From an uncultured Roseovarius sp. (lineage in GTDB: Bacteria > Pseudomonadota > Alphaproteobacteria > Rhodobacterales > Rhodobacteraceae), in assembly GCA_947497295.1 (NCBI GenBank), contig CANMFU010000002.1, forward strand, positions 186,001 to 250,000: a stretch of 64,000 nt of DNA, written 5' to 3'. Within the stretch, counting starts at the first letter, position 1. Every line of letters begins with the position of its first letter. A program made the position numbers and the translations under genes. Shown here one piece after another: positions 1 to 64,000 of this stretch. Under the pieces are notes generated by a model. That model had not been told where the DNA came from. It searched no databases and saw nothing but the letters and a program-made list of their open reading frames with translations.

Positions 1-303
1 GATATCGTACAGCAAGTCGCGCGTTCCTGACATCTGGGCCTCTGATGGCAATGGCGCCACGGGCACCACGGGAGTTTAATTCTGAAGGCTTTTACGGCAA
101 GTCGCGGGTTGGGACCAGCGTCAAGAGGCGCGCTTGCAGATCAGCTGAAATATGCGGCATGTGTGCAATGGCCGCTGTCGCGCGGTCGGCTTGATGCAAA
201 AGGGACGCGCCTGCGCAGCCTATGCGATACGTTTAACATGCCTTTAGCGCCACGGCTCTGGCGCGTGCAGCGCGCACCATGCGAAATGCCGCAATGCAGC
301 GAA
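1..303. other. Left-edge sequence upstream of ecm
   Basis: No complete gene was recognised here. A frame open from base 2 ends with a TAA at 77-79 and would encode the tail of a protein finishing DGNGATGTTGV. It could be the C-terminus of a gene cut by the window edge, but 25 codons are too few to identify it. The rest, about 220 bases, shows no convincing coding frame, terminator or riboswitch fold. No cobalamin-box-like element was seen, although the next gene encodes a B12 enzyme. Confidence 0.3.
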
Positions 304-333
304 TTGACATTGGCTCAATCTTTCGCATATCCA
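304..333 (+). promoter_or_regulatory. Probable sigma-70 promoter of ecm
   Basis: A perfect TTGACA hexamer lies at 304-309. A TATCCA hexamer lies at 328-333 after an 18-base spacer. Transcription would start near 340, giving a leader of about 40 bases that holds a GAGG ribosome-binding site eight bases before the ecm ATG. The -10 match is only fair, so this is a prediction. Confidence 0.45.
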
Positions 334-380
334 GTCTATAACGCAATATTGTTACCAACCCACCGCACGAGGCCGCCCAG

Positions 381-2348
381 ATGTCACACCCGCAAAAAGA
401 CCGTCCCTGGCTGATCCGCACCTATGCAGGCCACTCGACCGCGACGGCGTCAAATGCGCTCTACCGCGCGAATCTGGCCAAGGGCCAGACCGGTCTGTCG
501 GTCGCCTTCGATCTGCCCACGCAGACGGGCTATGACAGCGACCACATTCTGGCGCGCGGCGAGGTCGGCAAGGTCGGTGTGCCGGTCTGCCACTTGGGCG
601 ATATGCGCCAACTGTTTCAGGATATCCCGCTGGAACAGATGAACACCTCGATGACAATCAACGCAACGGCGCCCTGGCTGCTGGCGCTTTATATCGCGGT
701 GGCCGAAGAGCAGGGCGTCGATCCGTCGACCTTGCAGGGCACCGTGCAGAACGACCTGATCAAGGAATACCTGTCGCGCGGCACCTATATCTGCCCGCCG
801 AAACCGTCGCTGAAGATGATCGGTGACGTGGCCGAATATTGCTACAAAAACGTGCCGAAATGGAACCCGATGAACGTGTGTTCCTACCACCTGCAAGAGG
901 CCGGCGCGACGCCCGAGCAGGAGCTGTCCTTTGCCCTCGCCACCGCCATCGCCGTGCTGGACGAACTGCGCCCCCGCGTCCCCGAGGCCGATTTTCCGGT
1001 GCTGGCCGGGCGCATCAGTTTCTTCGTCAATGCCGGCATCCGGTTCGTGACCGAGATGTGCAAGATGCGCGCATTTGTTGATCTGTGGGACGAAATCGTG
1101 CACGAACGCTATGGGATCGAAGACCCCAAGGCGCGCCGCTTCCGCTATGGCGTGCAGGTCAATAGCCTTGGCCTGACCGAGCAGCAGCCGGAAAACAACG
1201 TCTACCGCATCCTGATCGAAATGCTGGCCGTGACCCTTTCCAAGAACGCCCGCGCCCGCGCCGTGCAGCTGCCCGCCTGGAACGAGGCGCTGGGCCTGCC
1301 GCGCCCCTGGGATCAGCAATGGTCAATGCGCATGCAGCAGATCCTGGCCTATGAGACGGACCTGCTGGAATTCGATGACCTGTTCGACGGCAACCCGGCG
1401 GTTGATCGCAAGGTCGAGGAGTTAAAGGAAGGCGCGCGTCACGAACTGGCCACACTGGAAAGCATGGGCGGCGCCATCGGCGCGATCGATTACATGAAAT
1501 CGCGGCTGGTGGACAGCAATGCCGAGCGCCTGAACCGGATCGAGCGCAATGAGACCGTCGTCGTCGGCGTCAATAAATTCACCACCGGCGAGCCGTCGCC
1601 GCTGATGGACGCGGATGGCGGCATCATGACCGTCGATCCCGCCGTCGAGGCCGAGCAGATCGGCCGCCTGAACGACTGGAAGGCGAGGCGCGACGCCGCC
1701 GCCGTCAAATCCGCGCTGGCGGACCTGCGAACTGCGGCGACCGAGGGGCGCAACATCATGCCCGCCTCGATCAACGCGGCCCGCGTCGGCGTGACCACCG
1801 GCGAATGGGCGCAGCAGATGCGCGCCGTGCATGGCGAATATCGCGGCCCGACAGGCGTTTCCTCCAGCCCCTCGAACAAGACCGAAGGTCTTGAGGAAAT
1901 CCGCGAACAGGTGGACGCGGTCAGCACGCAGCTTGGCCGCCGCCTTAAATTCCTGGTCGGCAAGCCGGGCCTTGACGGCCATTCCAACGGCGCCGAGCAG
2001 ATCGCATTCCGCGCGCGCGATTGCGGCATGGATATCGACTATCAGGGCATCCGCCTGACGCCCGAGGAACTGGTGCGCGCCGCGCTGGATGACGAGGCGC
2101 ATGTCGTCGGCCTGTCGATCCTGTCGGGCAGTCACATCCCGCTGGTCGAAGACCTGATGACGCGGATGAAGGAAGCGGGACTGTCGCACATCCCCGTGAT
2201 TGTCGGCGGCATCATCCCCGAGGAGGACGCAAAACGCCTGCGCGCCATGGGCGTTGCCCGCGTTTATACCCCAAAGGATTTCGAGCTGAATACAATAATG
2301 CGCGACATCGTCACGCTGGTCGATCCGGGCCCTGTCGCCGCCGAGTGA
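381..2348 (+). CDS. ecm: Ethylmalonyl-CoA mutase (B12-dependent)
   Basis: The 655-residue protein combines an N-terminal acyl-CoA mutase barrel (about residues 1-500, with the FDLPTQTGYDSD substrate-channel motif) and a C-terminal cobalamin-binding domain carrying GKPGLDGHSNG, the DxHxxG motif whose His ligates cobalt. Length and the MeaA-like sequence fit ethylmalonyl-CoA mutase, which converts (2R)-ethylmalonyl-CoA to (2S)-methylsuccinyl-CoA in the cytosolic ethylmalonyl-CoA pathway of acetyl-CoA assimilation. Methylmalonyl-CoA mutase and isobutyryl-CoA mutase are the main alternatives, but the single-chain length and MeaA character favour Ecm. The partner genes ccr and mcd are not visible in this window. 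The start follows a GAGG site and gives the usual family N-terminus. Confidence 0.9.
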   Translation: MSHPQKDRPWLIRTYAGHSTATASNALYRANLAKGQTGLSVAFDLPTQTGYDSDHILARGEVGKVGVPVCHLGDMRQLFQDIPLEQMNTSMTINATAPWLLALYIAVAEEQGVDPSTLQGTVQNDLIKEYLSRGTYICPPKPSLKMIGDVAEYCYKNVPKWNPMNVCSYHLQEAGATPEQELSFALATAIAVLDELRPRVPEADFPVLAGRISFFVNAGIRFVTEMCKMRAFVDLWDEIVHERYGIEDPKARRFRYGVQVNSLGLTEQQPENNVYRILIEMLAVTLSKNARARAVQLPAWNEALGLPRPWDQQWSMRMQQILAYETDLLEFDDLFDGNPAVDRKVEELKEGARHELATLESMGGAIGAIDYMKSRLVDSNAERLNRIERNETVVVGVNKFTTGEPSPLMDADGGIMTVDPAVEAEQIGRLNDWKARRDAAAVKSALADLRTAATEGRNIMPASINAARVGVTTGEWAQQMRAVHGEYRGPTGVSSSPSNKTEGLEEIREQVDAVSTQLGRRLKFLVGKPGLDGHSNGAEQIAFRARDCGMDIDYQGIRLTPEELVRAALDDEAHVVGLSILSGSHIPLVEDLMTRMKEAGLSHIPVIVGGIIPEEDAKRLRAMGVARVYTPKDFELNTIMRDIVTLVDPGPVAAE

Positions 2349-2421
2349 CTCAGGCGGAGCTGGCACGCAGAGGGCGCGTCGCTACTATGATCAGGCACCG
2401 AATCAACAGAAAGCGCGCACC

Positions 2422-2868
2422 ATGCCCAGCCCCCTGACGATCCGCCCCCTTCAGCCCTCGGACGAGGCGGAGTGGCGTCGGCTTTGGACAGGCTATCTGG
2501 AATATTACGAAACGTCCCTCGCGCAGGAGGTCTATCAAACCACATTCCAGCGTCTCACAAGCGCCGATCACCCAAAGCAGAATGGCCTGATCGCGCTGCA
2601 AGGCGACCGGCCTGTCGGGCTGGTGCACTACATCTACCATCCGCATAACTGGAAGATCGCGGATGTCTGCTATCTTCAGGATCTTTACGCAGATCCTTCG
2701 GCCCGCGGCGCCGGTGTTGGCCGCAGACTAATCGAAGCGGTGTACGCGGCCGCAGATGCGGACGGATGCCCCACGGTTTACTGGCTGACGCAGGATTTCA
2801 ACGAAACCGCCCGCAGGCTCTATGATCGCATCGGAACGCTGACGCCCTTCATCAAATACAACCGGTAA
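2422..2868 (+). CDS. GNAT-family N-acetyltransferase
   Basis: This 148-residue protein has the GNAT fold. It begins ITIRPL-like (LTIRPLQPSDEAEWRRLW), has a central strand ending in YLQDLYADPSARGAGVGRRL, whose RGAGVG is the acetyl-CoA pyrophosphate loop, and ends with YDRIGTLTPFIKY. GNAT enzymes move an acetyl group from acetyl-CoA to an amine. The acceptor cannot be told from sequence. The gene follows ecm by 73 bases on the same strand and could be read through from it, but nothing links the two functions. No strong ribosome-binding site precedes the ATG. Confidence 0.85.
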   Translation: MPSPLTIRPLQPSDEAEWRRLWTGYLEYYETSLAQEVYQTTFQRLTSADHPKQNGLIALQGDRPVGLVHYIYHPHNWKIADVCYLQDLYADPSARGAGVGRRLIEAVYAAADADGCPTVYWLTQDFNETARRLYDRIGTLTPFIKYNR

Positions 2869-2960
2869 GGCGCGCCCGGTTTTCTCTGGTGGAAATTCAC
2901 TTGGGAGGGCTGCCCGCCAAGACACTTTTCATCAGCACAAACCGACTTAGATTGCATCTC

Positions 2961-3461
2961 ATGCCGTACGAATGGTCCCTTCCAACCTCTGATCAGGCCG
3001 CTCAGCGGCTGGATCTATGGCCGCACCAGTCGCTGCCAAGGCGCGGCTTTGCCGGCTTTATGCTTGCGACCTCCATTATGATCTCGCTGCCGCTGTTTCC
3101 GCTGCTCGGCACGATTGTGCTGTGGGGGCTATTGCCGTTTCTGGCAGGTGCGGTTGTGCTGCTCTGGTGGGCGCTTGAACGCAGCTATCGCGCAGGCCGG
3201 TTGCATGAGGCATTGATGATCGACGATCAGCAGGTGCATCTGACCCGCACGGATCCAAAAGGCGAGGTTCAGACCTGGGATTGCAACCGCTACTGGGCAC
3301 AGGCGCAAATCTATCCATCCGGCGGGCCTGTGGCGCATTACATCACCCTGCGCGGCGCTGGCCGCGAGGTTGAACTGGGCGCGTTTCTGTCCGAGGACGA
3401 ACGCAAGGCGCTGTATGGCGAGTTGCGCAGCGCGCTTGGACCGGCACGCGTAGAAAGCTAA
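2961..3461 (+). CDS. DUF2244 membrane protein
   Basis: From the MPYEWSL start the protein has 166 residues. Two adjacent hydrophobic segments at about residues 33-75 (AGFMLATSIMISLPLFPLLG and the stretch after it) are followed by WWALERSYRAGR and a soluble beta-rich tail. This is the layout of DUF2244 integral membrane proteins, often seen near cytochrome oxidase genes in alphaproteobacteria, though not here. The function is unknown. The frame stays open for 24 codons upstream to 2889, but that extension is atypical for the family, so 2961 is preferred. Confidence 0.75.
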   Translation: MPYEWSLPTSDQAAQRLDLWPHQSLPRRGFAGFMLATSIMISLPLFPLLGTIVLWGLLPFLAGAVVLLWWALERSYRAGRLHEALMIDDQQVHLTRTDPKGEVQTWDCNRYWAQAQIYPSGGPVAHYITLRGAGREVELGAFLSEDERKALYGELRSALGPARVES

Positions 3462-3510
3462 GCTGATCGCTGACCGGCAATGGAGGGTTTTGAGTATTTT
3501 CAGAAAGAAG

Positions 3511-3547
3511 AAAGCCCGCCTACGATACCCTAGCGGCTGAGTGCCGG
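3511..3547 (-). terminator. Possible terminator after yqeY
   Basis: AGCCCG and CGGGCT form a six-base inverted repeat with a large interior. Read on the minus strand it is followed by TTTCTTC. It lies immediately downstream of the yqeY stop. The loop is about 26 bases, so the hairpin is weaker than a standard intrinsic terminator. Confidence 0.3.
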
Positions 3548-3548
3548 G

Positions 3549-4013
3549 CTAAACAAGGCGGTCCTTGATGCGAGGGCCTACGGCGCCAAAATCCATCTGA
3601 CCGGCGTATTTCGCCTTGAGCGCACCCATTATCTTGCCCATGTCGCGGATCGACTTCGCGCCGGTATCGGTGATCGCCTGCGTGATCGCAGCTTCGACTT
3701 CCTCGTCGCTAAGCTGGCGGGGCAGGAATTCGGAGATAATCGCGATTTCGGCCTGTTCGCGTTCGGCGAGATCGATACGGCCGCCCTCTTCGTAGGCGCG
3801 CACCGATTCGTGACGCTGCTTGGTCATCTTGCCAAGGATGGCAAGGATGTCGTCGTCGGTCACAGCCGTTTCACCGTCTTTGGCGCGGGCGGCGATTTCC
3901 TGATCTTTGATAGCAGCACTGATCAGCCGAAGCGTTGCCAAACGTTGAGAGTCCCGGTCGCGCATCGCCTGTTTAAGAGAAGCATCAATCCGGTCGTGCA
4001 ATGTCGTTTCCAT
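3549..4013 (-). CDS. yqeY: GatB/YqeY-domain protein
   Basis: The 154-residue protein starting METTLHDRIDASLKQAMR matches YqeY/YqeY-like proteins, which resemble the tail domain of the amidotransferase subunit GatB. The domain is helical and is thought to contact tRNA, but no specific reaction is established. The ATG at 4013 is preferred because a GAGG lies six bases before it. An ATG two codons earlier directly abuts that GAGG. The gene is divergent from carA across about 210 bases, an arrangement common in alphaproteobacteria. No unusual residues were seen. Confidence 0.85.
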   Translation of the reverse strand: METTLHDRIDASLKQAMRDRDSQRLATLRLISAAIKDQEIAARAKDGETAVTDDDILAILGKMTKQRHESVRAYEEGGRIDLAEREQAEIAIISEFLPRQLSDEEVEAAITQAITDTGAKSIRDMGKIMGALKAKYAGQMDFGAVGPRIKDRLV

Positions 4014-4225
4014 GTTCATCCTCACTTCGGGGGGGGCCGTGCCGCGACGTCGGCCTCTGTCCCAGCCTTTGGTCACTATAGAAAGGCAGCGCCGCTGGCA
4101 ACCTTGGGGCCAGGTGCCCCTGCGTCATGGGCGGCAACCTACCAGATTGTGCTTCAACTTGACGTCCAAACGCTTTAGGTTCGCGCAGATTTTGCCCCGC
4201 TATCTGACAGCACCGGAGAGCCACT

Positions 4226-5389
4226 ATGACCCATGCGCCCCAGCAACGCCCCACCGCCTGCCTTGCGCTGGCCGATGGTACGCTGATCTATGGACGCGGT
4301 TTTGGCGCAACCGGTGTCGTGGTCGCTGAGCTTTGCTTTAACACAGCGATGACCGGCTATCAGGAAATCATGACCGACCCCAGCTATGCGGGCCAGGTTG
4401 TGACCTTTACGTTCCCGCATATCGGCAACACCGGGACCTGCCCTGAGGATGACGAATCCGCTGACCCCGTCGCCGCCGGCATGGTGGTCAAATGGGACCC
4501 GACCGAGCCGAGCAGCTGGCGCAACACGCAGCACCTGCACGACTGGCTGGCCCAGCGCGGGCGCATCGCCATTGGCGGCGTCGATACCCGCCGTCTGACC
4601 CGTGCGATTCGCCAGCAGGGCGCACCACATGTCGCGCTGGCGCATGACCCAGATGGCAATTTTGACACCGAGGCGCTGATCGCCCAAGCGCGCGGATTTG
4701 CCGGGCTTGAGGGGCTGGATCTGGCCAAGGATGTCACTTGCGCGCAATCCTACCGCTGGGACGAAATGCTCTGGGCCTGGCCAGACGGTTATCCGCGCCA
4801 AACCGACCCCAAGCACAAGGTTGTCGCGATTGATTACGGCGCGAAGCGTAACATCCTGCGCTGCCTTGCCTCGACGGGTTGCGACATCACCGTTTTGCCG
4901 GCCACCGCAACGGCAGAAGAAGTGCTGGCACACAAGCCTGACGGTGTATTCCTGTCGAATGGCCCGGGTGATCCGGCGGCTACGGGCGTCTATGCCGTGC
5001 CGGTGATCAAGGATCTGCTGGCCGCTGAATTGCCGATTTTCGGCATCTGCCTGGGCCATCAAATGCTGGCACTGGCGCTGGGCGCCAAGACGGTCAAGAT
5101 GGGTCACGGCCACCACGGCGCCAACCATCCGGTCAAGGATTACACCACCGGCAAGGTCGAGATCACCTCGATGAACCATGGCTTTGCCGTAGATGGCCAA
5201 AGCCTGCCCGAAGGGGTGAGCGAGACGCATGTTTCGCTGTTCGATGGGTCAAATTGCGGCATCGCGCTTGAGAATCGGCCGGTCTTTTCTGTGCAGCACC
5301 ACCCCGAGGCCAGCCCGGGACCGCAAGACAGCTTTTACCTTTTCGAGCGTTTTGCAGCCTCAATGGCCCGAAAAGAAACAGTTTCCTGA
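4226..5389 (+). CDS. carA: Carbamoyl-phosphate synthase small subunit
   Basis: CarA is the glutaminase subunit of carbamoyl-phosphate synthase. It feeds ammonia to CarB for arginine and pyrimidine synthesis. The 387-residue chain has the N-terminal CPSase_sm domain (about 1-150) and a class-I amidotransferase domain with the nucleophile in GICLGHQMLA (Cys about 274) and the His-Glu pair in QHHPEASPGP near the C-terminus. Length is normal. GGAGAG precedes the ATG. carB is not next to it, which is usual in this group where carA and carB are often apart. The next gene is unrelated. Confidence 0.95.
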   Translation: MTHAPQQRPTACLALADGTLIYGRGFGATGVVVAELCFNTAMTGYQEIMTDPSYAGQVVTFTFPHIGNTGTCPEDDESADPVAAGMVVKWDPTEPSSWRNTQHLHDWLAQRGRIAIGGVDTRRLTRAIRQQGAPHVALAHDPDGNFDTEALIAQARGFAGLEGLDLAKDVTCAQSYRWDEMLWAWPDGYPRQTDPKHKVVAIDYGAKRNILRCLASTGCDITVLPATATAEEVLAHKPDGVFLSNGPGDPAATGVYAVPVIKDLLAAELPIFGICLGHQMLALALGAKTVKMGHGHHGANHPVKDYTTGKVEITSMNHGFAVDGQSLPEGVSETHVSLFDGSNCGIALENRPVFSVQHHPEASPGPQDSFYLFERFAASMARKETVS

Positions 5390-5407
5390 TCGTGGTTTAA
5401 GGAAATC

Positions 5408-5423
5408 TTTACCTTCCGTTAAC
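5408..5423 (+). promoter_or_regulatory. CtrA-like binding box upstream of the MshEN glycosyltransferase
   Basis: The 16 bases read TTTACC-TTCCG-TTAAC. They match the alphaproteobacterial CtrA recognition sequence TTAACC-N5-TTAAC in all specified positions but one. The box lies 48 bases upstream of the glycosyltransferase ATG and 19 bases after the carA stop, where a promoter would be expected. No CtrA gene is in the window, so regulation is inferred. Confidence 0.4.
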
Positions 5424-5470
5424 TGAAATAAACGAAACTTTACGTCACGACAGACGGCGGAAGGTTTCTT

Positions 5471-7372
5471 ATGGGCATCTCAGAGCTGCGGCAGCTGGAC
5501 ACACAGTCCTGGCATAGCGTTCGCCGTCAGGGCGCCGTAGCGCAGGGCGATGATCTGTGTGACCTTGGCCGCTATCTGGTGCGGACCGGGGCGATTTCAC
5601 GCTCTGACGCAGAGCTGGCCCTGATCGTTCAAGCCAATTGCGATGCGCCGCTCGACCGAGTGCTGCTGGCCGAGGGGCTGGTGGACGCGCCGGACATTCA
5701 GCGCGCTCAGGCCCGACGCGCGAATTTGCGCCTGGCCACGTCCGAAGAATTGGCAGGCGGCGCAGAAGTCCCGGAGGGGATGGACGCGCGCGATATGATC
5801 AAGGCTAATTTTGCACCGCTGCGGGGCGCGGATGGCCAGCTACGACTGGCCGTGGACAATCCGGACACTGCCGCTGATCCATATCTGCCCGCCAGCCTGC
5901 AAGCGCTGCCGCGCATTATTGCGCCGCGCCGGGATATTCAGCAGGCGGTGGCGCAAAGCGCCCGCAGCCGTCTCACGGTCGATGCCCAATCACGCACCCT
6001 TGCCGAAGAAAGCTGCCGCACTTGGGGCAGTTCTCCTATGCGGCGCATTGTCGTGGCGCTAGTGGTGATCGCCGCCTGCATCGCGCTGACCGTTCTGTTT
6101 CCCGTGACGATCTTTGGCATCTTCGTCGGCTGGGCCACGTTGACGCTGATCGTCTCGGCGGTGCTGAAAATGGCAGCAGTCTGCGCGCGGGTCGCTTTGG
6201 GGCCACCCGAGACCGTGCAACCACCGATGCCGGTGGGGTCCAAACTGCCCAAAGTGTCAGTGCTCGTGCCGCTGTTCCGCGAGACCGAGATTGCCCACGC
6301 GCTGATTACCCGCCTGACGCGGCTGACCTACCCCAAATGTCTGCTGGATGTCATTCTGGTGCTGGAGGAAAAGGACGACACCACCCGCCAGACGCTGGCC
6401 CAGATCGATCTGCCGCCGTGGATGCGCGCCGTCATCGTGCCCGATGGCCAGCCGCGCACCAAACCGCGCGCGATGAACTATGCACTGGATTTTTGTGAGG
6501 GCGACATCGTCGGAATTTTCGATGCCGAAGATGCGCCGGACCCGGATCAGATCACACAGATCGCCCGCCGGTTTCAATTCGCGCCGCCCGATGTGGCCTG
6601 CCTTCAGGGCATACTCGACTATTACAACCCGCGCCAGAACTGGCTGGCGCGCTGTTTCACCATCGAATACGCGACGTGGTTCCGCGTAATGCTGCCCGGC
6701 CTTGCGCGGCTGGGCTTTGCCATCCCGCTAGGCGGCACGACCCTGTATTTTCGGCGCGATGTGCTGGAATCCCTGGGCGGCTGGGACGCCCATAACGTGA
6801 CCGAGGACGCAGATCTGGGGTTTCGCATGGCGCGTCACGGCTATCGCACCGAGGTGATTGGCACCGTCACCGGGGAGGAGGCCAATTGCCGTGCATGGCC
6901 TTGGGTCAAACAACGCTCGCGCTGGCTGAAGGGCTATATGACGACCTATCTGGTGCATATGCGCCGACCGATCAGGCTGTATCGCCAGCTGGGTGCGTGG
7001 CGGTTTTGCGGGTTTCAGGCCCATTTCGTGACGGCGCTGTCCCAATTTTTGCTGGCGCCGTTTTTATGGTCCTTCTGGCCGGTGCTGCTGGGCCTGCCGC
7101 ATCCGCTGGATGGCGTGCTGCCACGCACCGATTTACTACGGTTCGGCCAACTTTTCTTGACGATCGAAGTATTGAATATCGGTTTTTACATGTTGGGAGT
7201 GTCGGGCCGCCAGCACCGGCATCTGCTGCTATGGACACCGACAATGCATCTCTACACGCCGCTGGGCACCATCGCGGCGATCAAGGCCATTTACGAAATG
7301 ATCGTCGCGCCGTTCTATTGGGACAAGACGACCCACGGACTTTCGCTGAGTGCTCAGACAAAAGAGGGCTAG
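5471..7372 (+). CDS. Family-2 glycosyltransferase with N-terminal MshEN-like domain
   Basis: This 633-residue membrane protein has three parts. Residues 31-83 form two 24-residue motifs separated by exactly five residues, the layout of the MshEN domain first defined in the MshE ATPase, where it binds cyclic di-GMP. A first membrane pair lies at about 192-235. A GT-A catalytic domain follows with FDAEDAPDPD (sugar-nucleotide and metal binding), TEDADLG (base) and QRSRW near residue 487, the processive-synthase signature. C-terminal membrane segments complete it. It probably polymerises or exports a polysaccharide at the inner membrane; the sugar is unknown. A GGAAGG site precedes the ATG, and a CtrA-like box lies upstream. 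The first MshEN motif is well kept; the second lacks the conserved Gly3 and Gln24. Confidence 0.8.
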   Translation: MGISELRQLDTQSWHSVRRQGAVAQGDDLCDLGRYLVRTGAISRSDAELALIVQANCDAPLDRVLLAEGLVDAPDIQRAQARRANLRLATSEELAGGAEVPEGMDARDMIKANFAPLRGADGQLRLAVDNPDTAADPYLPASLQALPRIIAPRRDIQQAVAQSARSRLTVDAQSRTLAEESCRTWGSSPMRRIVVALVVIAACIALTVLFPVTIFGIFVGWATLTLIVSAVLKMAAVCARVALGPPETVQPPMPVGSKLPKVSVLVPLFRETEIAHALITRLTRLTYPKCLLDVILVLEEKDDTTRQTLAQIDLPPWMRAVIVPDGQPRTKPRAMNYALDFCEGDIVGIFDAEDAPDPDQITQIARRFQFAPPDVACLQGILDYYNPRQNWLARCFTIEYATWFRVMLPGLARLGFAIPLGGTTLYFRRDVLESLGGWDAHNVTEDADLGFRMARHGYRTEVIGTVTGEEANCRAWPWVKQRSRWLKGYMTTYLVHMRRPIRLYRQLGAWRFCGFQAHFVTALSQFLLAPFLWSFWPVLLGLPHPLDGVLPRTDLLRFGQLFLTIEVLNIGFYMLGVSGRQHRHLLLWTPTMHLYTPLGTIAAIKAIYEMIVAPFYWDKTTHGLSLSAQTKEG

Positions 7373-7399
7373 GCATTCGCAACACAGCAGGCCAGTCCG

Positions 7400-8044
7400 C
7401 TACAGAATCGACGCCACCTCGCCCGAGTCCAGTCGCAACCGGGTTATGAACGCCTTTGAGATATGCGCCTTGAGCGCGTCATGCGCGACGCGTGCATCGC
7501 CTGCTTCGATCGCGCTGACGATGGCGTCATGTTCGGCAATCGCCGTCTCGCCACGGCCTTCGGCGGCCAGCGATGTCGTCGCCATCAGCGCCATCGACCG
7601 GTGCACAAGGTCCAGTTGCTGCACCAGAAACCGGTTATGCGACGCCAGATGGATCTGCTTGTGAAAGCGCCGGTTGGCGCGCGCCATCAGATCGGGCCGG
7701 CCGATCAGGGCGCGGTCCTGTTCGACCATACCGCGCAGGACTGCCACCTCCTCGGGGGTGGCGTGGCGGGCGGCCAGGCTGGCGGCTAGCCCCTCCAGTT
7801 CGGCGCGCACGACGTATAGTTCGGCGCGCTGGTTATGGTCGAGGGACGCCACGATCAGGCTGCGCCCGTCCCGCTCCAGCAGTGATTGCGTCTCAAGCCG
7901 TTGAAGCGCCTCGCGAATCGGTGTGCGAGATACGCCAAACCGCTCGGCCAGGTCGCTTTCGACCAGACGGTCGCCGGGCTTGAACACGCCCGTGTCGATC
8001 GCCTCGAGGATCAGCGAATAGGCATCGGTGGGGGCGGGCTTCAT
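7400..8044 (-). CDS. GntR-family transcriptional regulator (FCD type)
   Basis: From the MKPAPTDAYS start the 214-residue protein has an N-terminal winged helix with RFGVSRTPIREALQRLE as recognition helix and a helical FCD effector domain containing the ALL-alpha metal-site pattern (RRFHKQIHLASHN and EHDAIVSAIEAGD histidines). Such regulators usually repress a catabolic or transport operon and release DNA on binding an organic acid. An in-frame extension upstream to 8128 would add 28 low-quality residues and overlap the divergent promoter, so 8044 is preferred. The divergent HAD gene is a possible target; its -35 region holds a GTTGACAAC palindrome. Confidence 0.85.
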   Translation of the reverse strand: MKPAPTDAYSLILEAIDTGVFKPGDRLVESDLAERFGVSRTPIREALQRLETQSLLERDGRSLIVASLDHNQRAELYVVRAELEGLAASLAARHATPEEVAVLRGMVEQDRALIGRPDLMARANRRFHKQIHLASHNRFLVQQLDLVHRSMALMATTSLAAEGRGETAIAEHDAIVSAIEAGDARVAHDALKAHISKAFITRLRLDSGEVASIL

Positions 8045-8117
8045 GGCGGCATTTCCAGTCAGTTGCAGGTCAGCCGAATCGTAGGCGCGCGGCGCAGGCC
8101 AATCAAGCCCGCGCGTG

Positions 8118-8145
8118 TTGACAACCACCGCCAGGCGTCTATCTA
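8118..8145 (+). promoter_or_regulatory. Strong promoter giving a predicted leaderless mRNA
   Basis: A perfect TTGACA at 8118-8123 and TATCTA at 8140-8145 are separated by 16 bases. The expected transcription start, six to seven bases past the -10 box, falls on the ATG at 8152. No Shine-Dalgarno sequence is present between them. The palindrome GTTGACAAC at 8117-8125 overlaps the -35 box and could be an operator, perhaps for the neighbouring GntR protein. Confidence 0.55.
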
Positions 8146-8151
8146 CACGTC

Positions 8152-8793
8152 ATGACAAAACATGATTTCAGCCATGTCGACACGTGGGTGTTCGATCTGG
8201 ACAACACGCTCTACTCGCCGGAAATCCGGCTGTTCGACCAGATCGAGGTGCGGATGACGCAGTTCGTCATGGACACGCTGAACGTTGATCATGCCGAAGC
8301 GAACCGCCTGCGCGCGCTGTACTGGCACGAACACGGAACCACGCTGGCTGGTCTGATGCGCGTTCATGGCATGGCGCCCGACGACTATCTGATTGCGGTG
8401 CACGACATCGACATGACCCCCCTTACCCCCGATGCCGACTTGCGCGCGCGCATCGCAGCATCGGGGCGCAAGATCATCTACACCAACGGTACCGCGCCCT
8501 ACGCCACCCGTGTCGCCGCCGCGCGCGGTCTGGAGGGCATATTTGATGCAATTTACGGTGTCGAACATGCGGGCTATTCACCCAAGCCGGATGCCGAAGC
8601 ATTTCGCGCCGTGTTCGACGCCGACGGTCTGACGACGGACCGCGCCGCCATGTTCGAGGACGATCCGCGCAATCTGGCCATTCCGCATGCGATGGGCCTG
8701 CGCACCGTGCATGTCGCGCCGACAGCACTGGTCGCGGAGCATATTCATCACCATACTGACGATCTCAGCGGTTTTTTAGCGCAACTGGTTTGA
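8152..8793 (+). CDS. HAD-family pyrimidine 5'-nucleotidase-like hydrolase
   Basis: The 213-residue protein is a HAD-superfamily phosphatase. Motif I is FDLDNTLYSP (nucleophile Asp), motif II is IYTNGTAPYA, and motif IV is MFEDDPRNLAIP. The DLDNTLY form and overall length match the SDT1/PHM8-type pyrimidine 5'-nucleotidases, which hydrolyse UMP/CMP or related phosphates in the cytosol. Substrate assignment is by family only. The gene is divergent from a GntR regulator and has an unusually close promoter that predicts a leaderless transcript. The start ATG is the only one fitting the HAD N-terminus. Confidence 0.85.
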   Translation: MTKHDFSHVDTWVFDLDNTLYSPEIRLFDQIEVRMTQFVMDTLNVDHAEANRLRALYWHEHGTTLAGLMRVHGMAPDDYLIAVHDIDMTPLTPDADLRARIAASGRKIIYTNGTAPYATRVAAARGLEGIFDAIYGVEHAGYSPKPDAEAFRAVFDADGLTTDRAAMFEDDPRNLAIPHAMGLRTVHVAPTALVAEHIHHHTDDLSGFLAQLV

Positions 8794-8887
8794 TGCCTGC
8801 GACATTTCGCGCGGGCCATGTTAGATGAAACAACCCGGCCAATGAGGTATCTCCACTTCCACGCGAACAAAGAAGGAAGACAGCCAG

Positions 8888-9112
8888 ATGACCGATGCAG
8901 CGATAAATAAAACGGACGCCACCCGGAATGACTGCAAGACCGAGGCTTCGGAAAACGCCGTTGCGGCCAAGATTATTGGCGTGATCCTCCTAGCGCTTGT
9001 CGCGTGGGGTCTGTGCATATTTTTCTGGGGTATCCCGGGCCTCTATTTCCCCGCATTGGCGCTGGTTCCGGTGATCTGGATTGCGCTGATTACCATAACC
9101 TTGGGTCAGTAG
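8888..9112 (+). CDS. Small two-span membrane protein, unknown function
   Basis: This 74-residue protein has a charged N-terminal 28 residues (MTDAAINKTDATRNDCKTEA) and two hydrophobic segments, AAKIIGVILLALVAWGLCIF and ALALVPVIWIALITITL, with a short loop between them. A GGAAG site seven to ten bases upstream of the ATG supports translation. I do not recognise a family. It stands alone between the HAD gene and the ubiquinone-type hydroxylase, about 75 bases before the latter, so co-transcription is possible. Confidence 0.6.
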   Translation: MTDAAINKTDATRNDCKTEASENAVAAKIIGVILLALVAWGLCIFFWGIPGLYFPALALVPVIWIALITITLGQ

Positions 9113-9188
9113 AGCCAAGCCGGCCAACTGGCACCCGGACGCGCATCGCACTATGCTGAGCGCGCAAGATTAACGGCATGAGGGCAGT

Positions 9189-10391
9189 ATGGCTGATTTC
9201 GACATCCTGATTTCGGGCGGCGGAGTGGCCGGACTGACGGCTGCCTGTATCTTTGGCAATGCCGGGTTTACCGTGCTCTGCGTAGACCCTGCCGCGCCGA
9301 TAACTGATCGCGAGGCGGACGGGTCGGACCTGCGCAGCACCGCGTTCCTGCAACCGGCGCAGGCGCTGCTGGAGCGCGCGGGGATCTGGGACCGCCTTGC
9401 GCCCCATGCCACGCCGCTTCAGACCATGCGCATCATCGACGCGGGCGGGGCCGAGCCGGTGCCGCGCCTTGTGCGCGCTTTTGACGCGGATGAGTTGTCG
9501 GACCTGCCCTTTGGCTGGAACCTGCCCAACTGGCTGCTGCGCCGCGAAATGCTGGCCCGTATCGGTGATCTGCCGGACGTGGAATTCCGCCCCGGCACCG
9601 GCACCGCCGATCTGATGACCCGCGACGACGAGGCAATCGTCACCCTGTCGGATGGCGCCCGCGTCACTGCTCGGCTGGTTGTGGCCGCCGACGGGCGCAA
9701 TTCACCGATTCGCCGGGCGTCCGGAATCAACGTGCGCACCACCCGCTACGGACAAAAGGCACTGGCCTTTGCCGTCACTCACCCAATCCCGCATGAGAAT
9801 GTTTCGACCGAAATTCACCGTAGTGGCGGCCCCTTCACGCTGGTCCCGCTGCCCGATTATAACGGGATGCCCTCCTCGGCCATCGTCTGGATGGAGCGCG
9901 GCGCCGAGGCACAGCGCCTTGCCGCGCTGGACGAGACGGCGTTCGAGGCCGAAATGAACATCCGCTCCTGCCACATCCTCGGCCCGCTGAAACTGGCCAG
10001 CCGCCGCACTTTGTGGCCGATCATCACTCAAGCCGCGGACCGGATGAGCGCGCAGCGCGTCGCGCTGATCGCCGAGGCCGCGCATGTCGTGCCGCCTATT
10101 GGCGCGCAAGGTCTGAACATGAGCCTTGCCGATGTCGCCGCCCTGTTGGCGCTGGCGGAAAAATCACCCGATACCCTCGGCGATACTGCCATGCTGGACG
10201 CCTATCACCGCGCCCGCCACGCCGATATCGTGGCGCGCACTGTCGGTATCGACCTGCTCAACCGTGCCTCTATGGTGAATGCTCAGCCCCTGCGCGATGC
10301 GCGCGCGATGGGGCTGAACGCGCTTTATGCGCTTGCGCCAGTGCGCCGAGGCCTGATGCGTCTGGGCCTCGGCGCGCGCGGGGCTGGCTGA
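9189..10391 (+). CDS. UbiH/UbiF/COQ6-family FAD monooxygenase
   Basis: The 400-residue protein is a class A flavin monooxygenase. It has the FAD Rossmann motif ISGGGVAGLTAA near the start, a DGRNSPIR motif at about residue 169 that contacts FAD and NAD(P)H, and the GAQGLNMSLADVAALL motif near residue 305, typical of ubiquinone-ring hydroxylases. It likely hydroxylates a polyprenyl-phenol intermediate of ubiquinone biosynthesis at the membrane. The ring position is not determined by sequence alone because alphaproteobacterial members vary in regioselectivity. It ends flush against the convergent aminotransferase gene with no intervening base. Confidence 0.85.
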   Translation: MADFDILISGGGVAGLTAACIFGNAGFTVLCVDPAAPITDREADGSDLRSTAFLQPAQALLERAGIWDRLAPHATPLQTMRIIDAGGAEPVPRLVRAFDADELSDLPFGWNLPNWLLRREMLARIGDLPDVEFRPGTGTADLMTRDDEAIVTLSDGARVTARLVVAADGRNSPIRRASGINVRTTRYGQKALAFAVTHPIPHENVSTEIHRSGGPFTLVPLPDYNGMPSSAIVWMERGAEAQRLAALDETAFEAEMNIRSCHILGPLKLASRRTLWPIITQAADRMSAQRVALIAEAAHVVPPIGAQGLNMSLADVAALLALAEKSPDTLGDTAMLDAYHRARHADIVARTVGIDLLNRASMVNAQPLRDARAMGLNALYALAPVRRGLMRLGLGARGAG

Positions 10392-11519
10392 TTACAGCAC
10401 CTTGTCCAGCACGGCCTTCAGCCGCGACAACGCGCCGTCGACGTCATACAGCTTGTCCAGCCCGAACAGACCCAGCCGGAAGGTGCGGAACCCCTCGGGC
10501 TCGCCCACCTGAAGCGGCACGCCCGCGGCGATCTGCATCCCTTCGGCTGCAAACTTCTTGCCATTCTGGATATCCGGATCATCGGTATAGCTGACTACGA
10601 CCCCCGGCGAGCCAAAGCCATCGGCGGCCACCGATTTAACGCCCCGCTCTTTCAGCATCGCCCGCACGCCATTGCCCAGCGCCCACTGCGCCTCGCGCAG
10701 CTTCTCGAACCCATATTCCTTGGTCTCCAGCATGGTGTCGCGGAACGCGCGCAGCGCATCGGTGGGCATGGTCGCGTGATAGGCATGGCCGCCATTCTCA
10801 TAGGCCTGCATGATCTGGTGCCATTTCTTCAGATCAATGGCAAAGCTGTTCGATTGCGTGCCCTCCATCCGGTCCACGGCGCGCTGCGACATCATCACCA
10901 TTCCGGCGGAGGGCGAGGCCGACCACCCCTTTTGCGGCGCGGAAATCAGCACATCCACACCGGTCGCCTTCATATCGACCCAGGCGCAGCCCGATGCGAT
11001 GCTGTCCAGAACCAGCAGCGCGCCCACGTCATGCGCCGCATCCGCAAGCGCCTTCAGATAGTCATCCGGCAGGATAATCCCGGCCGACGTTTCCACATGC
11101 GGCGCGAACACCACATCCGGCTTGGCCTCGCGGATACGCGCCGTCACCTCCTCGATCGGTGCGGGCGCGAAGGGCGCGGTGGCATCATTGCCCGACTGGC
11201 GCGCCATGCAGACGGTTTCGTCCGACGTGAATTTGCCCGCATCAAAAATCTGCGTCCAGCGATAGGAAAACCAGCCGTTGCGCACGATCAACGCATGCGC
11301 ATCACTGCCGAACTGGCGCGCGACCGCCTCCATTGCATAGCTGCCGCCACCTGGAATCAGCGCCACGGCATCGGCCTTGTAGACATCTTTCAGCATGCCC
11401 GAAATATCGCGCATCACGGTCTGAAAAGCGGCAGACATATGATTCAGCGACCGGTCGGTAAACACCACCGAATATTCCAGCAGGCCATCGGGATCGACAG
11501 TATCGAGTAGGGCAGTCAT
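10392..11519 (-). CDS. Class V aminotransferase (alanine-glyoxylate/serine-pyruvate type)
   Basis: The 375-residue PLP-dependent enzyme has the fold-type I class V signature. The Schiff-base lysine is in SAPQKGWSASPS (about residue 198), with LIPGGGSYAMEAVARQ contacting the cofactor phosphate and LVLDSIASG holding the Asp that pairs with the pyridine nitrogen. The closest functional families transfer amino groups among alanine, serine and glyoxylate, but phosphonate-linked members look similar, so the substrate is open. The gene converges on the hydroxylase gene with no gap. TTGCATCTCC upstream of the ATG, read on the minus strand as GGAGATGCAA, supplies a ribosome-binding site. Confidence 0.8.
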   Translation of the reverse strand: MTALLDTVDPDGLLEYSVVFTDRSLNHMSAAFQTVMRDISGMLKDVYKADAVALIPGGGSYAMEAVARQFGSDAHALIVRNGWFSYRWTQIFDAGKFTSDETVCMARQSGNDATAPFAPAPIEEVTARIREAKPDVVFAPHVETSAGIILPDDYLKALADAAHDVGALLVLDSIASGCAWVDMKATGVDVLISAPQKGWSASPSAGMVMMSQRAVDRMEGTQSNSFAIDLKKWHQIMQAYENGGHAYHATMPTDALRAFRDTMLETKEYGFEKLREAQWALGNGVRAMLKERGVKSVAADGFGSPGVVVSYTDDPDIQNGKKFAAEGMQIAAGVPLQVGEPEGFRTFRLGLFGLDKLYDVDGALSRLKAVLDKVL

Positions 11520-11599
11520 ATTGCATCTCCGGGATTTACGTTTCCCAACTGTTAGCGCGCAACAATCGCAATGGCAACGGATACATCGGCATACGAATA

Positions 11600-12058
11600 T
11601 TACCCGATAGGGCCGGGCCTGCGCTCTTCGCTCAGCAAGACGTTCGCCTCGACATCGCCGACGCCGGGCAATGTCATGATCCGCCGTCGCAAAACCCGTT
11701 CGAAATCGCTGATATCGCGTGCCACTACGCGCAGGCGGTAATCATAAACGCCCAGGATATGCTCGACGCTCTGCACCTCCGGAATGGCTGAAACCGCCCG
11801 CTCGAAATCATCCAGACTGACGCGCCCCTTGGTGGCCAGCTTGATCCCCAGAAAAACGCTGACGCCGAATCCCAGCTTCTCCCGGTCCAGATCCAGCCGC
11901 TGGCCCTTGATCACGCCGGTATCATACAGCCGCTTCACCCGCCGCCACGTCGCGGGCTGCGACAGGCCCAGCTTGCGCCCCAGTGCGCTGGCGCTCTGCG
12001 TCGCGTCCGCCACCAGTTCGCGCAGTATCCGGCGATCCACATCATCCAGGTCGATCAC
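11600..12058 (-). CDS. Lrp/AsnC-family regulator (second of a pair)
   Basis: The 152-residue protein has an N-terminal helix-turn-helix (LGLSQPATWRRVKRL) and a C-terminal RAM ligand-binding domain (EHILGVYDYRLRVVARDISD). It starts with GTG inside a GTGA overlap with the stop of the preceding Lrp gene, so the two proteins are translationally coupled. Lrp-family proteins bind amino acids and control amino-acid metabolism as octamers. Co-expression of two different paralogues, divergent from ilvC, suggests mixed oligomers or joint control of branched-chain amino-acid genes. That is inference. Confidence 0.88.
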   Translation of the reverse strand: MIDLDDVDRRILRELVADATQSASALGRKLGLSQPATWRRVKRLYDTGVIKGQRLDLDREKLGFGVSVFLGIKLATKGRVSLDDFERAVSAIPEVQSVEHILGVYDYRLRVVARDISDFERVLRRRIMTLPGVGDVEANVLLSEERRPGPIG

Positions 12059-12510
12059 AGCGGCAGCCCCTCATCCGACTTGATCCGCGCCATGTGCATC
12101 AGCGCCTCAATCTCGGTGATATGCGGCAGTGTCAGGATCGCACTGCGATAGATATGCTGATAATGCGCCATATCCCGCGCGATCACATACAGCCGCAGAT
12201 CGACCCGCCCCAGAAACGTCTGGATCTCGATCACCTCCGGCACCTCACGCGCCGCTGCGGTGAATTCGTCAAACGCGCGCGGCTGCGTCTTGTCCAGCTG
12301 CGCGCGCAAGCTGACCTCCACCTCATAGCCCAGCTTGGCCCAGTTGATCACCGCCCGGTTACCCAAAATCACGCCATCCGCCTGCATCCGCTCCAGCCGC
12401 CGCGCGCAGGTATTGGCCGTCACCCCCGCCAGATCCGCCAGCGCCGCCGGCCCCAGCTGCGGCGCATGCTGATAATGCCGTAATATCCGCCTGTCCGTAT
12501 CATCGAGCAT
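12055..12510 (-). CDS. Lrp/AsnC-family regulator (first of a pair)
   Basis: The 151-residue protein carries a winged helix with LAGVTANTCARRLERMQ and a RAM domain with IQTFLGRVDLRLYVIARD. It is the promoter-proximal gene of a two-gene unit whose members overlap by four bases. It faces ilvC across 130 bases, so the shared intergenic region probably holds its operators. The two proteins are clearly paralogous but differ in the recognition helix, so they are unlikely to bind identical sites alone. Confidence 0.88.
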   Translation of the reverse strand: MLDDTDRRILRHYQHAPQLGPAALADLAGVTANTCARRLERMQADGVILGNRAVINWAKLGYEVEVSLRAQLDKTQPRAFDEFTAAAREVPEVIEIQTFLGRVDLRLYVIARDMAHYQHIYRSAILTLPHITEIEALMHMARIKSDEGLPL

Positions 12511-12527
12511 GATTTTCCCGCCATTGC

Positions 12528-12552
12528 TTCATCTTGGTTATAAATACTCAAA
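12528..12552. repeat. Degenerate copy of the ATACTCAAA/CATCTTGG intergenic repeat
   Basis: The sequence TTCATCTTGG followed five to six bases later by ATACTCAAA matches both ends of the inverted-repeat arms at 39056-39120. The internal spacer is one base longer here. It lies in the lrp-ilvC divergent promoter region. The shared blocks are too long for chance in GC-rich DNA. Confidence 0.5.
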
Positions 12553-12556
12553 ATAA

Positions 12557-13663
<1,107 letters not shown>

Positions 13664-13730
13664 TCGCGGACCCATACCGATCACAGGGGCATCCGCTTGG
13701 GCAACTCCCTTAACGGATGCGTGGAAGATT

Positions 13731-13758
13731 GCGCGCTGTCCATGACAGCGCGCTTTTT
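13731..13758 (+). terminator. Intrinsic terminator of ilvC
   Basis: GCGCGCTGTC at 13731-13740 pairs with GACAGCGCGC at 13744-13753 across a three-base loop. Five T residues follow at 13754-13758. It lies 68 bases past the ilvC stop. Confidence 0.9.
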
Positions 13759-13761
13759 CGT

Positions 13762-14075
13762 TCATTCTCCGAAGATATCCCGCTCGTACAGCTTTCCGTT
13801 GGCCAAGCTGGACTGAATGGCCGGGGGGCGCTTGGTATTGAGTGCCCTCATCCAGTTGTGATGAAAGCGGTGGATCTCGATGATCTTGAGCAGCATTTCC
13901 GGCGTGTAGAGTAAATGCAGATCCCAGTATCGGCCAGTCGCGCTCGGCGCCGAGACAGGGCAGGCGGCACTGTGCCGCGAATCTTGTGGAAATACCTGTC
14001 GACGCTGCGCAAGCGTGGCAAGGCGCACCAGCCTCGCACACCGCCCTGTCGACAGCTCCGGTCGACCCGTCTTGA
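13762..14075 (-). pseudogene. C-terminal fragment of a broken transposase-like gene
   Basis: On the minus strand about 50 codons end with RFHHNWMRALNTKRPPAIQ and KLYERDIFGE before a stop at 13762-13764. A preceding piece (VDRYFHKIRGTVPPALSRR) reads in another frame, so there is at least one frameshift. The style, a HNW block and a TPAM-like tail, fits the end of a zinc-ribbon DDE-type transposase. I infer it is the other end of the broken gene at 14979-15577, separated from it by the IS3-type remnant. No start codon or intact frame remains. Confidence 0.4.
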
Positions 14076-14975
14076 GGTCAATGGACGCGGGAAGAGAACT
14101 GCTCCGGGTTTGCCGGAGGCTCCAACTCTTGAGCAGGATGGAGCTATATGTGCAAGATAAGGAACAAGTATTTCCCCCAACTGCGCGAACGCGCTGTTCG
14201 CATGGATATGAATGGCGCCGAGCAGCACGAGAGCCGCTGCTCTGCGATCCCGTCGATTTCCTCCAAGATCGGCTGCGCGCGCCAGACACTGAACGAATGG
14301 GTCAAAAACGCCGAAGTTGATCGTGGCGAGCGAACCGGTGTCACGATCAAGATGGCCGAAAAGATGAAGGCGCTGGAACGCAGGAATCGCGAGCTGAAGC
14401 AAGCCAATGAGATCCTGCAAAAGGCGTCGGCATATTTTGCCCAAGTCGGAGCTCGATCGCCCGTCCAGAATATGATCGCCTTTATCGAAGAGAACAGGGA
14501 CATCGGGGGCGAGCTGATCTGCAAGCACCTGTCGATTGCCCCATCTATTACCCGGCAGGCGAATTGCGCAGCAATTCTGCCGAGAGGGCACGTTCCACGA
14601 CCACATGCCCAAGCGGGCGAACCCTGACTTGCTGTCGAATCGAGTCACGCGCGACAAGGCTGTGCGGCCCGGAATCGAGCGCGCCTGAGAGCACAACGAC
14701 AATGTCTACAGCGTGCGCAAGATATGCATCAGATGCGTCGATAAGGCTTTGACGTCGCCAGATGCACGGTGGCACGGCTGATGTGCGACATGGGGCTGAA
14801 AGGCGTCATTCGCGGCAAGAAAGCCAGAACGACAATACCCGACAAGGCCCTGCCATGCCCGCTGAACAGGATGGGACGCCACTGACGCTGGCGGTGATAT
14901 CGTTGAGGTCTTTCTTGAACTCGCAAGCCGTCCGTATGCGTCCACGGTGCCGCCGGCAGCGATCTTTTCCCAAGT
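14076..14975 (+). mobile_element. IS3-family insertion sequence remnant
   Basis: The stretch holds degenerate orfA and orfB of an IS3-type element. The left side, just before orfA, includes the GGTTTGCCGGAGGCTCCAA sequence seen upstream of orfA in related elements. No matching inverted terminus was found at the right side, so that end is lost and the right boundary is approximate. The element appears to split an older transposase-like gene running on the minus strand. Confidence 0.6.
14148..14880 (+). pseudogene. IS3-type transposase orfA/orfB, frameshifted
   Basis: The first part encodes IS3 OrfA: a helix-turn-helix followed by a leucine-zipper-like coil (KIGCARQTLNEWVKNAEVDR, then MKALERRNRELKQANEILQK). 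After an insertion the frame runs into the OrfB start (MIAFIEENRD, ICKHLSIAPS). OrfB then breaks into pieces in different frames: NRVTRDKAVRPEIERV, NVYSVRKI, and VARCTVARLMCDMGLKGVIR. The integrase-core DDE region and C-terminus are absent. The gene is dead. Coordinates cover the recognisable protein remnants. Confidence 0.75.
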
Positions 14976-14978
14976 AGT

Positions 14979-15577
14979 CCATTTGCGGTCATATCCACCT
15001 CGACTTGCGCCATATCGTCTTCACGCCCACCGGTGATCTTCCGAATGCGGCCATAGATAAAATTCAGCTTTCGATAAACGTCCCGCGGCGCCACGTCGGT
15101 GATGTCGGTATTCTTCGATGGGAAAGTTCCGTGAACGAGAAGCTTCAGAATCTGCCCGTCCTTGGATTGCCGCCGATGATTGCGCGTTGGATACCTGGCG
15201 GTGAACGTCGATCTATACCGCTTGCAGGCATATCGCTGACGCCCCGTTTTGGCCCGATCGGTCCGCCAATAACGCCCCGGCCATATGCCTAACCTCTTGT
15301 CGTTTGAGACGCCCTGCCGGTTGGCGCAGGACGTGCCGGGCGAGCGTTGCAATCGGCGCAGGCGTGTGTATTCTTCGCCAACAGCGCGGTTGCTCTTGAT
15401 CACGGAATCCTGTCCACAAGAGCCGCACTCGCAGTATTTTCTGTCTCCGGTGCCGCCGACTTTGCCACGCGGAAAGTTGATATCGGCGGTTTCAATCTTT
15501 AGGCCCCGGCCGTCGCGGGGATCCGGCGGAACGCCGAAATGAGTGTACTGTGCGTTTCGGCAAAAGTTCACATCCAC
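14979..15577 (-). pseudogene. N-terminal part of a zinc-ribbon transposase-like gene
   Basis: From an ATG-proximal MDVNFCRNAQYTHFGVPPDP the minus strand stays open for about 190 codons before similarity fades near 14979. The protein has a chain of Cys pairs (CECGSCGQ, CANRQ, YACKRYRSTFT) resembling the InsA-type or zinc-ribbon N-terminus of some transposases, then a helix-turn-helix-like part (ITDVAPRDVYRKLNFIYGR). Several expected Cys positions have changed (QYTHF, KRYRS), a sign of decay. The likely C-terminal end lies at 13762-14075, beyond the IS3 remnant. Family assignment is tentative. Confidence 0.45.
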
Positions 15578-15690
15578 CCCGACAAAAGGGAGCGGCAGGC
15601 GCCGTTAAGCAGCTTTCGCAGAATTTTTCGGTTCGTACTTCACCTGACATCCCCATTCGTGGAGTGTTCAGGTCGAATTTCTAAGGAAAA

Positions 15691-15713
15691 GGTTGGCCAT
15701 CTTGTGGCCAACC
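15691..15713. repeat. Perfect nine-base-pair stem-loop
   Basis: GGTTGGCCA and TGGCCAACC flank a five-base loop, TCTTG. The sequence after it on the plus strand is GAAGCGTTTTCTTCC, which could act as a weak terminator tail. It lies between the decayed transposase gene and the EamA exporter gene and may insulate the latter. Confidence 0.5.
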
Positions 15714-15795
15714 GAAGCGTTTTCTTCCACACATCCGGTAAGGGGCTTGCTGCTTGGCGGGCGTCCCTTTTCACGATACGCGCAAGGCCAGAGCC

Positions 15796-16722
15796 ATGAC
15801 CCCCATCTCACCCGCCAACTGGTTTCGCCTGATCTTACTGGGCGCCATGTTAGGGGCGGCATTCATGTTTACCAAACTCGCACTTGAGGGCGTCGGCCCG
15901 CGGCTGGTGGTGGCATCACGCCTTGGCCTTGGGGCGATATTGTTGCTGGCTATCGCGTACGCTCGCGGCGGTGGCTTGCCGCCGATCCGCGGGAAAGGCG
16001 CTGGAATGGTCTGGGCCTTTGCCCTCGGCATGGGCATTTTTACCAATGCATTGCCGTTTTTCCTTCTCAGCTGGAGCCAGCAATTCGTCGCCTCCGGCTT
16101 TGCCGGCGTTTGTATGGCGGTGGTGCCGCTGCTGATCCTGCCACTGGCGCATTTTTTGGTGCCGGGCGACCGGATGAACCTGCGACGCTTGATCGGCTTC
16201 ATGATTGGCACCTGCGGCGTGGTCGTGTTGATCGGCCCCAGCGCCTTTGCGGCGACTGGCACTGAGTTTGAATTGACGGCGCGCATCGCCTGCATCGCAG
16301 CCGCATTCAGCTATGCCGTCGGCGCCATCCTGACGCGGCTCTGCCCTGATGTAGATATGATATCGCTGGCCGCAGCTGCACTGACCATCGGCGCAGCACT
16401 GTTTGTGCCCTATGCGCTGATGGTCGAGGGCATCCCCGATAGCGTGCCGACAACCAGCCTTCTGGCGCTGCTGTATCTTGGCACTCTGCCGACCGGAGTG
16501 GCGCAACTGTTGCTGGTGCAGGTCATCCGCAGCGCCGGGCCGGTGTTCATGTCGCTGCTGAATTATCAGGTGCCGCTGTGGTCGATGATGCTGGGCATCG
16601 TCTTTTTGGGCGAAGACCTGCCGACCAACATCTACTGGGCGCTGCTGCTGATCCTGTTCGGACTTGGCCTCAGTCAGGCAAGCGCGCTCCGGCGGCTGTT
16701 CGCGGGCCGCCGCCGGGCGTGA
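15796..16722 (+). CDS. EamA-family (DMT) transporter
   Basis: The 308-residue protein from MTPISPANWF has ten predicted hydrophobic segments arranged as two EamA repeats of five. The first runs from LILLGAMLGAAFMFTKLALE and the second starts near ELTARIACIAAAFSYAVGAI. The second-repeat motif YLGTLPTGVAQLLLVQVI and the QVPLWSMMLGIVFLGE block are typical. DMT transporters move amino acids, nucleotide precursors or small metabolites across the inner membrane, usually outward; the substrate is unknown. The frame is open 14 codons upstream, but the family start at 15796 is better. Its stop lies within a perfect palindrome shared with the folP end. Confidence 0.88.
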   Translation: MTPISPANWFRLILLGAMLGAAFMFTKLALEGVGPRLVVASRLGLGAILLLAIAYARGGGLPPIRGKGAGMVWAFALGMGIFTNALPFFLLSWSQQFVASGFAGVCMAVVPLLILPLAHFLVPGDRMNLRRLIGFMIGTCGVVVLIGPSAFAATGTEFELTARIACIAAAFSYAVGAILTRLCPDVDMISLAAAALTIGAALFVPYALMVEGIPDSVPTTSLLALLYLGTLPTGVAQLLLVQVIRSAGPVFMSLLNYQVPLWSMMLGIVFLGEDLPTNIYWALLLILFGLGLSQASALRRLFAGRRRA

Positions 16723-16742
16723 GATTATTCGCGAATAATCTC
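16721..16742. repeat. Perfect 22-base palindrome between convergent eamA and folP stops
   Basis: GAGATTATTCG is followed directly by its reverse complement. The TGA of the transporter gene overlaps its left end and the folP stop overlaps its right end. As RNA it would fold into a nine-pair stem with a four-base loop from either strand. Neither side has a T-tract, so it is not a classical terminator. Confidence 0.6.
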
Positions 16743-17754
16743 AAACCCGCCCGGATGTGGCCGCCTGCCACAATGCCATGGCCGACCGCGTCGCCGCCAC
16801 GTCATGTGCGCGGATGATCTGCACCCCCTGCGCCATGCCGGCCAGCGCCACCGCGACCGAGCCGGGCATGCGCGCAGCAGCCTCCGGCGCGGCACCAATA
16901 GTGGCGATAAATTTCTTGCGCGACGCCCCCAGAAGGACAGGACATCCAAGACCGTGGAACAGGCTGATCTGGCTGAGCAAGGTCAGGTTATGGGCCTGCG
17001 TCTTGCCAAACCCGATGCCCGGATCAACGATGATCTGCGCGCGGTCGATGCCTTGGGACACCAGCGCATCCACCCTGTCAGACAGAAAATCATACACATC
17101 CAGCGTCACATGATCATAAAGTGGATTATCCTGCATTGTCTGCGGATCGCCCTGCGCGTGCATGACGCAGACAGGCAACCCCGCCTCGGCGCACCACGGC
17201 GCAAGCGCCGGATCGTAGGTGAAACCCGACACGTCATTAACCAGATCGGCCCCAGCGCCAATGGCCGCTTGGGCCACAGCAGCCTTGCGTGTGTCGATGG
17301 ACATGGGCGCTTTTAATCCAGCGCGGATGGCGGCGATGACGGGCGCCGTGCGCGCGATCTCTTCCTCAACCGCAACAGGCTGCGCGCCGGGGCGGGTCGA
17401 TTCGCCGCCGACATCGATCATGTCCGCCCCCGCCTCTGCCATGGCATGGGCCTGGGCCAGCGCTGCCTCAGGTGCATTGAACCGGCCACCGTCGGAAAAG
17501 CTGTCAGGCGTCACATTAAGAATACCCATCAGGCGCGGCACATCAAAGCTGAGACGCGCGACAGGCGCCCGCAACATCGTCAGGCGGTCCAGCATATCGA
17601 CGGGAATATCACCTGCACCGACCAATTCACGACTGCCATCGCGCGTCATCCGCTCGGCGCGGTCGAACCATGTCCAGCCACCTGCCAGCGGCAGCGCGCC
17701 TGCCGGACGGCAGGGATCGGACTGGGCAATGGGGCGGTAGTAAACGCGGCTCAT
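16741..17754 (-). CDS. folP: Dihydropteroate synthase
   Basis: The 337-residue enzyme condenses p-aminobenzoate with dihydropterin pyrophosphate in folate synthesis. The pterin-binding motifs are LMGILNVTPDSFSDGGRF and DMIDVGGESTRPGAQPV, with SIDTRKA, LVNDVSGF and GASRKKFI following in the usual TIM-barrel order. About 70 residues precede the barrel, longer than E. coli FolP, as is usual in this family group. The start MSRVYYRP at 17754 lies one base after the stop of the FolB-fusion gene, so the two are translationally linked. Frames open further upstream overlap folB and are not credible. Confidence 0.94.
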   Translation of the reverse strand: MSRVYYRPIAQSDPCRPAGALPLAGGWTWFDRAERMTRDGSRELVGAGDIPVDMLDRLTMLRAPVARLSFDVPRLMGILNVTPDSFSDGGRFNAPEAALAQAHAMAEAGADMIDVGGESTRPGAQPVAVEEEIARTAPVIAAIRAGLKAPMSIDTRKAAVAQAAIGAGADLVNDVSGFTYDPALAPWCAEAGLPVCVMHAQGDPQTMQDNPLYDHVTLDVYDFLSDRVDALVSQGIDRAQIIVDPGIGFGKTQAHNLTLLSQISLFHGLGCPVLLGASRKKFIATIGAAPEAAARMPGSVAVALAGMAQGVQIIRAHDVAATRSAMALWQAATSGRV

Positions 17755-17755
17755 C

Positions 17756-18688
17756 TCACAGGCCCGATTGCGCGATGTCCTGCACCAGAACCGGCACCTT
17801 GCTGCCATTCTCAAATGGCTTTTCGCCGATAAGAAGCAGGTCGGATGCATCCATATGCCCGGCAAACCACGCGGCCAGCGCAACCGGTTTGTCAGGGCCG
17901 ACGGTGGGGCCATCGACGGCGTCCAGAACGATCTTGGAGGGGGCCCAGACGCTGATACGGCCATGGCGCATCGCCCAGTCCAGCTCGGTGCGCGTGTCAA
18001 CCACGACAAAGCGGTCGTCGCGCCCGGCCAGAACCCATGCGTTCTGCTCGATTGCCAGCAGATCAACCCGGCGCTGCGTCATGCGGTGGCCCGTCTGGGG
18101 CGGCATCACATCGGCGCGCCCAACGCACAGGATCACCGGCTCGGCCCGCTGCTCCAGCTGGTCCAGCCAGCGAATCAGATGGGGTGATTTCACGGCTTCG
18201 TTGCTGAGATAGACGACATGAGGCCGCAGCGCGGTCTGTTCATGCGAGCCGACGGGTTTCGTCGCCAGATCATCCACCGACCGGACAATTTCGACGCCCA
18301 GCGCACCGGGGCCACGATCCAGTTTTTCGATCCGCACGAACACCCGAATCGCCTGCGGTTCGGCCAGAATACGTTCGGCCACGTTTTCGGCCAGTGTTTC
18401 CAGCAGGTTCAACCGCTCTTCGGCCAGTTCGGCGGCAATCGCCTCGGTCACGCGGTCATAGCTGAGGATGCGATCAACATCATCCTCCAGATCCGCACCC
18501 ACAGGGCGTACTTCGACAACCACGTTGAAACAGATGCGTTGAGTGATGCCACGCTCAAGCTGAAAGGCGCCGATCTCGACGTCGACCATGTGATCACGCA
18601 GGGAAATACGGTCGAGAGGGCCATCAGGCGCCGTCGCCTCGGCACGGGCCTCCGGATGCCCGAAGGCCAGTGATATTTCATCGCTCAT
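17756..18688 (-). CDS. folB: Dihydroneopterin aldolase fused to an amino-acid-kinase-like domain
   Basis: The first 135 or so residues match FolB: DRISLRDHMVDVEIGAF, the conserved Glu in QLERGITQ, and LNLLETLAENVAERILAE. FolB cleaves dihydroneopterin to 6-hydroxymethyldihydropterin for the next step, FolP, encoded one base downstream. Normal FolB has about 120 residues. This protein continues to 310 with a second domain (HVVYLSNEAVKSPHLIRWLD to KPVALAAWFAGHMDASDLLL) that resembles the C-terminal half of amino-acid-kinase-fold proteins. It lacks the Gly-rich N-terminal KxGG start of active kinases, so it may bind a ligand rather than phosphorylate. The fold match is by eye and tentative. Confidence 0.82.
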   Translation of the reverse strand: MSDEISLAFGHPEARAEATAPDGPLDRISLRDHMVDVEIGAFQLERGITQRICFNVVVEVRPVGADLEDDVDRILSYDRVTEAIAAELAEERLNLLETLAENVAERILAEPQAIRVFVRIEKLDRGPGALGVEIVRSVDDLATKPVGSHEQTALRPHVVYLSNEAVKSPHLIRWLDQLEQRAEPVILCVGRADVMPPQTGHRMTQRRVDLLAIEQNAWVLAGRDDRFVVVDTRTELDWAMRHGRISVWAPSKIVLDAVDGPTVGPDKPVALAAWFAGHMDASDLLLIGEKPFENGSKVPVLVQDIAQSGL

Positions 18689-18787
18689 CGCGTATTCCTG
18701 CTGCTTGCGCGGCGCGAGACCGGCCGCGCTGATCGGGGCTTAGCATGGCACCGGACCGTGCACAAATCCGCAAAGCGGTGCGCAAGG

Positions 18788-19414
18788 CTAGTTCTGCGAC
18801 AGGCGCGTTGGTTGTTTGTAAAAATAGTGGGTGCCGATATCAGCCGTACGCGGGAAACTGCGCGACCAGCTGGGGCTGACGGATTTGGTGTGATAGTGCG
18901 TGGCGCCGCCTGTCAGCGGGCGTTCGGCGCCGCGGGCCATGATGTCTGCAATCTTGCCCACACGCTCGAACGCGCGCGGCTCGGCGATGACTTCGGCGTT
19001 TCCATCACAGGTATAGGTGAACTGGCAGCCATAAAGCTGGCCTGTGCCCTGCTTGACCACACCGCAAATCGTGCCGGGATAGCGCGGGCTGTCGACGCGG
19101 TTCAGGATTACTTCGGCAACGGCAAACTGGCCTTTGACGGTTTCGCCGCGCGCTTCGAAATACAGCGCTTCGGACAGGCAGCGCCAGTCTTCGCCACCTT
19201 TGGCCGGGGTCTGCGAGTCCAGCCATTCGCGGGTGTATCCCAGCGTGGCGGCGGGTGCCTTGAGGTAGCTGGCAACGCGGGTCTGGGACATGGCGTTCAG
19301 GCCGCGGCGCTCCTGGCCCAAGAGCTTTTCAATGGCGGTATCTGCCCCTGCGGGCAGGACGGATGTGGTGGCAACAGCCAGCGCGACTGCGATGTATTTA
19401 AAACTGGGTGACAT
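18788..19414 (-). CDS. SleB-type cell wall hydrolase, exported
   Basis: The 208-residue protein has a signal peptide (KYIAVALAVATTSVLPAGA) and a Hydrolase_2 domain with the catalytic Glu in LYFEARGE (about residue 87), followed by VAEVILNRVDSPRYPGTICG, GCQFTYTCDG and GATHYHTKSVSPSWS. SleB domains are lytic transglycosylases that cut the glycan strand of peptidoglycan. In a non-sporing alphaproteobacterium it likely remodels the cell wall in the periplasm. Both flanks are unrelated biosynthetic genes. About 160 bases without a recognised gene separate it from ppdK. Confidence 0.88.
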   Translation of the reverse strand: MSPSFKYIAVALAVATTSVLPAGADTAIEKLLGQERRGLNAMSQTRVASYLKAPAATLGYTREWLDSQTPAKGGEDWRCLSEALYFEARGETVKGQFAVAEVILNRVDSPRYPGTICGVVKQGTGQLYGCQFTYTCDGNAEVIAEPRAFERVGKIADIMARGAERPLTGGATHYHTKSVSPSWSRSFPRTADIGTHYFYKQPTRLSQN

Positions 19415-19577
19415 GGATCAACCTGCGAATGGCGAAGGGCCAAGCCCTCCCGGATCCGGGGGACATACATATTTCGGGCCGTTCAGTCCAGCCGGTGCCG
19501 ATTTTGAGCCATTTCTTGCCGGTTTCAGACTATGGTCAGCCGGACGGTCAGCACGCTCAGACCCCTTGTTTCATGGC

Positions 19578-22163
19578 CTATCGGCGCCCCTGATCCCCTA
19601 GCGTGTCCCGCACCGCCAGCTGCGCGGCAGCCAATCGTGCCACCGGAACGCGGAAGGGCGAACAGGATACATAATCGAACCCTGCCGCCCGGCAGAAGGC
19701 TATCGATTCGGGGTTGCCCCCATGTTCACCGCAGATCGACAGGGTGATGCCCGGACTTGCCTCGCGCGCGCGATCGGCGCCGATGCTCAGCAATTCGGCT
19801 ACGCCGTCCAGATCCAGCGTATGAAAGGGGTCTTCGGGATAGACGCCTTGTTTGACGTATTCCGACATGAACCGTCCCGCATCGTCGCGGCTGAGGCCAT
19901 ATGTCATCTGCGTCAGATCGTTGGTGCCAAAGCTGAGGAAAGAAACCTGCGGCGCTATGTCGCCGGCACGCAGGGCAGCACGCGGGGTTTCGACCATGAC
20001 GCCAAGGCGATAGTCAAAATCCTGTCCCGTCTCACTGCGCACGGCGGCGGCGACAGCATCGACGCGGGCCTTGACCAAATCAACCTCGCGGCTGGCCGAT
20101 ACCAGCGGAATCATGACTTCGGGAACGATCTGAACCCCTTCGCCGGCGACCTTGATGGTTGCCTCAAAGATGGCCCGCACCTGCATTTCGTAGATTTCCG
20201 GCACAGTGATTCCCAGCCGCACACCGCGCATCCCCAACATGGGGTTGTATTCCGACAGCGCCTCGACCCGGCGGATGACCGTGCTCAGCGGCATATCCAG
20301 CGCCTCAGCCAGCGCGCGGTGCCCGGCGCGATCGCTGGGCAGGAATTCGTGCAGGGGCGGATCAAACAGGCGGATGCAAACGGGAAGGCCCTGCATGATG
20401 CGGAACAGATCGGCAAAATCATCGCGCTGCATGGGCAGCAGCCGTTCCAGCGCCGCAGCACGGTCAGGGCTGGTGCTGGCAAAGATCATCTCGCGCATGA
20501 CGCGCAGGCGCGCTTCCTCGAAAAACATATGCTCGGTCCGGCACAATCCGATGCCGTGCGCGTTGAAATTGCGCGCCATCTTGGCATCCATCGGAGTGTC
20601 GGCATTGGCACGCACAGCGATATCGCGCACATCATCTGCCCAGGCCATCAGCACCTGAAAGCTGTCATCATGGCCCGCATCCAGCAGCGGCGCCTGCCCG
20701 AACAACACCTCGCCATTGGTGCCGTCGATGGTAATCTCGTCGCCCTCGTGCAGCACGCGGCCATCCGGCGCTGTCAGTTTGCGCGCCACAGTCTGAAACC
20801 GCATCGAGGACGCGCCGACCACGCAAGGCAGGCCGATACCGCGCCCGATCACCGCCGCGTGGCTGGTCATGCCCCCGCGTTCGGTCAGTACGGCCACAGC
20901 GGCGTGCATGCCGCGAATATCTTCGGGGCTGGTTTCACGCCGCACCAGCACGCAGGCCTCGCCGCGCGCGGCGGCGGTTTGCGAGGCTTCGGCCGTGAAG
21001 ACGATCTTGCCAGTGGCTGCGCCGGGGCTGGCGGCGACTCCGCGCGCCAGAACGTCGCGGCGGGCCTCCGGGTCCACCTGCCGGTGCAAGAGTTCGTTCA
21101 GCGCGCGCGGCTCGATCCGCATCAGCGCCTCTTCGCGGCTGATGATACCATCCTCGGCCATTGCCACCGCGATACTGACCGCCGCGCGGGCATTGCGCGC
21201 CACGCGCACCCCGTCCAGCAGGTGCAGCTTGCCGTTTTCAATGGTGAATTCAGCCTGCATTTCCTCGCGCAGCTTTTCACGCATCAGCATCAGATGCGAT
21301 TTCAACTGCTCGAACGCCTCTGGCGCCAGTTCCGCCAGCGAGGGGCCGCGCGCGTCCCGTTCCAGATAAATCGTGCCATTGCTTCCGCTCAGAGCATCAC
21401 GGCCCTGGCTCTGGCTGAGGTATCGCCCGGTGATCTGGCGCGCACCCGACTTGCTGTTGACCAGCTGCATCACGCCGCTGCCGCTCTCTCCGAGGCCGAG
21501 GCCAATGGCCATTTCCTGCACCACAAGGCCCAACCCGGCATCTACCGGCGCGCCCTTGGCCTGCCGCAAAAGGCGGGCGGTCGTGCCCTCCCACGCGCGC
21601 GCCATGGAACGCAGGACTTCGGCCAGTTGCACGGCGATGTCCTGTGGAAACGGCTCTTCGGTTTCTTCGTGATAAACGCGCAGGGCGAAAATCACCGCCT
21701 CGTCCGGATCTTCGGGCATGTCGTCCAGCATATCGGGGTCCAGCCGCGCGACGTGAATGGCATAGCTTTCAATGAACCGCAAATAGAGCCGCGTGGCGGC
21801 GGCGGGGCCGATCCGGTCTGCCAGCCTGTCGCGCATCGCGTCCGACATGCCGATATTCAGCATCGCACGCGGACCGCCCCAATCGCCATCCTCGGACGAA
21901 GGGCGCACACACAGCAGCGCCGCATTGTCCAGCATCGACAGCAGCGCGCGCAGGTCCGGCATGCCGCCCGCCGCAATGCCGTGAACAACCTTGAACGACA
22001 GCGCGACAGTCGGCGGCACCGGCATTTTCAGCCGCGCAAGGCGTTGCAGGCATTTTGCCCGCCCGCCATGCGTATGGGCGCCAATCGGCGCACCGGGGGT
22101 GATGAGCGTGATGTCCTGATCGCGATGCTGCACTGCGGCGCCTTTCTTGTGTGGGTGCAGCAT
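19578..22163 (-). CDS. Pyruvate phosphate dikinase-like PEP-binding enzyme
   Basis: The 861-residue protein from MLHPHKKGAA has three PPDK parts. They are an ATP-grasp domain with CVRPSSEDGDWGG, a swivelling His domain with ERGGMTSHAAVIGRG (phosphoryl-carrier His at about 434), and a PEP/pyruvate barrel with FGTNDLTQM and the proton-donor Cys in SICGEHGGNPES. PPDK interconverts pyruvate, ATP and Pi with PEP, AMP and PPi. The nucleotide-binding part is shorter and less conserved than in classical PpdK (SEDGDWGG replaces the usual SGARASMPGM type), so the phosphoryl donor is uncertain. It follows glyS on the same strand at about 195 bases. MREITPM six codons upstream is an alternative start. 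Confidence 0.85.
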   Translation of the reverse strand: MLHPHKKGAAVQHRDQDITLITPGAPIGAHTHGGRAKCLQRLARLKMPVPPTVALSFKVVHGIAAGGMPDLRALLSMLDNAALLCVRPSSEDGDWGGPRAMLNIGMSDAMRDRLADRIGPAAATRLYLRFIESYAIHVARLDPDMLDDMPEDPDEAVIFALRVYHEETEEPFPQDIAVQLAEVLRSMARAWEGTTARLLRQAKGAPVDAGLGLVVQEMAIGLGLGESGSGVMQLVNSKSGARQITGRYLSQSQGRDALSGSNGTIYLERDARGPSLAELAPEAFEQLKSHLMLMREKLREEMQAEFTIENGKLHLLDGVRVARNARAAVSIAVAMAEDGIISREEALMRIEPRALNELLHRQVDPEARRDVLARGVAASPGAATGKIVFTAEASQTAAARGEACVLVRRETSPEDIRGMHAAVAVLTERGGMTSHAAVIGRGIGLPCVVGASSMRFQTVARKLTAPDGRVLHEGDEITIDGTNGEVLFGQAPLLDAGHDDSFQVLMAWADDVRDIAVRANADTPMDAKMARNFNAHGIGLCRTEHMFFEEARLRVMREMIFASTSPDRAAALERLLPMQRDDFADLFRIMQGLPVCIRLFDPPLHEFLPSDRAGHRALAEALDMPLSTVIRRVEALSEYNPMLGMRGVRLGITVPEIYEMQVRAIFEATIKVAGEGVQIVPEVMIPLVSASREVDLVKARVDAVAAAVRSETGQDFDYRLGVMVETPRAALRAGDIAPQVSFLSFGTNDLTQMTYGLSRDDAGRFMSEYVKQGVYPEDPFHTLDLDGVAELLSIGADRAREASPGITLSICGEHGGNPESIAFCRAAGFDYVSCSPFRVPVARLAAAQLAVRDTLGDQGRR

Positions 22164-22357
22164 AGGCGTGATCTCGCGCATGGCAAGGGAAACTGCGGGG
22201 GCGGGCGCTACGTCAGCCGGGTGCGCACGGGCCCTGTGGTGGCGCGGCAACGGTCATAACATGCACTCTATGCCCGCCAAACCCGTCCACACTGCAGGTG
22301 GCGCGCGACCTTGCCAAAGCGCCCGCCCGCCGGAACGGACAGGCGCACGCCCGGCGG

Positions 22358-24460
22358 CTAGCCTTCGATACGCGTCAGATCTGCTGCCGCCAGCCCGATC
22401 TTGCGGATCTGGCCCAGCATGTTCAACCGGTTGCGCCGCACCACCTGATTATCCGAATTCACCTGCACCGCCTCGAAAAAGGCGTCAATCGGCGCGCGCA
22501 AACCGGCCAGCGCGGACATGACGGCGGCGAAATCCTCGGATTTCAGGGCTTTGGCGACCTGCGGCTCGGCTTTCGTCAGCGCGGCGAACAGCGCGCGTTC
22601 CTCGTCCGTTTCGGCGAATTTGGCATCGGCGCCAAAGGAGTATTCGACACCGTCGTTTTCTTCGGCCTGACTGAGGATGTTGTTGGCCCGCTTGAAGCCC
22701 TGCAGCAGGTTTTCCCCGTCCTCGGTCTTCAGGAAATCGCTGAGCGCCGTGGCGCGTTTGACCAAGAGCGCGAGGTCGTCATTGCCCTCCATAGCGATGC
22801 AGGCGTCGATGACGTCATGGCGGATGCCCTGGTCGCGGAGGTAAACCTTGAGGCGGTCGTGGAAGAAGGAGAGGAGGTCCGTCGACTTCGCGCGCAACCC
22901 CTGAGCGTGTATTTGTGTGCCATACATCGTGAAGCCGACATCAAATGCAGTTGCGGGAGCGGTGAGCCTGATACGCAGATCATTCTCCAGCACCAACCGA
23001 ATAACCCCCAGCGCCGCCCGGCGCAGCGCAAAGGGGTCCTTGCTCCCGGTCGGCTTCTCGTCAATCGCCCAGAAACCCGTCAGGATATCCAACTTGTCCG
23101 CCAGCGCCACGGCCACGGATACCGGCGCGGTCGGCACATCATCTGACGGCCCCAGCGGCGCGTAATGTTCCTGCGCGGCGGCAGCCACTGCCGCAGGCAG
23201 ACCGGCGGCGTCTGCGTAATATCGCCCCATCAGCCCCTGCAATTCGGGGAATTCATAGACCATTTCCGAGGGCAGATCGGACTTGGCCCAGCGCGCGGCC
23301 TGCTCGGCCAGATCGGGGTCGGCGCCCACCACCGGCGCGATCTCGCGCGCCAGTGCGGCGATGCGGTTTACCCGGTCCGCCTGACTGCCCAGCTTGTTAT
23401 GGAAGGTGACATTCGCCAGCGCGTCCTGCCACGCCTGCCCGCCTGCCTCGGCGATGCGCAGGTCATTCTCCCAAAAGAATTTCGCATCCGAGAGCCGCGC
23501 GAACAGCACCTTCTGGTTGCCGGCCAGAATGGTCGCGCCATTGTCCGCCGTCTCGCGGTTGGCCACGGTGATGAAGCGCTCGATGCGGCCCGTCTTCGGA
23601 TTTCGCACGGAAAAGAACTTCTGATGCTCCTTCATGCTGGTTTGCAGCACCTCGGGCGGCAGGCCCAGAAACGTCTGATCAATCGTGCCCATCAGCACAA
23701 CCGGCCATTCGACCAGCCCCGCGACCTCGGCCAGCAGGGCGGGATCTTCGGCCACTTCCAGCCCGGCGGCAAACGCCTGATTGGTGGCGTCCTGCCAGAT
23801 CGCATCGGCCCGCTCGGCGGCGTCCAGAACAACGTGGCGCTTCTTCAGCTTGGCGGCGTAATCGTCAAAGCCGCTGACGGCAACCCGCCCCGGCGCCATA
23901 AAGCGGTGGCCCTCGGTGGAGTTGCCCGCGGTGATGCCGTCCACGTCCAGACCCACAATGCTGGCCTCGCCCAGATCATCGGTCAGGATGCACAGGATCG
24001 AATGCAGCGGGCGCACCCAGCGCAGGCTGCCGCTGCCCCAGCGCATGGATTTCGGCCATGGGAAATTGCGAATGACGTTTTCCAGCACCTCGCCGACGAT
24101 CGCATCGGCATTGCGGCCCGGCTTGGTGACGGTGGCGAAGTAAACCTGCCCCTTTTTCTCGTCCCGCACCTCCAGATCGTCGCGGGTGACGCCCGCACCG
24201 CGCAAAAACCCCTCGATGGCCTTTTCGGGCGCGTCGGTGCGCGGGCCTTTGCGCTCTTCGCGCGTGGTTGGCGAGGATGCGGTCAGCCCCTCGATCGCCA
24301 GCGTCAGGCGGCGGGGCGTGGAAAACGCGGCGGCACCGGCATAGGTCAGCCCGGCCTCGACCAGACCGTCGGTCACGCGCGCCTTCAGATCAGCCGCCGC
24401 GCGGGTCTGCATCCGGGCCGGGATTTCCTCGGAGAAAAGTTCGATCAGCAGATCGGGCAT
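22358..24460 (-). CDS. glyS: Glycyl-tRNA synthetase beta subunit
   Basis: The 700-residue beta subunit forms the alpha2beta2 glycyl-tRNA synthetase with GlyQ and recognises tRNA-Gly. The N-terminus MPDLLIELFSEEIPARMQ, the middle block GDVLEN-like EVLENVIRNFPWPKSMRWG, and the HD-domain part LGSQADRVNRIAALAREIAP are characteristic. Length is normal. It begins three bases after the stop of the small membrane-protein gene and is part of the glyQ operon. The end of the gene overlaps no other feature. Confidence 0.95.
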   Translation of the reverse strand: MPDLLIELFSEEIPARMQTRAAADLKARVTDGLVEAGLTYAGAAAFSTPRRLTLAIEGLTASSPTTREERKGPRTDAPEKAIEGFLRGAGVTRDDLEVRDEKKGQVYFATVTKPGRNADAIVGEVLENVIRNFPWPKSMRWGSGSLRWVRPLHSILCILTDDLGEASIVGLDVDGITAGNSTEGHRFMAPGRVAVSGFDDYAAKLKKRHVVLDAAERADAIWQDATNQAFAAGLEVAEDPALLAEVAGLVEWPVVLMGTIDQTFLGLPPEVLQTSMKEHQKFFSVRNPKTGRIERFITVANRETADNGATILAGNQKVLFARLSDAKFFWENDLRIAEAGGQAWQDALANVTFHNKLGSQADRVNRIAALAREIAPVVGADPDLAEQAARWAKSDLPSEMVYEFPELQGLMGRYYADAAGLPAAVAAAAQEHYAPLGPSDDVPTAPVSVAVALADKLDILTGFWAIDEKPTGSKDPFALRRAALGVIRLVLENDLRIRLTAPATAFDVGFTMYGTQIHAQGLRAKSTDLLSFFHDRLKVYLRDQGIRHDVIDACIAMEGNDDLALLVKRATALSDFLKTEDGENLLQGFKRANNILSQAEENDGVEYSFGADAKFAETDEERALFAALTKAEPQVAKALKSEDFAAVMSALAGLRAPIDAFFEAVQVNSDNQVVRRNRLNMLGQIRKIGLAAADLTRIEG

Positions 24461-24463
24461 GGC

Positions 24464-24988
24464 TTAGTATCCTTCGGGGGCTGGCGGGCAATCGTCGGGG
24501 GCGGGCTGGCCGTCAAACACGATCTCGCCGCAGCGGTTGATCTGGTCCCACGCCCAGCCGCGCCCGTCATCGTGAATGGCAACCATGCGGTCGATGCCGT
24601 ATTCGACGTTTTCGGTGCCAAGGAAGGCCAGCGCGCTGCCCGCCTCGATCGCCGCGCCGATCTCCTTGGCGTCGAAACAGTCGAACCATTTGGGCGCGGT
24701 CAGCGGCACGGCGCCCTCGTCCAGCACGTAGGTTTCGGTCAACATGGGCAGGCTCATCGACGTGGTGAAGCAGGCGCGATACCGGATGGGCGAACTGTCA
24801 GCGTCGATAGCGCGGAAGTCATCGTAGAGAACCGGCTCGGGCGTATCGGTGATCAGCGAGGTGATCTGCACGTCGGTGTCGCCGTTCGGCGTGATCTCGT
24901 AATAATAGGCGTAGACCTGTTGATAGTACATCAGGGCGCCGCCGCCCATGGCGCAGGCAAGCAATAACACAGTGAGGAACTTTCCCAT
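24464..24988 (-). CDS. Small membrane-anchored protein between glyQ and glyS (DUF6446-like)
   Basis: The 174-residue protein from [18 protein letters not shown] has one N-terminal membrane segment and a periplasmic-looking domain with IDADSSPIRYRACFTTSMSL, WFDCFDAKEIGAAIEAG and INRCGEIVFDG. I recall this as a Rhodobacteraceae-restricted family (DUF6446) of unknown function. Its ATG shares its first base with the glyQ stop (TGATG) and its stop lies three bases before glyS, so it is locked into the glycyl-tRNA synthetase operon. Three Cys residues in the exported part could form a disulfide. A role in translation is not shown. Confidence 0.7.
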   Translation of the reverse strand: MGKFLTVLLLACAMGGGALMYYQQVYAYYYEITPNGDTDVQITSLITDTPEPVLYDDFRAIDADSSPIRYRACFTTSMSLPMLTETYVLDEGAVPLTAPKWFDCFDAKEIGAAIEAGSALAFLGTENVEYGIDRMVAIHDDGRGWAWDQINRCGEIVFDGQPAPDDCPPAPEGY

Positions 24989-25917
24989 CAGGTCGCCCAG
25001 CCGCCTGCGGTCGTTTGCACGAAAGCATCGGCGCATTGTTTCGCCAGCGTGCGGACGCGGCCGATATAGGACTGCCGCTCGGTCACCGAGATGACGCCGC
25101 GCGCGTCCAGCAGGTTGAAGATGTGGCTGGCCCTGATGCATTGATCATAGGCCGGATGCGCCATGACGATGCGCTTGCCGGTCTTTGGATCGGCCTCGGG
25201 GGCGTCCAGAATGGCGCGGCATTCGGCCTCGGCCTCCTCGAAGTGACGCAGCAGCACCTCGGTATTAGCGATGTCGAAATTCCAGCGGCTGAATTCTTCT
25301 TCGGTCTGGCGGAACACGTCACCATAGGTCAGCGGAATGGGCGCGGAGGGGTCGTTATAGGGCATGTCCATGACGTGATCGGCGCCCAGAACATACATCG
25401 CCAGACGCTCCAGCCCGTAGGTCAGCTCGCCCGACACGGGGGCGCAGTCATGGCCGCCAACCTGCTGGAAATAGGTGAATTGGCTGACTTCCATACCGTC
25501 GCACCACACCTCCCAGCCAAGACCCCATGCGCCGAGAGTAGGCGATTCCCAGTCATCCTCGACAAAGCGGATGTCATGCAGCGCCATGTCTATGCCGATA
25601 GCCTCAAGGCTGCCCAGATAGAGCGCCTGAAGGTTCGGCGGGCTGGGTTTGATCAGCACCTGATACTGATAATAATGCTGCAAGCGGTTCGGATTTTCGC
25701 CATAGCGCCCGTCGGTGGGGCGGCGCGATGGCTGCACATAGGCGGCCGCCCATGGGCGCGGCCCGAGGCTGCGCAGGGTGGTGGCGGGGTGGAACGTCCC
25801 GGCACCGACCTCCATGTCATAGGGCTGCATGATTGCGCAGCCCTGAGCGGCCCAATAGCTTTGCAATCTCAGGATAATCTCCTGAAAGCTGCGCGGTCTG
25901 GCGGTGGTGTCGGTCAT
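24988..25917 (-). CDS. glyQ: Glycyl-tRNA synthetase alpha subunit
   Basis: The 309-residue alpha subunit carries the class II aminoacylation core of bacterial alpha2beta2 glycyl-tRNA synthetase. It starts with [20 protein letters not shown], then holds [40 protein letters not shown] and [25 protein letters not shown], all invariant in GlyQ. It is the first gene of the minus-strand operon glyQ, DUF6446-like, glyS and possibly the PPDK-like gene. No T-box is visible in the 235 bases upstream. Confidence 0.96.
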
Positions 25918-26164
25918 GCGGGCCTCTTTCGGGATGCCATGGGGCGCGGCGCCCCTGAAATCGCGCCCCCTACCTACGGCGGGCTGCGCAAAGCGTCAAT
26001 CAGGCGGCCCGGCCTAATTTGGGGCGGTCCGGCAAGGTGCAATGCGCTCAAACACCGCAATCAGCATACTAAATCTTCATAATTTAGGTGCATATCATAG
26101 GCTTTTTGCTAGAAGACGAGAAACGCAATGGAATTTGCGACGGGTTTGATGGGTGACGGATAGA

Positions 26165-27973
26165 ATGATACGGATATTTCTGGCCACGGTTTTCGTGATT
26201 TGCGCATCCTTGGGCGTGGCGCAGGCGCAGCAAACAGGCACTCAGCAACAGGTTTGGGTTCAGATCGAAGCACAGCCGAACCTGGCGGCAATTAACGAGG
26301 CATTGCGCCGTCGCTCCGCGACGCTGAATGACGTGAACGGGTTCGATCTGGATGGTTCGGGATGGTACGTCGTGGCGCTGGGGCCGTATGATCAGGACGT
26401 AGCGGACGAAGTTCTGTTTACGTTGCGCCGCGATGGCAGCATACCTCGCGACAGCTATATCACGCAAAGCGCGGAATATGCCCGCCAGATCTGGCCTGTT
26501 GGTGCCGACCTTCTGACGCGGGGCACGGCGAGGATTCCGACAGACCCCAGCGGACCTGGTGATCTGGCAGCGGCGCTGGAGCAAGCCCAGACAGCGCAAT
26601 CAGAAACCACGCAACCGCAGTCGGCACCTGTTCCAGAGCCCGAATTCATTGACGAATCTCCGCGCGAGGCGCGCGCCAGCGAAGCATTGCTCAGCCGTGA
26701 CGAACGGGCCAGCCTACAGGTCGCGCTGGAATGGGCCGGGCATTACCAAGGGCGCATCGACGCCGCGTTCGGCGCAGGCACGCGTCGGTCCATGGTCAAC
26801 TGGCAGGCCGCCAACGGGTATGAGGCAACCGGCATTCTAACCACCCTTCAGCGGAGAGAATTGCTGAAACAGTATAATGCCGTTCTGGACGGTCTGGACC
26901 TGCAGCGCGTTGCCGATCCGAAGGCTGGAATTGAGATGCAGATCCCGCTGGGCGTGGTGAAATTCGCCAGATACGAGCCGCCATTCGCGCATTTCGACGC
27001 GACCGGCGACATTCCGGCGCGCGTTCTGATGATCAGCCAAGAGGGCACGCAGGACACCCTATATGGCCTGTATGACATCATGCAAACGCTTGAGATCGTG
27101 CCGCAGAGCGGGCCGCGTGAACGTGGCAAGGACAGCTTTACCCTGATTGGCGAAAATGCCAGCTTCGTGTCGCATACCGAGGCGCGGATTGACGGCGGGG
27201 AAATCAAGGGGTTCACCCTTATCTGGCCCGCAGGCGACGAAGAGCGGCGCACCCGTCTGTTGCGCGTCATGCAGGACAGCTTTACCCGCACCAGCGGTGT
27301 GTTGGACCCCGGTGCCGGGTACAACGACGCGCAGAGCATTGATTTGATTTCAGGGCTGGAGATCCGCAAGCCTAAATTCTCGCGCTCGGGGTTCTACGTT
27401 GACGGAGGCGGCACAGTGGTAACCACGTCCGAATTTTCCAGTGGCTGTGGCCGTATCACCATCGAAGACGGGCAGGACGCCGACGTCGCCGCAACGGACG
27501 ACGCCTTGGGCGTGTCGGTTCTGCGCCCGCGCGGCGCTGTGGCTCCGATCTCCGTGGCCGCGCTCAGCCAAGGCGCGCCGCGCATCCAGTCCGAAGTGAC
27601 GCTGGCTGGCTATTCCTACGGCGGCGTTCTGGGCGCACCCTCACTGACGTTCGGCACAGTGTCCGATATTCGGGGGCTGAACGGCGAAAAGGGCATCAAA
27701 CGCCTGACACTCGCTGCGCTTGAGGGCGATGCGGGCGGTCCGGTTATGGATGCGGGCGGTGCTGTGCTGGGGATGCTGCTGTCACGCGCGGGTGGTGCGC
27801 GCACCCTGCCCGAAGATGTGGCATTTGCCGCTGGTTCGGATGCATTGGCGCGCTTGCTGGCGGATACCGGGATGGCACCGGGAACGGCCAGCACGTCTGC
27901 TGGCCCGCTTGCTCCGGCGCAGATGTCAGAGCGCGCGGCAGGTATAACCGTGCTCGTCAGCTGCTGGGAATAA
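26165..27973 (+). CDS. Trypsin-fold protein with peptidoglycan-binding domain, apparent pseudoprotease
   Basis: The 602-residue exported protein has a signal peptide ([20 protein letters not shown]), an N-terminal domain resembling SPOR-type repeats ([18 protein letters not shown]), a peptidoglycan-binding-1 domain ([20 protein letters not shown]), and a C-terminal trypsin-like domain. In that last domain the Ser site reads [11 protein letters not shown] instead of GDSGGP. The His site reads [14 protein letters not shown] instead of a HHV-type block. The expected Asp strand reads ALGVSVLRP. All three catalytic residues appear to be lost, so it probably binds rather than cleaves. A GTG four codons upstream (26153) is an alternative start. 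Confidence 0.75.
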
Positions 27974-28058
27974 ACAAAGGTCGGCGGCAGCGCGTGACGC
28001 CGCCGCCGGAACCCGTTAAGACCGGGCCACACGCCCCAACCCAAGGCCCGGCCCGCAT

Positions 28059-29843
28059 ATGACCAAGCCATCAAAGCCCAAACGCGCAGCGCTCTATTCT
28101 GAGCGGGACCGCGAAAACCTGCGCTGGCTGTGGGCGCGCTATCTGCGGAAAAAGGCACCTTGGCTGATTGTGGTGATGGTGATGATTCTGGTGCAAGGCG
28201 TCGTTTACCAGCAATTCCTGTCGATGACAGAAAGCGGCCTGCGGGTTATCTTTGAAAGCGGCAGCATTGCGGATCTGGTGCAGGTTTGCATTGTCGTTTT
28301 CGTTTTGTTCGCGGTGCGCGGCCTGATGTCCTATCTGGTGCCACGCATCACGATCTGGATCAGCAATGATGCGATATTCCAGATGCGGCGCGACCTGATC
28401 GCTCATATGATGTCGCTGGATCTGGCCTATTTCGAACGCACGAAATCAGGCGAAATCATTCAACGGCTGGTCACGCAGACCCAAGGGCTGGGCGTCTTTG
28501 TCGGTCAAGCCGTCGCCAACGCCGTGCGCGACGCTGTCACGGTCATCATCGTGTCGGGCTATCTGATCTGGAAAAACCCGATCCTGTTCACCACCGCCGT
28601 TGTGGTGCTGCCGTTCATCATCTGGATCATGAACTACGTCTCGGACCGGGTAAAGATCGCGCAAGGCGACGCCGAAACAGCGATGGGCGACTACATGAAC
28701 GGGATCGAAGAGACCGTGAATGGCATGCGCACTGTCAAGATCGCCAGTCAGGAAGGCGTCGAAACCAGCCGCCTGATGAAAGGCACCGGCGCGATCCGCG
28801 ATCTGATGAACCGTGTACAGATCACACAAGCGCTGGTGATGCCGTCAATCGATCTGTCCTCGGCTTTTGTTTACGTGCTGGTGATCGGCGGCGGCGGCTA
28901 CATGGTGCTCAGCCCCAGCTTTGACATGGACGGTGCGGGCATCATCACCTTCCTTCTGGGCATGGTCATGGTGTTTGATCCGGCCCGCCTGCTGGCGCTG
29001 TTCTTTGGCAGTTTGCCGTCCAATCTGGTCCTGCTGGAGCGTATCCGCCGCCTCTATGACGAGCTGCCAAGCATCACGGACAAGCCGGGGGCGCGGACCG
29101 ATTTCGACACGCGCGGAGATATCGTGCTGGAGGATGTGCATTTCTCCTACAGCCCCGACCAGCCGCTCTTTCACGGCCTTGATATGACATTCAAGGGAGG
29201 CGAAGTGTCGGCCATCGTCGGCTCGACCGGGTCAGGCAAGACGACGATCCTGTCTTTGCTGACGCGGCTATATGACACCAAGGGCGGGCGCATAACCATC
29301 GGCGGCCAGCCGATTGACCAGCTGAAGGTTGCTGCGCTGCGAGGCGCCTATTCGGTCGTCGCCCAAGATATCGTGATCTTCAACAATTCGATTTGGGAAA
29401 ATATTCGCTACGTCAATCCGGACGCATCCGATGATGAAGTCTGGCAGGCTGCCGAGAATGCCGAGATCGCGGATTTGATCCGCGCCCGCGGCTCTGCCCC
29501 TGTTGGCCCGAAAGGTGCCCAATTGTCGGGCGGTCAGAAACAACGCATCGCCATCGCGCGCGCGTTTCTGACCGACGCGCCGATCCTGCTCTTGGACGAG
29601 GCGACATCGGCGCTGGATCAGGCGACCGAGGCGCGGATAAAATCCGCGCTGGACCGCCTGACGAAGGGCAAGACAACCATCGTCGTCGCGCACCGCCTGT
29701 CGTCTGTTGCGGATGCCGACCGTATTTTCGTACTGGAGGCCGGCCAACTGGTCGAGGATGGTCGGCACGAGGATTTGCTAAAGCAAAATCGCCTCTATGC
29801 GCAACTTTATCAGGCGCAGAAGCAGGGCTATGATAAGAAGTAG
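28059..29843 (+). CDS. ABC exporter, fused membrane and ATPase domains (MsbA/LapB-like)
   Basis: The 594-residue half-transporter has six membrane segments in residues 28-320 and an ATPase domain with Walker A VGSTGSGKTT (about 388), signature LSGGQKQR (about 489), Walker B ILLLDEATSALD (about 508) and H-loop VVAHRLSS. It is a type-I exporter of the MsbA group. Downstream genes DUF4170, waaA and lpxK make lipid A-core, so flipping lipid A across the inner membrane is the most likely job. It is not a proven MsbA; other lipid-linked substrates are possible. Confidence 0.85.
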   Translation: MTKPSKPKRAALYSERDRENLRWLWARYLRKKAPWLIVVMVMILVQGVVYQQFLSMTESGLRVIFESGSIADLVQVCIVVFVLFAVRGLMSYLVPRITIWISNDAIFQMRRDLIAHMMSLDLAYFERTKSGEIIQRLVTQTQGLGVFVGQAVANAVRDAVTVIIVSGYLIWKNPILFTTAVVVLPFIIWIMNYVSDRVKIAQGDAETAMGDYMNGIEETVNGMRTVKIASQEGVETSRLMKGTGAIRDLMNRVQITQALVMPSIDLSSAFVYVLVIGGGGYMVLSPSFDMDGAGIITFLLGMVMVFDPARLLALFFGSLPSNLVLLERIRRLYDELPSITDKPGARTDFDTRGDIVLEDVHFSYSPDQPLFHGLDMTFKGGEVSAIVGSTGSGKTTILSLLTRLYDTKGGRITIGGQPIDQLKVAALRGAYSVVAQDIVIFNNSIWENIRYVNPDASDDEVWQAAENAEIADLIRARGSAPVGPKGAQLSGGQKQRIAIARAFLTDAPILLLDEATSALDQATEARIKSALDRLTKGKTTIVVAHRLSSVADADRIFVLEAGQLVEDGRHEDLLKQNRLYAQLYQAQKQGYDKK

Positions 29844-29921
29844 GGGTGCTATCGCAGCGCTCTTGCCCCCACGCATCCCAGCCCATAGTTTCGGTTCGAC
29901 GATCCCACCAAGGAGCCCCCC

Positions 29922-30164
29922 ATGACCCAACGCCTTCACCTTGTCTTTGGCGGCGAGCTGACAAACCCGTCAAAGAACGTTTTCAAGAACATCGACGACC
30001 TGCACATTGTCGGCATCTTCCCTGATTACGAGGCCGCCCATCATGCCTGGAAGGCCGAAGCGCAGCGCACGGTCGACAATGCGCATACGCGCTATTTCAT
30101 CGCCCACCTGCACCGCTTGCGGGACGAGGAAACGCCAGCCTCCCCCACCGAAGAACTGGGCTAG
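29922..30164 (+). CDS. DUF4170 protein
   Basis: This 80-residue soluble protein (TQRLHLVFGGELTNPSKNVF, then LHIVGIFPDYEAAHHAWKAE) matches the small DUF4170 family found between lipid A genes in many alphaproteobacteria. The function is unknown. It precedes waaA by nine bases with an intervening GGCCCCGGCG, so the two are co-transcribed. An AGGAG site precedes its ATG. The conserved R-Y-F-I-A-H-L-H-R-L tail is intact. Confidence 0.85.
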   Translation: MTQRLHLVFGGELTNPSKNVFKNIDDLHIVGIFPDYEAAHHAWKAEAQRTVDNAHTRYFIAHLHRLRDEETPASPTEELG

Positions 30165-30173
30165 GCCCCGGCG

Positions 30174-31424
30174 ATGGCGCCATCGCTCAGCCTGGCCACA
30201 TACCTGGCCTGGGCCCGGCGGGGCACCGCCGGAACCGGCGCGGGCTTTGCGCCCACCGGCGCACGGCCTGGCGGCGCGGTGGTATGGGGCCATGCCACCA
30301 GCCTTGAGCATGCCAATGCGCTGGTGCAACTGGTCGAACGGCTGTCGGCGCAGCGCGGCCAGACGCACGGCATGGCCGGGGGCGGGTTGCATTTGCTGCT
30401 GACCACGTCCGACGGCGTGCAACTGCCTGGCCGCCCCCGCGCGCTGACGATCCATCAGCCGTTAGTCGGGGACGCCACCGCAACTGCCGCTGCATTTCTG
30501 GCGCACTGGCGCCCGGATGTCTGCTTGTGGACCGGCGGCGATCTGCGCCCCGCGCTTCTGGCGGCAGCAGACGGCGCCGGGGTACCGCTGATACTGGTCG
30601 ATGCGGATGCGTCTTTGTTGGAGCGGTCGAACTGGCGCTGGCTGCCGGACGTGACCGGCGCGCTTCTGGGCCGGTTCCAGCGGATCATGGCCCGGTCCGA
30701 GGCGACCGCGCGCATCCTGCGCAAGCAAGGCGTGGCTGAGGACCGGCTGTCCGTCACTGGCCTGTTTCAGGAGGGCGCCATCGCCCTGCCCTATGACGAG
30801 CCGCTGCGCGATGAGATGGCAGATGCCCTGCGCGGGCGCCCCATATGGCTGGCCGCGATGATTACCCATAGTGAGCTGGAGGTCGTGCTGACCGCGCATC
30901 AACAGGCCAGCAGGCTGGCGCATCGGCTGTTTCTGATCGTGGCGCCCAACGATCTGTCTGACACAGACGCGTTCCGCAACACGCTCAGGCATGGCAAGTG
31001 GCGCCACTCGATCTGGTCGCAAGGCGGCATGCCCGAGGAGTCGACGCAGGTTCTGCTGGCCGATACGCCCGGCGAAATGGGGCTGTGGTATAGGCTGGCC
31101 ACCATATCGCTGATGGGCAATTCGCTGACGCCCGGCATGGGCGGCAGCGACCCGAACGAGCCGGCCGCCCACGGCTCGGCCATCGTGTACGGCCCGAATG
31201 TCGGGCGCTACCTGCCGAGCTACAAACGCTATGCCGGCGCCGGTGGGGCGCGGATCGTGCGTGATGCAGACACACTGGCCGGTGCGCTGGCGCATCTGAT
31301 TGCGGCTGACCGCAGCGCGACCATGGCCCATGCGGCATGGGAGGTGGCAACGGCAGGAGCCGAGGTGACGGACCACATTCTGGAAATGCTGCACGACATG
31401 CTCGACGATCTGGAAATGCGCTGA
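30174..31424 (+). CDS. waaA: Kdo transferase-like glycosyltransferase (lipid A)
   Basis: The 416-residue protein fits the Kdo-transferase (GT30) family, which adds 3-deoxy-D-manno-octulosonate to lipid IVA. The C-terminal nucleotide-sugar domain has [30 protein letters not shown] and [20 protein letters not shown], the WaaA GGHNPLE-like region. The N-terminal membrane anchor of E. coli WaaA is missing and the N-terminal acceptor motif is diverged (HATSLEH), as in related alphaproteobacterial proteins. It overlaps lpxK by one base (TGATG). Confidence 0.82.
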
Positions 31425-32416
31425 TGCGGGCGCCGGAATTCTGGCACCGTCCCGCCTCGGCGCCCGGATTGCGTGCGCGGCTGCTGTCCCCATTCGGCGC
31501 GCTTTATGCCCGCGCCACGGCACGGCGGCTGGCGCAGGGCACGCCGATGCGCGCTGGCGTGCCTGTGATCTGCGTTGGCAACCTGAACGCAGGCGGCACC
31601 GGCAAGACCCCGACGGTGATCGCGCTGGTGCAGCATCTGGTGGCGCGCGGGCGCGCCGTGCATGTGGTCAGCCGCGGCCATGGCGGGCGGCTGGACGGCC
31701 CCGTTCAGGTGGCCCCCCGCGCGCATGGCGCTGCCGATGTGGGCGACGAGCCACTGCTGATTTCCGCTTTCGCGCCCGCGTGGGTCGCCAAGGACCGCGC
31801 CGCCGGAGCCCAAGCCGCAGTAAGCGCAGGCGCCGAGGTGATCGTTCTGGATGACGGATTCCAGAACCCGGCCCTGCACAAGGATATCTCGCTGGTCGTG
31901 GTCGATGCCGTCATCGGCTTTGGCAATGGCCGCTGCCTGCCTGCCGGGCCACTGCGCGAGCCGGTGGGTGTCGGCCTCAAACGCGCCGATCTGCTGCTCT
32001 CGATTGGCGGCGCGGCAGCGCAGGACGCGTTTGGCGCGGCATGGGGTGCTGCGGTGCACCTGCCCCATTTGCGCGGCGTGCTGGCGCCTTTGCAGACAGG
32101 CATGGATTGGGAAGGACTGCGCTGTCTTGCGTTCGCAGGGATCGGCCATCCGGAGAAGTTTTTCGCCACGCTCCGCAGCTTGGGCGCTGATCTTGCCGGA
32201 TTTGAGGCGCTGGACGATCACCAGCCCTTTACCAAAGCGCTGCTAGCGCGACTCGACGCCGAGGCTGGCCGTCTTGGTGCGCAGCTGGTGACCACCGAAA
32301 AGGACGCGGTGCGCCTGCCTGCGTCGTTTCGGCCCAAGGTGCTGACGCTGCCGGTCAGGCTGGACGTCGCGGACTGGTCCGCGCTGGATGCCCGGCTGGA
32401 GGCCTTCGGGTTGTAG
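31424..32416 (+). CDS. lpxK: Tetraacyldisaccharide 4'-kinase
   Basis: The 330-residue kinase phosphorylates the 4' position of the lipid A disaccharide at the inner membrane. The P-loop is [16 protein letters not shown] (about residues 45-60), and [20 protein letters not shown] carries the family DDGFQ motif (usually DDGFQH). [12 protein letters not shown] and [12 protein letters not shown] are also conserved. The ATG at 31424 shares its first base with the waaA stop, so translation is coupled. A frame open further upstream overlaps waaA and is rejected. Confidence 0.94.
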
Positions 32417-32431
32417 CCGGGCAGCCATGGT

Positions 32432-33547
32432 TCAGCCGCGTGCGCCCAATTTCGGGGACGCCTTGCCCAGCGATAACTCTGCATCCGAAAACCGGATCGG
32501 TGTGCGCACACCCGGTACGCCATCGGGATCGATCCGCATCCCGCGCGCTACAATCTGCGGGTCGGCGTACACCTCATCCAGCGTATTGATCGGCCCAGCC
32601 GGCACGCCTGCGTCCTCACACGCGGCGAGCAGCCCTTCCTTGGTGAAGGTCTTCGTGCGCTCGGTCAGTGCCGCGCTCAGCTGATCGCGGCGCGCCACGC
32701 GGTCCGAATTGGTTGCATATTCCGCCGCGCTCGCCAGATCAGTCACGCCCAGCAGACCGCAAAGCCGCTGATATTGCGCATCGTTTCCGACCGCGATGAT
32801 AATGTAGCCATCCGAGCAATCGAACACCTGATAGGGCGCCAGATTGGGGTGAAAATTACCGATCCGCCCCGGTGCCTCGCCCGTTGTCAGGTAGTTCATC
32901 GACTGGTTCGCCGTCACCGCGACGGCCACGTCCAGCAGCGCCATGTCGATCTGCTGGCCCTTGCCCGTGACGCTGCGCTGGTGCAGCGCGGCAAGGATGC
33001 CGGTGGTTGCATAGACGCCGGTAAAGATATCCGTGATGGCCACCCCCACACGCTGCGGCTGCCCTTCGGGCGCGCCTGTGATCGACATCAAGCCAGACAT
33101 GCCCTGAATGATATAATCATAGCCCGCGCGATGCGCATAAGGGCCGTCCTGCCCGAACCCGGTGATCGAGCAATAGATCAGCCCCGGAAAATCCTTGGCC
33201 AATGACGCGTAATCCAGCCCGTATTTGACCAGACCGCCCACCTTGAAATTCTCGATGACGATATCGGCCTCGGCAATCAGGGCGCGGACCTTTTCCTGCC
33301 CCTCGGGCGTACGGAAATCGGCGGTGATGCTGGTTTTGCCCCGGTTACAGCCGTGAAAATAGGCGGCAGAGCGGTCGCCCTCGCGCAAAACGAACGGCGG
33401 GCCCCATTGGCGGGTATCGTCGCCCTCGGGGCTTTCGACCTTGATCACTTCGGCGCCCAGATCGGCCAGCGTCTGACCAGCCCAAGGGCCGGCCAGAATG
33501 CGCGCCAGTTCGACGACTTTCAGACCCGATAAAGGTGCGATTGTCAT
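32432..33547 (-). CDS. CaiB/BaiF-family CoA-transferase (class III)
   Basis: The 371-residue enzyme is a class III CoA-transferase. It begins LSGLKVVELARILAGPWAGQTLADLGAEVIKVE with the WAGQ CoA-binding motif, and the catalytic Asp lies in GQQIDMALLDVAVAV (about residue 170). Such enzymes move CoA between carboxylic acids, for example formate/oxalate or succinate/carnitine. The length is a little short of formyl-CoA transferase. The substrate is unknown. It overlaps the dsbA-like gene by four bases, so the two are co-translated even though they have no obvious functional link. Confidence 0.88.
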   Translation of the reverse strand: MTIAPLSGLKVVELARILAGPWAGQTLADLGAEVIKVESPEGDDTRQWGPPFVLREGDRSAAYFHGCNRGKTSITADFRTPEGQEKVRALIAEADIVIENFKVGGLVKYGLDYASLAKDFPGLIYCSITGFGQDGPYAHRAGYDYIIQGMSGLMSITGAPEGQPQRVGVAITDIFTGVYATTGILAALHQRSVTGKGQQIDMALLDVAVAVTANQSMNYLTTGEAPGRIGNFHPNLAPYQVFDCSDGYIIIAVGNDAQYQRLCGLLGVTDLASAAEYATNSDRVARRDQLSAALTERTKTFTKEGLLAACEDAGVPAGPINTLDEVYADPQIVARGMRIDPDGVPGVRTPIRFSDAELSLGKASPKLGARG

Positions 33548-34200
33548 TCTGCCAGCTTCTCGTCCAGGATCTTCTTCAGCTCACCGTAGGACGGGTTGCC
33601 GTATGATTTGCCGTCAACCACCACCGTGGGCGTCGAGGTGATCCCGTCCTTTTCCGCATGCTGGCGGAACCATGCCTCCAGCACTTCGGCCTTTTCCTGA
33701 TCTTCGATGCAGGCCTTGATCTGCTCCTCGCCCAGACCCGCGACCTTGCCGATGCGCACCAGATTATCCATTACATCGCCCATCGTCTTGGCATCCAGCC
33801 ATTTCTGCTGGCGGCTGAACAGCAGATCATTCATGCCAAAGAACCGTGTCGGCCCGGCGCAGCGCGCCAGAAGCGATCCGCGCAGGCCCGCCCCGTCGAA
33901 GAACACGTCGCGGTAAATGTAGCGGATCTTGCCGGTGTCGATGAAATCGCGCTTCACCTCCTGAAAGGTGGTCTCATGGAAACGCGCGCAATGCGGGCAT
34001 GTCAGCGAGGCATATTCAACAACCGTTACCGGCGCGTCCTCGGGGCCCATCGTCATCTCGACGATCGAAGAGGTGTCGACATCGGCGTAATCAACAGCGG
34101 CGTTGGCCGCCCCGGTGGTCTGGCTTCCGCCAAGCTGGGACCATACAATTCCGCCAACAAGGGCCAGCGCGGCAGCGCCGAGCAGCAATCTGCGATTCAT
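33544..34200 (-). CDS. DsbA-family thiol-disulfide oxidoreductase
   Basis: The 218-residue protein has an N-terminal signal anchor (RRLLLGAAALALVGGIVW) and a thioredoxin-fold domain with the redox motif CPHC in YASLTCPHCARFHE, a cis-Pro loop in DGITSTPTVVVDGK and a helical insertion. It belongs to the DsbA/thioredoxin-like group that oxidises or isomerises disulfides in the periplasm. It sits beside the divergent DUF721 and mutY genes, as often in this order. It overlaps the CoA-transferase by four bases. A RBS (GAAAGGA) precedes the ATG. Confidence 0.9.
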   Translation of the reverse strand: MNRRLLLGAAALALVGGIVWSQLGGSQTTGAANAAVDYADVDTSSIVEMTMGPEDAPVTVVEYASLTCPHCARFHETTFQEVKRDFIDTGKIRYIYRDVFFDGAGLRGSLLARCAGPTRFFGMNDLLFSRQQKWLDAKTMGDVMDNLVRIGKVAGLGEEQIKACIEDQEKAEVLEAWFRQHAEKDGITSTPTVVVDGKSYGNPSYGELKKILDEKLAE

Positions 34201-34218
34201 GGAAATATTCCTTTCGGG

Positions 34219-34728
34219 TCAGCGTTTGGATCTGGATAGAACATTTTGCGCCAAGGCTTCAAGCGCAGCGCGCAGCCCGCTGTCGCCCACGGGCGCGGCG
34301 ATATGGCGCGCCTCCTCAGCGGTGGCCGGGTCTGGTGCGCGCGGCGCCTGTTTCGGCGGGCGGTGCTGGAAGCTGGCCTGCCCGTCGGCAAAACCCGTCG
34401 GCGCGGTCTGGGTGATGATGATGCGCGAAATCGCATTGTAGCCATAGACGGCATTGACGCGGGCGCGCAGCCCCTCCTTCTGCATCTCCAGCATTGGCGC
34501 TTGCGCGCCTGTGGTAAGCACCGTCAGCGTCGCCCCCATGCCACCACGCCCATACCCCACCTTGACCGGGCGGGCGATGGCGGCAACATCGGTACCGACG
34601 ATTTCGGTCCATTGCGTCAGCAGGCGCGATTCGGCAAAACCCCGGCTTTCGGATGTCTTGCGAATCCGCTCTTGCAGCAGGGTGCTGGAGCGGGTGAAAC
34701 CCTTGGTTGTGGCGCGGCGCGGCGGCAT
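34219..34728 (-). CDS. DUF721 (DciA-like) protein
   Basis: From MPPRRATTKGF the protein has 169 residues. The N-terminal half (STLLQERIRKTSESRGFAES, LLTQWTEIVGTDVAAIARPV) matches DUF721. The family includes DciA, which helps load replicative helicase in bacteria lacking DnaC. The C-terminal half is poorly conserved and Pro/Ala-rich (PRAPDPATAEEARHIA). AGGAG five bases before the ATG decides the start. An in-frame extension upstream overlaps the divergent mutY gene and is rejected. A replication role is inferred from family. Confidence 0.78.
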   Translation of the reverse strand: MPPRRATTKGFTRSSTLLQERIRKTSESRGFAESRLLTQWTEIVGTDVAAIARPVKVGYGRGGMGATLTVLTTGAQAPMLEMQKEGLRARVNAVYGYNAISRIIITQTAPTGFADGQASFQHRPPKQAPRAPDPATAEEARHIAAPVGDSGLRAALEALAQNVLSRSKR

Positions 34729-34809
34729 TGGTTGATCTCCTGACGTCAGGGGCCAGTTTAGGGCAAGCGGCGGTGCACGCCAGCAGATAGCACGAATGGA
34801 ACATAAAGA

Positions 34810-35874
34810 ATGCGTGAGACGGCGAGGACTGCCGATTTGCTGGACTGGTATGACGTTCATGCGCGGAACATGCCGTGGCGCGTCGGCCCGGCGCGGCGCG
34901 CCTTGGGCGAATTGCCCGATCCCTACCGTATCTGGCTGTCCGAAGTCATGCTGCAGCAAACCACTGTTGCCGCCGTTATCGCCTATTTTCAACGCTTTAC
35001 CGCCCGCTGGCCGACTGTGGCGGACCTTGCCGGGGCCGATGACGGCGATGTGATGGGCGAATGGGCCGGGCTGGGATATTACGCGCGCGCCCGCAATCTG
35101 CTGAAATGTGCGCGGGCGGTGGTAGCCGATCATGGCGGTCGGTTTCCTGCAGACCACGCCGCGCTGCTGGAACTGCCGGGTATCGGCCCCTATACCGCCG
35201 CCGCCATCGCGTCGATCGCATTCGATGCGCCCGAAACGGTGGTAGATGGCAATGTCGAACGCGTCATGGCCCGCCTGCATGACATCCACACCCCCCTGCC
35301 CGCCGCCAAGCCCGAGCTGACCGCCGCTGCCGCCGCCCTGACGCCCGCGCAGCGCCCCGGCGATTATGCCCAAGCGGTGATGGATCTGGGCGCGACCATC
35401 TGCACCCCGCGCAATCCTGCCTGCGGCATCTGCCCATGGCGCGATCCCTGCGCGGCGCGCGCTGCCGGCACCGCGCAGGAGCTGCCGAAAAAGACACCGA
35501 AGAAACCCAAGCCCACCCGCCATGGCATTGCCTATGTCGCCCAGCGCAGCGACGGCGCGATCCTGCTGGAGCGGCGCGCAGATCGCGGGCTTTTGGGCGG
35601 GATGCTGGGCTGGCCCGGCAGCGACTGGACCGAAGACGCGGCCGCACCGGCGCCGCCGCTGGAGGCCGATTGGCAAACCCTGAACGAGGAGGCGCGCCAC
35701 ACCTTCACCCATTTCCATCTGCGTCTTAACATCGCATTGGCGCAGGTCGGCATGGATGCGGCCCCGTTAAAGGGCGATTTTATCCCATTGGCACAGTTTC
35801 AGCCCGCGCAACTGCCGACGGTGATGCGCAAAGTCTTTGATCTGGCGCGTGAAAAGCTGCAAAAGCTGGGCTAG
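34810..35874 (+). CDS. mutY: A/G-specific adenine DNA glycosylase
   Basis: The 354-residue enzyme removes adenine mispaired with 8-oxoguanine. It has the helix-hairpin-helix LPGIGPYTAAAIAS (about 122-136) with catalytic Asp in VVDGNVERV, the catalytic Glu region WLSEVMLQQTTV, and an iron-sulfur cluster with Cys spacing 6-2-5 (CTPRNPACGICPWRDPCAA). The C-terminal half is the NUDIX-like MutT domain that senses 8-oxoG (ILLERRADRGLLGGMLGWPG). It is divergent from the DUF721 gene. alkB starts 28 bases after its stop. Confidence 0.95.
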   Translation: MRETARTADLLDWYDVHARNMPWRVGPARRALGELPDPYRIWLSEVMLQQTTVAAVIAYFQRFTARWPTVADLAGADDGDVMGEWAGLGYYARARNLLKCARAVVADHGGRFPADHAALLELPGIGPYTAAAIASIAFDAPETVVDGNVERVMARLHDIHTPLPAAKPELTAAAAALTPAQRPGDYAQAVMDLGATICTPRNPACGICPWRDPCAARAAGTAQELPKKTPKKPKPTRHGIAYVAQRSDGAILLERRADRGLLGGMLGWPGSDWTEDAAAPAPPLEADWQTLNEEARHTFTHFHLRLNIALAQVGMDAAPLKGDFIPLAQFQPAQLPTVMRKVFDLAREKLQKLG

Positions 35875-35902
35875 ACTGCGCCAACCTTTTCGGAGCCGCC
35901 CC

Positions 35903-37018
35903 ATGCCCACCGCCGCCCATATCAGGCAAGCCATCCCGTTCTGGATGTCGCTGCTGCTGGTCCCGATCGCAATCATCGGCGCGTTGCACGGCGGCTGGAC
36001 GGTGATCCTGCTGCCGGTTTTCACATGGTATTTCTTTTCGATCCTGGACGCGTTTCTGGGCCTGAACTTGGATAATCTGGCGCCCGAGACGGACATCACA
36101 TGGTATCGCGCGATCACGCTGATCTGGGCGCCGGTGCAGTTCATCCTGCTGTTCTGGATGATCTGGTATGTCCCGCAGGCGGCCCATCTGGGCAGTCTGG
36201 AGAAAATCGTGCTGTTCTTTGGCGTTGGCGTCATCACCGGCACCATCGGCCTTAACTATGCGCATGAACTGATGCACCAAAAACCCCGGATTGAACGGTG
36301 GATGGCCGATATCCTACTGGCCATGGTGCTGTATTCGCATTTCAGGTCCGAACATCTGCACGTACACCACCGTCATGTCGGCACCCCGCGCGATACCGTG
36401 ACGGCGCGCTATAACGAGGGGTTTCACCGGTTTTTCGCGCGCGTCCTGCCGGGCGAGGTGGCATCCGCCTTTCGCGCCGAAGCGGCCATGCAGGCGCGGC
36501 GCGGGCGCAAATGGACGCATCTCAGCAATCCGTTCTTCCGCTACTGGGCGCTACAGGCCGCCATGCTGGCGCTGGCGCTGGCCTTGGGCGGCTGGACCGG
36601 GCTTGCGCTGTTTCTGTGGCAGGCGCTGGTCGCGATCTGGCAGCTGGAGCTGGCGAATTACGTCGAACATTACGGATTGACGCGCGAGCATCTGGGCGAT
36701 GGCAGGTACGAGCATGTCAAACCGCGCCACAGCTGGAACGCGGCGCACAAGGCCACAAACTGGCTGCTGATCAATCTGCAACGCCACTCGGACCACCATT
36801 ACAAACCAGACCGACGGTTTCCCCTGCTGCAAAACTATACCGAGGATGAGGCGCCGCAACTGCCCTACGGCTATCCGATCATGACCATGGCGGCGATGGT
36901 CCCGCCCCTCTGGCGCCGCGTGATGAACCCGCGCGTGCGCGCATGGCGCAAGGCAAACTACCCGCAAACGACCGATTGGACACCCTATAACAAAGGCGCC
37001 AACCCGCCCCCCGCTTGA
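35903..37018 (+). CDS. alkB: Alkane 1-monooxygenase (AlkB type)
   Basis: The 371-residue integral membrane diiron enzyme hydroxylates terminal carbons of alkanes. All His clusters are present: HELMHQ (about 120), EHLHVHHRHVGT (about 151) and LQRHSDHHYKPDRRF (about 294). The AlkB signature NYVEHYGL is at about 251. The membrane segments LLLVPIAIIGALHGGW and WFILLPVFTWYF surround the sites. AlkB needs rubredoxin and rubredoxin reductase, which are not in the window. The GMC dehydrogenase at 50 kb could oxidise the alcohol product, but it is far away. The start MPTAAHIR at 35903 is chosen because upstream frame overlaps mutY. Confidence 0.9.
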   Translation: MPTAAHIRQAIPFWMSLLLVPIAIIGALHGGWTVILLPVFTWYFFSILDAFLGLNLDNLAPETDITWYRAITLIWAPVQFILLFWMIWYVPQAAHLGSLEKIVLFFGVGVITGTIGLNYAHELMHQKPRIERWMADILLAMVLYSHFRSEHLHVHHRHVGTPRDTVTARYNEGFHRFFARVLPGEVASAFRAEAAMQARRGRKWTHLSNPFFRYWALQAAMLALALALGGWTGLALFLWQALVAIWQLELANYVEHYGLTREHLGDGRYEHVKPRHSWNAAHKATNWLLINLQRHSDHHYKPDRRFPLLQNYTEDEAPQLPYGYPIMTMAAMVPPLWRRVMNPRVRAWRKANYPQTTDWTPYNKGANPPPA

Positions 37019-37073
37019 AGCTGCGGCGCCGCGGCGCTAGCGTATTGGCAAATCCCCGCCCGGAGGTCGCCCA

Positions 37074-39041
37074 ATGCCCGACACATCCCAGCTGTTCCCG
37101 CACCTGTTCACCCCGCTGAAAATCGGCGGCATCGAGGTTGCGAACCGCATCCTGTCAACCGGTCACGACACGTCAATGTCCCATAACGGCCAGGTCACCG
37201 ACGCGATGATCGCCTATCACGAGGCGCGGGCGCGCGGCGGTGCCGGCCTGATCGTGTCGCAGGTTGTCGGCGTACACGAAACGGCGCGTTACACCTCGCA
37301 CGTGCTGATGGGCACGAATGACGACTGCCTGCCGGGATTCGCGCGTCTGGCCCAGACACTGCACGCGCACGGCACCCGCATCTTTGCCCAGCTGTTTCAT
37401 CCGGGCCGCGAGATTATGGAGGTGGCGGACGGCACCGCGCCGGTCGCCTATTCAGCATCAGCCACGCCTTCGGACCGCTTTCACGTAATCCCGCGCGCCA
37501 TGCCCCTGCGCATGATCCGCGAGGTGGTGGACGGATATGCCGCCGCCGCCCGCCGCATGGAAACGGCCGGCCTCGACGGGGTCGAGATCGTCGCCAGCCA
37601 CGGTTACCTGCCGGCGCAGTTCCTCAGCCCGCAGGTCAACCGGCGCGACGATGACTATGGCGGCAGCGCGGAAAACCGCATGCGCTTTGTCCGCGAGGTT
37701 ATCGACGCGGTGCGCACAGCCACCGGCGAGGGCTTTGCCATCGGCCTGCGCATTTCGGGCGACGAGCATACGCATGACGGGATGGAGGATGCCGATAGCC
37801 TTGAAGTGATCCGCGCGCTGGCGCCCAGCCTTGATTATGTCAGCGTTATCGCCGGAACGTCGGCCAGCCTGAGTGGCGCGATCCATATCGTGCCGCCGAT
37901 GTTCGAGGATACAGGCTATCTCGCCCCCTTTGCGCATGCGGTCAAACAGGCGGTGGACATCCCGGTGATGGTGGCGGGCCGCATCAACCAGCCGCAGGAG
38001 GCCGAGGGTATCGTCGCCACCGGACAGGCGGATATGTGCGGCATGACCCGCGCGCTGATCTGCGACCCGGCCATGCCCGCCAAGGCCAAGGCAGACAGCC
38101 CCGACGATATCCGCGCCTGTATCGGCTGCAATCAGGCCTGCATCGGCCACTTCCACAAGGGCGCGCCGATCTCCTGCATCCAGTTCCCCGAAACAGGGCG
38201 CGAGCTGACTTATGGCACGCGGCGCCAGACCGGCGCGCCCAAAACCGTCATCGTGATCGGCGGCGGCCCTGCCGGCATGAAAGCGGCAGCGACCGCCGCC
38301 GCAATGGGTCATGACGTAACGCTGCACGAGGCCGCTGCGCAATTGGGCGGTCAGGCGCTGCTGGCGCAGATGCTGCCGGGACGCGCCGAATTTGGCGGCA
38401 TCGTAACGAACCTGAGCCGCGAAATGCAGCAGTCAGGCGTCACCGTATCTTTGAATAGCGAAATGACGGCAGAGATGGTGGCCAAATCCGCTCCCGATGC
38501 CGTCATCGTCGCCACCGGGGGCACTGCGCGTATACCGCACGGAATGGAGTTCAGCGAGGAAGCGCATATTGTTACGGCTTGGGACGTGCTGCGCAACCAC
38601 GCCAATGTGGGCGGATCTGTCACCATCGCCGACTGGCGCGCCGACTGGGTCGGCCTTGGCGTGGCCGAACTGCTGGCCAGCGCGGGCCGCCGGGTGCGGC
38701 TATGCGTGAACGGCACTCATGCGGGCGAAATGCTGCAAAGCTACGTCCGCGATACGATGGTAGGCCGCATCCAGAAACTGGACGTCGAAATCATCCCCTA
38801 CGCGCAGCTCTACGGCGCTGATGACGACACCGCCTATTTCATCAACGCGGCCAATGGTGAGGCCATTATGGTTGAGGGCACAGATACGCTGGTGCTGGCG
38901 CAGGGCACCAATGTTGCGGACACTCTGCTAACCACGCTGGAGGGTTACGATGGCCAGATCATCGGAATTGGCGACTGCATGGCCCCCAGAACCGCCGAAG
39001 AAGCTGTGCTGGACGGACTAAAAGCAGCGTGGGCCCTGTAA
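37074..39041 (+). CDS. OYE-family NADH:flavin oxidoreductase with C-terminal FAD/NAD domain
   Basis: The 655-residue protein has an FMN barrel (residues 1-370) with NRRDDDYGGSAENRMRF and EIVASHGYLPAQFLSP, a 4Fe-4S segment CIGCNQACIG...SC with spacing 2-3-11 at about 342-361, and a C-terminal dinucleotide-binding part with VIGGGPAGMKAAATAAA. This is the layout of 2,4-dienoyl-CoA reductase and trimethylamine dehydrogenase-type enzymes. Roles include reduction of unsaturated acyl-CoA or N-demethylation of methylamines and betaines; sequence alone does not choose. It lies after alkB by 55 bases, possibly the same transcript. Confidence 0.85.
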   Translation: MPDTSQLFPHLFTPLKIGGIEVANRILSTGHDTSMSHNGQVTDAMIAYHEARARGGAGLIVSQVVGVHETARYTSHVLMGTNDDCLPGFARLAQTLHAHGTRIFAQLFHPGREIMEVADGTAPVAYSASATPSDRFHVIPRAMPLRMIREVVDGYAAAARRMETAGLDGVEIVASHGYLPAQFLSPQVNRRDDDYGGSAENRMRFVREVIDAVRTATGEGFAIGLRISGDEHTHDGMEDADSLEVIRALAPSLDYVSVIAGTSASLSGAIHIVPPMFEDTGYLAPFAHAVKQAVDIPVMVAGRINQPQEAEGIVATGQADMCGMTRALICDPAMPAKAKADSPDDIRACIGCNQACIGHFHKGAPISCIQFPETGRELTYGTRRQTGAPKTVIVIGGGPAGMKAAATAAAMGHDVTLHEAAAQLGGQALLAQMLPGRAEFGGIVTNLSREMQQSGVTVSLNSEMTAEMVAKSAPDAVIVATGGTARIPHGMEFSEEAHIVTAWDVLRNHANVGGSVTIADWRADWVGLGVAELLASAGRRVRLCVNGTHAGEMLQSYVRDTMVGRIQKLDVEIIPYAQLYGADDDTAYFINAANGEAIMVEGTDTLVLAQGTNVADTLLTTLEGYDGQIIGIGDCMAPRTAEEAVLDGLKAAWAL

Positions 39042-39055
39042 TAGCCGCTGCCGAA

Positions 39056-39120
39056 TTTGAGTATTTTTGCCAAGATGAATTAAAGGCGTCCATATTTTCA
39101 TCTTGGCAAAGATACTCAAA
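39056..39120. repeat. Inverted repeat of the TTTGAGTAT...CAAGATGAA type
   Basis: A 24-base arm at 39056-39079 and its reverse complement at 39097-39120 differ at one base and flank a 17-base spacer. The arms end in TTTGAGTAT and CAAGATGAA. It follows the OYE gene. A degenerate copy lies in the lrp-ilvC region at 12528-12552. As RNA it would form a long hairpin that could terminate transcription from the left. I recall similar sequence in many Rhodobacteraceae intergenic regions. Confidence 0.7.
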
Positions 39121-39149
39121 AAGACGCCCTACCGACACGCGGCAGGGCG
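39117..39149 (-). terminator. Intrinsic terminator of ccrM
   Basis: On the minus strand CGCCCTgCCG pairs with CGGtAGGGCG around a five-base loop and is followed by TCTTTTT. It lies about 65 bases past the ccrM stop. It abuts the right arm of the inverted repeat. Confidence 0.75.
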
Positions 39150-39213
39150 CAGTTAGTGGTGCCTTGCGTCAGACCACAGGCACCAGCGGTGTTCTTGTGA
39201 AACAGGGAAACTC

Positions 39214-40422
<1,209 letters not shown>

Positions 40423-40432
40423 AGAGGGTTAA

Positions 40433-41053
40433 CTATTTATCTTGATACAACATCTTGTGGATAGGTTTGAACGAATGTCTATGGTGTGGGGTGACCCCCA
40501 GATTTTGCAGTGCCTCTTTGTGTCTTTTTGACGGGTATCCTGCGTTCGTCTCCCAGCCATAGCCGGGGTAGTGTTGCGCTAAATCCCGCATCACACAATC
40601 TCGACATATTTTTGCCACAATTGAGGCCGCAGAAATTGACACTGACAGGGCATCACCCTTGATGATTGTCCGCGCGGGGATGCTCAGGCCGCGCGGGGTC
40701 ATGTTGCCGTCAATCAGCGCGATGTCCGGGCGGCGTGGAAGGCCATCCAACGCCCGCGTCATCGCCAGATGCGATGCACGAAGAATGTTCAGCTCATCAA
40801 TCTCCTGTACAGTGGCATGGGCGATGCTGACCTCGGCGTTGGCGAAGATGGCATCATACAGCGCAAGGCGACGCCGTTCCGTCAGCTTCTTGGAATCGTT
40901 CAGCCCATCGGGGATGCGGCTTGCATCCAGCACCACGGCGGCGGCGGTAACAGGCCCGGCCAGCGGCCCGCGCCCAACCTCGTCGACGCCCGCGATGATG
41001 CGCGCGCCCTCGGCAATCGCCCTGGACTCGTATGAATAATCGGGGCCGGTCAT
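40433..41053 (-). CDS. rnhB: Ribonuclease HII
   Basis: The 206-residue enzyme cleaves RNA in RNA-DNA hybrids and single ribonucleotides in DNA. The metal-binding motif DEVGRGPLAGPV (Asp-Glu at about 24-25) and the later Asp in IALIDGNM and in the SVSISAASIVAKICRDCVM helix are all kept. A start two codons upstream (41059) is possible. It is preceded by a strong terminator from the basic exported-protein gene, so it begins its own transcript, probably continuing toward ccrM. Confidence 0.94.
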   Translation of the reverse strand: MTGPDYSYESRAIAEGARIIAGVDEVGRGPLAGPVTAAAVVLDASRIPDGLNDSKKLTERRRLALYDAIFANAEVSIAHATVQEIDELNILRASHLAMTRALDGLPRRPDIALIDGNMTPRGLSIPARTIIKGDALSVSISAASIVAKICRDCVMRDLAQHYPGYGWETNAGYPSKRHKEALQNLGVTPHHRHSFKPIHKMLYQDK

Positions 41054-41084
41054 GATCACGGCTCAGACCACAAGTGGCGGCCAA

Positions 41085-41112
41085 AGAAAAGGCCCCGTGC
41101 GGGGCCGTTTTC
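41085..41112 (-). terminator. Intrinsic terminator after the basic exported-protein gene
   Basis: GGCCCC at 41091-41096 pairs with GGGGCC at 41101-41106 around a GTGC loop. On the minus strand CCTTTTCTTT follows. On the plus strand GTTTTCC follows, so it may work in both directions. It isolates the exported-protein gene from rnhB. Confidence 0.85.
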
Positions 41113-41132
41113 CATGGGCGGCAGAGGCGCCA

Positions 41133-41516
41133 TTAGTTTCCAAAGTTGAAGGGGCGCGCGCTGTAGCCGTATTGTGGACGTCGGTCCCGGCGATGCGAAC
41201 GGCGTTCACTCCGGCGCTCCTGCACTTCGCGGCGATGATCGTTGTACCCCTGTTGGTAGCCACGGGAGCGTTTTTGTTTATGCGCCCTGTGGGAACGATG
41301 ATGGGCGCCGTATTTAGGGCGTGCATGTTGCAGGGCCGCCGCGCGCCGCCTGTCCTTTTTCTTGGCGTCGTGGATCGCAGCGCCGATGACCGCGACACCG
41401 ACCAGAGCGCCCAGCGCCAGCGCCAGATCGCGATCGGCAGCGCGGGCCGGAGCGGCTGTCAGACCGGTGACAGCGATCGATGTCGCAAGGATGAGGGTTA
41501 TGAATTTGCCAGCCAT
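41133..41516 (-). CDS. Small exported basic protein, unknown function
   Basis: From MAGKFITLILATSIAVTG the 127-residue protein has a signal peptide cleaved near ARA-AD, a hydrophobic segment ALALGALVGVAVIGAAI, then a His/Arg/Lys-rich tail (KKKDRRRAAALQHARPKYGA and further on ERRSERRSHRRDRRP). AAAGG precedes the ATG. I do not recognise a named family. The very basic tail could touch the cell wall, nucleic acid or lipopolysaccharide. It has its own terminator downstream. A longer frame upstream to 41993 overlaps the divergent gene and is rejected. Confidence 0.65.
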   Translation of the reverse strand: MAGKFITLILATSIAVTGLTAAPARAADRDLALALGALVGVAVIGAAIHDAKKKDRRRAAALQHARPKYGAHHRSHRAHKQKRSRGYQQGYNDHRREVQERRSERRSHRRDRRPQYGYSARPFNFGN

Positions 41517-41666
41517 TTTGTAGACCTTTCCTATTTTCTGAAATGTGCCACCATGCTGGGCCGGTCGGCGACGCGCACGCAATAACCTCGCATTGTTATC
41601 GGATAGCAAAGGTGACGCACTGCTTTGGATATTGAATAGCTGGGCGGCGCAGGCCATGTTCGGCGC

Positions 41667-41897
41667 ATGAAGAAAATGATTGCACCCCTCCTGTTTGCCG
41701 CGCTGGTTGCAGCGCCTGCCAGCGCGGCCTGCCTTGCCGAATACAAGGCCAAGCGGGATAACCCGCTGCGCCTGTTTTACGGCACGATTGAAATCAGCGG
41801 TGCCTGCACGGTTGCTGCCGCCACCGCGCAGCTCGGCCCGCAACTGGCTGCGCAGGGGATGACCCTGCTCAAGGTGCTTTCGGTGTCGCAGGAGTGA
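41667..41897 (+). CDS. Small exported protein, unknown function
   Basis: The 76-residue protein has a signal peptide (KKMIAPLLFAALVAAPASA) and a short mature part (LFYGTIEISGACTVAAATAQ, then QLAAQGMTLLKVLSVSQE) with two Cys residues that could form a disulfide. I do not recognise a named family. Its stop overlaps the GTG start of the next membrane protein by two bases, so the two are likely co-translated. Confidence 0.6.
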   Translation: MKKMIAPLLFAALVAAPASAACLAEYKAKRDNPLRLFYGTIEISGACTVAAATAQLGPQLAAQGMTLLKVLSVSQE

Positions 41898-42613
41898 CCG
41901 GACCAGGCGCAATGCACCGTACGGTGACCGCAGCAGAGGCGCGCCGGTCGGGCAATCGCGTGGTGGTGTTTGGCGTCGCGGTAATCGTGGCAATCCTGTT
42001 ACTGGCTGCGATCTGGTTGTTTCTGTCGCTGCCGGATGCAGGCGCGTTCAACGCGCGGGTCGAGAGGATATTCATCGAAAACGACGCGCTGACCAGTGAT
42101 GCCGAAATCAAACTTCTGGAGATTTTGGCCCTGTCTGGCACCGCGTTCAGCGAAACGCTGGTCAGTTATCGTATGGTGATTTTCGTGCTGCTGGTGTTCA
42201 GCGCCGCGCTGCTGATTTCGGCACTGGTGTTTCTGGTGATGCTTGTCGCACTGAACCGCCGCATGGCCCAGATCGAGCGGTCTGGGATCGAGGTGAATTC
42301 GCTGCTGATCAGCCGCGCGGAGAAGTCTGTCTACCTGAACAACATGGGATTCAAGCTGACCGAAGCCGCGATGGAAACTCTGTCGATATTAGCCGAGGCG
42401 CGGATGGATGGCGACATTCTGACCGGCGCGCAGATCGAGGGGATGATATCGGGCCGCGATGCCAGCGATTGCGACGAGGCGGCGGGCGCCACGCGGGTCA
42501 AGCGTTTGCGCGATACGCTGGGAAATCAAATGGTCAGCGAGCTTCTGGTGCGCAACATCGCGCGGCAAGGCTATGTTCTGGCGATAGACAAGGATGTCAT
42601 TCGCGTCATCTGA
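41894..42613 (+). CDS. Membrane-anchored protein with C-terminal OmpR-like winged helix
   Basis: The 239-residue protein starts with GTG inside the previous stop. It has two membrane segments (about 23-45, VVVFGVAVIVAILLLAAIWL, and about 95-118, MVIFVLLVFSAALLISALVF) and a cytoplasmic tail. The tail (TRVKRLRDTLGNQM, LVRNIARQGYVLAIDKDVIR) resembles the winged helix of OmpR-type regulators, whose recognition helix precedes an RTVRGxGY-like hairpin. The order of parts, membrane then DNA-binding, is reversed from ToxR but the same principle. No phospho-acceptor is present. ATG at 41912 is an alternative start. A regulatory role is inferred. Confidence 0.6.
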   Translation: MTGPGAMHRTVTAAEARRSGNRVVVFGVAVIVAILLLAAIWLFLSLPDAGAFNARVERIFIENDALTSDAEIKLLEILALSGTAFSETLVSYRMVIFVLLVFSAALLISALVFLVMLVALNRRMAQIERSGIEVNSLLISRAEKSVYLNNMGFKLTEAAMETLSILAEARMDGDILTGAQIEGMISGRDASDCDEAAGATRVKRLRDTLGNQMVSELLVRNIARQGYVLAIDKDVIRVI

Positions 42614-42649
42614 GATTTTAGCGCAGCGCGCCTGCCGACACTTGGCCGC

Positions 42650-45166
42650 TCAGGCGTCTGTCGAATCATTGTGGAACAGCGTGTCGGGATCAATTCCGCG
42701 TTTTTCGGCGCTTTCGCGCACCGCATCGCGCAGCGCCTGACTGCGCGCGACCAGCGACCGGAAACGCGATTCGTCCAGCACAAGCAGCGTTGAGGGCGCG
42801 ATTGCCTGCACCTGGACGCGGCGGCGCCGTCTGCTCATCAGCACGGCCATCTGGCCGAACATCTCGCCCCGGCCCAGCCGCCAGGTCTGGCCCGCGATTT
42901 CCAATTCGACGGCACCGGAGGCGATGAAATAAACGCTTTTCACCGGGCTGTCCTTGCGAAGGATCACCTTGCCCGCATCGACATATCGGGTTTGCAGCGC
43001 CCGCCCCAGTTTTTTCAGTGCGCGGTCGTCAAGGTCCGCAAACAGCGGAAACTGCCTGACCAGCTCGGCGCGTTGCACCGCGATATCAAGGTGTGGGCGC
43101 GCTTCGGCTTTGGCCCGGCGCCCGGTGAGGTCCTGCATCAACGCGGTATAGACCTCGGCCCCGATCAAGCCATCGTCGCGGATTGCGGTATATTCTCGCT
43201 CTTCCAGACGCAGCGCCGTGCGCCGAATAAAGCGGCGCTCCAGTTCTTCGGCATAGCCGGGATATTGCAGGCGAAGCCCTTCCAATGCTGTCTCTACGCC
43301 CTCAATCCGCCGCGCCAGAAGCTCGTGCAGCAGATCTGCGACACGCCGCCCGTGGATGCGGCGGATACGCCCGTCAATGAACGCGTCCAGGTCTTGCAGG
43401 ATCAGGCGTTGCGACAGCAGACGTTCAAACCGATCCGCCGTCATCCGCACCAGATGGGATGACAGGCCGAGCCTGCTGTGCAGCACCACAGCGGCCCGAA
43501 ACGCCCGGCCATAAGCGATCGAGCGGCGTGCCGCTCTTTGATAGCCGCTGCGCCCGCCCGAACGGGCCGCTTCAATCAGGCGGTCGGCATCCGACAGGAT
43601 CTGATCGGCCATGCGGGCGGAAATCGTGCGCTCGCGCACGCGGGCAAAGATCGTTTCCCGCTCGAAACCGGCAAGCGCGATCAGGCCCAATGTGATGCGA
43701 TCCCGGTCCAGAATATCGGTCGTGCTTTCGGCTGTTTTCACAGCCTCGTCCAATCGCTCACCGAATACCTTTGCCTCGGACCGCACGATTTCATGGGTCA
43801 GGTGGTAGTCCTCGGTCGTGCGGGCCACATCTTCGCGCACGGTTTGCAGCGCAACGGCGACGACCTGACGCGACATTGCCTCGTCAATGGGCGATAGACG
43901 GTCAAGCCCGAGCCAGCCAATCACGGTTCTCAGCGTTGTGCCCTGCACGATCAGCGTGAACAGCGTGAAGCCGGTTGCCAGGATGCCGGTCAGGCGCTTG
44001 ACCTCGACCGGGACGCGAAAGCTTTCGGTGACGGCCAGTGCAAGCGCCAGCGTCACGGCGCCGCGCAGCCCGCCCCAGAGGATCGCGGCCCGGTAGGGAC
44101 GGTCAACAACAGGGGAAAGGCGCAGCACTGTCAGAAACGGCAGCAGGCCGAACAGGATCACCGCACGCGCCGCAATCGCCGCCAGAACGATCACGCCGAT
44201 CAGGACGAAATCGCCCAGCCGGGCGTCTTGCAGCAACCGGGGGATCAGAAGCGCCGCCAGAATAAAGATCAGCGCGCCCGCCCAATGGGCCAGCAGATCC
44301 CAGATCTCGCGCAGATTTACCCACGCCTGCGGTGGCAGACGCCCCGGCCCGGACAGGTTCATCGTAAGGCCCGCCGCGACAACGGCGATTACACCCGATG
44401 CGCCAATGCTTTGTTCGGCGCCGATATAGGCGAGATAAGGCAGCGCCACCGACACCGAAATCACGGCCAGTTCGTGGCGCCCGAACAGCGCCATAATCCA
44501 GATGGCAATCCGCGTCGCCAGCCAGCCGGTAAGCGCCCCGCCCAAGATCAGAACCGGAAACTGCGCCAGTGCATCCATCAGCTTGGGATCTGACCCGCCC
44601 AGCATCACAAAGCCCATGAACAGTCCAAACAGCGCAATCGCCGCCGCGTCGTTCAGCAGGCTTTCGCCTTCGATGATCCGGGCAAGCCTGCGCGGCGCCG
44701 AGATCGACCGAAAGATCGAGACCACCGCCGATGGATCCGTCGTGGAAACAATCGCCCCGATAAGGAAACACGCCGCCAGCGGCAAGCCGCTGACCCAGGA
44801 CAGCGCATAGCCGACGCTCAGCGTCGCAACGACCACCGCGACGATGGCCAGAACGAGGATCGGCACCCAATCGTCCAGCATCCGGCGCAGGCTCATCCCC
44901 AGGGTTGCCTGAAACAGCAGCGTTGGCAAAAACACGTAGAGAAAGACGTTTGACCGTATCGGCAGCCCAAGGATCGCCTCGGCCACCGGGTTCAGCGCAT
45001 CCGTCAGATCCGTGCGCAGAAAGAAAAGCGCGGCGGACCCGATGAGAATGCCCAGAATGGCAAGAATCACGGTGTAGGGAAGCCGCAGACGCGCCGCCAA
45101 CGGCTCGGCCGCGCCGATCACAAGGAACAGCGACGTGATGACAGTGGTGACCAGAACAATATCCAT
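42650..45166 (-). CDS. CPA1 Na+/H+ antiporter with C-terminal cyclic-nucleotide-binding domain
   Basis: The 838-residue protein from MDIVLVTTVITSLF has 12 or so membrane segments in residues 1-410 with ND-type ion-site signatures (IVSTTDPSAVVSIF, GESLLNDAAAIALF) and GGLRGAVTLALAL. A long helical region (450-690) leads to a cNMP-binding domain (FPLFADLDDRALKKLGRALQ, GEMFGQMAVLMSRRR). It resembles the plant SOS1 and bacterial NhaP-cNBD antiporters. It probably exchanges Na+ or K+ for protons, gated by a nucleotide or by the cNMP domain as scaffold. It is divergent from the tandem stress protein. Frames further upstream overlap that gene and are rejected. Confidence 0.88.
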   Translation of the reverse strand: MDIVLVTTVITSLFLVIGAAEPLAARLRLPYTVILAILGILIGSAALFFLRTDLTDALNPVAEAILGLPIRSNVFLYVFLPTLLFQATLGMSLRRMLDDWVPILVLAIVAVVVATLSVGYALSWVSGLPLAACFLIGAIVSTTDPSAVVSIFRSISAPRRLARIIEGESLLNDAAAIALFGLFMGFVMLGGSDPKLMDALAQFPVLILGGALTGWLATRIAIWIMALFGRHELAVISVSVALPYLAYIGAEQSIGASGVIAVVAAGLTMNLSGPGRLPPQAWVNLREIWDLLAHWAGALIFILAALLIPRLLQDARLGDFVLIGVIVLAAIAARAVILFGLLPFLTVLRLSPVVDRPYRAAILWGGLRGAVTLALALAVTESFRVPVEVKRLTGILATGFTLFTLIVQGTTLRTVIGWLGLDRLSPIDEAMSRQVVAVALQTVREDVARTTEDYHLTHEIVRSEAKVFGERLDEAVKTAESTTDILDRDRITLGLIALAGFERETIFARVRERTISARMADQILSDADRLIEAARSGGRSGYQRAARRSIAYGRAFRAAVVLHSRLGLSSHLVRMTADRFERLLSQRLILQDLDAFIDGRIRRIHGRRVADLLHELLARRIEGVETALEGLRLQYPGYAEELERRFIRRTALRLEEREYTAIRDDGLIGAEVYTALMQDLTGRRAKAEARPHLDIAVQRAELVRQFPLFADLDDRALKKLGRALQTRYVDAGKVILRKDSPVKSVYFIASGAVELEIAGQTWRLGRGEMFGQMAVLMSRRRRRVQVQAIAPSTLLVLDESRFRSLVARSQALRDAVRESAEKRGIDPDTLFHNDSTDA

Positions 45167-45361
45167 GAATGACGAGTATATCAGTTTTGTGAAACCGGAA
45201 ACTGTTCTGAAAAATAATGTGGCCCCATGGGCTTGCCCGCCGGACGGCCGCTTGCATCTGCCGGCAACAGGTTCATGGACCAAAGGTAAATCATGCACTA
45301 CCCTTGAATGCGGACCACGCAAAGACCGCGGTTCGGGATGAGCCGCAAAGGTGCTTATGCG

Positions 45362-46225
45362 ATGAAAACGATTATGGTTGCGACGGATTTTTCCAGACGT
45401 TCGGACAGGGCGCTCAGCCGCGCGGCGGTGCTGGCGCGGCAATTCGGGGCAAGCATTATACTTATACACGTTGTCAATGATGACCAACCGCGCCGGATCG
45501 TCGAGATCGAGCATGAAGAATCCGCCGTGTTGCTGGCCCAAAGCGCGGAAACGTTCAAGGAGGTCGATGGCGTGGCCTGTGAGGTGCGTATCGTTCGGGC
45601 GTCGTCCTTCGTGGGAATCATTCAGGCGGCCGAGGAGCTGCGCCCTGACCTTCTGGTGATCGGCTCGCATCGCAGGCATGTGCTGAAGGATGTGTTCATC
45701 GGCACCACAGCAGAACGGACGATCCGGCTGGTGGACTGCCCCGTTCTGATGGTCAACGCGCAGCCCGCCGGGCAGTACCGTCACATCATGCACACGACGG
45801 ACCTGTCCGCCGGTTCCCGCGACGCCCTGCAGCGCGCCCGTGATCTTCGAATCGGCGACGACGCCATCAATACGCTGCTTTATGTCTTTGACGCACCGGC
45901 GCTGCGGCTTGTGATGGTCGACACCATGACAAAGAACGATCAGGCGCTCTATCTGGCAAGTGAACAGATGAACGCGATGCGCGATCTGGACGCTTTCACA
46001 TCCTCGGCAAAACTGGATGATTTCGCACCGCAGGTCCGCCACAAGCCCAAAGCCACCCATCACGAGATACTGACAGCGGCAGAAGAGGAAAACGCCGATC
46101 TGATCGTGGTGTCGACCCATGGCCGGACGGGCCTTGCCAAACTGCTGATCGGCAGTGTGACCGAGCGGGTTCTGCGCAGCGCGTCGATTGATGTTCTGGC
46201 CATCCCGCCACGGCGCGATGCTTGA
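45362..46225 (+). CDS. uspA: Tandem-domain universal stress protein
   Basis: The 287-residue protein has two Usp domains in a row. The first begins MKTIMVATDFSRRSDRALS and ends GSHRRHVLKDVFIGTTAERT; the second begins HIMHTTDLSAGSRDALQRA and ends STHGRTGLAKLLIGSVTERV, whose Gly-rich loop matches the ATP-binding Usp pattern with Ser for the first Gly. Tandem Usps help survival under starvation, salt or oxidative stress. It is divergent from the antiporter across about 195 bases, so the two may share an osmotic or ionic stress response. The start 45362 is chosen over an upstream ATG. Confidence 0.9.
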   Translation: MKTIMVATDFSRRSDRALSRAAVLARQFGASIILIHVVNDDQPRRIVEIEHEESAVLLAQSAETFKEVDGVACEVRIVRASSFVGIIQAAEELRPDLLVIGSHRRHVLKDVFIGTTAERTIRLVDCPVLMVNAQPAGQYRHIMHTTDLSAGSRDALQRARDLRIGDDAINTLLYVFDAPALRLVMVDTMTKNDQALYLASEQMNAMRDLDAFTSSAKLDDFAPQVRHKPKATHHEILTAAEEENADLIVVSTHGRTGLAKLLIGSVTERVLRSASIDVLAIPPRRDA

Positions 46226-46256
46226 CAGCGCAAGCGTGCAGTCCGGGCAATGCGCC

Positions 46257-47621
46257 CTAGCGGATCGTGTTTAGCCTGACGGTTGCGCGCAATCCGCCCT
46301 CAGCACGGTTGTCCAGCGTGATGCTGCCGCCGTGCGCCAGAATGATCGTGCGCGCGATGGCAAGGCCAAGGCCCGCGCCCCCAGTTGCAATGTTGCGGCT
46401 GTCGTCGCCCCGTGTGAACGGGTGGAACATATCGTCAAGCCGATCCGCCGCAATACCGGGGCCAGTATCGTCGACGGTGACAATGGCACCTTGCTGATCC
46501 CGGCGCAGCGCGACGGTGGCGCCCGCCCCATAACGCACGGCATTGTCGATCAGATTGCCGATGGCCCGGCCCAGCCCGACGCGGCGGCCCGTTACCCGGA
46601 CGCCTGCCGCGCCCTCATAAGGAACGCCGCGATCCCGGCACAGCTCGCCCAGAAGATCCCCCAGGTCCAGCGGCTGCATCTGTTCGGCATCCCGCCCGTC
46701 CTTTGCATAGCTGACAAGCCCATCTGCCATCACGGTCATCTCATCCAGCGTGCGCACCATCGCATCGCGCTGCGCCTCGTCATCGACCATTTCGGCGCGG
46801 ATGCGCAGGCTGGTCATCGGCGTGCGCAGGTCATGCCCGACAGCCGCGATCATCCGCATGCGCTCGGCATCGAATTGCGAAATTTCAGCCTGCATCGCAT
46901 TGAAGGCCCGCGCCGCCTCGCGCATTTCGCGCGCGCCCTCTTCGGGCACCCGCGCGCTGCGGTCGCCGCGTCCGGCAGCCTGGGCTGCGTCTGACAGGTG
47001 CCTCAATGGCTTGGTCAAGCGGCCGGCAAAGACGGCTCCGACACCCAGAACGCACAGGAGTGACAGGACCAGAAAGGTCAGGAACGGTCTGCTGCTGACG
47101 TGGAAAACGCTGGACCGCGGCGGCCCGGCACGTGTCGTGACGTTCAACCATTCGCCCTGCCCACCTCTGGCGGAAAGCGGAACGGTTACGGCAATGACGA
47201 GGCCCATCCGCGCCTCGCCCGTGCGGCCCGGACGGCGCAAGGACACCGGGCGCGTGATGAGCGCCGCACGCACGTCGTCGCGGCCCAGCGCCTCGGCAAG
47301 CCCTTGGGTAATATACCGCGACCGCCTGTCGGCCGCCGTTTCGGTCAGCAATGGCGCGGCGTCGACCCGCACGCGCGCCATGCGCGAGGACGCCTCGCGC
47401 GCGATCACCTGCCGCGTGCGGGCATCCACGGTTTCCATGGCCGGGATGAGGCTTGTAATCCGTTCAATCCAGCGGTCATCGACGGCCTGCCGGTCAAACC
47501 GCTGCTGCTGAAGGCTGAGCACGGCAAGCCCGATGATATTGGCCCCAAGGATCGCGACTGCCAACAAAAGGACAAAGCGCCCTGCCAGAGTATCCGGAGC
47601 CAGGCGTTTGAGGCGATCCAT
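46257..47621 (-). CDS. Sensor histidine kinase
   Basis: The 454-residue kinase has an N-terminal membrane segment (FVLLLAVAILGANIIGLAVL), a periplasmic sensor of about 150 residues, a second membrane segment (FLTFLVLSLLCVLGVGAVF), a HAMP linker, the H-box AVGHDLRTPMTSLRIRAE (His about 262), the N-box NLIDNAVRYG and G-boxes DDTGPGI and GGAGLGLAIA. Its ATG shares one base with the stop of the response-regulator gene, so the pair is translated together. The pair faces an EF-hand protein gene, a hint that the input may be calcium or cell-envelope state. Confidence 0.9.
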   Translation of the reverse strand: MDRLKRLAPDTLAGRFVLLLAVAILGANIIGLAVLSLQQQRFDRQAVDDRWIERITSLIPAMETVDARTRQVIAREASSRMARVRVDAAPLLTETAADRRSRYITQGLAEALGRDDVRAALITRPVSLRRPGRTGEARMGLVIAVTVPLSARGGQGEWLNVTTRAGPPRSSVFHVSSRPFLTFLVLSLLCVLGVGAVFAGRLTKPLRHLSDAAQAAGRGDRSARVPEEGAREMREAARAFNAMQAEISQFDAERMRMIAAVGHDLRTPMTSLRIRAEMVDDEAQRDAMVRTLDEMTVMADGLVSYAKDGRDAEQMQPLDLGDLLGELCRDRGVPYEGAAGVRVTGRRVGLGRAIGNLIDNAVRYGAGATVALRRDQQGAIVTVDDTGPGIAADRLDDMFHPFTRGDDSRNIATGGAGLGLAIARTIILAHGGSITLDNRAEGGLRATVRLNTIR

Positions 47622-48352
47622 CACTCGGCCCCCTGCCCGTCTGTCGTCACATCCGCCACCAGCCGGTAGCCGCCGCCCCATTCCGTTACCAAGAGTTTCG
47701 GGCTTTTAGGATCGTCTTCGATCTTGCGGCGCAGGCGGCTGATCTGGTTGTCGATGGCGCGGTCATACGCCTTGGCCTCGCGCCCGGCGGTCAGGTCCAG
47801 CAAAGTTGCGCGGCTCAGCACCGTGCGGGGCTGGTCCAGCAAAATCCCCAGCAGACGGTTTTCCGCTGTGGTCAGATCAACGGTGCGGCCGCCTGCACCC
47901 GACAGCTTCAGCCTGTCAGGGTCATGCACCCACCCGGCAAAGGCGCGCCGCCCGCTGGGCGGTGCGGCGATTTCGGGCGGGGCGCGGCGCAGGATCGCCC
48001 GCACCCGCGCCAGCAGCTCGCGCGGGTTGAACGGCTTGACCAGATAATCGTCCGCGCCCAGTTCCAGCCCAACGATGCGGTCCGTCTCATCGGCCATGGC
48101 GGTCAGCAGCAGAACCGGCGGGCCGTCATGGGCCACCAGCCAGCGGCACAGGCTTAGCCCGTCCTCGCCTGGCATCATGATATCCAGAACCACCAGATGA
48201 ATCGTCGCCTCGGCCAGCACCTCGCGCGCCTCGGCGGCATGCGCGGCAAGGCGTGTGCGAAACCCTTGCTTGCGCAGGTACTGGCCGAGCGGCTCACGAA
48301 TGTCGCGGGCGTCGTCGACAATCAGGATCTGGGGCGCGATGGGGTCTGTCAC
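47621..48352 (-). CDS. OmpR-family response regulator
   Basis: The 243-residue regulator starts with GTG (TDPIAPQILIVDD), chosen because an AGGAGG lies six bases before it. The receiver has the acidic pair VDDARDIRE, the phospho-Asp in VVLDIMMPGEDG (about residue 54) and Lys in DDYLVKPFNPREL. The C-terminal winged helix has LTTAENRLLGILLDQPRTV and ISRLRRKIEDDPKSPKLLVT. It is encoded with the histidine kinase and divergent from the EF-hand gene, a likely target. The ribosome-binding site sits in a hairpin-forming palindrome. Confidence 0.92.
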   Translation of the reverse strand: MTDPIAPQILIVDDARDIREPLGQYLRKQGFRTRLAAHAAEAREVLAEATIHLVVLDIMMPGEDGLSLCRWLVAHDGPPVLLLTAMADETDRIVGLELGADDYLVKPFNPRELLARVRAILRRAPPEIAAPPSGRRAFAGWVHDPDRLKLSGAGGRTVDLTTAENRLLGILLDQPRTVLSRATLLDLTAGREAKAYDRAIDNQISRLRRKIEDDPKSPKLLVTEWGGGYRLVADVTTDGQGAE

Positions 48353-48357
48353 GGTCT

Positions 48358-48371
48358 GCCTCCTGGGAGGC
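48358..48371 (-). promoter_or_regulatory. Palindrome that can sequester the response-regulator ribosome-binding site
   Basis: GCCTCC and GGAGGC are separated by two bases and contain the AGGAGG site of the GTG start. On RNA a five-pair stem with a four-base loop would hide the site. Whether it is used to control translation is not known. Confidence 0.4.
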
Positions 48372-48593
48372 GGTATTTGCCTCCGTACCTTCAGTTGCTC
48401 TGTTTTCACTTCAAAAATCAACCAACTGACCGACTGTTTCGAACCTGAATTGTCGCAAGATGTAACAGCCCGCCCGCTTGTGACACGTCGCGACAAACTG
48501 GCGGTCGCGCTGACACACCTCTCGGCGCAATACATCCTAACTAAGGTTCACGCAGGCAATGGATGCCTCACAAGAAACCCGAAAGGATACGAC

Positions 48594-49142
48594 ATGACAA
48601 ACTCCAGAATCATCCCCGGCAGCCTTATCGCCGTTGCGGTCCTTCTGTCCGGCCTGACAGTTGCCAGCGCACAGACTGCGCCCCAAACTGCACCGGTCCA
48701 GATGGAAACAGCTGCGCAGACCGCAGAAATGACGCGCGCTGATTATCGCAAGGGTCACGGGCGCCATGGCGGACGCGGTATGATGGGCCAGATCATGCAA
48801 CAGGCCGATGCCGACGGAGACCGCGCTGTAACGCAGGAGGAAATCGATACATTCCGCGCAGGGCTGGTCGAAGGCGCCGACGCCTCTGGCGAAGGTGACA
48901 TCTCGCTTGATGAGTTCGAGGCGATCTACCTCAAGCTGACCCGCGAGCGGATGGTCGATGTGTTCCAAAAGCTTGATGCGGACGGCGACGGCGCGGTGAC
49001 ACAGGCCGAAATGGACTCTCATTTTGGCGATCTTGTCGAACGGATGGATCGTAACGGTGACGGCAAACTGGACCGCGACGACCGACGTGGTCGCGGCGAC
49101 CGGGGCGACAAAGGTCAGAAACGCGACGGCCAGCGCAAGTAA
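48594..49142 (+). CDS. Exported EF-hand protein with four calcium loops
   Basis: The 182-residue protein has a signal peptide (RIIPGSLIAVAVLLSGLTVA, cleavage after ASA) and four EF-hand loops: DADGDRAVTQEE, DASGEGDISLDE, DADGDGAVTQAE and DRNGDGKLDRDD. The fourth lies in a tail rich in Arg, Gly and Asp. EF-hand proteins bind Ca2+ in the periplasm. The gene is divergent from a two-component system across about 240 bases. That suggests control by that system, perhaps in a calcium response. AAAGGA precedes the ATG. A longer frame upstream overlaps the promoter region and is not credited. Confidence 0.85.
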   Translation: MTNSRIIPGSLIAVAVLLSGLTVASAQTAPQTAPVQMETAAQTAEMTRADYRKGHGRHGGRGMMGQIMQQADADGDRAVTQEEIDTFRAGLVEGADASGEGDISLDEFEAIYLKLTRERMVDVFQKLDADGDGAVTQAEMDSHFGDLVERMDRNGDGKLDRDDRRGRGDRGDKGQKRDGQRK

Positions 49143-49168
49143 AGTCGGATAATTTAGCCGAAACAAAG

Positions 49169-49197
49169 GCGGCAGAGGCTGTTTTTGCCTCTGCCGC
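49169..49197. repeat. Strong 11-base-pair hairpin after the EF-hand gene
   Basis: GCGGCAGAGGC pairs with GCCTCTGCCGC around a seven-base loop TGTTTTT. It lies 27 bases past the EF-hand stop. The T-run is in the loop, and no T-tract follows the right arm, so it is not a standard intrinsic terminator but may protect the mRNA 3' end. Confidence 0.55.
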
Positions 49198-49199
49198 AG

Positions 49200-50035
49200 C
49201 ATCATAATCTCTACCTCATATCAGCCTGTGCTCGGTTGCAAAGCGATAAGGTAGATTTGCCGATACTTCCGGGTGCCGTAGAGGCCCGGGATGTCGATTG
49301 GCGTGAGCGGTGCTGCCAATGCCGTGGCATCGGTTTGATCTGGACCCGTCAGGCGACGCTTAATCTGTCGGTGCAATCCGCCGTTGGTGAAAAAAGATTC
49401 GCGAAAGTTCGAGCATGCGGTGTGCAGGAGCACTTCGTTGCTTGCGCACTTGGCTCAGCGATATCGGGACCTGTGCCGCCAATCAGATGGGTCAAGTGGT
49501 CATTCTCCGAAACACCATCCAAGCCGTTTCTGCCCCGCGCATTTCTATGGCGGCTCCGCAAGCCGCATCAATCCTATTTGCGCCAGCTTGGCCGATTCTG
49601 CGCAGGTTAAGTTTCCTTGCGCTTTCGGCTGACATATCCTTGATAGCCAAAGTTGGGTCTCGATTCCCAATGATGCCCTCCGGAACCACCAATTAATGCT
49701 TGCGTGGCGCTCAGATCCGCCAGATCAAAAATCTCTTTCGCACGATATGTGGCGGTGACATGGATATTTAATTCACGTTCAAATTCGGCCAAAGCGGGCG
49801 CGGACGACATTCCTTGCCGTTTCTCTTTGTAGCGTCCCCATCCGGTATCATCTGACCACGTGGTCGGGCGTATACCCAAAAAGATACCGTACAATTTGTC
49901 CGACTGTGAACAGCTAAGTGAGTGCGTCTTTGCACTGCCAAAGTAGGTCCTGCGCACCGAATGACGATCTCAATCCGGCTCTAAACCTTTTTCATATTTG
50001 AGCTGGCCTACGACGCTGAACCGCTCTGCCGTTCG
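49200..50035. other. Unassigned region, possibly holding decayed minus-strand coding DNA
   Basis: About 835 bases hold no recognised gene. Base composition is less GC-rich than the neighbours. A minus-strand frame from a GTG at 49957 to 49607 (116 codons, with ERELNIHVTATYRAKEIFDL and GGSGGHHWESRPNFGYQGYV) looks protein-like. Other minus frames continue leftward with short plausible pieces (LNLRRIGQAGANRIDAACGA; LHRQIKRRLTGPDQTDATAL). The frame changes suggest a pseudogene broken by frameshifts, but I cannot name the family. Confidence 0.35.
49607..49957 (-). CDS. Possible small hypothetical protein or gene fragment
   Basis: A GTG-initiated frame of 116 residues is open on the minus strand. 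It has no signal peptide or membrane segment; the sequence includes LGIRPTTWSDDTGWGRYKEK and ERELNIHVTATYRAKEIFDL. No clear ribosome-binding site or family was seen. It may be the 5' part of a degenerate gene that continues in other frames to about 49221. Kept as a low-confidence call. Confidence 0.25.
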   Translation of the reverse strand: MRRTYFGSAKTHSLSCSQSDKLYGIFLGIRPTTWSDDTGWGRYKEKRQGMSSAPALAEFERELNIHVTATYRAKEIFDLADLSATQALIGGSGGHHWESRPNFGYQGYVSRKRKET

Positions 50036-51652
50036 CTATTTCCAATCTTTCCCCATCATATCGGCTGCTTTTTCCGCAATCATCACGACGGGTGACGCCG
50101 TGTTGCCTGAGACGATCTTGGGCATGATGGATGCATCGACGATGCGCAAACCTGTCAAACCATGAACGCGCAGTTCTGCATCCACGACAGCGTTTTCGTC
50201 ACAGCCCATTTTGCAGGTTCCGACCGGGTGAAAAATGGTCGTGGCGATATCGCCGATCGCGCGCACAATATCATTGTCTTCGGCGCAGGCGGGACCGGGC
50301 AGGACTTCGTCAGGCTGATAAGGCTTCAACGCTTTGGCTGTCATTATCCTACGGGCCTGTTTGACGGATTGAACCGCAACGCGCCGGTCCTTTTCGGCGG
50401 ACAGATAGTTTAGGTGGATATCGGGCTGAACGCCGCTATCGCGTGCCGTGATATGGCATGACCCCACGCTTTCCGGGCGCAGGTTGCAGACCGAAACCGT
50501 GATTGCCGGAAAGGAATGCAGCGGATCGCCCAGCCTGTCGGTGGATAGCGGCTGCACGTGGTATTCCAGATCGGGCGTTTCCATGGACGGGTCGGATTTC
50601 GTGAACATTCCGAATTGGCTGGGGGCCATGGACATTGGACCCGACTGGGTAAGTCCATATTGCAGCGCAATCTTCGCCTTGCCAAACAGGCTGTTGGCCA
50701 TCGTGTTCAGCGTCTTCGCGTTCTGAACCTTGAACACCGTCCGAATTTGCAGATGATCTTGCAGGTTCTCGCCGACGCCTGCGCTTTCGTGCTGCGTTTG
50801 GATTCCGTGCCGGTCCAGCACATCCGGGCGGCCGATGCCCGAAAGCTCAAGGATTTTCGGCGAGTTGATGGACCCGGCGGCCAGCACGACCTCGGCCTTG
50901 GCAAATGCGTCGAAAGACTCGCCTTTGCGCCGGAAGCGCACGCCGCGCACGACGCGCCCGTCGAGGATCAGATGGTCGGTATGCGCTTGGGTTATGACCC
51001 GCAGATTAGGGCGCTTCATTGCCGGGCGCAAAAATCCGTTTGCCGTGCTCCAGCGCCGACCCTTGTTCTGATTGACCTCAAAAAAGCCCGAGCCTTCATT
51101 GCCACCATCATTGAAATCGGCACGCGGCATCACCCCGAATTCCTCGGCGCCGTCCTGCACAGCCTTCAGGATATCCCAGTGCAGTCGCTGTTTGGTAACC
51201 TTCCAGGCTCCGCCCGCGCGATGCATGTCACTGTCGCCGGCATGATGATCCTCGGATTTCAGGAAATACGGCAGAATGTCATCCCAGCCCCAGCCGGTGT
51301 TGCCCAGTTGCCGCCAGTGATCGTAATCGGCCGCTTGCCCGCGCATATAGATCATGCCGTTGACCGACGAACAGCCCCCCAGCACCTTGCCGCGCGGATA
51401 GACAAGGCTGCGCCCGTTCAGGCCCGGCTCAGCCGCCGTTTTCATCATCCAGTCGGTGCGCGGGTTGCCGATGCAGTAAAGATAGCCAACCGGGATGCGC
51501 ACCCAATGGTAATTGTCGGATTTCCCGGCTTCCAGCAGCAGAACCCGCGCCTTGGGGTTCTCGCTTAGCCGATTGGCCAGCACGCACCCGGCCGTGCCAG
51601 CGCCCACGATGATATAGTCATACTCGCCATCGAGCTGCGTCTGCTTCGTCAT
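50036..51652 (-). CDS. GMC-family alcohol/choline dehydrogenase
   Basis: The 538-residue flavoprotein has the FAD Rossmann motif [20 protein letters not shown] (about 11-30), the GMC signature [20 protein letters not shown], the C-terminal active-site His in [10 protein letters not shown] (about 475) and Asn in [15 protein letters not shown] (about 518). GMC members oxidise choline, aliphatic alcohols or sugar alcohols. Without neighbours of the betaine pathway, choline is not favoured over long-chain alcohols. Its ATG lies 40 bases from the stop of the RND pump on the same strand. Confidence 0.88.
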
Positions 51653-51692
51653 GCCTGCTTCTCTTCGATCCGGCCGGCAACCTCCGCCCCTC

Positions 51693-54600
51693 TCACGTCT
51701 TGAAGACGCGGTAGATCGCCGGGATCACCAGCACTGTCAGCGCCGTGGATGTCAGTAGCCCAAATAGCAGCGACAGCGCCAGCCCCTGAAAGATCGGATC
51801 GGCCAGGATCACCGCCGCGCCGATGATTGCCGCGATGGCGGTCAGCAGAATCGGCTTGAACCGGGTCGCGCCCGCCTCGATCAGGGTCTCGACGGTGATG
51901 CGCCCTTCGGGGTCGGCGTGGCGGATGAAATCGACCAGCAGGATCGAGTTGCGCACGATGATACCGGCCAGCGCGATAAATCCGATCATCGACGGCGCCG
52001 AAAACGGCGCGTTGAACAGCCAGTGACCCAGCATGATGCCAAGGAAGGTCAGCGGCACCGGCGTCAGCACCACCAGCGGCAGGCGGAACGATCCGAACTG
52101 CGCCACGACGAGGATGTAGATGCCCAAGAGCGCCACCGCAAAGGCCGCGCCCATGTCGCGGAACGTGACCCATGTCACCTCCCATTCGCCGTCCCATAGC
52201 AGGACGGGGAGACTGGTATCGGCGGGCTGGCCGTTCAGGCGGATCTCGGGCTGGGGCGTGTCGCCCCAATCCATCGCGTCCAGCCGGTCCGAGACAGCCA
52301 TCATACCGTATAGCGGCGCCTCGAACGCGCCGGCCAGCTCGGCCATGACCATGACGATGGAATAGCCGTTATGGCGGAAAATCGGGTAGGACGCGCGCTC
52401 TTCGCTGATCCGCACCACATCGCCCAGTTCGACAATCCCGCGTGCGCCCGGCAAGGCGTTGACGGGGATCGGGGTGGATAACGCTTTTTCATCCATCACG
52501 CGGTCGCCGCGGGCGCGGGCCATGACGATGGGGATCGGCGCGCGCCCCTCGCCGCGATGCGAATAGCCGATGGTGGTACTGGAATTGAGCAGACGCAGCG
52601 TGTGCAGCGCGTCGCCCTCCTGCACCTTGAAGAAATCCATGTCGGTCGGGTTCAACTCAGCCCGCAGGCGACGCGGGCGCGTGCCTTCGCTGTCGTCGGT
52701 GTCGACGATGAAGGGCGTATCCTCGAACGCTGCGCGCACCTTTTGCGCGACCGCGCGGCGGGTGTCGGCGTCGGGGCCATAAATCTCGGCCAGCAGCGTT
52801 GACAGCACGGGCGGACCGGGCGGCGGCTCGACCACCTTGAAGATCGCGCCTTCGGGCAGATCCAGCGCGTCGGTCAGGCGGTCGCGCAGGTCCAGCGCGA
52901 TGGCGTGGCTGCTCCGGTCGCGGTGATCCTTGGCGGCAAGGTTCAGCTGCACCTGCCCCTGTTCGGGGCTGAAGCGGATGTAGTAATGCCGCACCAACCC
53001 GTTGAAATCAAACGCCGCAGGCGTGCCGGCATGGGTCTGCGCGGTCAGCACTTCGGGCAGGTCCAGCGCGATCCGCGCAATGGTCTGCGCGGCGGCGTCC
53101 GTGGCCTCGACCGATGCGCCCTCGGGCATGTCGATCATCACCGAGAGTTCGGATTTGTTGTCAAACGGCAGCAGTTTCACCGTTACATCACGGGTATAGA
53201 GCGCGGCCAGCGAGCCGAACGACAAGACCGCCAACACCAGCAGAAAGATGCCTGCGCGCCATTTGCCCGCCAGCAGCGGGCGCGCGATGGCGGCATAAAA
53301 ACGCCCCAGCGCGCCGCCGGGGTGTCCCTTGACGTCACCAGCATGGGCAATTGTGGCGGGGCTTGCGAACCGCATCATCAGCCAGGGCGTGATCGTCACC
53401 GCGACGAAAAAGGAGAAAATCATCGCCGCCGACGCGTTGGCGGGAATCGGGCTCATGTAGGGACCCATCATGCCCGACACAAAAAGCATCGGCAGCAGGG
53501 CCGCGACCACGGTCAGCGTCGCGACGATGGTGGGGTTGCCGACCTCGGCCACCGCCTCGATCGCGGCCTGTCGGGCACTTTTCTCCTTGGGTTTCAGGCC
53601 CCAGTGGCGGGCGATATTCTCGATCACCACGATGGCGTCATCCACAAGAATCCCGATGGAAAAGATCAGCGCGAACAGCGACACCCGGTTCAGCGTATAG
53701 CCCATCAGCCATGCGGCAAACAACGTCAGCAGGATCGTCACCGGGATCACCACCGCCATCACCAGCGCCTCGCGCCAGCCGATGGCCAGCAAGATCAGCA
53801 CAACGATGGAGAGCGTGGCCAGCCCCAGATGGAACAGCAGTTCGTTGGCCTTTTCGCTGGCGCTTTCGCCGTAGTTGCGGGTGATCTCGACGGCAACGCT
53901 GTCGGGGATCAGCCCGCCCTGCATGGTATCAACGCGGTGCAGGATTTCCTCGGCCACGGTCACGGCGTTGGCGCCCGCGCGTTTGGCCAGCGCCAGCGTG
54001 ACGGCGGGGCGGCGGATGATCTGCCCATCCTCGGCGCGGGCCAGCGTGGCAACATGCGCCTCATCCATATCCGACACGAAGGCCACATCCGCCACATCGC
54101 GCACATAGACGGTGCGCCCGTCACGCGCGGTCAGTTCCAGATTGCCGATCTCGCCGGGAGTGGACAGGGTCTGCCCGATGACAAGGCCGATCTGGTCGCC
54201 CCCGTCGCGCAAATTGCCCGCAGGCGCGGCGCGGTTTGCGCCTTCGACCTTGGCCGCCAGTTGCTGCAGGGTAATCCCGTAAAGCGCCAGACGCTCGGGG
54301 TCAGGCGCGATGCGCAGCACCTGATCGGTCTCGCCCACCAGATAGGTCAGGCCGACATCGGCGATCCGCGCCAGTTCGACCGAAACCTCGCGGGCGACGC
54401 GGGTCAGGGTATCGGCGCCGATCCCCTCCTGCCCCGGTGCCGGGGCAAAGGTCAGCGCGACGATGGCCACGTCGTCAATGCCCCGCCCAACGACCAGAGG
54501 CTGCGGGATTCCCACGGGAATCCGGTCGAGATTGGCCATGATCTTGTCATGCACCCGCAGTATCGCGGTGTCCGACGATACGCCCACCTCGAACCGGGCG

Positions 54601-54905
54601 GTGACCATCACCCGATCATCGCGGGTGTCGGAATAGACATGTTCGACCTCGCTGATGCCCTTGACGATGGTTTCCAGCGGCTCGGTGATCAGTTTCAGCG
54701 CATCCTGCGCGGCCAGTCCGTCAGCCTGTATGTGGATATCCACCATCGGCACGGAGATCTGCGGCTCTTCCTCGCGCGGCAGGGCGGCCAGCGCGATCAA
54801 CCCCACGGCTAGCGAGGCGATCAGGAAAAGCGGCGTCAGCGACGACGCGATAAAGGCGCGGGTCAGACGGCCCGCGATGCCCAGATTGACGGGTTCCTTA
54901 CTCAT
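51693..54905 (-). CDS. RND efflux pump, inner-membrane permease
   Basis: The 1070-residue protein is an HAE-type RND permease. It has twelve membrane segments in two repeats ([20 protein letters not shown] at the first; [20 protein letters not shown] near residue 900), large periplasmic loops, and the proton-relay Asp pair in [19 protein letters not shown]. It drives proton-coupled export of drugs, metals or lipids with the adaptor encoded just upstream and a TolC-like outer-membrane channel not in the window. It overlaps the adaptor gene by eight bases. The PREEEPQI start motif places it with the less-studied RND branch found in alphaproteobacteria. Confidence 0.92.
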
Positions 54906-55881
54906 CGGATGTCACCACAAGATCACCGGCGCTGAGCCCCGTCAGAATCTCGCGCCACGCTGAGCCGTCGCGCTCCACGGTCTCACCGGGTACGACAATG
55001 CGTGCCACCGGGCCATCCGGCCCTTCGACCGTGACATAATCCAGCCCGCTTTGGGTGGACAAAATAGCGGCAGGGACAAGGATCGCCTGCCGCGTACCGA
55101 CAGGCAGCCGCACCGGCACGCGGCGCCCGACAAAACGCGCATCCAGATCCGACACCTCGACATCGGCCTGCACGCGGCCCCCGTCGATCTGTGGATAGAG
55201 TTTGGCCAGCCGCCCGCTGCGCTGACTGCCTTCGGACCCGATGATGATCTCATCGCCCTCGGACAAGGCTTCGGCATGGCGTTCGGGCAGGGCAAGGCGC
55301 AGGAACACGCCGCCGCCGCCGATCACGGCAATCGCTTCACCGGGGGTCACCACCGACCCGCGCGCCACCGGCACCGAAAGGACAATTCCGGACTGCGGCG
55401 ACAGAACCGCGCCTTCGGTGACCCGCTGCTCCAGAACCAGCCTTTCGGCCTCCAGGCTGCGGATCTGACCATCGATCACATTGACCTCAGTACGCAACTG
55501 ATCCGCCCGCTGGCTGGTGATCACCCCGCGTTCCAGCAATGTTTCACCGCGTTCCAGATCGCTTCGCGCGGTGGCAAGCCGGGCGCGCAACGTTTGAATC
55601 TGCGCGTCAATCGAGTCGAGCTGGAAGGCGAATTTTGTATCCTCGACCAGCGCGATCTGCTGCCCGGCCTCGACCCGGGCGCCTTCGGTCACGTCCAGCG
55701 TGTCGATGGTGCCGCCGATGCGGGCGCGCGCAGGCACGCGGTCGCGGGTTTCGACCTCGCCATAGACGGATTTCCATTCGGTGATCTGGACCGGCTCAAC
55801 CGACAGGCTGCCCGCCTGTGACGGATCTGCGGGGAATATCAGAAGGGGCAAAACCCCGAGAATCACCAAACGCTTCATCAT
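54898..55881 (-). CDS. RND efflux periplasmic adaptor
   Basis: The 327-residue membrane-fusion protein has a signal peptide (RLVILGVLPLLIFPADPSQA), a barrel-sandwich hybrid motif (ARIGGTIDTLDVTEGARVEA), a coiled coil (IDAQIQTLRARLATARSDLE, then VNVIDGQIRSLEAERLVLEQ), and a beta-barrel part (VSDLDARFVGRRVPVRLPVG). It links the RND pump to an outer-membrane channel. Its stop overlaps the pump ATG by eight bases, so the two are co-translated. About 200 bases without a gene separate it from cbpM. Confidence 0.9.
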   Translation of the reverse strand: MMKRLVILGVLPLLIFPADPSQAGSLSVEPVQITEWKSVYGEVETRDRVPARARIGGTIDTLDVTEGARVEAGQQIALVEDTKFAFQLDSIDAQIQTLRARLATARSDLERGETLLERGVITSQRADQLRTEVNVIDGQIRSLEAERLVLEQRVTEGAVLSPQSGIVLSVPVARGSVVTPGEAIAVIGGGGVFLRLALPERHAEALSEGDEIIIGSEGSQRSGRLAKLYPQIDGGRVQADVEVSDLDARFVGRRVPVRLPVGTRQAILVPAAILSTQSGLDYVTVEGPDGPVARIVVPGETVERDGSAWREILTGLSAGDLVVTSDE

Positions 55882-56083
55882 CTGTCCGCTCCACGATCAT
55901 GCTCACTCAACACATTCAGGTTATCGCATAGCAGATCAACGTGCCACAACAGCGCAGCACATGCGGGCGCGCGCGACAAGACTGCGTCCAGTCTGCACAC
56001 AGAGCTTGATCCGTCGGGCCTGCGCGCACCATGCGGGCCGGATGCCGGGTGCTTTCGGACCTCGGCCCATCCTTACGCGCGCC

Positions 56084-56419
56084 TTACGCCTCTTGGTCGA
56101 TCCGCGCCTTGTAGGCATCGATAACTGCCTGACGGATCTGGGCCGGCTGCGCGTCCACGGCACCGGCCAGTCCGCGCAATTCGCGGCGCAGGCCGTGGAT
56201 CTGATCCAGCAGCGACAGAACGACCGGGACGGCATCGGTGGGCAGCACCATGTCCTTGCGCAGATCGCAGACCAGCCGGATGCGCGCCACGTCAAGCTCA
56301 TCAAAGACGGGGCCGCTCTCACCGATCGCGGGCTTGACCCAGCCCATTTCGACCCAAAGCCTAAGTTCCCGAAGTTCGATGCGGCGCACAGCCGCCACGA
56401 CATCGCGTTCATAGAGCAT
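56084..56419 (-). CDS. cbpM: CbpM-type chaperone modulator
   Basis: From MLYERDVVAAVRRIELREL the 111-residue protein has the MerR-like helical part of CbpM (LRLWVEMGWVKPAIGESGPV, VARIRLVCDLRKDMVLP), which inhibits the J-domain protein CbpA in E. coli. A later coiled segment (VVLSLLDQIHGLRRELRGLA) fits. Its ATG shares one base with the cbpA stop, so it is co-translated with its partner. The start is chosen by that overlap and homology; the frame upstream lies in cbpA. DNA binding by the MerR-like part is not expected. Confidence 0.85.
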   Translation of the reverse strand: MLYERDVVAAVRRIELRELRLWVEMGWVKPAIGESGPVFDELDVARIRLVCDLRKDMVLPTDAVPVVLSLLDQIHGLRRELRGLAGAVDAQPAQIRQAVIDAYKARIDQEA

Positions 56420-57351
56420 CACAGTTCCCTCCAGAGTTTGGCGCGGGGGTCTTCGGTGACATGGTCCCGCCAACGCTGCGCAATCGCCTCCATCTCGGCG
56501 TCGGGTTTCGGCGGCATCGCGATTTTCAGCCGCACATATTGATCGCCGGGTGCGCCCTTGGCAGGCTGCACGCCCTTGCCTTTCAGGCGCAGGCGCTGAC
56601 CCGAGGCCGCGCCTTTGGGCACGCTCATCGTAACGGTGCCCGACAGCGTCGGTACCTCAATTTTGGCGCCCAGAACGGCCTCGTCAAAGGCAATCGGCAC
56701 CTCGATCTCGACGTCGTTGCCGTCGCGTGTGAACACCTTGTGCGGGCGCACAGCGATTTCGACATAGGCGTCTCCGGCGGGGCCACCGCCCATGCCGGGC
56801 TGGCCCTTGCCGCGCAGGCGCAGGGTCTGGCCATCGCGCACGCCTGCGGGGATGGTCAGGTCAATCGCCGTGCCGTCCGGCAGTGGCACCCCGCGTTTGC
56901 CACCTTTGGCGGCGTCCATGAAATCAACCTCCAGATGATACCGCACATCCGCGCCGCGTGCGGCAAAGCCCTGCGTGCGGCCTGTTCTGGCCTGTGCGCG
57001 CGCGCCAAAGAGATCCGAGAACACATCCGACAGATCCTCGAAATCGCCATAGCCAGCGGAGGAATCATAGCGCCCCTGCGGGTCGGCATCGGCGTATTCG
57101 CGGTAATACTGCCGCTGCGGTTTTTCCTGTCCGCTGGCGTCGATCTCGCCAGCGTCAAAGCGTTTTCGCTTGTCCGCATCGCCAATGATTTCATAGGCGG
57201 CCACGACGTTCTGAAACGCCTCCGCCTTGCCTTTGTCACCCGGATGCAGGTCCGGGTGCATGGATTTGGCCAGCTTGCGATAGGCTGTTTTAATCTCGGC
57301 CGGCGACGCGTCTTTTGCCACTCCGAGGGTTTTGTAGGGATCATCACTCAT
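56419..57351 (-). CDS. cbpA: CbpA-type J-domain co-chaperone
   Basis: The 310-residue protein has an N-terminal J domain (DPYKTLGVAKDASPAEIKTA, HPD at 32-34, then YEIIGDADKRKRFD), a Gly-poor linker and two C-terminal peptide-binding domains (YHLEVDFMDAAKGGKRGVPL; VEIEVPIAFDEAVLGAKIEV). The zinc-finger repeats of DnaJ are absent, which marks the CbpA type. It activates DnaK. It is preceded by ftsH (eight-base overlap) and followed by its modulator cbpM (one-base overlap). The operon thus links unfolding and proteolysis to chaperoning. Confidence 0.93.
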   Translation of the reverse strand: MSDDPYKTLGVAKDASPAEIKTAYRKLAKSMHPDLHPGDKGKAEAFQNVVAAYEIIGDADKRKRFDAGEIDASGQEKPQRQYYREYADADPQGRYDSSAGYGDFEDLSDVFSDLFGARAQARTGRTQGFAARGADVRYHLEVDFMDAAKGGKRGVPLPDGTAIDLTIPAGVRDGQTLRLRGKGQPGMGGGPAGDAYVEIAVRPHKVFTRDGNDVEIEVPIAFDEAVLGAKIEVPTLSGTVTMSVPKGAASGQRLRLKGKGVQPAKGAPGDQYVRLKIAMPPKPDAEMEAIAQRWRDHVTEDPRAKLWREL

Positions 57352-59191
57352 TCATTGCGACCTTTGCTTCGACCGGTTCCGCGCCGCGCAGTCCATGCGC
57401 CAATTCATGCAGGGCGGCCTCGTCCAGTGTTTCGACTTTCAGCAACCGTCTGGCGGCGTTTTCAAGAATATCGCGATTGTCAGTCAGGATTTCCAGAGCC
57501 CGCTGCGAAACCTCGCGCAGGACCTCGCGCACGGCGACGTCCATCGCCTCGGCCGTCGCCTCGCTATAGCGGCGCTCCAGATATCCCGGCGCGCGGTCGC
57601 CCAGAAAACTGCTCTTGTCGGCCTCGTAACTGACGCTGCCCAGATCAGCATCCATGCCATAGCGCGCCACCATCGAGCGCGCGATATCGGTGGCGCGGGC
57701 CAGATCATCGGCGGCGCCGGTGGACAGATGGCCAAACACCAGTTGCTCTGCCGCGCGCCCGCCCATCAGAACAGCGATCTTGTCGCGCAGCTCGGCCTCG
57801 GTCATCAGAAACCGGTCCTCGGTCGGGCGCTGGATGGTGTAGCCCAGCGCGCCGATGCCGCGCGGAATGATCGACACCTTGTGGACCGTATCGACCCCCG
57901 GCAGCGCCATGCTGACCAGTGCGTGACCCATCTCGTGATAGGCCACGATCTTGCGCTCGCGCGGGTTGATCAGGCGGTTGCGCTTCTCAAGGCCCGCGAC
58001 GATGCGCTCGATGGCGTGGGTAAAGTCATCCTCGGTCACGACTTTGGCGCGCCGCCTTGTGGCCAGCAATGCGGCCTCGTTCACCAGATTGGCCAGATCG
58101 GCGCCAGAAAATCCGGTGGTCAGCGCGGCGATATCGTCCAGTTCCATTTCGGGGGACAAGACTATCTTCTTCATATGCACCCTCAGGATCTGCACGCGGC
58201 CCGCACGATCCGGCCGGTCCACCAGCACCTGTCGGTCAAACCGTCCCGCGCGCAGCAGCGCCGGATCCAGGATTTCGGGCCGGTTGGTCGCCGACAAAAG
58301 CACGACACCCTCGCTGGGATCGAACCCGTCCAGCTCCGACAAAAGCTGATTGAGTGTCTGTTCGCGTTCGTCATTTCCGCCCTGCATCGTGTTTGCGCCG
58401 CGCGCGCGGCCCAATGCGTCAAGCTCGTCGATAAAGATGATTGCCGGGGCTGCCTGCCGGGCCTGCTCGAACAGATCGCGCACGCGGGCGGCGCCCACGC
58501 CTACGAACATTTCGACAAATTCCGAGCCCGAGATCGAATAGAACGGCACGCCTGCCTCGCCCGCAACGGCGCGCGCCAGCAGCGTCTTGCCGGTACCGGG
58601 CGGTCCGACCAGAAGGATGCCCTTGGGCATCCGCGCGCCAAGGCTGCCGTACCCTTTTGGATCCTGGAGAAAGTCGATGACTTCCTGCAATTCGGTCTTG
58701 GCCTCGTCCACGCCAGCAACATCGGCGAACGTCACCTTGGTATCGCTTTCGACATATACCTTTGCCTTGCTTTTGCCGATGGACATCATGCTGCCCATAC
58801 CCTGCCCGCCACCCATGCGGCGGATCGCGAACACCCAGATACCGACAAAAAACAGCGCCGGAAGAACCCAGGACAGAAGCGTGGTGAACCATGTGTTTTC
58901 CACCGCGCCTGAATAGGTAACGCCGGTGTCGTTCAGCCGGTCCGCCAGATCGGGCGTGACGGGCGTGGTCACGAACCCCGTCTTGCCGTCGATGGCATTG
59001 GTAAATGTGCCCCGGATCGTGCTGCTGCCAATCGTAACCTCGTCAATCACCCCGTCATCAAGGTAGGCCTCGAATTGGCTATAGTGAATCGCCTCAATCG
59101 TCTGGTTTTGCACCCACAGATCGCGGATCAAAACAACGCCCATTACGGCGAACAGGATGTACCAGATGTTGATCTGGTTCTTGCGATTCAT
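57344..59191 (-). CDS. ftsH: FtsH-type membrane AAA metalloprotease
   Basis: The 615-residue protein from [14 protein letters not shown] has two membrane segments (about 7-23 and 106-125), a periplasmic loop, an AAA domain with Walker [12 protein letters not shown] (about 200), Walker [12 protein letters not shown] and the second region of homology [20 protein letters not shown], and a metalloprotease domain with zinc site HEMGH (about 418; HEAGH is usual). It degrades membrane and short-lived cytosolic proteins. It is probably a second FtsH, since its context is cbpA-cbpM rather than tilS-ftsH-glmM. A longer frame upstream has no ribosome-binding-site support; GGAGG precedes this ATG. Confidence 0.93.
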
Positions 59192-59399
59192 GATGTACCT
59201 CCAGTTTGCGCAGTCGCCGGACGCCCGGCGCGCTGTCACCGCAACAGCGGCTTTGCCCGTAGCATAGGCCAGAACGCGGCAAGGGAGAATACCGGCCTGA
59301 GCCATGCGGGCCACCACCGGAGTTTCGCCCCGTGAAGGCGCCGAAATTTCTGTGGTTAATCGAGGTCACGGGTTGCACCGTGACCTCAAAGAGAAGGCG

Positions 59400-60044
59400 T
59401 CAAAGGGCGCGCGTTGAGAAATACCAGTCGACCGTGTTGTAGCCCTCGCCCGCGCGGGCCTGTGCTGCCTCGGGTGTGGCGGGGGTCGGCACGATTACCT
59501 CGTCACCGGGCTTCCAGTTTTCCGGCATCGCGCACTCATGGGCGTCCGCTGTCTGCATCGCGACCAGCAATCGGTAAATTTCATCAACTGACCGGCCCGC
59601 ATTCATCGGATAGTAAACCATGGCGCGCAAAACGCCCTCGGGATCAATGAGGAACGTCGCGCGCACCGCCGCCGTGTCCGACGCGCCGGGCTGAATCATC
59701 CCGTAGGCTTGGGCCACAGACATGTTAAGATCTGCAATAATCGGAAAGCGCACGTCGACGCCGAACTTTTCCTTGATGTTCAGAACCCATGCGATGTGGC
59801 TGTAGTGGCTGTCGATGGACAGACCCAAAAGTTCGGTATTGAGGGCTGTGAACGCATCATGCTTTTGGGCAAAGGCGATGAATTCTGTCGTGCAGACGGG
59901 CGTGAAATCAGCAGGGTGCGAAAACAGGATGAGCCATTTGCCGCGATACTCTTCCAGTGTCTTGCGCCCATGTGTCGTGGGGGCGTCAAATGCGGGGGCC
60001 GGTTCGTTCAAGCGCGCGCCGGGCTGATGTGTTTGATCGGTCAT
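59400..60044 (-). CDS. Peroxiredoxin (1-Cys, Prx6 type)
   Basis: The 214-residue peroxidase has the peroxidatic Cys51 in HPADFTPVCTTEF and the Prx6-type tail VIVPTPATPEAAQARAGEGY. A later Cys near 175 (HECAMPENW) exists, but no CP motif for a classical 2-Cys mechanism is seen. It reduces H2O2 and organic hydroperoxides in the cytosol. It is divergent from an OxyR-like regulator across 105 bases holding an ATAG-N7-CTAT element. That is the usual setup of peroxide-induced genes. AAGGA precedes the ATG. Confidence 0.92.
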   Translation of the reverse strand: MTDQTHQPGARLNEPAPAFDAPTTHGRKTLEEYRGKWLILFSHPADFTPVCTTEFIAFAQKHDAFTALNTELLGLSIDSHYSHIAWVLNIKEKFGVDVRFPIIADLNMSVAQAYGMIQPGASDTAAVRATFLIDPEGVLRAMVYYPMNAGRSVDEIYRLLVAMQTADAHECAMPENWKPGDEVIVPTPATPEAAQARAGEGYNTVDWYFSTRAL

Positions 60045-60132
60045 TTTTGACTGTCCTTCTTGTCAGCAAATTGATGACACAGAGATAGCGGCTGGACACA
60101 CATAGATAAAATCGAATATAACGCTAATAGTT

Positions 60133-60147
60133 ATAGGGTACGCCTAT
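60133..60147 (+). promoter_or_regulatory. OxyR-like operator element
   Basis: ATAG, seven bases, then CTAT ends two bases before the oxyR-like ATG. It fits one half of the OxyR consensus (ATAG-N7-CTAT repeated). A weaker element, ATAG-N7-CGAA at 60102-60116, lies 31 bases upstream, three helical turns away. The position would allow repression of its own gene. Confidence 0.5.
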
Positions 60148-60149
60148 CA

Positions 60150-61061
60150 ATGCTGACCTTGCGCCAATTGGGTTTCCTGACGGCCGTCGCCGAGACGCTG
60201 AATTTCTCGCGCGCGGCCGAGACCTGTTTTGTCACACAGCCAACTCTCAGCGCCGGGATCAAGGAGCTGGAGGATCGTTTGGGCGTGCAGCTGATTGAGC
60301 GAACCCGGCGCAGTGTCATGCTGACCCCGCTGGGAGAGCAGATCACCGTCCGCGCGCGGCAGCTGTTGCTGGATGTCGGCGAGATCGAGACCCTTGCCGG
60401 CGCCCATCGAAACCCGTTCGAGGGCGATCTGAAACTGGGCTCTATTCCAACGATCGGACCCTACCTGCTGCCCCGTGCGCTGCCTGCCATTCACGCCGCC
60501 TTCCCACATCTGCGCGTTTACCTGCGCGAAGAAATGACCGAGAGCCTGATTGAGGGTCTGACTGCGGGGCGTCTGGATCTGGTGTTGATCGCCCTGCCCT
60601 TTGAGACCGGCGCGTTGGAGATCCTGCCGCTTTTCGAAGATGGCTATCAGTTGGCCACTCCCTCGGGATGGGTGCCGCCTGAAGGGGCCGAAGCGCTGAC
60701 GCAAAGCGGGCACCTTATGCTTTTGGAAAAGGGGCATTGCCTCCAGCGTCATGCGCTTGCGGCGTATCCGGGCCGTATTTCGACGACGGAGGACAGCTTT
60801 GCCGCGACCAGTCTGACCACATTGATTGCCATGGTGTCCGAAGGATTGGGGATAACCCTTTTGCCAAATCTTGCGATAGAGGCTGGGGTGGCATCCGCCT
60901 CGCGGGTTCAGCTGACACCGCTTCCCGACGCGTGTCCGCGCCAAGTGGTTCTGGCGTGGAGGCCCGGATCGGCGAGGGCGCAGCTTTTTGAGAAACTCGG
61001 CGTCTTGCTACAGCACAGACAGCCTTCGTTTCCAGCCGATCTGCCTCAGGGGCAATTTTGA
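60150..61061 (+). CDS. oxyR: OxyR-like LysR-family regulator with a single redox cysteine
   Basis: The 303-residue LysR protein has the helix-turn-helix NFSRAAETCFVTQPTLSAGI and an effector domain with the OxyR-type sensor loop EKGHCLQRHALAAYPG. Cys197 corresponds to E. coli OxyR Cys199. The residue at the Cys208 position is Tyr206, so the classic disulfide cannot form. Sensing could use sulfenic acid or another thiol. The C-terminal LITLLP-like block (GLGITLLPNLAI) is standard. It is divergent from a peroxiredoxin gene, its likely target, with an ATAG-N7-CTAT operator next to its start. Confidence 0.88.
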   Translation: MLTLRQLGFLTAVAETLNFSRAAETCFVTQPTLSAGIKELEDRLGVQLIERTRRSVMLTPLGEQITVRARQLLLDVGEIETLAGAHRNPFEGDLKLGSIPTIGPYLLPRALPAIHAAFPHLRVYLREEMTESLIEGLTAGRLDLVLIALPFETGALEILPLFEDGYQLATPSGWVPPEGAEALTQSGHLMLLEKGHCLQRHALAAYPGRISTTEDSFAATSLTTLIAMVSEGLGITLLPNLAIEAGVASASRVQLTPLPDACPRQVVLAWRPGSARAQLFEKLGVLLQHRQPSFPADLPQGQF

Positions 61062-61296
61062 TAATTCCGGAAAAAACATAAGCTGATCAACCCGGATGCA
61101 GGCCACAGAAATCTCCGGGGGTAATTCCGATCACGTCCGGCCTGGCGGCTTGTTTTTTGTCCCGCACCCTCCTGATTGCCGGATGCGCCCGCGACATCAT
61201 CACGCATTGCCATGCAGCGACACCCACCGCACGCTTTGAGAATCGGAATGTCGTCATTGCTTTCTGGCCGTGCGGCACATCGTAGGGAGACACGCC

Positions 61297-62949
61297 ATGC
61301 TGCGAACCTTGCTACATGCGGCCCTTGTGTATGTACTTGCCACGGCGGCACATGCCCAAGATGCGGATGCGCCTGGCTCGACCATCCCCAAGCTGACGGC
61401 AGACCATGCGAAATTCGACAGCCTGAAGGGGCCGTTCTCGACCGGATCTGACGTCACCAAGGCCTGCCTCAGCTGCCATACCGAAGCGGGCAAGCAGATG
61501 ATGCAGTCGATCCACTGGACGTATGAGACGGTCAATCCGGTGACCGGGCAGACGCTTGGCAAGAAAAACGTGCTGAATTCGTTTTGCGGCAATCTGGCCA
61601 CGAACGAGCCGCGCTGCACCTCGTGCCATGCCGGTTATGGTTGGGACACCACCGGCAGCTTTGATTTCACCAACGAGACAAATATAGACTGTCTGGCCTG
61701 CCACGACACCACCGGCGAGTATGTCAAATGGCCGACGGAGGCGGGCCATCCGCTGTATGAGCCGCGCAATCAGGCGGGCCGGATGTCCCCTTATTCAAAG
61801 GCGTTGATCGTCGAGGAGCCTGACGGAACGCTGACCCATCTGCCCCCAGATCTGGCACGCGTTGCCGCAAATGTCGGGCGCCCCACCAACGCCAATTGCG
61901 GCAATTGTCATTTCTACGGCGGCGGCGGCGACAATGTGAAACACGGCGATCTGTCGTCGGCGCTGCTGGGCGCATCACCGCATGTGGATGTGCATATGTC
62001 GCCGGAGGGTGCGGGCATGGTCTGCGTCGATTGCCATGTCGGCAACAGCCACCAATGGCCCGGCTCACGCTATCACGGCACGATCACCGACACCTCGCAC
62101 CAGCGGCCGGGCATGCGCAACACCGATATTCTGGCCTGCAATTCGTGCCACACCGCGACCCCGCACAAGGCGCTGTCGGTCATGGGCAACAAGCTGAACG
62201 ATCACACCGACCGCGTCGCCTGCCAGACCTGCCACATCCCCGAATATGCCAAGGGCGGCGTTGCGACAAAAACATGGTGGGACTGGTCGACCGCAGGCAA
62301 GTTGAAGGACGGCAAGCCCTATGTCGAAAAGGACGCGGCCGGCCGGGATACCTACCTGACCATCAAGGGCGACTTTGAATGGGGCGAGGATGTCGTGCCG
62401 ACTTATGAATTCTGGGATGGGATCGTCGAATACACGATGGTCGGCGACCGGATCGACCCTTCGGGCGTTGTCGGCGTCAACCGGATCGGCGGCAGCGCGG
62501 ATCAGCCCGGATCGGTGATCTTCCCGTTCAAGCGGATGCGGGGCAGACAGGCCTATGACGCGGTCAACGAATACCTGATCCAGAATAATGTGTACGGGCC
62601 GGAAGGCGACAGTGCCCTGTGGAGCAATTATAGTTGGGAGAAAGCGCTGAAGGCGGGAATGGCAGACAGCGACATCCCTTATTCCGGCGAATTCGGCTTT
62701 ACCGAGACCGAGATGTGGTGGCCGACGACCCATATGGTCGCCCCCGCGAATGAGGCGCTGAAATGCGGTCAATGCCACGCAAAGGACGGCAGGCTGGCCG
62801 ATCTGGCGGGCTTTTACCTGCCGGGGCGCGACGGTTTTGCACTGACGGACCGGATCGGATTGTGGCTGCTGGCGCTGGCGCTGGCGGGCGTAGCGCTGCA
62901 TGCGGGGCTGCGGATCGCGTCGCGTCGCCGCGATAAAGGGGAGGGCTGA
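61297..62949 (+). CDS. Octaheme c-type cytochrome of the tetrathionate reductase family
   Basis: The 550-residue exported protein has a signal peptide (LLHAALVYVLATAAHA) and eight CxxCH heme sites at about residues 57, 107, 132, 201, 243, 281, 309 and 490, then a C-terminal membrane segment (LLALALAGVALHAGLRI). The spacing and length fit octaheme tetrathionate reductase-family cytochromes, which can reduce tetrathionate, nitrite or hydroxylamine in vitro. It is followed by a cytochrome b gene, so electrons likely come from quinol. The true substrate is open. GGGAGA precedes the ATG at 61297; an upstream ATG in frame is less likely. Confidence 0.88.
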   Translation: MLRTLLHAALVYVLATAAHAQDADAPGSTIPKLTADHAKFDSLKGPFSTGSDVTKACLSCHTEAGKQMMQSIHWTYETVNPVTGQTLGKKNVLNSFCGNLATNEPRCTSCHAGYGWDTTGSFDFTNETNIDCLACHDTTGEYVKWPTEAGHPLYEPRNQAGRMSPYSKALIVEEPDGTLTHLPPDLARVAANVGRPTNANCGNCHFYGGGGDNVKHGDLSSALLGASPHVDVHMSPEGAGMVCVDCHVGNSHQWPGSRYHGTITDTSHQRPGMRNTDILACNSCHTATPHKALSVMGNKLNDHTDRVACQTCHIPEYAKGGVATKTWWDWSTAGKLKDGKPYVEKDAAGRDTYLTIKGDFEWGEDVVPTYEFWDGIVEYTMVGDRIDPSGVVGVNRIGGSADQPGSVIFPFKRMRGRQAYDAVNEYLIQNNVYGPEGDSALWSNYSWEKALKAGMADSDIPYSGEFGFTETEMWWPTTHMVAPANEALKCGQCHAKDGRLADLAGFYLPGRDGFALTDRIGLWLLALALAGVALHAGLRIASRRRDKGEG

Positions 62950-62952
62950 GCG

Positions 62953-63558
62953 ATGGCAGATTTGCAATATGTCAAGATCTTCACCCGGTTCGAGCGGTTC
63001 TGGCACTGGATGCAGGCGCTGCTGGTTCTGGCGCTGCTGTTCACCGGCGCGCGGCTGCACGGGCTGATCGGCGGCATGCACTGGGGGCAGGCGTTTCAGC
63101 TACATCTGATCGCCGCCGGGCTGATCATCATTCTGTGGATCTTTGCCATCTTCTGGCACTTCACCACCGGAGCGTGGCAGCATTATATCCCGACCTTGCG
63201 CAATCTGGTGCCGGTGATCCGTTACTACGCATACGGCATTTTTCGCGGTGAGCCGCACCCGGCCAAGCCGACGATCCGGCGCAAGCACAATCCGTTGCAG
63301 CGGATCAGCTACCTGTTTCTGAAGCTGGTGATAAATCCGGCGATCTGGATCACCGGCATCCTCTACCTGACGGTCGCTCTGACCGGGTTTGACCTTCAGA
63401 CAGTCGCTTGGCTGCATGTGGTCGCGGCCTATGCGATGGCGATTTTCGTGGTGATCCATGTCTACATGGCGACCACGGGCGACACCCCGACCGCCTATGT
63501 CAAGGCAATGACGACCGGCTATGAATGGGTCAGCGTAGAGGACAATGCCGGGCCGTAG
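62953..63558 (+). CDS. Cytochrome b561-like membrane subunit
   Basis: The 201-residue protein has four membrane segments with paired His heme ligands (FWHWMQALLVLALLF; LHLIAAGLIIILWIF; WLHVVAAYAMAIFVVIHVYM). It resembles Ni,Fe-hydrogenase or thiosulfate-reductase cytochrome b subunits that pass electrons from quinol to a periplasmic partner. It starts three bases after the octaheme cytochrome gene, so the two form one electron-transfer module at the inner membrane. The C-terminal tail YEWVSVEDNAGP is short. Confidence 0.9.
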   Translation: MADLQYVKIFTRFERFWHWMQALLVLALLFTGARLHGLIGGMHWGQAFQLHLIAAGLIIILWIFAIFWHFTTGAWQHYIPTLRNLVPVIRYYAYGIFRGEPHPAKPTIRRKHNPLQRISYLFLKLVINPAIWITGILYLTVALTGFDLQTVAWLHVVAAYAMAIFVVIHVYMATTGDTPTAYVKAMTTGYEWVSVEDNAGP

Positions 63559-63605
63559 TCGGCCATCAGCCCGACGGGTTTATCGCGCTCAAAGATCGGG
63601 TTTGG

Positions 63606-63941
63606 TCATTCGGCGTTGCTCATAACTCTGTGTCGGCACAAGCTACACAAGGCGTTTGGGGTCTTGGGCGGTGGCGGCCAGAGGGTCTTCTTTTTTGGCT
63701 CTTGATGATCGTCAAAGCCTGAAGCGGGGTAGTTTTCGCCATCATTTGAGGGACAAACAGCCTTTCGGCTTTCTTGTGCTGGCTGCGAGCGACTTGAAAT
63801 GCTTTCGTATTCGCCAGATGTCGAACTGTTTGCCGGGCCTCGTCGTCCATCAATGGCCTTGCGAACGGCGACTGGAATGTAAGGCGTGATCTCGCGCTCC
63901 AGCGACCATGACAGAAACGGCCTTGTGTCATACGCTATCAT
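63606..63941 (-). pseudogene. IS1182-type transposase remnant
   Basis: On the minus strand the frame starts AYDTRPFLSWSLEREITPYI, the mid part of IS1182-family transposases (YDTRxF..., ITPYIPV). Another frame continues with DDEARQTVRHLANTKAFQVA and RSQHKKAERLF, the region near the C-terminus of such enzymes. The material between them is missing, so there is a deletion and frameshift. No start codon, terminal repeat or complete DDE set was found. The remaining bases to 64000 hold a compound inverted repeat. Confidence 0.6.
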
Positions 63942-63945
63942 TAAA

Positions 63946-63987
63946 GCGTTTCGCGAAAAACCTGAATCACAGATTCTCGTGAAACGC
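63946..63987. repeat. Compound inverted repeat with two GANTC sites
   Basis: GCGTTTCGCGA at 63946-63956 and TCGTGAAACGC at 63977-63987 are inverted copies with one mismatch. Between them GAATC (63964-63968) and GATTC (63972-63976) form an inner dyad of CcrM sites. It lies beside the IS1182 remnant at the window edge. Confidence 0.5.
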
Positions 63988-64000
63988 GCGCGCCATATCA

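Follow-up and report, generated by a model that had tools for sequence, protein, structure and literature searches.

We have analysed a gene for a putative polysaccharide synthase in a 64,000-nt stretch of DNA from an uncultured Roseovarius sp. (positions 186,001 to 250,000 of GenBank contig CANMFU010000002.1; hereafter the window), and we lean to the explanation that this enzyme carries a worn MshEN domain as a remnant or scaffold and is controlled at the level of its gene. A sequence-only reading of the same DNA had proposed that the domain acts as a direct switch responding to cyclic di-GMP (c-di-GMP); as we describe below, that mechanism is unlikely to hold unchanged for this copy. Coordinates of the relevant features are collected in Table 1.

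Table 1 Features of the synthase locus in the window, and distant second copies of the synthase in other genomes
Feature	Position	Strand	Remarks
carA	4226..5389	+	conserved upstream neighbour; no part in the mechanism itself
CtrA-box-like site TTAAGGAAATCTTTAC	5397-5412	+	one mismatch from TTAA-N7-TTAAC; overlaps next site
CtrA-box-like site TTTACCTTCCGTTAAC	5408-5423	+	one mismatch from TTAA-N7-TTAAC
Processive GT2 glycosyltransferase with N-terminal MshEN-type module	5471..7372	+	633-aa ORF; Pfam GT2 families, fold, DAED/TED/QRSRW signatures
MshEN motif I	5561..5632	+	residues 31-54; Arg1 to Asp31, Leu17 to Ala47, remaining contact positions retained
Five-residue linker ANCDA	5633..5647	+	residues 55-59, includes Cys57
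MshEN motif II	5648..5719	+	residues 60-83; Arg1 to Pro60, Gly3 to Asp62, Leu17 to Ile76, Leu21 to Gln80, Gln24 to Arg83
MshEN_C alpha/beta subdomain	5732..5965	+	about residues 88-165, borders approximate
ESCRTW segment	6008..6025	+	residues 180-185, directly before first membrane helix
GT2 DAED (DxD-type) motif	6521..6532	+	residues 351-354
GT2 TED motif	6800..6808	+	residues 444-446
GT2 QxxRW motif (QRSRW)	6911..6925	+	residues 481-485
Second copy	G107:C17:78880-80715		
Second copy	G088:C3:534240-536042		
Second copy	G013:C1:714521-716326		

A probable processive GT2 synthase

A Pfam profile search matched Glyco_tranf_2_3 to residues 260-487 of the protein (E 1.6e-28), and the signatures that the available text of PMC8669469 names for processive glycosyltransferases (DxD, TED and QxxRW) are all present, together with membrane helices in the AlphaFold2 model of the full-length protein (mean pLDDT 87.2, pTM 0.88). 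The best structural matches of this model were cellulose, hyaluronan and chitin synthases. Both this model and the fragment model discussed below are predictions, and by them the gene product is probably a membrane-embedded processive GT2 synthase with a fold like those of cellulose and hyaluronan synthases; the polymer it makes would be a polysaccharide. Fold, profiles and orthologs thus bear out the earlier assignment of a processive GT2 enzyme behind an MshEN-type domain.

The N-terminal MGISELR (5471-5494, residues 1-8) is near-invariant in the Roseovarius clade, with M1, I3, S4, L6 and R7 identical in 32 of 32 sequences, and the stretch after it is variable, residues 12-26 being modelled with low confidence. 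Leu-Arg is slightly over-represented close to the N-termini of orthologs (30/128), which we disregard since our start-choice rule partly favours it.

Ligand-contact residues of the MshEN module

The two 24-residue motifs split by five residues, which the sequence-only reading had placed at residues 31-83, were confirmed: the 24-5-24 layout is exact, and the sequence is degenerate. The module missed two curated cut-offs, scoring 18.8 against 23.1 bits for PF05157 (matched at residues 97-167) and 23.4 against 38 bits for NF053729. The predicted structure contains the MshEN_N four-helix bundle and the MshEN_C alpha/beta fold, and residues 8-142 of the fragment model, corresponding to residues 30-164 of the protein, align with MshE (5htl_B). 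In the comparison with MshEN structures that had been proposed as a check, the fold therefore matched, whereas loss of ligand-contact residues, named in the sequence-only reading as grounds for refutation, was largely borne out at the sequence level.

As described in the available text of PMC5013675, the working contacts of each MshE motif are Arg1, Leu2, Gly3, Leu17, Leu21 and Gln24; Leu2 of one motif packs against Leu17 and Leu21 of the other, the guanine edge is bound by the amides of Gly3 and the following residue, and ribose and phosphate are bound by Gln24. The full set is incomplete in the window protein, which is changed at positions 1 and 17 of both motifs and at positions 3, 21 and 24 of motif II; in MshE numbering, the changes are R9D, L25A, R38P, G40D, L54I, L58Q and Q61R, with L54I being conservative. 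Motif I retains Leu2, Gly3, Leu21 and Gln24, and motif II is without Gly3 and Gln24, as had been noted previously. Both motifs also fall outside the published relaxed pattern, motif I at position 1 and motif II at positions 3 and 21.

Similar changes accompany loss of function in other MshEN proteins. The MshE mutant G40I no longer responds to c-di-GMP, and XpsE, in which G40, L54, L58 and Q61 are changed among others, has lost binding (PMC5013675); the non-binding GSPII-A domain of Thermus PilF has H33 in motif I and S39, A41, I55, I59 and R62 in motif II (PMC12002112). Because the contact changes in the window protein are like these, loss or strong weakening of c-di-GMP binding is likely in this copy. 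It should be noted that residue lists predict binding poorly, as judged from the reports available: c-di-GMP still stabilised MshE carrying L10A or L25A (PMC5013675), the majority of single substitutions in NfrB left phage infection unaffected (PMC8669472), restoration of the consensus alone was insufficient for PilF GSPII-A to regain binding (PMC12002112), and the published relaxed motif permits proline at position 1. For annotation, the 24-5-24 layout alone should not be taken as proof of c-di-GMP binding.

Variation of the module in the Roseovarius clade and the family

With residues 1-200 as the query, a protein search found 71 homologs (E up to 1e-3), for the most part from Roseovarius where the source was named, and the domain is retained in all 71, although domain-less relatives would be missed by such a query. 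In the 70 proteins of this clade that align ungapped, we observed the turn glycine of each motif and the linker Cys57 (5639-5641) in 70/70, and both Gly3 residues or both Gln24 residues in 0/70. The Cys57 position is variable in the wider ortholog set, so that its invariance is peculiar to the Roseovarius clade.

The wider set comprised 149 genomes of the same family as the window, which we call Rhodobacteraceae as the named close relatives are Roseovarius, Ruegeria and their kin. A synthase match was found in 138 of these, including two weak matches (G017, 2.8e-9; G119, 7.0e-7) that may be other GT2 enzymes. One locus each from 130 of the 138 was analysed, with start codons assigned by rule; fragments or weak matches were left out (G015, G017, G022, G068, G091, G119, G122 and G147), G122 being counted as gene-positive on its fragment match. 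Loci L015 and L111 (<520 residues) were excluded from protein counts (n=128) and kept in upstream counts.

With frames run from the preceding stop, the MshEN motif region was detected in 96 of the 130 loci and undetected in 34; chosen starts gave 93 and 37, the difference being L043, L094 and L132. Among the 34 are the fragments L015 and L111, and by eye L054, L073, L079, L091 and L099 look strongly diverged rather than missing. Several of the 34 kept, again by eye, an MshEN_C-like stretch and the SCR segment, with the four-helix part lost or replaced. Of the 96 detected regions, 94 align ungapped, with both Gly3 in 53, both Gln24 in 46 and all four residues in 42. The full relaxed pattern was matched by both motifs with the linker in 17 of the 130, in two matches otherwise arranged in 1 and in one match in 23. 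Two Ruegeria orthologs and P0083 exceeded the NF053729 cut-off of 38 bits (54.5, 49.3 and 57.0 bits, respectively), and for such complete-motif orthologs the direct switch proposed by the sequence-only reading is plausible; for the window copy it is not well supported.

We built a quick tree from the GT cores of 128 orthologs and 6 clade proteins; it is unrooted and weakly supported, so that gain and loss are indistinguishable. The domain states were interspersed in it, requiring 27 changes for three states and 16 for intact versus the rest, and Gly/Gln-intact copies lay on several outer branches. This distribution is compatible with an intact ancestor that was repeatedly eroded. Such a complete ancestor would stand on weak ground, because just 17/130 match the relaxed pattern in both motifs and the tree is unrooted.

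Beyond the family the gene is patchily distributed: matches at E up to 1e-60 occur in 25 of 240 class genomes, and 3 of these 25 belong to the window's own family, its own genome included. Also, three genomes contain a second, more distant copy of the synthase (35-36% identity), aligned from residue 23-33 on (Table 1). Analysis A4 drew on 37 of 69 usable named fragments, and A5 on 64 of 91 proteins.

We propose that in complete-motif members, such as those of Ruegeria, each 24-residue motif would grip one guanine of c-di-GMP, and that the signal would pass via MshEN_C and the segment beside the first membrane helix to switch the synthase, by analogy with NfrB. The ESCRTW segment is a possible coupling element; of 128 orthologs, 121 contain the loose pattern S[CSA]R within residues 91-280, and 111 contain SCR. 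By eye, a segment of this kind also persists in orthologs whose four-helix part is lost. In the Roseovarius clade, including the window copy, both turn glycines remain and the predicted four-helix scaffold persists, but the second guanine site has mostly disappeared and the first is damaged, so that the module has most likely become a remnant or a scaffold, with canonical c-di-GMP sensing lost. Control of the synthase would then lie mainly at the level of its gene, with CtrA as the most likely regulator.

Gene neighbourhood and CtrA-like boxes

The gene upstream of the synthase, which from its protein we take to be carA, is a conserved neighbour: in 126/130 loci the synthase is preceded by a CarA match with the same orientation. 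In 8 genomes that have carA and lack the gene, no synthase match occurs in the 1.5 kb after carA, and in L135 carA is directly followed by the gene that in the window follows the synthase (by eye, a GntR-type regulator).

In 96/130 orthologs the 150 nt before the chosen start contain a perfect TTAA-N7-TTAAC box (either strand), and in 20 more a box with one mismatch; shuffled upstream regions (n=650), a control that preserves base composition only, gave 0 perfect boxes and 8 with one mismatch. The spacing is specific, N7 accounting for 96 and every other spacing from N0 to N15 for at most 6, and 80 of 95 plus-strand boxes start 51-80 nt before the chosen start. A count independent of the start rule, made over the 200 nt that follow the stop codon of carA, found a perfect box in 92/126 loci, and the stricter TTAAC-N5-GTTAAC, from the available text of PMC7232146, was perfect in 33/130. 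Since these boxes are conserved and spacing-specific, the synthase gene is a likely CtrA target.

A literature search for a CtrA-regulated glycosyltransferase or MshEN protein in these bacteria yielded nothing on this enzyme. A paper on a gene transfer agent tailspike was followed as a lead to the polysaccharide, and its available text lacks the terms glycosyltransferase and polysaccharide synth (PMC13420450).

Co-occurrence with GGDEF, ChpT and flagellar genes

The gene was without a match in 8 of 8 GGDEF-less genomes versus 3 of 141 others (Fisher p 3.3e-11 with genomes treated as independent); scoring the weak G017 and G119 as absent gave 5/141 (p 2.6e-10). CarA matches are only weak in G115 and G146, from among the three, and in G102, from among the eight, and the gene may be missing there through incomplete assembly. 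The absences amount to just 3-4 changes on a quick CarA tree, giving 1-4 independent pairs, and the GGDEF association is for this reason not established after phylogenetic correction; some gene-less genomes, on very long branches, may never have had the gene. L136 (G001) has GGDEF, FliG and ChpT matches and carA, yet no synthase match, and is the sole clean exception to the co-occurrence. That the gene simply follows flagella is ruled out by the 16 FliG-less genomes, in which it is present in 9/9 with GGDEF and 0/7 without, and is also opposed by G090, where FliG is present and GGDEF and the gene are both absent.

The ChpT marker (PF10090) was unmatched in 12 genomes, the 8 GGDEF-less ones among them, and as correlates CtrA and c-di-GMP are therefore inseparable. 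Possibly, the association reflects only the joint loss of a CtrA-controlled package, and not c-di-GMP binding by the synthase. We give this a substantial, if less than even, chance; it is compatible with the explanation we favour, and the probabilities of the two overlap. Besides the ChpT pattern, the CtrA-like boxes in the promoters of most loci argue for it, as does the persistence of the synthase in 34/130 loci (2 of them fragments) in which no MshEN_N motif was detected, but it leaves unexplained the 42 domains in which the Gly3 and Gln24 of either motif are intact. GGDEF counts showed no difference across genomes with intact (42), eroded (54) and undetected (32) domains (Kruskal p 0.57; p 0.60 with states from chosen starts).

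The same co-occurrence, including its pattern in FliG-less genomes, is what would be expected if the module still bound c-di-GMP, perhaps weakly or by one half-site, and switched the synthase as first proposed. The contacts retained in motif I, the predicted match to the MshE fold and the 6 GGDEF matches in the window genome are likewise in keeping with this. We consider it improbable, as Gly3, Leu21 and Gln24 are missing from the second guanine site, comparably changed proteins are non-binders in the available accounts (PMC5013675, PMC12002112), and the co-absence stems from few independent losses and coincides with that of ChpT.

The remnant explanation itself also has observations against it: retention of the domain in all 71 homologs with an invariant Cys57 is more than a free remnant needs, the tracking of GGDEF presence by the gene fits continued dependence on c-di-GMP, and GGDEF counts are unrelated to the state of the domain. 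The N-domain of Xanthomonas citri PilB is without c-di-GMP motifs, yet binds a PilZ protein, and by analogy the old pocket or linker of the Roseovarius-clade module might have been re-purposed for another ligand or protein. This too seems unlikely to us: no partner gene is evident by eye beside the synthase, a lone Cys makes no metal site, and in such closely related sequences conserved residues may be merely structural.

Comparison with other c-di-GMP-controlled synthases and MshEN proteins

E. coli NfrB is a GT2-MshEN enzyme for which c-di-GMP binding and control have been demonstrated (PMC8669469, PMC8669472), and MshEN-glycosyltransferase fusions were already mentioned by Wang et al. 2016 (PMC5013675); the novelty implied for this combination by the sequence-only reading thus falls away. 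Like the window protein, NfrB joins a processive GT2 enzyme with DxD, TED and QxxRW to MshEN in one chain. Unlike it, NfrB has its MshEN at the C-terminus, in reversed domain order, and this MshEN is described, in the text available, as fully conserved, whereas it is eroded here. NfrB is also encoded with NfrA and YbcH, neither of which was seen by eye beside the window synthase, and the NfrB profile NF008411 gave the window protein 18.8 bits against a cut-off of 1170.

Vibrio cholerae MshE (5htl) shares with the window protein the predicted fold, the 24-5-24 layout and the MshEN_C subdomain (PMC5013675), but its domain sits on an ATPase, and 7 of its 12 contact residues are changed here. The XpsE N-terminal domain and PilF GSPII-A, both c-di-GMP non-binders (PMC5013675, PMC12002112), resemble the window module in having an MshEN fold with an eroded motif II, and differ in sitting on secretion or pilus ATPases. 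The c-di-GMP-controlled cellulose synthase BcsA has a similar GT2 core fold and motifs, but senses via a C-terminal PilZ domain (PMC5567048); a profile search found no PilZ match in the window synthase. Sinorhizobium meliloti BgsA is likewise an alphaproteobacterial synthase, under direct c-di-GMP control, and is described as binding via its C-terminal tail (PMC5567048), unlike the N-terminal module here. Although MshEN on a GT2 enzyme was already known, the N-terminal placement, the carA/CtrA-box setting and the erosion series did not turn up in the literature searched, which largely excluded subscription papers.

Implications for the family

A broader reading, which we hold to be speculative and rather unlikely, is that the Rhodobacteraceae possess a core, carA-linked and CtrA-controlled synthase that was originally a direct c-di-GMP receptor, and whose ligand was repeatedly lost or exchanged. 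The Roseovarius scaffold would then take a new input via Cys57, and the family would display stages from intact through re-purposed to deleted. With MshEN domains that range from complete through eroded to undetected on a single enzyme, the family would offer a natural test set for the residues of binding and coupling. If the reading for the family is right, the enzyme would be a conserved surface-polymer synthase of a bacterial family that is undescribed in the literature searched, and it would join CtrA and c-di-GMP, two controllers of motility, gene transfer agents and differentiation in these bacteria.
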